This document shows, in pieces, positions 1 through 28,341 of a DNA stretch of 28,341 nucleotides. The DNA lies in IMG/VR virus record IMGVR_UViG_3300030012_001857, positions 1 to 28,341 of that record. One strand, given 5' to 3'. Made by a program: the position numbers and the translations under genes. The DNA is from a virus. The notes beneath the pieces are model-generated. The model did not search any database. It was not told the DNA's origin and saw nothing but the letters and a program-made list of their open reading frames with translations. Position 1 is the stretch's first letter, and every line of letters begins with the position of its first letter.

Positions 1-60
1 TGTATCCAAGTCTTTTAAAAACTGACAGTTTTCATCGATTTGTATAGGTTGTTCATTCAT
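1..60 (-). CDS. Start of a leftward gene running off the window edge
   Basis: Twenty open codons are visible, beginning MNEQPIQIDENCQ on the minus strand, with no stop before the edge. The start is chosen because AAAGGATAATAACA sits immediately upstream, the same ribosome-binding context that precedes the next two leftward genes. The visible piece is polar and I do not recognise it. It is the third gene of a leftward set, separated from its neighbour by a hairpin leader rather than by an overlap. Confidence 0.6.
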   Translation of the reverse strand, partial: MNEQPIQIDENCQFLKDLDT

Positions 61-111
61 TGTTATTATCCTTTCTTTATTAGTTAAATCTTGCCCGGTC
101 AAATGACCGGG
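61..111 (-). promoter_or_regulatory. Repeated hairpin leader, copy 1
   Basis: Read on the minus strand this is an inverted repeat, CCCGGTC-ATTT-GACCGGG, beginning 6 nt after the stop codon of the metalloprotease gene. It is followed by GCAAGATTTAACTAAT and then GAAAGGATAATAACA just before the next start codon. The same order recurs at 544-597 and 805-905. The hairpin lacks a run of T after it, so it is a poor intrinsic terminator. It may be an RNA processing, stability or attenuation element, or a protein-bound operator. The role is inferred; the repetition is seen directly. Confidence 0.7.
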
Positions 112-117
112 ACTTGG

Positions 118-543
118 TTACGCTACTTGGAACTTATGAACGTAATTACAGAACGTGTTCCAAACTCGACTTTCATCTTCAACACTCCAATATGGCCAAG
201 GGTTTTTATCCATTAGAATACAACCTTCTTTATGACCCCATCCAAGACTGTGCACAATTTCGTGCCATACAATATATCTAAATTTTAGAGCATTGTACTC
301 TGTGGCATCTTCGGTAATATGAATTATTTTTTTACCTATGTAAGCCATACCAGCGTAACGAGCTTTTTTAACAACTCTGACCTCAATTCTAGGTAGACGT
401 TTTAAACCGGCACTCTGTAAGTCTCTGTTAACTTCGTAAAGAATGTCTATTACTCTACGTCTTACAGTATAGCGGTGCTCCTTTTCAGATTGCTCAAACA
501 ATTTTACATTGTATTTTTTTGGGAATTGATTAGCTAATTTCAT
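118..543 (-). CDS. Compact metzincin-type zinc metalloprotease
   Basis: This is a 141-residue protein with the zinc-binding motif HEIVHSLGWGH at residues 94-104, the full HExxHxxGxxH of metzincins: His94, His98 and His104 as ligands and Glu95 as catalytic base. Met111 in CILMDKNP lies 7 residues after the third His and could form the Met-turn. Before the motif, residues 52-78 look like alternating strands (IEVRVV, MAYIG, IIHI), as expected for the edge of such a protease fold. There is no signal peptide or membrane segment, so it probably acts inside the cell or is packaged. The target is unknown; host takeover, head maturation or cell-wall entry are all possible. The start is supported by GAAAGGATAATAAA directly upstream. 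Family assignment rests on the motif alone. Confidence 0.7.
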   Translation of the reverse strand: MKLANQFPKKYNVKLFEQSEKEHRYTVRRRVIDILYEVNRDLQSAGLKRLPRIEVRVVKKARYAGMAYIGKKIIHITEDATEYNALKFRYIVWHEIVHSLGWGHKEGCILMDKNPWPYWSVEDESRVWNTFCNYVHKFQVA

Positions 544-597
544 TTTATTATCCTTTCTTGATTGTTATTAAATCTTGCCCGGCCATAAATGACCGGG
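544..597 (-). promoter_or_regulatory. Repeated hairpin leader, copy 2
   Basis: On the minus strand the inverted repeat CCCGGTCA-TTTA-TGGCCGGG (8 bp with one mismatch) starts 6 nt after the stop of the 66-residue gene, the same distance as in copy 1. It is followed by GCAAGATTTAATAACAATC and then GAAAGGATAATAAA and the ATG of the metalloprotease gene. Hairpin, GCAAGATTT box and ribosome-binding context keep their order and spacing with copy 1. Confidence 0.7.
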
Positions 598-603
598 GCT
601 TTA

Positions 604-804
604 TTAGATACCACGCTTTACAATAAAATCACGTGTTTTAAGAGCGTCAATTTTGCAATCTGTATAGTAGATATTGCGTTTAGGATTGTCCTCACTTGGA
701 TTCCAAGACTCAACTTGATATTCTCTAGTCTCACTATCATAACGAACTACAACCGCAATATGAACTACACTGTTTATTTGATTACCTATTTGTCTTATAC
801 TCAT
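604..804 (-). CDS. Small protein of unknown function (66 residues)
   Basis: The protein begins MSIRQIGNQINSVVHIAVVV and continues with charged strands and a helical C-terminus (DALKTRDFIVKRG). It has no cysteine pairs, membrane segment or motif I recognise; the pattern suggests a small alpha/beta fold. The start is well supported by AAAGGATAATAAA, shared with both other leftward genes. It is the first gene of the leftward set as seen here, next to the control region. It may be an early gene or host-modifying protein by position only. Confidence 0.6.
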   Translation of the reverse strand: MSIRQIGNQINSVVHIAVVVRYDSETREYQVESWNPSEDNPKRNIYYTDCKIDALKTRDFIVKRGI

Positions 805-905
805 TTTATTATCCTTTCATTAGTTAAAAAATCTTGCGGTGGCTTTAAGTCAACCGGGTCTAAAATCAAGAGCACCGGGACTGTATCCGCTCCACCGCTA
901 GCGGT
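805..905 (-). promoter_or_regulatory. Repeated hairpin leader, copy 3, with larger stem and palindrome
   Basis: This copy keeps GCAAGATTTTTTAACTAAT and GAAAGGATAATAAA before the ATG, but its hairpin is larger. GCGGTGG pairs with CCACCGC (plus-strand arms 892-898 and 836-842). A possible inner stem pairs AGTC with GACT and CCGG with CCGG. The outer arm overlaps a perfect 12-bp palindrome, ACCGCTAGCGGT, at 894-905. As the first leader of the leftward unit it could act as a structured 5' untranslated region or an operator. I see no convincing minus-strand promoter next to it. Confidence 0.55.
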
Positions 906-1169
906 AAGAAAGAAAGATAAATTGTTTGTCAGTAATGTTAGCCTTTTCTGTATGTCGTAAGCTCTGCTAGGTTTAATCGGTTGTCGGAATTTCTCTTGTC
1001 TTTTCGTCTACTTGTCTACGCTTTTCCGTTGTAGGTGTTTCGATTACTTGTATAGTCATATTCATTTAGGGTGTGAGTTCTACTCAATATTGGTGAGTGA
1101 GCACTGCCAAGGGGCGAGTGATTAACATCATTCTAAACTAAATTATCAAAAAGCAACTGTGTAAGTTTA

Positions 1170-1207
1170 TGTAACAATTGTAACAAATGCAACAACAAAT
1201 GTAACAA
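1170..1207 (+). repeat. Iteron-like 9-bp direct repeats TGTAACAAn
   Basis: The units TGTAACAAT, TGTAACAAA and TGCAACAAC follow one another directly at 9-bp steps (1170, 1179, 1188). A fourth copy, TGTAACAAA, starts at 1200 after three extra bases. The next stretch is A+T-rich (GTTAAAATAAATTGATTT). Tandem repeats beside an A+T-rich stretch are typical of replication-initiator or repressor binding sites. I cannot tell which from sequence alone. Confidence 0.55.
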
Positions 1208-1234
1208 AAGTTAAAATAAATTGATTTGTCGAGG

Positions 1235-1247
1235 AGAAATAATTTCT
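1235..1247. promoter_or_regulatory. Small palindrome AGAAAT-A-ATTTCT
   Basis: A perfect 6-bp inverted repeat around one central base lies just after the iteron-like array. It has the size of a dimeric repressor half-site pair, but a 13-bp palindrome in A+T-rich DNA can arise by chance. Confidence 0.25.
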
Positions 1248-1262
1248 GAACTGAGGTAAAAA

Positions 1263-1336
1263 GTAAGTCCAACCCGGCACAGTTTGTGCTCTATTTTCTG
1301 AGATTCCGGGGTGCCGTTCAGCCTTGGCCAACTTAC
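1263..1336 (+). ncRNA. Structured RNA element upstream of the terminase gene
   Basis: Three nested stems can form together: GTAAGT (1263-1268) with ACTTAC (1331-1336), CCAA (1269-1272) with TTGG (1324-1327), and CGGCAC (1275-1280) with GTGCCG (1311-1316). They are separated by bulges. A competing hairpin, GCACA-GTT-TGTGC (1277-1289), shares the inner arm and would be exclusive with the third stem, a switch-like arrangement. It does not match any riboswitch, ribozyme or packaging RNA that I recognise. The strand is assumed to be that of the downstream genes. Confidence 0.4.
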
Positions 1337-1467
1337 CCTCAGACAATCTGTAAAGGACTGCGAGTTATCCTCTATAAAATTTCATATTGTGGGGATATTG
1401 TGGTGGTTTGGCTCGATTGGCTCGCTGCTAGCATCAAAATGAGAGTCGCATAAAAAATATAAATGTA

Positions 1468-1505
1468 GCCGGTCACCCCCGAGGATGGTGCAGTCGAAGA
1501 CTGGC
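1468..1505 (+). other. Hairpin in the presumed leader of the terminase gene
   Basis: GCCGGTC (1468-1474) pairs with GACTGGC (1499-1505) with one G-T wobble. The distal arm can instead fold locally as CAGTC-GAA-GACTG (1491-1503). No T run follows, so it is not an intrinsic terminator. Together with the fold at 1263-1336 it makes the leader region strongly structured. Confidence 0.35.
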
Positions 1506-1570
1506 CCCTCATCACATTTTACACGCTCAGATTTTCAACACCACTTTTAGCTACCATAGTATCGGATAAA

Positions 1571-2983
1571 GTGTTACTATTGTGTTATATGCAAAATGTA
1601 GTATTTGAACCTCATCCCGGTCCTCAAACAGAGGCATTACAACGATCAGAGAAAGAAATACTTTATGGTGGTGCAAGAGGGGGCGGTAAATCTACTGCTA
1701 TGACTGCTTGGATGGTCGAACCTCATTATATTGAAAATCCTTTATATCGGGGCCTCGTTATCAGAAGAAACTATACTGACCTAAGAGACTGGATTGATAA
1801 TGCTAGGCATATGTGGCGGTATCTTGATGTTAAGGTAGTTGGTAATCCAGCAGAATTTAGATTTCCTAGTGGTGCTAAAATAAGAACTGGTCACCTTTCT
1901 GATGAGAATAGCTGGTCTGCATTCCTAGGACACGAATACCATAAAATGGGAATTGAGGAGCTTACTCTAATTGATACTGAGGAAAAGTATTTAAGGCTTA
2001 TATCTTCAGCTCGAACAACCGTACCAGAGTTACAAGTTCAAATCTTTTGTACAACTAATCCGGGTGGACCCGGTCACCATTGGGTAAGAAGTCGTTGGAT
2101 TGATACTGCCTATAACAAAACATATCAAGATGATAGAGGTAACACTAGAATATTTATACCTAGTCGAATCTATGACAACCCTACTCTTATGGAAGTAGAC
2201 CCCGGATATTTAGATATGTTAGAATCATTACCAGATGAATTAAGAAGTGCTTGGTTAGAGGGTTCGTGGGATACGTTTGCTGGCCAGTATTTTAAAGATT
2301 TTAACAGAGATGTACACGTATTAGAGCCTTTTAAAATACCAGAGGGTTGGAGAAGATACAGATGTATTGACTATGGTTATACAAACTACTTTGCTTGTAT
2401 TTGGGCAGCAGTGGATTATGATGGTAATGTATTTATTTACAGAGAACATTATGAAAAAGAAAAACATTTAGACTATCACATAGCTCGAATACTTGAGCTC
2501 TCTGGTGATGAAGATATTTATCTAACTATTGGCGATCCAGCTATGTGGATTAGAAACCCTCAGAACACTAACAGAAGTGATGAGAAACTGCCTAGTATGC
2601 TCTCTATAGCCGATATAATGCTTATGAAAGGTATACCTATAGTTAAAGCAAATAATGACCGTATAAACGGTTGGAATAATATGCGTGAGTATTTGCACTG
2701 GGATGGTGATGTTCATCGTAAAATAATTAAAAAGCGGCCCAAACTATTCATATTTGAAAATTGCGAGAACTGGATTAGAACTATCCCAAGTTTAAGTCAC
2801 GATAAATTTAGAGTAGAAGACGTAGATACGAAGATGGAAGACCATTTGGCTGATACCACTCGCTATCTATTGTTTCATATTGGTAGACCAGATAAACCAT
2901 TGCCAGCTAAGAGCTGGGTTATTCGTGAGCTCGAATCTTTGGAAAAGATGGATGTAGGAAATGAACTTACGATCAGAAATTAA
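1571..2983 (+). CDS. Terminase large subunit (DNA packaging ATPase and nuclease)
   Basis: This is the motor that drives DNA into the prohead and cuts it. The N-terminal ATPase domain has Walker A GGARGGGKST (residues 33-42), a Walker B-like MGIEEL (126-131, acidic pair Glu129-Glu130) and the coupling motif CTTNPGG (160-166). The C-terminal RNase H-like nuclease has Asp267 in RCIDYGY, Asp322 in IGDPAMW, and DHLADTTRYLLF near residues 424-435, the usual last acidic motif. At 470 residues it is normal in size. The GTG at 1571 has a GGAT 4 nt upstream; an ATG at 1589 would remove six residues and may be the real start. It opens the late gene block, directly after a structured gene-free region. 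Confidence 0.93.
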   Translation: MLLLCYMQNVVFEPHPGPQTEALQRSEKEILYGGARGGGKSTAMTAWMVEPHYIENPLYRGLVIRRNYTDLRDWIDNARHMWRYLDVKVVGNPAEFRFPSGAKIRTGHLSDENSWSAFLGHEYHKMGIEELTLIDTEEKYLRLISSARTTVPELQVQIFCTTNPGGPGHHWVRSRWIDTAYNKTYQDDRGNTRIFIPSRIYDNPTLMEVDPGYLDMLESLPDELRSAWLEGSWDTFAGQYFKDFNRDVHVLEPFKIPEGWRRYRCIDYGYTNYFACIWAAVDYDGNVFIYREHYEKEKHLDYHIARILELSGDEDIYLTIGDPAMWIRNPQNTNRSDEKLPSMLSIADIMLMKGIPIVKANNDRINGWNNMREYLHWDGDVHRKIIKKRPKLFIFENCENWIRTIPSLSHDKFRVEDVDTKMEDHLADTTRYLLFHIGRPDKPLPAKSWVIRELESLEKMDVGNELTIRN

Positions 2984-3173
2984 CAACTGGTTAGAAATAT
3001 CATATTATGATAGTGTTGACGAAAAGTGGAAAAAGTTTCATATTAGTATGGATGAAGTCTGTAAGGAAAATGAAGACTTATGGAAAATGGAATTAGATAT
3101 TGCTCTACAAGACATTATCTATGAAAAAGAAAAACTAAACATTAGAGGTACGATACAAGATGCACTCCAGTAA
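2961..3173 (+). CDS. Small acidic helical protein of unknown function
   Basis: A 70-residue protein, rich in Glu, Lys and Trp and predicted helical, starting MNLRSEINNWLEI. Its start lies 23 bases inside the end of the terminase gene, with GTAGGAA just upstream, so translation is probably coupled. There is no motif I recognise. Placed between large terminase and portal, it could be a packaging accessory protein, but nothing in the sequence proves this. Confidence 0.65.
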   Translation: MNLRSEINNWLEISYYDSVDEKWKKFHISMDEVCKENEDLWKMELDIALQDIIYEKEKLNIRGTIQDALQ

Positions 3174-3288
3174 AAAAATGAGCAGCAAGAAAAAGAAATT
3201 TCTTGAGATGATTATGAAAAAAAAGAAGAAGAGCAAAGGGATGAAAGGCTCACAACCTAACAAAGGTAAAGGTGGTGGTGGATATTAG
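3160..3288 (+). CDS. Very small, extremely basic protein (42 residues)
   Basis: ATG at 3160 opens a 42-codon frame ending in TAG at 3286-3288. It overlaps the previous gene by 14 bases and its last base is the first base of the portal GTG. The product is nearly half lysine, with runs SKKKKF and MKKKKKSKG and a glycine tail KGKGGGGY. The perfect fit between two genes supports it as real. A polycationic peptide could bind DNA or RNA or be packaged; no family is recognised. Confidence 0.6.
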   Translation: MHSSKKMSSKKKKFLEMIMKKKKKSKGMKGSQPNKGKGGGGY

Positions 3289-5078
3289 TGGCTGAAGAAC
3301 TCTATCCAATTGGAGCTGAGGCAGCTACCAAGAATTACAATCCAGATGAGGCGACTAAACAAAAGATAAAAGAACTTCAGAAGAAGTTTGTTCTATCTAG
3401 ACGTTCTAAGCAATCTACAATGAAACACTGGAGAGAGGCAGAATCTCTCTACGCTGGACAACACTGGGGTAACTTTAAGTTGCCAGAATATAAGAATCAA
3501 ATGACTATCGATATGATAGCCAGTGCAATAGACACTATGATTCCAATACTTTCTACCAGACCCCCCAAAATAGACGTAATTGCATACGGTGAAAACGAAG
3601 AAGATCGTTTGATAGCTGAAACAATGCAAGGTGTTATGGATGAGTTATGGAATGTAAGAGGTATGACTGACCTTATGCCAGAGTGGTTATTAGACTTTTT
3701 AGTCTATGGAACTGGTGTTTTAAAGGTACACTTTCGCAATGAGGATGATATGCCCGATTGTGACGTTGTGGACCCATATGCTTTTTATGTAAACCCTAGT
3801 GCTACTAAGATGGAGAACGCAGAGTATGTGATTTACGCAGCTCCAACTCCGTTGCATATCATTAGAGAAAAATATGAAAACGGCCACTTCGTGGCACCAG
3901 AGAGTAAGCTTGGCGATTATGAGGCGATGAAACTCTACCAAGAGTATGACCCAAATGAAAAGCAATCTCAAAAAGCTAAATTAAAAACTGATACTGGTGG
4001 GCACTTTGTTGTTGAAGACCAGCAAGAGGCTTACAAAGAATTAGAACCAAGAGCACTACTAATTGAATGCTATATGAGGGACCCCAAGAACCCCAATAAG
4101 CTATTAATGACAACCGTTGCTAATAACGTGTTGCTATACGATGGTGAATATAAATATCCTTTCTTTAATCGTGATAATGGCTTACCGCATCCCTTTCCAT
4201 TTGTTACTCTAAAAAACAATGGTAGTGCTCATAGTTTTTGGGGTAAACCAGAACCAAAAAGATTAAAAGGATTAAATCTTGCTTTAGACCAGATTACATC
4301 CCAAGTGCTTGACAATATTGCTTTAACTGCTAATCCAATGTGGGTAGTAGATGAGACATCTCAAGTTACAGACCAGATAACAAATAGACCCGGTTCTATT
4401 ATCAGAAAGAAAGGACCCGGAGCAGTACAGATGCAGAATCCATCAAGTGTCCCCGGGTATGTATTTAACTTTTACAATCTGCTTACAGATGCTTTTGAAG
4501 TTGTGTCTGGTATAAATCCAAGTTCTCAAGGTAGAGCAGATACTAATGTTACGTCTGGTGTACAAGCTCAGATAATGAGACAAGCTGCTACTACAAAGAT
4601 AGAATACAAAGCTCGAGTCATTGACAGAGGTATACAAACCCTAGGCCAGATGTGGCTTATGATGTTTTTAAACCTAGGAAGTAAAATACATTGGGTATCT
4701 GTAACAGACCCAGATGGTATATCAGAGATGAGAGATGTCGTAGGTGCTGCTTTTAAGGACCGTAAAATGGCCGTAAGAGCTAAAGCTGGCAGTATGTTAC
4801 CAGAGAACAGACAATTCCTAGAAAATAAGATTTTACAGTTAGCTCAGATGGGTGCATTAACAGACCAAGAATACATATTAGAGCATATGGAACTTCCCGG
4901 CAAGGAACGTCTGTTAAGAAAACTAAAGGAACAAAAAGAGGCTCAAGCTCAAGCGATGCAAGAGCAGCAAGGTATGGCTGATATGGGTAACGATCCAGCA
5001 GCTATACTAGAGAACCTACAGAATAATCCAGAGCTAGCACAACAAATGCAAGGACAATTAGGTGTCGAAGAAGCCTAA
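3288..5078 (+). CDS. Portal protein (head-tail connector)
   Basis: The portal is the dodecameric ring at the packaging vertex. This 596-residue protein sits directly after the terminase and before scaffold and capsid genes, the usual position. It opens with a basic helical region, then a segment IDMIASAIDTMIPILSTRPPKIDV (about residues 75-98) typical of podovirus-type portals. Later comes GINPSSQGRADTNVTSG (near 410-426), reminiscent of the polar turn before the long wing helices. A Gln/Glu/Met-rich C-terminal tail resembles a barrel. The start is GTG at 3288, overlapping the preceding stop by one base; no in-frame ATG lies nearby. Recognition is by pattern and position. Confidence 0.85.
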   Translation: MAEELYPIGAEAATKNYNPDEATKQKIKELQKKFVLSRRSKQSTMKHWREAESLYAGQHWGNFKLPEYKNQMTIDMIASAIDTMIPILSTRPPKIDVIAYGENEEDRLIAETMQGVMDELWNVRGMTDLMPEWLLDFLVYGTGVLKVHFRNEDDMPDCDVVDPYAFYVNPSATKMENAEYVIYAAPTPLHIIREKYENGHFVAPESKLGDYEAMKLYQEYDPNEKQSQKAKLKTDTGGHFVVEDQQEAYKELEPRALLIECYMRDPKNPNKLLMTTVANNVLLYDGEYKYPFFNRDNGLPHPFPFVTLKNNGSAHSFWGKPEPKRLKGLNLALDQITSQVLDNIALTANPMWVVDETSQVTDQITNRPGSIIRKKGPGAVQMQNPSSVPGYVFNFYNLLTDAFEVVSGINPSSQGRADTNVTSGVQAQIMRQAATTKIEYKARVIDRGIQTLGQMWLMMFLNLGSKIHWVSVTDPDGISEMRDVVGAAFKDRKMAVRAKAGSMLPENRQFLENKILQLAQMGALTDQEYILEHMELPGKERLLRKLKEQKEAQAQAMQEQQGMADMGNDPAAILENLQNNPELAQQMQGQLGVEEA

Positions 5079-5361
5079 ATCAAAAGGTGGAAGACCAAAA
5101 ACTGGTTGGGGTGATGCAATACGTAAGCATCCAGCAGTTCCTAACGTCATTGACAAGATATTTACGGCTGCTATGGATGATACAGACGATAGACAACCAA
5201 ATGCTTGGAAGTTGTTAATGGATAGGATAGCACCACAATTAAAGGCTGAAACAGTCACTTTAGACACTGATAGCAGTGTAAAAGGTGTAATTGTTTTACC
5301 AGAGAAAAAACCAATCGAAGTTGCGGAAATAAATGAGGAAAAAGTACAAGCAAAGGCTTGA
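5062..5361 (+). CDS. Small protein, possibly terminase-small-subunit-like
   Basis: A 99-residue protein with a GTG start at 5062, 17 bases inside the portal gene, and AAGGA about 7 nt upstream. The N-terminus KPKSKGGRPKTGWGDAIRK is basic, like DNA-binding leaders in some small terminase families. The middle, RQPNAWKLLMDRIAPQLKAE, resembles the short helical unit (xPxAWxxLLxRxxPxxxK) seen in such proteins. An acidic tail follows. If it is the small terminase, its position after the portal rather than before the large subunit is unusual. It may instead be a head protein; confidence in function is low. Confidence 0.6.
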   Translation: MSKKPKSKGGRPKTGWGDAIRKHPAVPNVIDKIFTAAMDDTDDRQPNAWKLLMDRIAPQLKAETVTLDTDSSVKGVIVLPEKKPIEVAEINEEKVQAKA

Positions 5362-5400
5362 TACAAATTGGAATAAAACGCAAACTGAGAGGAAATAAAG

Positions 5401-6312
5401 ATGGAAAATATCAATACCGCAGCTAACATATCCGCAGAGGATAAAGCTGCGTTGATGGAACAAGGATTTACACCCCAAGATAACTTTAAAGAAGTTAAGG
5501 GAGAAGAATTATCAATGGCTCCGGCACTCAATGCGAGTGCATCAGAGGCTGATGCAAGCCAATCTGTAGAATCGGAGAAACCTACAGATGATATGCAGAC
5601 TAAAGAGGTAGTACCAGACAGTTATACGTTTGGTGACAAGGAATATAGCCAAGAACAAATAATGGCTGCCTTGGATGATCACTCTAATAAGGAAAAATGG
5701 CAGAAGTCATATACTGAGCGTGACCAAGAACTCGCAGAACATCGCAAAAGTGTAGAAAATCAACTTAACCAAATAAAGGCGATACAACAAGACGAGAAAC
5801 TAATGAACACACTCAAGGATTTTCTTGGAGATGATCATCCATTGTTTTCGCTACCTACGGTCAACCAAACTAATAGCACAGTTCAGAACACCGAGAACCC
5901 AGCAGAGCAATCAGAATACAATTCTAATTCTGCTATCGAGGAGCTACAAGACCAGATTGCAACGATGCAAGCTGAAAAAGAACTTGATTTAGAAATAAGT
6001 CAATTGCGTAATCAGTATCCAGCTTTAAATGAAGAGGCTATGGATGAAATACTTGAGTTAGCAGTAGACAGAGGAATCGAGAGCTTAGAAGATGCTTACA
6101 AAATTGCACGTTTTGATGCTGCTGAATCATCGGCTATAAGTAAGGCTCACTCTGCTTTTGAAGAGGCAGAGAAACTTAAAGCGATTCCGGAATCAGATGG
6201 AAGAGCAAGTGGGGATAAGGAAGTTCCAACTCCTCAATTGACAGACCCAAATGATTTACGGAGTTACATAATGAATGAATACGGAGATAGTCTCTTCGGT
6301 AGGAATAAATAA
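5401..6312 (+). CDS. Scaffolding protein (capsid assembly)
   Basis: A 303-residue, strongly acidic and mostly helical protein directly before the major capsid gene, the standard place for a scaffold. The first 80 residues look disordered. A coiled-coil-like stretch runs about 105-140, and a second with long heptads (IEELQDQIATMQAEKELDLEIS) runs about 179-245. The C-terminus, DLRSYIMNEYGDSLFGRNK, is short and mixed-charge, as in scaffolds that bind the capsid through their tail. There is no protease motif. GAGAGGAAATAAAG precedes the ATG. Assignment is by position and composition; sequence identity of scaffolds is usually too low to use. Confidence 0.75.
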   Translation: MENINTAANISAEDKAALMEQGFTPQDNFKEVKGEELSMAPALNASASEADASQSVESEKPTDDMQTKEVVPDSYTFGDKEYSQEQIMAALDDHSNKEKWQKSYTERDQELAEHRKSVENQLNQIKAIQQDEKLMNTLKDFLGDDHPLFSLPTVNQTNSTVQNTENPAEQSEYNSNSAIEELQDQIATMQAEKELDLEISQLRNQYPALNEEAMDEILELAVDRGIESLEDAYKIARFDAAESSAISKAHSAFEEAEKLKAIPESDGRASGDKEVPTPQLTDPNDLRSYIMNEYGDSLFGRNK

Positions 6313-6323
6313 GGAGAAATAAA

Positions 6324-7418
6324 ATGGCTGATCCAGTAGGAACAATCAATTTCGACCAATTATCCCATATCACAAGAAAGCACTATATCCCTCAGTTGGT
6401 GGATAACATCTTTAAGTCTAATGTAGTCACTTATAGACTCTTAGCTAAATCACAACCAGTAAGTGGTGGTTTTAAAGTTGTTCAGCCAGTTGAATATGCC
6501 AAGTCTGCAAGCAGTGACGGTACTGCTCAGAATGGTTGGTATAAGGGACAAGATGCTATGGCTTATGGTGCATCTGACATCATCAAGTCTGCTGAGTATG
6601 ATTGGTCACAAGCGTATGGAACTATAACAATAAGTGCAAGGGAAGAGAATATAAACTCTGGCCCAGAGGCGGTTCTTGACTTATTGCAAGCAAAATTAAA
6701 TAACATCGGAAGAACTATGAGAGATGATTTTGCGAAAGCAATTTACTCTGATAACGATCCGGCTGCCGGTTCCCCAACAGTAAGTGCAAATGCACCAGTT
6801 GGTTTGCAGCACGTTATTGCAAAAGATAGAACTTTAGGTGGTATTAACAGTGCTACTTCTGGCAACGAATGGTGGGATGGCGGCTTTGTCGCAGACGGTT
6901 CTCTCGCTAGTGGCGGTGCAGAGGGTACACCTTTGACATTTGATAACATCAAAGACTCTGCTAAGTCAGAGTACATACAAACCATTTTTAGAAATGCTTA
7001 CAAAGAGCTTTCTATTGGTGCTGATGTACCAACTATGATTGTAACAAATCAAGTTGTGTTTGATGCTTACGAATCAACATTAACAGACCAAAAGCGTTTT
7101 GGTGCAAGTTCACAGACTCTAGCTGATGCTGGTTTCCAGAATCTTCTTTACAGAGGTATTCCGGTTGTAGTGGACCAAGCGTTGGACCTTTACTCTGGTG
7201 CTGATAATGATGAGGATGCTACAAAGCATATGTTCTTCTTGAATGAGAAGTATATGGGTTACAAGCATCACGCTAAACGTAACTTCGTTTTTGATGGTTA
7301 TGAAAAGCCAGTGGATAGAGACATTCGTGTCGGTAAAATCCTCTGGATGGGTACTCTATGTTTCAGCTCACCTAGAATGTTAGGAGTTGTTGGAGATATG
7401 CCTAAGAGCTACTCATAA
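6324..7418 (+). CDS. Major capsid protein
   Basis: This 364-residue protein is the expected size for an HK97-fold shell protein and lies directly after the scaffold. It has a strong ribosome-binding site (AAGGAGAAATAAA) suited to very high expression. The N-terminal part carries long helices (DNIFKSNVVTYRLLAKS, then EAVLDLLQAKLNNIGRTMRD, about 106-125). It then has the pattern VGLQHVIAKD ... GGINSATSGNEWWDGGF (about 152-178), found in many phage capsid proteins. The C-terminus, RDIRVGKILWMGTLCFSSPRMLGVV, is beta-rich. No N-terminal delta domain or protease is evident, consistent with a separate scaffold. An 85-base gap follows, the longest inside this block. Confidence 0.85.
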   Translation: MADPVGTINFDQLSHITRKHYIPQLVDNIFKSNVVTYRLLAKSQPVSGGFKVVQPVEYAKSASSDGTAQNGWYKGQDAMAYGASDIIKSAEYDWSQAYGTITISAREENINSGPEAVLDLLQAKLNNIGRTMRDDFAKAIYSDNDPAAGSPTVSANAPVGLQHVIAKDRTLGGINSATSGNEWWDGGFVADGSLASGGAEGTPLTFDNIKDSAKSEYIQTIFRNAYKELSIGADVPTMIVTNQVVFDAYESTLTDQKRFGASSQTLADAGFQNLLYRGIPVVVDQALDLYSGADNDEDATKHMFFLNEKYMGYKHHAKRNFVFDGYEKPVDRDIRVGKILWMGTLCFSSPRMLGVVGDMPKSYS

Positions 7419-7428
7419 ACTAAATGTT

Positions 7429-7484
7429 GGGGCCACTCTATTCTTTCATATGTGGTTTCGGATTCCTTTCTTTTGGGGTGGCCC
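7429..7484 (+). other. Stem in the gap after the capsid gene
   Basis: GGGCCAC (7430-7436) pairs perfectly with GTGGCCC (7478-7484) around a 41-nt loop; CCAC (7433-7436) can also pair with GTGG (7452-7455). CTTTCTTTT lies inside the loop, not after the stem, so this is not a textbook terminator. A processing or partial-termination element after the highly expressed capsid gene would fit. The evidence is weak. Confidence 0.3.
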
Positions 7485-7503
7485 TAGCAGTAAGAGGTGA
7501 TAA

Positions 7504-8499
7504 ATGAAATGGTCTGAGTTAAAAACAAGGGTATGCAAACCTTTTGGCGGTAATTATAGTAGTGATGCAGAATTATTTTTGGAAGATGCTGAGAGGGACC
7601 TCGGCCTTTTTGCTAAGTGCTATAAACGTACTCACGTTACGTTACTGGACGAGCATTCAAATGGCTTTGAGTTACCCAGTGATTTTATTGAAATGGATAC
7701 AAGACCAGATTACGATGGTGATCTTTTAGAAAAATATGTAGAAAAAGGATATACTACTAATAAAACATCTAGTAATGTATTTGAAACTGGTATACCTATG
7801 TACTACAGAATAGAGGGTAATAGGATGACACTTGTGCCACAACCTACAGATGCAAAGCTTTTAAGGTTTGAATATGTGGCTATGCCAAAAAAATTAACAA
7901 AGAGCACTGCTTATAGAGCTCTTAGATATAAAGATTTAAGCGGTCAATCTTTTAGGGTTGGCGATGTTGTTGAGGGTAGGTTATCAACTAACAATGCTAC
8001 TGTAACTACCACTGCAAAGGTAGTCCAAGTAAATGCAAAAGGAGACAATACCGGAGAGCTGATATTATCTGATGTTACAGATTTAGGTAGCTATACTGGT
8101 TTTAGAAATGGAGACTTGCTGGTTTCTATAAGTGCAGAGGAAGATGCATACTCAGATACTTCTCCTTATGGATTGGGATATACATTTGACCAACTAGTAG
8201 CTAATTGGGACACTATTGGCTTGGGTGGTAAAGCTACAATTGTAGGAACTGAATTTGCTTTACAAGGAACAAGCAATGGGATAGCATATGGTGAAACTGT
8301 CGGAGAGTCCCCAGTAATACCGGAACCTTATCATTACATAATGATTGAATTTGCACAAGCTCGTATCTATGATATGTTGGGGCAAAGCGGAGATGCAGAT
8401 AGGCATTACTCTCGATACTACCAAAACAGAATTGGAATAGCAGCAACATTTGCTAATCAAGACTTTGGTGGACCAACAACAGTCGTAGATGCGTTATGA
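7504..8499 (+). CDS. Head-tail adaptor protein
   Basis: A 331-residue protein after the capsid gene, in the place of the adaptor that links portal to tail nozzle. The N-terminal helix pair (MKWSELKTRVCKPFGG, then AELFLEDAERDLGLF) and the strand pair ELPSDFIEMD ... YYRIEGNRMTLVPQP (about 55-120) match the general look of phage adaptor proteins. The middle (about 140-250) is a beta-rich insert. The C-terminus, PYHYIMIEFAQARIYDMLGQ, returns to a helix like those docking on the portal. AAGAGGTGATAA before the ATG is a strong ribosome-binding site. Its last four bases, ATGA, hold the next start codon. Confidence 0.7.
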   Translation: MKWSELKTRVCKPFGGNYSSDAELFLEDAERDLGLFAKCYKRTHVTLLDEHSNGFELPSDFIEMDTRPDYDGDLLEKYVEKGYTTNKTSSNVFETGIPMYYRIEGNRMTLVPQPTDAKLLRFEYVAMPKKLTKSTAYRALRYKDLSGQSFRVGDVVEGRLSTNNATVTTTAKVVQVNAKGDNTGELILSDVTDLGSYTGFRNGDLLVSISAEEDAYSDTSPYGLGYTFDQLVANWDTIGLGGKATIVGTEFALQGTSNGIAYGETVGESPVIPEPYHYIMIEFAQARIYDMLGQSGDADRHYSRYYQNRIGIAATFANQDFGGPTTVVDAL

Positions 8500-10997
8500 A
8501 TTATATAGATATTGATTTATTTGGTGGCATTGTTTCTAATGCTGACTCCGAGGATATAAGACAAGATGTAGGCCAGAACCTTGTCAATTTTGACGTTACA
8601 AAAATTGGCTTACTAAAACCCAATGACGAGTATAAAATTGCTTTATCTGTTGATGGTAGTGCATACGATTCTTTATTCTATTGGATTGATTTTTCTAACG
8701 GTGATACTCAAAAAATAATTTTTATAGATGATGATAACAATGTAAGGATAGCTGCAAGTAATTACTCTTTTGATTACTTTCAATTTCGTGATGTAACTGA
8801 TTCTTCTAATAATCAATTAAAAATTGGTGTAGCTGGGGATACTACAAGTGTGCATAAATCAATGCATCATTTTAATAGTGATGGCAATCTAGTAAGAATT
8901 ATTGGGTCCTCAAGCACCGACCCAAAATTAATACAACATATAAATGATAGAGATTTTTGGGGATACAACCAGTCTACTACCGCAAGATGGAATAGTTTAA
9001 AAAGTGCCGTTGGTGGTAACAGTTATGTGTTATCATCAAGTACCTCTGGTTACTTTATGGATATTGCATATCCAAGAAATAATTATATCAAAGGTGTATT
9101 CCGAAGAAGTGAATATGCAAATGTCGTCAATGATGACTTTGAGGTGAAGACAGATTCTAAAGCGGTAAAAGATTATTTAGTTAGAAGTGTTAACAGTGCA
9201 TCTCCAAAGGTTACAGACAATTCTATGGTTGGCAATATCACATACGATTCAGCTACTGCGAATACTAGTTTTTACACACACGAATATGCATTAGCACTTA
9301 TGTATGACGGCACTCAAGTAGGACCACTTGGTAATAGTAGTTTTACAAGAATTAAAACAGTTGATTCTCAAACACGTAACAGACCTAGGGGTATGAGTGC
9401 TAGAGTAAAATTTAGATATAATCTAGGTACAAATGAGGGCAACACTGCTACGTTTGAACACGCTACATATAATCCAAGAGTAACTGGTTTTTCTCTTTAT
9501 AGGGCACCGTCACCAGATAATTATATAAAAACAAAATCTAAGTCAGCACTCAGAAGAGTTGGTACATATAGAATAGATAGGTCAGAGGCTGATATGAAAA
9601 GAGTATCAGTATCTAGTAGTGATATGTTTTTATTGACCTATGAGAAAATGATAACACTAGATAGCAGTAGATACAGTAGTTCAATCAGTAATATTACTAA
9701 TGCATACTTTAAGTTTTACGTAGATAATGCTGGTGATAGCGATCTTGAGGAATACAGTATTGATATTGATGGATATGATGATGCGTATGGTTGTTACAGT
9801 TTAGACGTAACAGAAACTAATTATGTACCAGATTATTTTGGCAGTTGGGCCATAACTCAAAATAGTGCAGCTATAGGCAATGGTGCTGGGACCATATACA
9901 ACAGTGGTTTAAAAGCTATTGGTGGAGAGATGTGGGTCATAGTTCCGGGAAATGAAAAAGATGGTGATGGAAGATTTAAAAATTGCATTATATCAGAACA
10001 AAGCAACGCTAGTAATACAAAATTTGATTGCATTGTGGAAAGTCATTTTGGTAGGCACAAAAAATCCGACAACACTTTTGTATACTATCACGCTTGTAGA
10101 TTAGCTGGGGATAGTCTCTGGGATGAGTTTAAGGCAAACGGACTTACAAACGTTTATATCTATGAAACAAATGACCCTATATACTGGAGATGGTCTACTG
10201 ATAATCAAGATGATAGCAATGAAAAAACAACCTATGCTGATATATTTATATATGATACTGACCCCATTAGTTTTGAGGGGCATCCATATCCTAATGACAG
10301 AATAAATCACGGTTATGAAGTGTCCCATATGTTTATGGGAAGAAGATTTGCTGGAGATGTAACACTTTATTTAGGCGACCCAGATCAAGAGGTACGTAAG
10401 AATTTTGTTTTATATAGTGAAGTTGGTATGCCAGATGTATTTCCATCAGCAAACTTTTTACAAATTACAAGTGATCTTGGTGGTAGAATTATTGGCTTTA
10501 GTGATATAGGTGGTGATTTAATAATATTTACATCTAGCAGTATACATTCATTAAATATGCGAGGACCAAACCCAGATTCCTGGGTTTTGTCTACGGTCAG
10601 TAATAAGATTGGTTGTGTAGCTAGTGATAGCATACTAAAAGTAAAGGATAGAATATTTTTCGCTGGGGATGATAGTTGTTACTATTTATCAGCACAAGGT
10701 CAATTGGTTCCTATAAGCGAGCCAATAAACGATATGTATAGAGCACTTCCAGATTCTTCTAAAAGAACCACTAAGACTATGTATAGAGCCAAAAAAGGTA
10801 TAGTATACTGGCATTTTGGACCGTCAAATATTGTAGGTGGTACATACATCGTATATGAGTTACATCTAACAAAAGGAGATGTGACTTGGACCAGCAGACA
10901 TTACCAGAGATTAATTGATAAAATGGTAGATGATTTTAATAATGAACCAGCTTTTTTTAACAGTAGCGTAATAGTTAGTAATCCTTTAGCGAGATAA
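8496..10997 (+). CDS. Tail nozzle / hub-like protein
   Basis: An 833-residue beta-rich protein following the adaptor, the place of the tail nozzle (tubular protein B of T7, gp10 of P22). The C-terminal third has repeated blades of the kind seen in nozzle propellers: LGGRIIGFSDIGGDLIIFTS (about 657-676), SKIG-type repeat NKIGCVASDSILKVKDRIFF (about 703-722) and AGDDSCYYLSAQGQLVPIS. The first 650 residues are varied and Ser/Asp-rich and include likely exposed domains. It overlaps the adaptor by ATGA, so translation is probably coupled. The nozzle role is an inference from these repeats and gene order. Confidence 0.7.
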   Translation: MNYIDIDLFGGIVSNADSEDIRQDVGQNLVNFDVTKIGLLKPNDEYKIALSVDGSAYDSLFYWIDFSNGDTQKIIFIDDDNNVRIAASNYSFDYFQFRDVTDSSNNQLKIGVAGDTTSVHKSMHHFNSDGNLVRIIGSSSTDPKLIQHINDRDFWGYNQSTTARWNSLKSAVGGNSYVLSSSTSGYFMDIAYPRNNYIKGVFRRSEYANVVNDDFEVKTDSKAVKDYLVRSVNSASPKVTDNSMVGNITYDSATANTSFYTHEYALALMYDGTQVGPLGNSSFTRIKTVDSQTRNRPRGMSARVKFRYNLGTNEGNTATFEHATYNPRVTGFSLYRAPSPDNYIKTKSKSALRRVGTYRIDRSEADMKRVSVSSSDMFLLTYEKMITLDSSRYSSSISNITNAYFKFYVDNAGDSDLEEYSIDIDGYDDAYGCYSLDVTETNYVPDYFGSWAITQNSAAIGNGAGTIYNSGLKAIGGEMWVIVPGNEKDGDGRFKNCIISEQSNASNTKFDCIVESHFGRHKKSDNTFVYYHACRLAGDSLWDEFKANGLTNVYIYETNDPIYWRWSTDNQDDSNEKTTYADIFIYDTDPISFEGHPYPNDRINHGYEVSHMFMGRRFAGDVTLYLGDPDQEVRKNFVLYSEVGMPDVFPSANFLQITSDLGGRIIGFSDIGGDLIIFTSSSIHSLNMRGPNPDSWVLSTVSNKIGCVASDSILKVKDRIFFAGDDSCYYLSAQGQLVPISEPINDMYRALPDSSKRTTKTMYRAKKGIVYWHFGPSNIVGGTYIVYELHLTKGDVTWTSRHYQRLIDKMVDDFNNEPAFFNSSVIVSNPLAR

Positions 10998-12676
10998 TGG
11001 CAGCAAGTACAAATACAAATCAGATTAACATAGGCGGTGTAGATGGAGATGGAGAAAACTCTATCTCCAGTGCAGAAGTTGTTTTACTGAAAGATGAGTC
11101 ATTGACATTAGCTGATAATAGTGCGGTTGATTATTCTAACTACGGAAATTATAAAGCATTAAAAGTTACCGATGACAGTAGCAATACTCAGTACATTGTC
11201 AGTTTAAAAGGTCATTTAGATACTATTGACCTTGCGGTTCGTAATAGTTCTGGCACTTATGTTAGCTATCCATTATATCAACATAGTCTAGAGTATAGTC
11301 AAAGTAATACACCACTGGCTGATATAAGTGATGAGGCTGGTATAGAAGATAGAAACAACAGTATGTTTATTTATGGGACTAACCTAGGCGGCACTCAGTC
11401 TAAAACACAAAGATTTAATGACACATATCAAATAGAAATAAGCGATAAGTGGACTGACCAAGGTAAGTATGATTTATTGAAAGGATTAAAAGTAGGCGAC
11501 ACTGTAGATGTAACAATATTTCAAAATCAAGGTGTACGAAATAAAAGAACAGAAACAGTAACTAATGATGGAAGACTAGCTGAATTAAGTGGCAATAGTG
11601 ATATATATATGTATTATATCAAAGAAGTAACTACACCTACAGATGAAAGAGTAGATAGTAATAAACATTATAGAAATGCAGCTCAGTGGAGTGCTAGGCC
11701 GGGTATTAGTAAACTACTCGTTGATACCGTATCAAGTAATAATAAAACTTCATTTAATATATTTATAGATGCTCAAGGTTTTAGGACTGGTGATTATGAA
11801 CTTGGATACGATGCAAATAATTACGCTGATGATTTAGGTGGATTCGGATTTTGTTTTTACGACAACAATGGCCAAGAGTTAAGCTCCGAATATTTATTAC
11901 TGCAACCAAATACTGCTGGCTATGATAAGGCTGGTAGATTTTTAGGAACCTATGTCACAGATTATGAGGCTGAAAGCTCAGACTTTCCAGTCTACATAGA
12001 AGTGTTTCAAATTTTTGCTAGTACGCTAGGTGAGTACTATTATGATGGTCCTCACTACTGGTCAGAGTGGGATGCTGGTTATGGGTCCATAGATGCTACA
12101 AATCCAGACATTATGACTGGTGAGTTAGTAGACGATCCTTGGTGTTTTGATAGACAGTATACTGATAATTGTGACTTGCAGTTAGATACAAACCATAACC
12201 CTTGGTATTCCTACCGATTTCTCTCTGATTCATCTGCCACTGGGGGTGGCGGTTCTGCTACCACAAATACAACTAAAATGTATAATGATAGTATTATAAA
12301 TAAAAAAATACAGTTTCAATCAAGTGTTACAGAGCAGTTTAATCTATTAGTTAAGGGTGATGGCATAAGAAATATTTATAAGTATAGGACTAAAAAATAT
12401 CAGACTAGTACGCAAGATAGACCTAGTATGCTTAGAACGGTATCAATGACATATACATCTTATAATCCTATAACTATAAGAATCATAACAGAGAATGGTG
12501 AAAACTCTAAAAACATAGTTTTTGATAGAACAACTAACCTTAATGAGCTCGCAAAAAAATTGACTACTACAAAAGTAGTAGGACTGCGGTGTAAATCATT
12601 TGAGTTAGAGATAACTGTCTATGGTGTAATTGATGATATTTTAGAAATAAACAAGTTGAGTGTGAGTTATGGCTAA
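10997..12676 (+). CDS. Virion structural protein of unknown function
   Basis: A 559-residue beta-rich protein, rich in Ser, Asn, Asp and Tyr with few charged helices, typical of a tail-associated structural protein. A Gly-Ser-Thr linker TGGGGSATTNTT (about 415-426) separates a large N-terminal part from a smaller C-terminal domain of about 130 residues. Its start overlaps the stop of the preceding gene by one base (TAATG). It lies between nozzle and ejection proteins and may be a tail appendage or adaptor. I do not recognise a family. Confidence 0.65.
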   Translation: MAASTNTNQINIGGVDGDGENSISSAEVVLLKDESLTLADNSAVDYSNYGNYKALKVTDDSSNTQYIVSLKGHLDTIDLAVRNSSGTYVSYPLYQHSLEYSQSNTPLADISDEAGIEDRNNSMFIYGTNLGGTQSKTQRFNDTYQIEISDKWTDQGKYDLLKGLKVGDTVDVTIFQNQGVRNKRTETVTNDGRLAELSGNSDIYMYYIKEVTTPTDERVDSNKHYRNAAQWSARPGISKLLVDTVSSNNKTSFNIFIDAQGFRTGDYELGYDANNYADDLGGFGFCFYDNNGQELSSEYLLLQPNTAGYDKAGRFLGTYVTDYEAESSDFPVYIEVFQIFASTLGEYYYDGPHYWSEWDAGYGSIDATNPDIMTGELVDDPWCFDRQYTDNCDLQLDTNHNPWYSYRFLSDSSATGGGGSATTNTTKMYNDSIINKKIQFQSSVTEQFNLLVKGDGIRNIYKYRTKKYQTSTQDRPSMLRTVSMTYTSYNPITIRIITENGENSKNIVFDRTTNLNELAKKLTTTKVVGLRCKSFELEITVYGVIDDILEINKLSVSYG

Positions 12677-12908
12677 GTATGATGACCCCGATGCATTAGA
12701 TGCAACACTGCATAACTTAGAAAAGATTTCAGAAATGATGCAGTCTATGAAACAAGATAAAATTAGAACTGTATCAAATATGCCCTCTTCTGGTAGTATT
12801 AGAAAAGAAGAAATACAAATGGTAGATGAGGGAGATAATGTAAAGATGGTTTTTAGAAATAGGGATGGCTCCTTGTTTACTGCAACACTAACGAAAGAAG
12901 AGGATTAA
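12669..12908 (+). CDS. Small conserved-looking virion gene (79 residues)
   Basis: The protein has a helical first half (ALDATLHNLEKISEMMQSMKQD) and a short basic-acidic second half ending in two strands (VKMVFRNRDGSLFTATLTKEED). The start lies 8 bases inside the previous gene with GTGAG upstream. The last 20 residues look like a beta hairpin. Its position before three ejection-like proteins suggests a structural or assembly role. No family is recognised. Confidence 0.6.
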   Translation: MAKYDDPDALDATLHNLEKISEMMQSMKQDKIRTVSNMPSSGSIRKEEIQMVDEGDNVKMVFRNRDGSLFTATLTKEED

Positions 12909-12909
12909 G

Positions 12910-13641
12910 ATGGCAGTAATGGAAAGTTTAATGGCAGCTAAAGCGGCTTACAATGTCGGAAAAGGTGCTTTTGATTGGCTAAACGCAAAGAACAAACAAT
13001 TTAAACTAACACCGGAAGAGAGAAAAGCAAGGAATCAAGCAGCTCGACAATCTACGTTAGGAATGGGCGGTGAAACTTTTCAAACTGCATCAAACACATT
13101 ACAAAGAAGTGCAGCAGATGCTAGTCAGAAATTAAGAGCAAATGCTTTTGCTGCTGGACTAGAGGGTAGCGGTGTAGCTACAGTAGGTCAAGAAAAGATA
13201 CAAAACTTATCACAACAAAAACTTACTGACCTAGCACTTAGAATTGCAGATAGGAACGCAAAGTTTAGAGAGACTGCATCTCAACGTAAAGAGGCTATTG
13301 ATATGCAGATTGGCCAGAGAAAAAGAGAGTTTCAAGCTAAAAGAGATTTAGCTATGAGGCAAGCAGCTACTCAGTTTATTACGTCTGCATTTGACTTTGG
13401 TATAAAGTCTGCTGAAATAAGTAAAGCCAAAGCAGCAAGAGAGGCAACTGCCGCAGCAGTTAGTTCTGCTCAACCATTTGTAAATGAATTACAATTAGCA
13501 GTTGCAGCAAACGATAAAGTAAAAGGACTAGAGGCAATGAAAGGTATGGCGAGTCTTGACTTAGTTAATTTGCCAGATGATTACAGAAGTTTGATTTTTG
13601 AATCAATGAGATATTTTAAAACAGATAAAAGCGGTGGTTAG
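12910..13641 (+). CDS. Internal virion (ejection) protein, small
   Basis: A 243-residue Ala/Gln-rich protein, almost wholly helical, with a Gly-containing N-terminal segment MAVMESLMAAKAAYNVGKGA. Long heptad-like stretches run about 55-190. This composition, and the order small, medium, giant ejection protein downstream of the nozzle, match the gp14-gp15-gp16 arrangement of T7-type phages. In those phages such proteins leave the capsid and build a channel across the cell envelope. AAGAGGATTAAG gives a good ribosome-binding site. Assignment is by composition and order. Confidence 0.65.
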   Translation: MAVMESLMAAKAAYNVGKGAFDWLNAKNKQFKLTPEERKARNQAARQSTLGMGGETFQTASNTLQRSAADASQKLRANAFAAGLEGSGVATVGQEKIQNLSQQKLTDLALRIADRNAKFRETASQRKEAIDMQIGQRKREFQAKRDLAMRQAATQFITSAFDFGIKSAEISKAKAAREATAAAVSSAQPFVNELQLAVAANDKVKGLEAMKGMASLDLVNLPDDYRSLIFESMRYFKTDKSGG

Positions 13642-13643
13642 TT

Positions 13644-14879
13644 ATGACTAGAGAAGAGAGACAAGAGCAAGCTTTAACACTTAAAATGCAGATGAATCTG
13701 ATGATTGCTGCTCTAAATAATTCTGTTGATGCTGAAGATTCCAACAAGTTGTTATCTGCCTTTCAAACAAAATTAGAGTCACTAGAAGATGAGATTGCAT
13801 CAACTAATGATTTATTAAAGGATTTTAAAGATCGCAGAAAAAAATTAAACGATAGGATTCTAGAGGTAAACAAGAAACAAGAATCAATATCTGATAAAGT
13901 TTATCTTGAAAGAGGTGGCAAATATTATAGAAGAAAAATTAATCCAGATAAAGTAAGAATATTTTTTGAAGATGAAGAAGTCAAAAGAAGTGGCTCTCAA
14001 AGTGGAAGTAGAACCAATATAGATTTTGGTGGTACAAATACAACTGGCAATAAAAGAGTAAAACAAATGGTTAGAACACCAATTGATGATAGCTTAATAG
14101 AAATACCAAAGGAAGTCTATGATGTATATGCGAGTCAAAGAGAATCATATAGAGCTGAATTAGAGGAGCTGCAAATAGAACTTAATGGTGTAAATCAAAA
14201 CTATGTTGCAATGCTAGACAAATATAAACCAAAAAAAGAAATTGTAGTTGGCAAAGACAAAAAGGGTAAAGATATAAAAAAATTTATTAGAGGAGATAGC
14301 CAAGACATACTGGATACAAAATTTCAAATTGATGTGCTTAAAGAACAGATAGCAAATCAAGAAATATATTTACAAGTGTATCAAGATAATAGAGCTAGTT
14401 ACGATGGTATAAAATACTCTAAAGAATTGAAACAGTATATGCCAGTAAGCTATAATAAATATCAAGATGTATATGGTGGTAAAGAGCCAGTATATGAGGC
14501 ACCATCAATGCCGGAAATGAAAACTTATCAGCCGCAGACTAGAGCAATACCAACTAAGAAAGCTTGGTGGTCAGACACTAGAAAGAAAAGTATTGATGAC
14601 GAACTACTGTCAGATTTTACATCTGGTTATATGTTTACTGGTATTGCAGCACCACAACAAAGAACAACTCAACCTACGATGACTCAACCTAATCAACCTT
14701 TAAATACTTTCTCAAAGATTGCACCAGTACAACAACCAAATGTGCAAAGAGATATGCAATCTCAAGTAAAAGACCAACTGCAACCAAAAAATCAAAATAT
14801 GAATCCGGCTGGTTTTAACATAAAGAACTTTATACAAAAGTATGCAGTTCCTTATAAAATAAAGAATCAAAATAAGTAA
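13644..14879 (+). CDS. Internal virion (ejection) protein, medium, coiled-coil
   Basis: A 411-residue protein dominated by coiled coil: residues 1-85 (LESLEDEIASTNDLLKDF and following) and about 160-255 (YRAELEELQIELNGVNQNYV). The C-terminal 110 residues are Gln/Pro/Thr/Asn-rich and likely disordered, with repeats such as QPTMTQPNQP. Lysine is abundant. It starts two bases after the previous stop. Position and helical character fit the middle ejection protein of a podovirus. No enzymatic motif is seen. Confidence 0.6.
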   Translation: MTREERQEQALTLKMQMNLMIAALNNSVDAEDSNKLLSAFQTKLESLEDEIASTNDLLKDFKDRRKKLNDRILEVNKKQESISDKVYLERGGKYYRRKINPDKVRIFFEDEEVKRSGSQSGSRTNIDFGGTNTTGNKRVKQMVRTPIDDSLIEIPKEVYDVYASQRESYRAELEELQIELNGVNQNYVAMLDKYKPKKEIVVGKDKKGKDIKKFIRGDSQDILDTKFQIDVLKEQIANQEIYLQVYQDNRASYDGIKYSKELKQYMPVSYNKYQDVYGGKEPVYEAPSMPEMKTYQPQTRAIPTKKAWWSDTRKKSIDDELLSDFTSGYMFTGIAAPQQRTTQPTMTQPNQPLNTFSKIAPVQQPNVQRDMQSQVKDQLQPKNQNMNPAGFNIKNFIQKYAVPYKIKNQNK

Positions 14880-17800
14880 TGAGTATAGGTGACGTAAAAA
14901 GAGCACTATCTGGGGAGAGCACAAATAATCCCAATGCTAATTTATATAGGTATGGGAAGACATCAGCTAGTGACCTACAAATTCAAGAAATAGATGGTAT
15001 ATTTAATAAAATACATCAGAATATAAATCTTGATGCAAGGGAGCTACAGTTACTACCAGATGAGTACGCTAAAGACCTTATACTACGTTACAGACAAAAC
15101 AAAGGTTCTTACCTTGGTGATGATCGTGCAAAGATTTTAACACCGGCTTTTGAGGGTATTGCTAGAAGACACGCTCTTAGAAAGGTCCAGAAAACTGACG
15201 AAGTAAAACAAATTGCTGGCATAAAAAATGATTTAGGTAAATACTTACAAGATGTATATGAGTTTACAGACCCAATATCGTCTGACCCAGCATTTGACCA
15301 AGTAGAGGCTGGTAAGTATAAAAAGGCTAATGCAGAAAACTTATTAGAAAATGTACCACTTTTAAAAACAAGATTTCCGGAAGAACGAGTAGACCAAGTT
15401 GTAAAGAAGTTTACTGACATAGAAAGTGATAAATATGGTCTAGCCAATGGAGATGATGCCTTTGGTTATTTACTTACTGACGGTGGCACAAATTTTGAAA
15501 TGGATGTTGTAGATGCTATTCTTTCTAGGCACCCAGAAGATTCACATTTAAATAACTTTGCTTGGTTATCTGGTATACACGGATTTAATTATTTATCGGA
15601 TATAACTACAACTATAGAGCGTTTAGACCAAGAGGGTGAAGAATATTTACTTTCTGCTCAAGGTGTAAAAGATGTAAATAAGATAGTACGTTTTATAGAC
15701 TTTTATCAGTCCGAAAAATCATTTGGCTATCAACTAACTGAGTCTATTATTGATTTAGCTCAGATGTTTATTACTAGAGCATCAACTAAAAAATTTGATA
15801 AAGCACTAGCTGAACGAGTTAGTGGCTATATGCAAAATTCTGTAACAAAAGCTCTCGGTAAAAAATTTAGAGATAAGCTAGCAAAGGTAAATCCACTACT
15901 TAAAAAAACTGTTAAAACTGCCGCTGAAGAGGCAAAGCTAGCTTTACATCCACTTGGTTATGGTACGGATACTTTAGAAAGAACAATGCAATACAAAGCG
16001 TTTGATCGTGAGTTTGTTGCATTAGAAGTAGAAGATGGCCAGTTCTTAGGTATGAATTTTCTAGAACCTAGAGAAACAATGACCGCATTTTATAGTGCGT
16101 TTGGAAATCAATATGTTGAAAATATATCAGAAAGATTAGGTGGGGCATTTAATCGGATTGGTGGAGCACTAAGTGAAAATGAAGTTACTGGTCAATTTTT
16201 AAATACTGCATTATTTAAAGCATTTAAAAATGTCAACCCACAAATAACAGACAACGCTCTCACTGAATTTATTAAACTATCAAAGTTTCAAGGTATAATA
16301 CCAGAGATGTTAGAGGAAAGAGCAACAAGCGTTATGCAAGGAGCTCTTGGACTTGACCAACCCGGACAAGATTATGACCCTTTATTTTTTATGACAAATG
16401 AAGAGGGTGAGCAAGAATTTAAATTTAAAGATATTGTAATACCATCTGCTGAAGAATTTGGTGTTGAGTTCTTTACAATACTAGCTGGTGTAGGATTATC
16501 TAGAGGTGCTGAGGCTTTATCGCCAGATGGCATAGGACCTATAGTATATAAAAAACCAGACGTTGTAGTCAAAGGTTCAGACCCAAGCGTAAGAGAGTTT
16601 GTATCAGCTTGGAAAGATAGAAATCTAAATGTCATAGACACTGTTATGGCAGTTGCAAATGAAAGACTTGAGAGAAGTGGTAAGAAACCACTAAAGTATA
16701 GAAACTCTAGTAAAGTAGATAGTAGGTATTTACAGAAAGCTAAAGAACAAGGTGCAGATGTATTAGTACCAGAACTAAAAGAATTTATATCTAACCCAGA
16801 TAACGCTGAATTAATTGATTATGCAGTAAACTGGTACGGTAGTAATTACAATCAAGCAATTGTAAACCTACAACAAAATTATTTCCCAGAGTTAGAAAAC
16901 CCAGACCAAAGGTCACTGTTTGATGCAATAGTTGCATTTACTAGCCTTAGAAGTGCTCCAGAGAAAAATATGCGTAATGCTATAAATGAGTATATGAGGG
17001 TTGGTGGTGCTGATTTTGACCAAAAGGTAACGAATCAGATTACTAAAAACATTGGCATTTTTCAAAAGATTGCAGAGCACAAAGGTGGATATGCTGGAGC
17101 TATGGATTTTCTAGGTCAACAAATGACTGGTCAAGATTTACGTGATGAGCTTTTTAAAATGGGTTTATATACAAATACTATAAAAGGTAAAACTGGTAAA
17201 GACGGCAAAACAAAGATATCCGGTCAATTACCTAATAGTATAAAATTAAACGATATGACATATGCAGCAGAAATATTTGGGCCCAAGATAGGAACATTTA
17301 TGTTAAATCTATCTGGAATAGATAATGTAGCTACTATTGACTTATGGATGGTAAGACAAATAAGTACTGCTTTAGGTGACCCTTTTACAGAAACAACTTT
17401 AAAACAAGCCAACTTTAAACTCAGAAGAGCTATAGAAAAAGGTGCAAAAGAAAAGATAGGTGAGACTAAAAGAGGTAAAGATATTTATGAGTATTCACCG
17501 GGGTGGACTGGTTCTGACTGGAGCGATGGTCTGGAAAGTCAAATTGTTGACAAAGCAGATAGAACTAGAGATAGAATAGTTTTATATAGAGAGGTAGTAA
17601 ACGAAATACAGAGTCAGTTAAATGCTGATTTAGGCACTGATTTTAGTGTTAACCAAGTACAAGCTATGTTATGGTATATGGAAAAAGCCATATTTACTAG
17701 AGCTGGTACCGCTGGTAGTGAGGTAGAATTAGCAGACTATTTGTCGGTTAGCGAAAGTTTTGTAAATTCTGGAGAGGTATTTAATGAAAACACACAGAGA

Positions 17801-20800
17801 CGTATACGATCAGATAAGCAACTTGGGGCAGAACAACGAGCTGAACAAGAGGACCTTAGAAAGTCTGAAGATGATAGCAAAGACGGAGTTCAGAAAAAAG
17901 GAGCCAGTGCTAGGCAGACGGATAGTGAAGACGAACTATCAAGACAGTCAGATAGAAATGTTGGCACAAGCAGTCAAAAAGGAGTATCCAAAAAGCAACC
18001 TAGCCTCCTTAAGAAATCAGTTCCGCAAGTTAGTCGGTTAGCACCGGAAGAATCTGAATTATTTTATAACGCACTAGTAAAGCATCAATCCGAAGATGTC
18101 TTTGGTGCGGCAGTAGAACCACACTCACCAGAATACTGGGCCGGTCCAACCGTAGACAATGAGGACCCAAGTATAACTTATGAGCCAGTAATATTTATGG
18201 ACAACACTAGGACTGCTGGTGTTGCATTAGTAAAGGTAACTAAAGACGGTGAATCTAAGATAGATATACAAGGTGTCTTTAGGAGTGACCAATCTCCTCT
18301 TATTGGTGACGAGTTAATGAGAAAAGCCTTGCGGCAAGCAATAGATATTGTTGGTCCAGATGGTAAGATTACACTAGATGCATTTGCTCCATATCTACCA
18401 AAATGGTATGAGTCATATGGATTTGTAGAAACTGGTAGAGCTGACTGGGATGATAACCTCGCACCTCAAGAGTGGCCATTTCAAAAGTATATGCAAGACT
18501 TTCCAGATATACCAGATGGTAAGCCTCAGATTGTATTTATGGAATGGAATCCATCAAAAGCTGGACCATTATTTAAAAACAAATTAGGACTTCTACAAGA
18601 AACTGTAGTAGACGAACAAACCCCATTAGGGTATATCACTCAGAAGATAAATGATAATTTAACAAGAATTAAAGATGTAGATACTGCAACAGAGAAACAA
18701 AGAGGAGCACCTTTACAAGATAACGAAAGAGTATATAGTCAATCTAGGAGAGCTCCAAACATTGCTATCAATAAAATAGAAAAGGTAATGGACCTTTTAG
18801 AAAATAAAGAGGGTACTGGACTTTTTGATCGTATGTGGAAAGACGGTATTACCCCAGATGATTTATCTGTTTATCTACACGCACTACATACTAGAGAATA
18901 CATTGCTCACGTAAAGAAAACTGCCGGTGGTGATAAAAAACGCAAGGATGCTGGTCTTAATAAACGTGGGGAGTTGATGACCCCAGAGAGAGCTGACGAG
19001 ATTATAGAGCAGTTCAAGGGCACTAAGATGGAAGACTATGCTAAGGAGTTTGATAAAACTATTATAAAAAGAAATGTCAATGTAAGAGAGCAAGGTGGTT
19101 TACTAGATAAAGATACTGCTCAAAGATTTAGAGGGATTGACCCTAATTCTGGTGATGCGAAAAAACAGAAAAAAAATAAAAAGAAAACAATATTTAAAAA
19201 TTATGTACCATTTGAAGTTGAGTTTGAAGATGATGGACAAGTAGGTGGTATACATCAGTATAGCGATGGGACCAGAGGCATCAGTCTATCTGGACCAGAA
19301 AGTAGAGCTATAAAAGGCTCTCAAGATATTTTACAGAGGAAAGACCCGGTGCTTACTGCAATACAGAACCTAAGTCTTGGTATAATGAGAGCAGAACAAA
19401 ATCAAGTCAATCTAAAACTATTAAATCAAATGCGTGCATCTGATATAAAGGTGAAAAATCAAGATGGTGAACTGGTTGACTTATTCGATATTCAAGAAGC
19501 GGTTGTTGATAGCGATGCTAATATATATAATGCTGAGGGTATGCCAATAGGTGTCAGAACTGCTAGTTTAGCTGATAATCAAATATTAATAAAAGAGAAC
19601 GGTGTAGAGTATGTAGTTACTATAAATGACAAAGCATTAGCAGAGTCATTTAGAGCTAAGGAATCTTTCTCCAGAGATAATGTATTTGTAAATGTATTAA
19701 ATACAGTAAACAATTTTCGCAAAGTATATATGACTGCTTACTCTCCTACGTGGTGGGTAGGAAACTTCCAAGCGGATTTACAAAATGCTTTGGTAAATGC
19801 TGGTGTTGAGAATGGTGCATCAATAGCAGTTGATGTAGCAGCTAATTCACTGTCATCTATGAAGTCCATATACAAAGCACAGACCGATCCAAATTATACT
19901 GATGATTTTGTCGAGGCTTATGAAGAGATGAAAGCATACGGTGGTAAAGTTAGTTTTTTTAATCCTAAAGATTTACAAGACAGATTTGGTGATATAGATA
20001 AAAAGCTAGTTAAGATGGCCGCTGGTAAAAGTAAAAGCAGTATGCCTCGACAGATTGTTGATTATGTAAATGTGTTAAATCAAAGTGCTGAAAACGCTAT
20101 GAGGTTAGCAACATATAAAGCTTTTAGAGATGCTGGTATTAGTCCCGAGCAAGCAGCCTTAGCAGCTAGGGATATAACAATTGATTTTAATAAGTCCGGA
20201 CAACTTAGTAGAGGAATAGAGGCAGCCTATATGTTTAGTAAGGTGGGTATCAATTCTATATACAGATTTGGACAAGCAATAAAAAATAATCCAAAAGGGT
20301 CAGCAGCAGCCTCAACTGGCTTATTTGGTTTAGGTATGGGCCTAGCTGCAATGGCAAAAGCTTATGACGAAGAAGAATGGGAAAAGTTAAGTGATTTTGA
20401 AAAGTACCACTATTGGCATATACCAAATATTTTTGCAATGCTGGACACTGCTGAAGATGGTAAAGCAACCATAAATCCACAACCAGATAATCCTATGGGT
20501 TTTATTCCTATAAAAATGCCTTATGGTTGGGGAATGGTTTCTGGTATGGGTGTACTTCTACAAGAGTACAATGACCGAAAATCTAAGTTGCAAGACGATG
20601 AAACATTAGAAGACTTTTGGGGTCCTAAATTGCTTACCCTTGTATCGAATCATTTTTCACCAGCATCTAGCTTTTTACCAACTGGATTTGATATGATTTA
20701 TGAAATGAGTCAAAATAGAGATGGTATTGGTAGGAATATAAAGCCACATAAGTTTGATTTAGATGCTAGTGATTTTGAAACATACTATCCTAATGTTGCA

Positions 20801-21442
20801 CCATATGCAAAAGATTTTGCATTCTTATTAAGTAATTTTCCAATTGGTAGTTTACAACCTACTGGAGAGGTAGACCCTAAAACTGGTAGAGTAAAATATA
20901 AAAATCATAGTGGATTAGATATATCACCGGATGAGCTAGATTATTTATTTGGTCAGTTTTTCGGTGGACTATATAATTCTATGGAGGGCACTGTAAAGCT
21001 ATTAACACCTAATAATTACACTGAGGGTTGGAATAAAATTACAAATGACTACGAGGGTCTGGACCCAAAAAAGAATCCTTTTCTTAAAAAGATATGGACA
21101 TACAAGCCAACTGTTAATGTACAAGATTTAAGATTAAAGCGTGGATTGTATGACAGTAAGAGAAGAAACTTAAATCAATTTGAATTAGAACATATAGAGG
21201 CTGCACTGGACCATTTATTTTCTAACGGCAAGTTAAGTCTACAAGACCATAACAAATATTGGAGAGAAATATTTAGAAATCAAGCCGATCTTACTACAGT
21301 TGTTCCATCAATTAGAGAAGATATTGAAAAATATTATCTAGGAGTAGAAAAGGCAACTGGTAGAAAAGTTCAAGTAAAATTGGATGAGGCCGTAAATAAA
21401 GTCAAAGAAGAAAAAGATATACGTAAATCAATAGAGCGTTGA
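14879..21442 (+). CDS. Giant internal virion protein (2187 residues, large polyvalent protein)
   Basis: This is the largest gene in the window and the third ejection-type protein, starting within the stop of its neighbour (TAATG). Residues 1-600 are mostly helical. Residues about 640-945 contain WYGSNYNQAI, GPKIGTFMLNLSG and TIDLWMVRQIS, then VQAMLWYMEKA; this recalls helix-hairpin-helix glycosylase-like modules in other large phage proteins. Residues 965-1050 are a charged linker. Residues about 1055-1210 look like a GNAT acetyltransferase fold (LPKWYESYGFVETGR). The C-terminal part, from about 1600, has NNFRKVYMTAYSPTWWVGNF and DITIDFNKSGQ, typical of the LPD38-like domain, and a hydrophobic stretch near 1811-1830. 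It is probably packaged and delivered with the DNA. Domain names are by eye. Confidence 0.8.
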   Translation: MSIGDVKRALSGESTNNPNANLYRYGKTSASDLQIQEIDGIFNKIHQNINLDARELQLLPDEYAKDLILRYRQNKGSYLGDDRAKILTPAFEGIARRHALRKVQKTDEVKQIAGIKNDLGKYLQDVYEFTDPISSDPAFDQVEAGKYKKANAENLLENVPLLKTRFPEERVDQVVKKFTDIESDKYGLANGDDAFGYLLTDGGTNFEMDVVDAILSRHPEDSHLNNFAWLSGIHGFNYLSDITTTIERLDQEGEEYLLSAQGVKDVNKIVRFIDFYQSEKSFGYQLTESIIDLAQMFITRASTKKFDKALAERVSGYMQNSVTKALGKKFRDKLAKVNPLLKKTVKTAAEEAKLALHPLGYGTDTLERTMQYKAFDREFVALEVEDGQFLGMNFLEPRETMTAFYSAFGNQYVENISERLGGAFNRIGGALSENEVTGQFLNTALFKAFKNVNPQITDNALTEFIKLSKFQGIIPEMLEERATSVMQGALGLDQPGQDYDPLFFMTNEEGEQEFKFKDIVIPSAEEFGVEFFTILAGVGLSRGAEALSPDGIGPIVYKKPDVVVKGSDPSVREFVSAWKDRNLNVIDTVMAVANERLERSGKKPLKYRNSSKVDSRYLQKAKEQGADVLVPELKEFISNPDNAELIDYAVNWYGSNYNQAIVNLQQNYFPELENPDQRSLFDAIVAFTSLRSAPEKNMRNAINEYMRVGGADFDQKVTNQITKNIGIFQKIAEHKGGYAGAMDFLGQQMTGQDLRDELFKMGLYTNTIKGKTGKDGKTKISGQLPNSIKLNDMTYAAEIFGPKIGTFMLNLSGIDNVATIDLWMVRQISTALGDPFTETTLKQANFKLRRAIEKGAKEKIGETKRGKDIYEYSPGWTGSDWSDGLESQIVDKADRTRDRIVLYREVVNEIQSQLNADLGTDFSVNQVQAMLWYMEKAIFTRAGTAGSEVELADYLSVSESFVNSGEVFNENTQRRIRSDKQLGAEQRAEQEDLRKSEDDSKDGVQKKGASARQTDSEDELSRQSDRNVGTSSQKGVSKKQPSLLKKSVPQVSRLAPEESELFYNALVKHQSEDVFGAAVEPHSPEYWAGPTVDNEDPSITYEPVIFMDNTRTAGVALVKVTKDGESKIDIQGVFRSDQSPLIGDELMRKALRQAIDIVGPDGKITLDAFAPYLPKWYESYGFVETGRADWDDNLAPQEWPFQKYMQDFPDIPDGKPQIVFMEWNPSKAGPLFKNKLGLLQETVVDEQTPLGYITQKINDNLTRIKDVDTATEKQRGAPLQDNERVYSQSRRAPNIAINKIEKVMDLLENKEGTGLFDRMWKDGITPDDLSVYLHALHTREYIAHVKKTAGGDKKRKDAGLNKRGELMTPERADEIIEQFKGTKMEDYAKEFDKTIIKRNVNVREQGGLLDKDTAQRFRGIDPNSGDAKKQKKNKKKTIFKNYVPFEVEFEDDGQVGGIHQYSDGTRGISLSGPESRAIKGSQDILQRKDPVLTAIQNLSLGIMRAEQNQVNLKLLNQMRASDIKVKNQDGELVDLFDIQEAVVDSDANIYNAEGMPIGVRTASLADNQILIKENGVEYVVTINDKALAESFRAKESFSRDNVFVNVLNTVNNFRKVYMTAYSPTWWVGNFQADLQNALVNAGVENGASIAVDVAANSLSSMKSIYKAQTDPNYTDDFVEAYEEMKAYGGKVSFFNPKDLQDRFGDIDKKLVKMAAGKSKSSMPRQIVDYVNVLNQSAENAMRLATYKAFRDAGISPEQAALAARDITIDFNKSGQLSRGIEAAYMFSKVGINSIYRFGQAIKNNPKGSAAASTGLFGLGMGLAAMAKAYDEEEWEKLSDFEKYHYWHIPNIFAMLDTAEDGKATINPQPDNPMGFIPIKMPYGWGMVSGMGVLLQEYNDRKSKLQDDETLEDFWGPKLLTLVSNHFSPASSFLPTGFDMIYEMSQNRDGIGRNIKPHKFDLDASDFETYYPNVAPYAKDFAFLLSNFPIGSLQPTGEVDPKTGRVKYKNHSGLDISPDELDYLFGQFFGGLYNSMEGTVKLLTPNNYTEGWNKITNDYEGLDPKKNPFLKKIWTYKPTVNVQDLRLKRGLYDSKRRNLNQFELEHIEAALDHLFSNGKLSLQDHNKYWREIFRNQADLTTVVPSIREDIEKYYLGVEKATGRKVQVKLDEAVNKVKEEKDIRKSIER
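17784..18041 (+). CDS. Candidate overlapping gene inside the giant protein gene
   Basis: An 85-codon frame, shifted by one base from the host gene, begins with ATG after a strong GGAGAGG at 17771-17777 (6 nt spacing). The product is basic and helical (ESLKMIAKTEFRKKEPVLG, IEMLAQAVKKEYPKSNLASL). It lies exactly where the main frame is a disordered linker rich in Ser, Asp, Gln, Lys and Arg, a region free to tolerate a second frame. It could equally be chance, because such linkers often leave long open frames. Confidence 0.3.
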   Translation: MKTHRDVYDQISNLGQNNELNKRTLESLKMIAKTEFRKKEPVLGRRIVKTNYQDSQIEMLAQAVKKEYPKSNLASLRNQFRKLVG

Positions 21443-21467
21443 TGAAAATTGGAAAAAATTATATAAT
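21439..21467 (+). promoter_or_regulatory. Sigma70-type promoter for the tail fibre genes
   Basis: TTGATG (21439-21444) and a perfect TATAAT (21462-21467) are separated by exactly 17 bases. Transcription would start about 7 bases after the -10 box, on or next to the ATG at 21473, giving a leaderless message. No normally spaced ribosome-binding site lies before that ATG, which agrees with this. It overlaps the last codons and stop of the giant protein gene. Confidence 0.55.
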
Positions 21468-21472
21468 AGATT

Positions 21473-22162
21473 ATGGCCCTAACTGGTAAAACTGTAGCAG
21501 ATACTTATAAAGATTTACTAACTGTAAATAGTGTTGGTTTTGATGGACAAGGATTAGAGACAACACGTAAGCAAGTAGTAGATGGTGAGGGTGTAGGAGC
21601 TGCATTATTCTTAGGTAGCGACAACCTAGCATTTGGTGGCCCAATTATTGGCGATGTAAATATACAAGGTGCGTTACAAATTGATGGTTCTACTACACTT
21701 GATTCATTAGTAATTAGAAACAGTCAAGATGAAAACAATACTATTTTAGAACACTATAGAAATAATTCTGGAAGTGTGGACCAAACAAGATTAAAAGGTA
21801 TTGGCCGTGTTTATATGAAAGAACATATTGACGATTCCGATACTTTGACTTTGACATTTACAAATAGTTCATTGTCGGTTAATACTGCAATGAATATAAG
21901 GTCTACACTAACAATAACAGACCCGGGTACTGGCAACACTTTAGAGCTAGACCCAAATAGTAAAGATTTAGGTGGTAGTGGAGATAAAGCAAAAGTCTCT
22001 TTTACAGACACCGAAGTAAAATTAGCCAAAGGTAGCACTGCTCTTTTCACTGCAAAAGAGGATGGTACGGCTAGAATAAAAGAGGTATCAACTTTTCCAA
22101 CATCTGGAACTCAAAGTGGTGACCTCGTTAATGTAAGCGGTGTATTGTACGTCAACGCTTAA
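21473..22162 (+). CDS. Tail fibre-type protein 1
   Basis: A 229-residue protein beginning MALTGKTVADTYKDLLTVN, an N-terminus I associate with marine phage fibre proteins that anchor to the tail. Strand-rich repeats follow (IGDVNIQGALQIDGSTTL, then LDSLVIRNS, about 59-85). The C-terminal half is Ser/Thr/Asn/Gly-rich, ending SGTQSGDLVNVSGVLYVNA, a fibre-like tip motif. ATG at 21473 has no good ribosome-binding site but lies just after a promoter-like sequence. It is the first of three fibre-type genes and may form the proximal part. Confidence 0.7.
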   Translation: MALTGKTVADTYKDLLTVNSVGFDGQGLETTRKQVVDGEGVGAALFLGSDNLAFGGPIIGDVNIQGALQIDGSTTLDSLVIRNSQDENNTILEHYRNNSGSVDQTRLKGIGRVYMKEHIDDSDTLTLTFTNSSLSVNTAMNIRSTLTITDPGTGNTLELDPNSKDLGGSGDKAKVSFTDTEVKLAKGSTALFTAKEDGTARIKEVSTFPTSGTQSGDLVNVSGVLYVNA

Positions 22163-22180
22163 AAATAAAGGACATATGGA

Positions 22181-23377
22181 ATGGCATATAAAAAGGTAGT
22201 ACTCGAGGGCGATGCAACTGTCGATATATTTGCTGCTAACTCAATACAGTTAAGTAGTGAGTCTTTTGCTGACAACGATACGTCACTAATGACATCAGCC
22301 GCAATTAACGATAGAATCGCTGCTATCTCGAGCAACACAAGTGGTACCGTAACATCTGTAGGTGGTACTGGTACAGTAAGTGGTTTAAGTCTTTCTGGAA
22401 CTGTAACTAGCTCTGGAAACTTAACATTAGGTGGTACGCTTTCTGTCGCTACTGCAAATATTCAAGACGAGGCAGTAACAGAGGCAAAACTAGATGTGGG
22501 AAATAGTCCATCAGATGGTTATGTACTTTCTTGGAACGATGCAAATAGCTCATTAAAATGGGTACAAGCACAATCTGGAGACATTACTGGTGTTACTGCC
22601 GGTTCTGGTTTATCTGGTGGTGGTGGTTCCGGTGCAGTAACCTTAAATGTAGGGGCCGGTGCATTAATAGATGTGAGTAGTACACAAGTATCTGTAGACT
22701 TATCAGAGCTTACAGATGGTACTGCTGATATTGTTGGCAGTGAAGATGAAATGGTTTACTTAGATAATGGCTCTCAAAAAAGAAAGCTTATTAGCGAAAT
22801 TAAACTAAGTCAATTTAACAATGATGCCGGTTTTGCATCTGGTTCTGGTGACATTACTGCGGTTGTTGCCGGAAATGGATTGACTGGTGGTGCATTAAGT
22901 GGTTCTGCAACATTAAATGTAGTTGGTGGCACTGGTGTAACTGTTGCTGCTGACTCAGTATCTATTGGTCAAAGTGTCGCAACAAATGCTGATGTTGATT
23001 TTGCTACTGTAACTACTACTGGAAATGTAACAGTGGGTGGTGACCTAACAGTAAGTGGTGCAACAATCACTACATCTACTGAAACATTAGAAGTTGCTGA
23101 TAATACAATTATTCTTAACAGTGACCTAACTGGAAGTGCGGTAGATGCCGGATTTGTATTTGAGCGTGGTTCAACTGGTAACAACAGAACAATGTTTTAT
23201 GATGCCTCTGCAGATAGATTTGTAACAACTACAAATTCTAGTGCAGCACTTGGTGGTTCATATCATTCAGATATGACTCAAACAGAAGTAAACAGTAGTT
23301 TTAGTAATTCATCTACAAAAGTACCAGTAGGGCACTTTCAGTGGAACGGTTCTAACTTATATGTTCGCACTTCATAA
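22181..23377 (+). CDS. Tail fibre-type protein 2
   Basis: A 398-residue fibre protein with the N-terminus MAYKKVVLEGDATV, shared in form with fibre 3. Two related blocks, GDITGVTAGSGLSGGGGSG (from about 133) and GDITAVVAGNGLTGGALSG (from about 223), are tandem fibre repeats. Residues about 285-360 carry the pattern GDLTVSGATITTSTETLEV ... FVFERGSTGNNRTMFYD, common in fibres of marine phages. A short tip follows (HFQWNGSNLYVRTS). AAAGGA lies 9 nt before the ATG. It probably forms a trimeric shaft for host recognition; the receptor is unknown. Confidence 0.75.
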   Translation: MAYKKVVLEGDATVDIFAANSIQLSSESFADNDTSLMTSAAINDRIAAISSNTSGTVTSVGGTGTVSGLSLSGTVTSSGNLTLGGTLSVATANIQDEAVTEAKLDVGNSPSDGYVLSWNDANSSLKWVQAQSGDITGVTAGSGLSGGGGSGAVTLNVGAGALIDVSSTQVSVDLSELTDGTADIVGSEDEMVYLDNGSQKRKLISEIKLSQFNNDAGFASGSGDITAVVAGNGLTGGALSGSATLNVVGGTGVTVAADSVSIGQSVATNADVDFATVTTTGNVTVGGDLTVSGATITTSTETLEVADNTIILNSDLTGSAVDAGFVFERGSTGNNRTMFYDASADRFVTTTNSSAALGGSYHSDMTQTEVNSSFSNSSTKVPVGHFQWNGSNLYVRTS

Positions 23378-23379
23378 GA

Positions 23380-23568
23380 GTGGGCAAATTGATCAAAAAA
23401 TCTGGGGGTACTGTTCATAGTGCCCCCAAGGTGCTAGGAGTAAAGGATACAGACTTTATATTAAAGCTTATATACAGAGCTGATTTTAAAGGTACTGAAT
23501 TAGAACAAGCACATACTACACTAACTAAGGTTGCGGATTTACATAAAAGGAATCTAGAAGATGGATAA
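23380..23568 (+). CDS. Small basic protein between fibre genes (62 residues)
   Basis: The GTG at 23380 begins two bases after the fibre 2 stop; a TTG at 23389 is an alternative start with GAGTGGG just upstream. The protein has a basic N-terminus (GKLIKKSGGTVHSAPKVLG) and a helical remainder (DTDFILKLIYRADFKGTELE, then TTLTKVADLHKRN). No family is recognised. Its place between two fibre genes suggests a fibre assembly or accessory role, unproven. Confidence 0.5.
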   Translation: MGKLIKKSGGTVHSAPKVLGVKDTDFILKLIYRADFKGTELEQAHTTLTKVADLHKRNLEDG

Positions 23569-23719
23569 ACCAAAGTTAATAACAATCAAATTTAAACCAG
23601 AAGAAGTTGCTTGGATGAAAGCTGCCTTAGATAATTGTACAATTAAAGGTGTCGATGCGGTAGCATTTACTAACCTATATACTAAAATTGATAAAAAGGC
23701 AGTAGAGATTGGCTTATAA
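23561..23719 (+). CDS. Very small protein between fibre genes (52 residues)
   Basis: ATG at 23561 opens 52 codons ending at 23719. It overlaps the preceding gene by 8 bases and the TTG start of fibre 3 by 11. GGAATCTAGAAG lies upstream. The product, starting MDKPKLITIKFKPEEVAWMK, looks like a compact strand-helix-helix protein with one Cys. The fit into the overlapping chain supports it; no function is recognised. Confidence 0.5.
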   Translation: MDKPKLITIKFKPEEVAWMKAALDNCTIKGVDAVAFTNLYTKIDKKAVEIGL

Positions 23720-24872
23720 AAAAATAATATTAGATGATACTGGTACGGTAAGCAGCACTAACATTGCTGATGATGCAGTAACTGCAAATAAAATAGCAAG
23801 TGCTGCAATCAACCATCCTAGTAAATTTGATAATGGTGTAGTTACTGCTGATGTTTTAGGAAGTAATGCAGTAACTACTGCCAAGATTGCTAGTGGAGCA
23901 GTTACTGCTGCTAAGATAGCATCAGATGCGGTTGGTAATGCAAAGATAGCAGACAATGCAGTTCAATCTGCACAATTAGCTAATGGTTCTGTAAGCAATG
24001 GTAAGATAGTAAACGATGCAGTTAGCCAAGCTAAAATAGCTGATAATGCAGTGGGTGCTGCTCAATTGATAGTTACTGGTACTGGTAGCACATCGCAGTT
24101 TTTACGGTCAGATGGAGATGGTACTTTTACTTGGGCAACACCTAGCTCATCAGTAGCAGATGGTTCTATAACTACTGCTAAACTTGCTGACGATGCAGTT
24201 ACTAATGCAAAGATACAAGATTTTGCAGTAACTGGTGAGGCAATAGCAGATGAGGGAATTGTTGATGGTAAACTTGCAGATAATGCAGTAAGCTCTAGCG
24301 TAATTCAAGATAATGCAATTACTTTTGATAAGTTATCTTATACTGGTCAAAAAGCCACTGGTCAAGCACTGGTATATAATCAATATATTTCTGGTAATAT
24401 AGGTGTCCAGAGTTTTCTTCATACACACTCATTTATATTTACTCACAATTTTTCTGATGACATAGCTGCTAGTACTCATTATTTACCTTGGAGTGGGACG
24501 GCAGAGGGTACATCTATAAATGGCTCTGATGTAGGCATTACTGCACCAGTTAATATGACATTTAGAAGATTGCTATTTAGAAGTGAATGGATAAACGCTA
24601 CTGTAACAATAACTTTTAAATTTTATAGAAGAGTTTCTGGAACAACTGCATTTACATTGGTTGACAGTACAACCCTTTCTTATAGTTCCCCAGAGGACCA
24701 CACAGTTAAATCATTTGAAGATGGTGGTGGGACCTCACAAATAAACTTTATGGTTAATAAAACTGAACAAGCAATAATTCAATTGGTTGCTAATGTAGAC
24801 GGTACACAATTCTCAGACTTTGGTGTTTCAAGCATCTGGTCTGTTGACTCAAATGATATGGATTGGGGATAA
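23709..24872 (+). CDS. Tail fibre-type protein 3 with decapeptide repeats
   Basis: A 387-residue fibre protein using a TTG start. The choice is supported by the product beginning MAYKKIILDDTGTV, matching the MAYKKVVLEG start of fibre 2. Ten-residue repeats of the form DNAVxxAKIA fill residues about 52-121 and 151-210, split by GTGSTSQFLRSDGDGTFTW, a spacer also typical of fibres. Residues from 215 to the end form a beta-rich domain, likely the distal receptor-binding tip. The shared N-terminus suggests fibres 2 and 3 dock at the same or equivalent sites. Confidence 0.75.
   Translation: MAYKKIILDDTGTVSSTNIADDAVTANKIASAAINHPSKFDNGVVTADVLGSNAVTTAKIASGAVTAAKIASDAVGNAKIADNAVQSAQLANGSVSNGKIVNDAVSQAKIADNAVGAAQLIVTGTGSTSQFLRSDGDGTFTWATPSSSVADGSITTAKLADDAVTNAKIQDFAVTGEAIADEGIVDGKLADNAVSSSVIQDNAITFDKLSYTGQKATGQALVYNQYISGNIGVQSFLHTHSFIFTHNFSDDIAASTHYLPWSGTAEGTSINGSDVGITAPVNMTFRRLLFRSEWINATVTITFKFYRRVSGTTAFTLVDSTTLSYSSPEDHTVKSFEDGGGTSQINFMVNKTEQAIIQLVANVDGTQFSDFGVSSIWSVDSNDMDWG
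23862..24338 (+). repeat. 30-bp coding repeats of the fibre shaft
   Basis: Seven consecutive 30-bp units (23862-24071) and six more (24159-24338) encode decapeptides close to DNAVTxAKIA. The units differ mainly at synonymous and loop positions. Such arrays can gain or lose copies by recombination, changing shaft length. An 87-bp non-repeat stretch separates the two blocks. Confidence 0.7.
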
Positions 24873-25084
24873 TGGTAAAATTAAAATTTCAAACAGTATC
24901 AAGAGATGCAGAGTGGGACGATAGAGAACAGTTTATAGACCCAAAATTAAATACATCAAAAAACTATCACATAAAAGAATACGTAGATGACTTTGCTGCG
25001 GTTTATATTGAAGTAGAAGATGAAGATGCTGCTGCTTTTAGAAAATATGTTGGGTACATAGAAGATTATACGGAGGATGAATAA
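24872..25084 (+). CDS. Small acidic protein after the fibre genes (70 residues)
   Basis: The ATG at 24872 overlaps the fibre 3 stop by one base (TAATG); an upstream in-frame TTG at 24863 is less likely. The protein is acidic, with a predicted alpha/beta pattern (MVKLKFQTVSRDAEWDDREQ, then YVDDFAAVYIEVEDEDAAAF). It resembles a small ferredoxin-like fold in strand-helix order, but that is only a guess. There is no recognised family. It ends in TAATG shared with the next gene. Confidence 0.6.
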   Translation: MVKLKFQTVSRDAEWDDREQFIDPKLNTSKNYHIKEYVDDFAAVYIEVEDEDAAAFRKYVGYIEDYTEDE

Positions 25085-25353
25085 TGCCGGGAGCTTGGAC
25101 AAGAAAAGAGGGACAATCAAAATCTGGAGGATTAAATGCAAGGGGTAGAGCTAGTTATAATAAAGCTACTGGTGGCAATCTCAAGGCCCCAGTAACTAAA
25201 AAGAACCCAAAGGGTAAAGCAAAAAAAAGACGTGCTAGTTTTTGTGCTCGGATGTGTGGTATGAAGAAAAGACTTACTGGAGCCAAAACAAAGAACGATC
25301 CAAATAGCAGAATAAATAAAGCATTAAGGAAATGGAGATGTAAATGTCGGTAG
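25084..25353 (+). CDS. DUF6321-like basic protein
   Basis: An 89-residue basic protein with the sequence style of DUF6321 proteins of marine phages: WTRKEGQSKSGGLNARGRAS at residues 5-24, then NLKAPVTKKNPKG, SFCARMCGMKKRLT (53-66) and DPNSRINKALRKW near the end. Cys54, Cys58, Cys86 and Cys88 could bind a metal as a four-Cys site. Function is unknown to me. A nucleic-acid-binding or virion-internal role would fit its charge. It overlaps its neighbours on both sides. Confidence 0.7.
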   Translation: MPGAWTRKEGQSKSGGLNARGRASYNKATGGNLKAPVTKKNPKGKAKKRRASFCARMCGMKKRLTGAKTKNDPNSRINKALRKWRCKCR

Positions 25354-25736
25354 CAAAAAAATCCAATCCTAGTTTATGGTCCAAAGCTAAATCTATGGCC
25401 AAGGCTCGTATGGGTGGAAAGCATTCTGCTCGAGCTATGCAGTTGGCAGTTAAACTTTATAAAAAAATGGGTGGTAAGTATAGTGGAAAGAAGTCCGGTA
25501 AAAATAAGCTTAGGAAGTGGTCCAGACAAAAATGGGACTACGTTAGCAAAAAGGATAGAAAGAAGAAAGGCTCTGGAAAAACAAAGGGCCGTTACTTACC
25601 TAAATCAGTTAGGGACCGTCTCAGTTCCAAAGAGAAAAGTGCTACAAACAGAAAGAAAAAGAAAGCAAACAAGTCTGGAAAAGGTTCGGCAGCTTATTCA
25701 AAAAAGATTGCTCGTATGGTCCGCAATGCTAAGTAA
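25344..25736 (+). CDS. DUF5872-like basic protein
   Basis: A 130-residue, extremely Lys/Arg-rich protein. NPSLWSKAKSMAKARMGGKH and ARAMQLAVKLYKKMGG (about 8-43), then LRKWSRQKWDYV (56-67) and GRYLPKSVRDRLSSKEKSAT (82-101), follow the layout I know as DUF5872, found in phages and some large DNA viruses. Its start overlaps the DUF6321-like gene by 10 bases, so the two are probably made together. Charge suggests nucleic acid binding; the function is not known to me. Confidence 0.7.
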   Translation: MSVAKKSNPSLWSKAKSMAKARMGGKHSARAMQLAVKLYKKMGGKYSGKKSGKNKLRKWSRQKWDYVSKKDRKKKGSGKTKGRYLPKSVRDRLSSKEKSATNRKKKKANKSGKGSAAYSKKIARMVRNAK

Positions 25737-26068
25737 TGGAAAAGAAAAAATATAAAGGTGGAGCCAGAAGTTTTAATGGTACCAAAATCGATGACAGTCT
25801 ACAAATAAACTTAAACATAAAATGGCTAATACAAATTATCTGCGGCATATCGCTGCTCACATACAGTTACTTCAGATTAGAAAACAAGCTAATAGAAATA
25901 GAGCGAAACTTATCGATAGCACAAGAGCAGCTTACGGATATGATAGAGAAACACAAAGCAGAAGACAAAATGAAAGTGCAACAAATGGAAGAGCAATTGC
26001 AGTGGTTTCAGAAAGAGCTGGATTTAAATCCAATGAGCTGGCTGCGAAAGGGCAAAAAACGTAAATGA
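25736..26068 (+). CDS. Single-pass membrane protein with coiled coil (holin candidate A)
   Basis: A 110-residue protein with a basic N-terminus (MEKKKYKGGARS), one membrane segment at about residues 28-46 (IKWLIQIICGISLLTYSYF), a coiled-coil-like helix (about 47-95) and a basic tail (RKGKKRK). It lies within 1.3 kb of the endolysin. The layout could suit a holin or spanin-like protein, but no lipobox or export signal is clear. The start overlaps the previous stop (TAATG). Confidence 0.6.
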   Translation: MEKKKYKGGARSFNGTKIDDSLQINLNIKWLIQIICGISLLTYSYFRLENKLIEIERNLSIAQEQLTDMIEKHKAEDKMKVQQMEEQLQWFQKELDLNPMSWLRKGKKRK

Positions 26069-26235
26069 CACGGTTGTTACAAATTTTTTACGGATTGCGA
26101 AAAAAAGATAGCCTTAATTTCGCCATATTCGCCAGAACTGATAGAGAGGCAAGGGTAAGTTCGAGTATAATAATAACGAATGATACGTTTGTATCAGATA
26201 GCTCATTTGGAATTGAGGTAAAATGGACCTCTTAA
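26065..26235 (+). CDS. Very small protein in the lysis cluster (56 residues)
   Basis: ATG at 26065 overlaps the preceding TGA (ATGA), and the frame runs 56 codons, starting MTRLLQIFYGLRKKDS. AAAGGG lies about 11 nt upstream. The second half is strand-like (VSSSIIITNDTFVSD, FGIEVKW). The overlap geometry supports it; function is unknown. Confidence 0.45.
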   Translation: MTRLLQIFYGLRKKDSLNFAIFARTDREARVSSSIIITNDTFVSDSSFGIEVKWTS

Positions 26236-26363
26236 AAAAGAAAATTAAAGTCAAAAGACCTATAAAGTGGTGGGTTGGTGATAAAAAAGTCGAGCTCGAT
26301 GATATTGAGCACACTTTTTGGAGCAACAGAGAATCGAGGTGGAAAAAGAAATGCAAGAACTAG
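26223..26363 (+). CDS. Very small basic, Trp-rich protein (46 residues)
   Basis: ATG at 26223 follows GAGGTAAA and overlaps the previous gene by 13 bases. The product (MDLLKKKIKVKRPIKWWVGD ...) has four tryptophans and many lysines. It ends 13 bases inside the following gene. It could be a membrane-surface peptide, but nothing definite can be said. Confidence 0.45.
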   Translation: MDLLKKKIKVKRPIKWWVGDKKVELDDIEHTFWSNRESRWKKKCKN

Positions 26364-26641
26364 CGGATTTGTATATGACCCTTGGGGCCGGGGGTTTTGT
26401 TTTTGTGATGTTTGGATTTGTTTTATACAATTTAATTCAAGAAAACAAAAATCAATCTGAGGACCTTGAGGTTATCAAACAAGATATTACTAAGATGCAG
26501 ACAGAAGTATCTAATGCACACAATATAATTATTAAGTTAGTTGATAGGACCAACGCATCGGATTCAAAGAGAGAAGATTTTTGGCGAGAGATATCTGATG
26601 ACTTAGCATTTTTAAAGGGTCGCATAAATGGAAGACCGTGA
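26351..26641 (+). CDS. Single-pass membrane protein with coiled coil (holin candidate B)
   Basis: From ATG 26351 the product is 96 residues, with a hydrophobic glycine-containing segment at about 8-29 (YMTLGAGGFVFVMFGFVLYN) and then a charged coiled coil to the end. GAGGTGG lies about 8 nt upstream. Earlier in-frame TTG (26318) and GTG (26339) starts have poorer signals. A short N-terminus, one membrane span and a cytoplasmic coil resemble several phage holin-like proteins. Confidence 0.6.
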   Translation: MQELADLYMTLGAGGFVFVMFGFVLYNLIQENKNQSEDLEVIKQDITKMQTEVSNAHNIIIKLVDRTNASDSKREDFWREISDDLAFLKGRINGRP

Positions 26642-26843
26642 TATAATGAATTATCTAATTCAATTGAATGAGCGGCAAAAAACAATATTTAATAGGCTAG
26701 TAAAGATTGAAAAAAGACTTGACCAGATAAATGGTAAAGTTGCGGAGCACGATGTAGAACTAACTAAGGTAATGACGTGGGGAGCAATAGCATTGATCGT
26801 TTTACCTATAGTTGTTAATTGGATAACGAAGATAGGAGAATAA
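26628..26843 (+). CDS. Tail-anchored small membrane protein (holin candidate C)
   Basis: A 71-residue protein with an N-terminal coiled coil (about 5-45, NERQKTIFNRLVKIEKRLDQ) and a C-terminal membrane span (about 48-66, KVMTWGAIALIVLPIVVNW). Its order is opposite to that of the two other membrane proteins nearby. AAAGGG lies about 9 nt before the ATG, and it overlaps the previous gene by 14 bases. Its place two genes before the endolysin favours a holin or antiholin role. Confidence 0.6.
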   Translation: MEDRDIMNYLIQLNERQKTIFNRLVKIEKRLDQINGKVAEHDVELTKVMTWGAIALIVLPIVVNWITKIGE

Positions 26844-26844
26844 G

Positions 26845-27015
26845 ATGCTTAAAGAAATGATAGCAGCAGAGCTACTTTCAGATGAAGTCAGAGATGAAAT
26901 CATTGATGGTTGGAACAAATCTGTAGATATACCTCTACTCAGCGAAGCCGTTGAAAGAAAGATTATGTTGGCCATCTGGAACATTGTCAAAGCAGCACTT
27001 GTAAAGAGACTGTAA
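26845..27015 (+). CDS. Very small helical protein before the endolysin (56 residues)
   Basis: ATG at 26845 has a strong AGGAGAATAAG upstream, and the frame runs 56 codons to TAA at 27013-27015, sharing one base with the endolysin ATG. The product (MLKEMIAAELLSDEVRDEII ... MLAIWNIVKAALVKRL) is predicted all-helical and amphipathic. Its signals are as good as those of any gene here. It may help lysis; the family is unknown. Confidence 0.65.
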   Translation: MLKEMIAAELLSDEVRDEIIDGWNKSVDIPLLSEAVERKIMLAIWNIVKAALVKRL

Positions 27016-27434
27016 TGCCAAAGTTTGGTAGACGTTCCAAGAAAAGGTTAAAAGGTGTACACCCAGACCTAGTTAATGTTTTAAATGATGTAATTAAATA
27101 TTATGACATAACTATACTAGAGGGTTTGAGGTCCCAAGACCGACAGATTGATTTATATAATGATGGCAAGTCTAGGCTAGATGGTGTTTATAAAAAGAGC
27201 AAACATCAACTTGGAAAAGCCGTTGATATAAGTCCCTATCCAGTGGACTTTCAAGACACCAAAGGATATATGTATTTAGCTGGCCTAATGATAGCTACTG
27301 CAAAAAAGCTTGGTGTTAAACTTCGCTGGGGCGGTGACTGGAATGGTGACCATAAATTTAGTGGCCGAGCAAATAGTAAACGCACTGACAAGTCCCAGAC
27401 GTTTGATGACCTTGTACATTATGAGGTCAAGTAG
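27015..27434 (+). CDS. Endolysin, M15 family peptidase
   Basis: This 139-residue enzyme cuts the peptide part of peptidoglycan to release progeny. It has the M15 zinc motif SKHQLGKAVD (His64 and Asp71), then LRWGGDWNGDHKF (103-115) and DLVHYEV (132-138, His135), the set expected for the L-alanyl-D-glutamate or D-Ala-D-Ala type M15 peptidases such as the T5 endolysin. It is single-domain, with no cell-wall-binding part or signal peptide, so it needs a holin for release. AAAGAGAC precedes the ATG. It is the last gene of the rightward block and is followed by a terminator. Confidence 0.9.
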   Translation: MPKFGRRSKKRLKGVHPDLVNVLNDVIKYYDITILEGLRSQDRQIDLYNDGKSRLDGVYKKSKHQLGKAVDISPYPVDFQDTKGYMYLAGLMIATAKKLGVKLRWGGDWNGDHKFSGRANSKRTDKSQTFDDLVHYEVK

Positions 27435-27487
27435 TATATTCGCTACCTAATCTTTCTAGAAATTATCCTTTCTTTTAGGTTAGAAAA

Positions 27488-27515
27488 AAAGGGGAGAATT
27501 AATTTTCTCCCCTTT
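27488..27515. terminator. Convergent intrinsic terminator
   Basis: An 11-bp perfect stem, AAAGGGGAGAA (27488-27498) with TTCTCCCCTTT (27505-27515), encloses the loop TTAATT. On the plus strand only three T residues end the stem. On the minus strand the stem runs into seven T residues in a row (A run at 27484-27490). It sits between the rightward late block and a leftward gene, so it probably stops both. Confidence 0.8.
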
Positions 27516-27526
27516 GCTCTGTAAAA

Positions 27527-27548
27527 GTAGTGGCACAAAATCGCCACA
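27527..27548 (+). repeat. Left pair of 11-bp-phased repeats (putative integrase arm sites)
   Basis: TGGCACA (27531-27537) and CGCCACA (27542-27548) place their CACA exactly 11 bases apart. They match the four repeats at 27726-27769. A further copy in the other orientation (GTGTGTCA) lies near 27560-27567. Confidence 0.55.
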
Positions 27549-27608
27549 AAATATTGTAGCGTGTGTCAAAATTACTTACTAAAAATGATACCTTTATCGA
27601 GGACAATT

Positions 27609-27647
27609 GCCGAAGTGGTGGAACTGGTAGACACGCAGTCTTGAGGG
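27609..27647 (+). other. 5' half of a tRNA-Leu(GAG) gene (putative attP core)
   Basis: The segment has the start of a leucine tRNA: a 7-base acceptor strand GCCGAAG, TG, a D-stem GTG/CAC with GG in its loop, then the anticodon-stem strand CAGTC and loop TTGAGGG (anticodon GAG). The following bases are AACAA, not the GACTG needed to close the stem. No variable arm, T-arm or acceptor partner follows, so it cannot make a tRNA. A host tRNA fragment ending at the anticodon loop is the usual mark of a tyrosine-integrase attachment site. Confidence 0.7.
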
Positions 27648-27681
27648 AACAACCGAGTAGATTCTCGGTAAGTGTTCCCTC
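27643..27681. other. Long bulged hairpin overlapping the tRNA fragment end
   Basis: GAGGGAACA (27643-27651) and ACCGAG (27652-27657) pair with CTCGGT (27664-27669) and TGTTCCCTC (27673-27681). This makes 15 bp with a 3-nt bulge and a 6-nt loop. The left arm begins inside the anticodon loop. It may be recombinase core-site symmetry or a folded RNA. No T run follows. Confidence 0.55.
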
Positions 27682-27725
27682 GTACTTTGTATCTATTTAT
27701 CATAATTTATCAGTATTAGTAAATA

Positions 27726-27769
27726 GTTGCGACACAATATCGCCACACTGATGGCACACTGGTGACACA
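27726..27769 (+). repeat. Right array of four 11-bp-phased repeats (putative integrase arm sites)
   Basis: CGACACA, CGCCACA, TGGCACA and TGACACA end at 27736, 27747, 27758 and 27769, so each CACA is exactly 11 bases, about one helical turn, from the next. All point the same way. Together with the left pair they flank the tRNA fragment over about 243 bp, similar in extent to a lambda-type attP. Confidence 0.6.
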
Positions 27770-27772
27770 TTA

Positions 27773-28315
27773 TTAATTGCCACCGGTCCATCTAATGTGG
27801 GCAGTACCATTACCTTTCATCCAGTTAACTCGGTACTCAACCATAGAATGATAAACTTGACTATCTTTTGCCGTGTAGCTTACTGGTATTTCAGCAATCA
27901 ATGATGTTGTTGACATCTTCAACTTATTAAAAGCAGTAAGATAACTCTTAACGATTGCAATCATTCGATCTTTATCTTCCTTATTTCTAAGTTCGTGTAT
28001 TCTATGTTCACTATAATTAACTAACTGACCAATCATCAACTTATCTCTAATTTCTTCTTCAGTATATCCCAACTTGGCTGACATTATTTGTACGTAGTTA
28101 CCAGTATCGTCCTTGTACCGAACTTTTATACCGGGTTTTGTTAATGACCAATTAAACTCGATATCAAAGTCAAAAATGATATCGGCTAGATATGGCCCAT
28201 ATGTCGGAGATGATTCTAGTTCAAGGTGTTTGCCTTGGTTCACCATCTCCAAAAGAGCATTTTCACGTTTCAACGATGCAATAAGTTCGTCTTTCGCTTT
28301 CAACAACTCATTCAT
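27773..28315 (-). CDS. Leftward protein of unknown function (180 residues)
   Basis: The protein begins with a coiled coil (MNELLKAKDELIASLKREN, to about residue 34). A mixed alpha/beta body follows (IIFDFDIEFNWSLTKPGIKV, then VQIMSAKLGYTEEEIRD), ending YRVNWMKGNGTAHIRWTGGN. I do not recognise a family; it lacks integrase or repressor motifs. AAAGGAGATGAATAT before the ATG is a strong ribosome-binding site. It is transcribed toward the putative attP and the convergent terminator, and is probably part of an early or lysogeny region outside the window. Confidence 0.75.
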   Translation of the reverse strand: MNELLKAKDELIASLKRENALLEMVNQGKHLELESSPTYGPYLADIIFDFDIEFNWSLTKPGIKVRYKDDTGNYVQIMSAKLGYTEEEIRDKLMIGQLVNYSEHRIHELRNKEDKDRMIAIVKSYLTAFNKLKMSTTSLIAEIPVSYTAKDSQVYHSMVEYRVNWMKGNGTAHIRWTGGN

Positions 28316-28341
28316 ATATTCATCTCCTTTCGGGTTTTGTG

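Follow-up and report, generated by a model that had tools for sequence, protein, structure and literature searches.

Why would a phage carry the first half, and only the first half, of a leucine tRNA gene? The question is raised by a locus near the right end of a linear virus record (IMGVR_UViG_3300030012_001857; 28,341 bases, 37% GC), the whole of which is called the window here. The record contains terminase, portal and endolysin genes, and by its gene content it appears to be a genome fragment. A sequence-only reading had taken the half-tRNA for a phage attachment core, a suggestion that is now well supported. The exact tRNA match, the arm-type repeats on both sides of it, the tyrosine integrase of related phages, and the different but equally host-matching half of one relative (L132) make it highly probable that these 39 bases are the core of a lambda-type attP, by which a temperate tailed phage would integrate at the tRNA-Leu(GAG) gene of its host.

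The half-tRNA and its bacterial counterparts

The half reads GCCGAAGTGGTGGAACTGGTAGACACGCAGTCTTGAGGG and is followed by AACAA (Table 1). It comprises the 5' strand of the acceptor stem, the D-arm, the 5' strand of the anticodon stem and the entire anticodon loop TTGAGGG. Bases 1-38 have exact matches on 15 bacterial contigs from 13 genomes, and on all 15 of them ARAGORN predicts an intact 85-base tRNA-Leu with anticodon GAG, in which base 39 (G) agrees too. Base 40 is A in the window and G in every host, so that the identity covers exactly 39 bases and ends right after the loop, as had been proposed. An exact match of this length to one gene lies far beyond chance. The window holds no complete tRNA, the remainder of tRNA-Leu being absent, and gives no Rfam match.

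Carriers of the 39-mer fall into two groups: Gammaproteobacteria, which encode the CCA end and have a GC content of 42-64%, and 4 of the 130 genomes of one Marinimicrobia (SAR406) order (one of the four bears the title Candidatus Marinimicrobia), which encode no CCA and have a GC content of about 31%. The search for the 39-mer in bacterial genomes thus returned the full tRNA-Leu(GAG) with the same half that the sequence-only reading had anticipated, but it did not name the host, the 39-mer being present in two phyla. Naming a single host was rejected, as the 38-mer occurs in both Gammaproteobacteria and the Marinimicrobia order, and the L132 variant in both as well.

The 38-mer was also found in five other viral contigs. 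Contigs L002, L003 and L004 carry an identical half in unrelated flanking DNA. L132 presents the opposite situation: its gene neighbours are those of the window, with an endolysin before the half and, behind it, an HTH protein encoded on the opposite strand, but its half is a variant with AATTGG and GCTGTC that matches the tRNA-Leu of several bacteria exactly. Because a phage with the same gene neighbours has a different variant identical to bacterial tRNA-Leu genes, the identity of the half appears to track a host gene rather than the phage lineage. For L003 and a further contig, L133, the match to tRNAs of the Marinimicrobia order continues into the variable arm, and these two phages therefore probably infect that group.

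Table 1. Positions of predicted features in the window
Feature	Position	Strand	Remarks
Terminase large subunit	1571-2983	+	
Endolysin gene	27015-27434	+	phrog_465, E=1e-37; left neighbour of attP in related phages too
Terminator-like hairpin behind endolysin gene	27488-27515	.	
Putative arm-type repeat P1 (GTGGCACA)	27530-27537	+	
Putative arm-type repeat P2 (TCGCCACA)	27541-27548	+	11 bp after P1
Probable attP core	27609-27647	+	identical to bases 1-39 of tRNA-Leu(GAG), from G1 through the anticodon loop
CAGTC + TTGAGGG, likely crossover (overlap) region	27636-27647	+	anticodon-stem 5' strand and loop; identity ends at 27647; cut sites inferred
Putative arm-type repeat P'1 (GCGACACA)	27729-27736	+	core distance equal (within 1 bp) in L005, L006, L132
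Putative arm-type repeat P'2 (TCGCCACA)	27740-27747	+	
Putative arm-type repeat P'3 (ATGGCACA)	27751-27758	+	
Putative arm-type repeat P'4 (GTGACACA)	27762-27769	+	
Repressor-like protein, C-terminal part, runs off contig	27773-28339	-	57% identity over 185 shared residues to the G004 relative

Arm-type repeats

Six direct repeats of GNCACA with an exact spacing of 11 bp flank the half, two before and four after it. The motif was initially spotted by eye, and the shuffle test scans all 4-mers: none of 2000 shuffles gave as good a 4-base repeat statistic, either in the window or in the related phage G004, and of the periods 7 to 15 only 11 showed an effect. In four related phages (the window, L005, L006 and L132) P' sites start at +121/122 and +132/133, while the positions of the upstream pair are -79/-68 in the window, -78/-67 in L006 and about -43/-32 in L005 and L132. 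Repeats in this arrangement on both sides of the core are putative arm-type sites for an integrase.

L002, L003, L004 and L133 share the tRNA-Leu(GAG) 5' half with the window (one base is changed in L133) and differ from it in their flanks, in arm sequence, and in having an integrase gene right behind attP. The arm motif of the first three is TGTAGC or TAGC, likewise spaced by 11 bp, and in each of them the integrase ORF directly follows the half. In L133 (328-2089), two tandem integrase-like ORFs immediately follow a tRNA-Leu 5' part reaching into the variable arm.

One member of the window's own phage group, G007 (L115, 2600-3330), has arm-type repeats at the same place and no tRNA half between them. 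Its presumed core instead holds the dyad TGCACT-ATCTTTCG-AGTGCA. From these two differences, G007 probably uses another attB.

An integrase outside the window

The sequence-only reading had suggested looking for a tyrosine integrase. None is encoded in the window itself, a 28.3-kb fragment, but one was found in relatives: in G004 (PHROG_1, E=1.6e-32; Phage_int_SAM_5 slightly over its cut-off), in G007 (49% identity) and in G514, the contig of L132 (51%), with more distant versions in G008, G009 and G011. The gene points away from the terminase gene, which it precedes by 5.4 kb in G004 and by 3.5 kb in G007. Since only 1.6 kb of the window precede its terminase gene, an integrase at the corresponding place would fall outside, and since the record is a fragment, the missing gene is uninformative.

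Of the catalytic set R, K, H, R, H, Y, the second arginine, the GH box and the tyrosine are visible in G004 and G007, while the first arginine is missing in G004, G007, G008, G009 and G011, where the motif TG[LMV][AS]P[IV]DA places S or A at this position family-wide. IntDOT of CTnDOT likewise lacks the first catalytic arginine, yet is active, and we assume that the present family may be active too. A comparison of the integrase with solved structures gave no match.

The right-hand neighbour of the half would suit a temperate phage. The G004 homologue of the repressor-like protein has an N-terminal HTH_3 domain (6e-8), and the attP of G004 is accompanied by this HTH_3 repressor-like gene and by an excisionase-like HTH gene. 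The repressor fragment as query returned no further relatives, and the window end gave no match to phage records.

Discussion

Integration and the rebuilt tRNA

We propose that the integrase, encoded in relatives several kb to the left of the terminase gene, would bind the flanking arm repeats with their 11-bp spacing, and that strand exchange with the chromosome would take place in the anticodon loop of tRNA-Leu(GAG), at a crossover position deduced from the limit of identity. At one end of the integrated element, the cut-off 5' half of the host gene would then adjoin the P' arm and the repressor gene of the phage. At the other end, the phage 5' half would join the host 3' half and rebuild the same tRNA sequence, now preceded by phage DNA in place of the host gene that normally stands there. 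Selection for rebuilding a working tRNA is the simplest explanation of why the half is exactly identical. Both actual integration and the subsequent expression of the tRNA are what we infer from these sequences.

A partial dyad in G004 (TAGACACG-18 bases-CGTGTAGA, read by eye) is centred on the anticodon, which is only suggestive of a crossover in the anticodon loop. An inverted repeat spanning the half was considered and rejected: four attP sites have one of 9-10 bp, but in the window it does not rise above chance.

Might the phage integrate only transiently, lysogeny not being the usual outcome? This variant is compatible with the attP reading, and we regard it as possible but rather unlikely. 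Transient integration has been reported for S-TIP37 and P-SSP7 (PMC8776855), and the genomes searched gave no prophage of this group: searches with the portal protein in 130 and in 369 genomes, run without a positive control, were empty. That these searches yielded no lysogen junction, and that viral contigs searched for such a tRNA with a phage flank contained none, also counts against the attP reading as a whole. In these collections each species is represented by a single genome, and a prophage can easily go unnoticed. Genomes with two copies of the tRNA were rejected as lysogens, as all look like strain variants or contig ends and none has a split gene. Against mere transience, regulated lysogeny is suggested by the repressor-like gene and the excisionase-like gene that this group carries next to attP.

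A very unlikely alternative is a decayed gene: the phage would once have encoded a complete tRNA-Leu, of which only the 5' half is left, with no role in integration. Whole tRNAs do occur in phages, for example a complete tRNA-Leu(UAG) next to the integrase gene of pelagiphage HTVC011P. Decay, however, would give scattered differences, whereas in phages with unrelated flanks the match is perfect up to the point, at or just behind the anticodon loop, where it stops; nor would a remnant be expected to have arm repeats at fixed distances, or to be replaced in L132 by a different variant that again matches hosts. In HTVC011P, the tRNA (L066:2996-3080) is unannotated and lies just behind the integrase gene.

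Slightly less probable still is a role of the half as RNA, for instance as a tRNA-enzyme decoy or a terminator component. A very stable hairpin directly behind the half in the window (27642-27682, z -5.05 as RNA) speaks for this idea, but relatives do not keep it (z about -1) and show no compensatory pairs, so that a conserved RNA hairpin was rejected, and the arm repeats would be left unexplained. An assembly chimera of host tRNA and phage DNA, which a metagenomic fragment and the repeat nature of tRNAs might invite, can practically be dismissed given phage genes on both sides and the same layout in L005, L006 and L132 from other samples.

Relation to known attachment sites

Among known systems, the attP proposed here comes closest in its working to that of the T7-like cyanophages, in which Shitrit and colleagues described 39-bp attP motifs matching the first half of tRNA-Leu and demonstrated integration by PCR, though no stable lysogens (PMC8776855). 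In P-SSP7, whose sequence we read, GGGAGTGTGGCGGAATTGGTAGACGCGCCGGACTTAAAA stands just behind int and is, as in the window, a 39-base first half of tRNA-Leu. The two differ in phage type, in host and in tRNA-Leu isoacceptor, the loop of P-SSP7 reading TTAA and hence, by reading, UAA, versus GAG in the window. They differ further in layout: attP of the T7-like cyanophages lies directly downstream of the adjacent int and upstream of the phage RNA polymerase gene, while in the window group int is far from attP (as seen in relatives), and repressor-like and excisionase-like genes are present, unlike in T7-like cyanophages. Because its neighbours are an endolysin gene on the left and a repressor-like gene on the right, and not int and an RNA polymerase gene, the window attP resembles a T7-like cyanophage attP by analogy and is not classed as one.

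Archaeal pTN3-like integrases also use the 5' half of a tRNA gene, and a similar case is seldom met in bacteria (PMC8371274). Here too attB is the 5' half (of tRNA-Leu for pTN3), and the rebuilt tRNA stands behind element DNA; unlike the proposed system, the archaeal integrase is suicidal and its own gene ends up split, with the int promoter driving the tRNA. Mycobacteriophages such as Boilgate share with the window a common core of 30-45 bp in a tRNA, arm-type sites and a lambda-like integrase (in the window group, that of relatives), but keep the 3' half, so that the tRNA retains its own promoter, the opposite of the window (PMC10865867). In marine phage contigs, tRNA-Leu matches of 39 to 46 bp have been used for host prediction (PMC3861242).

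The 5'-half polarity is thus rare yet already known, and the window adds a well-supported case from a different phage group. A polarity mainly known from T7-like cyanophages and pTN3-like elements would extend to at least two other uncultured marine phage groups, and a temperate lifestyle is suggested for a phage group to which none of the annotated phage records searched is closely related. The half-tRNAs also link phages to candidate hosts, with L003 and L133 pointing to Marinimicrobia (SAR406).

Transcription of the rebuilt tRNA

That integration severs the tRNA gene from its own upstream DNA, as the sequence-only reading argued, follows from the geometry, which raises the question of what would transcribe the rebuilt tRNA in a lysogen. 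The further claim that the phage must restore its transcription found no support: a sigma-70-like promoter upstream of the half in the window, scored with a matrix, was not above chance (103 of 300 shuffles equal or better). TATAAT stands at -25 in P-SSP7 and is absent from that position in the window; a promoter before the half in P-SSP7 and in L006 is only suggestive. On the host side, the tRNA comes after tpiA and secG in L040 (genes named by reading), the end of a secG-like reading frame precedes it in several other hosts, and some hosts have TATAAT about 24 bases before it. It would be tempting to speculate that unrelated marine phage lineages independently chose the tRNA-Leu 5' half, and that their lysogens put a leucine tRNA under phage-supplied transcription and so control its level, but we consider this doubtful.

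Two observations stand apart from these questions. L035 and L040, which belong to the same MAG, represent two versions of the secG-tRNA-Leu(GAG) locus in which the DNA between secG and the tRNA differs. In the window, a single open reading frame of 2187 aa lies among the structural genes (14879-21442).
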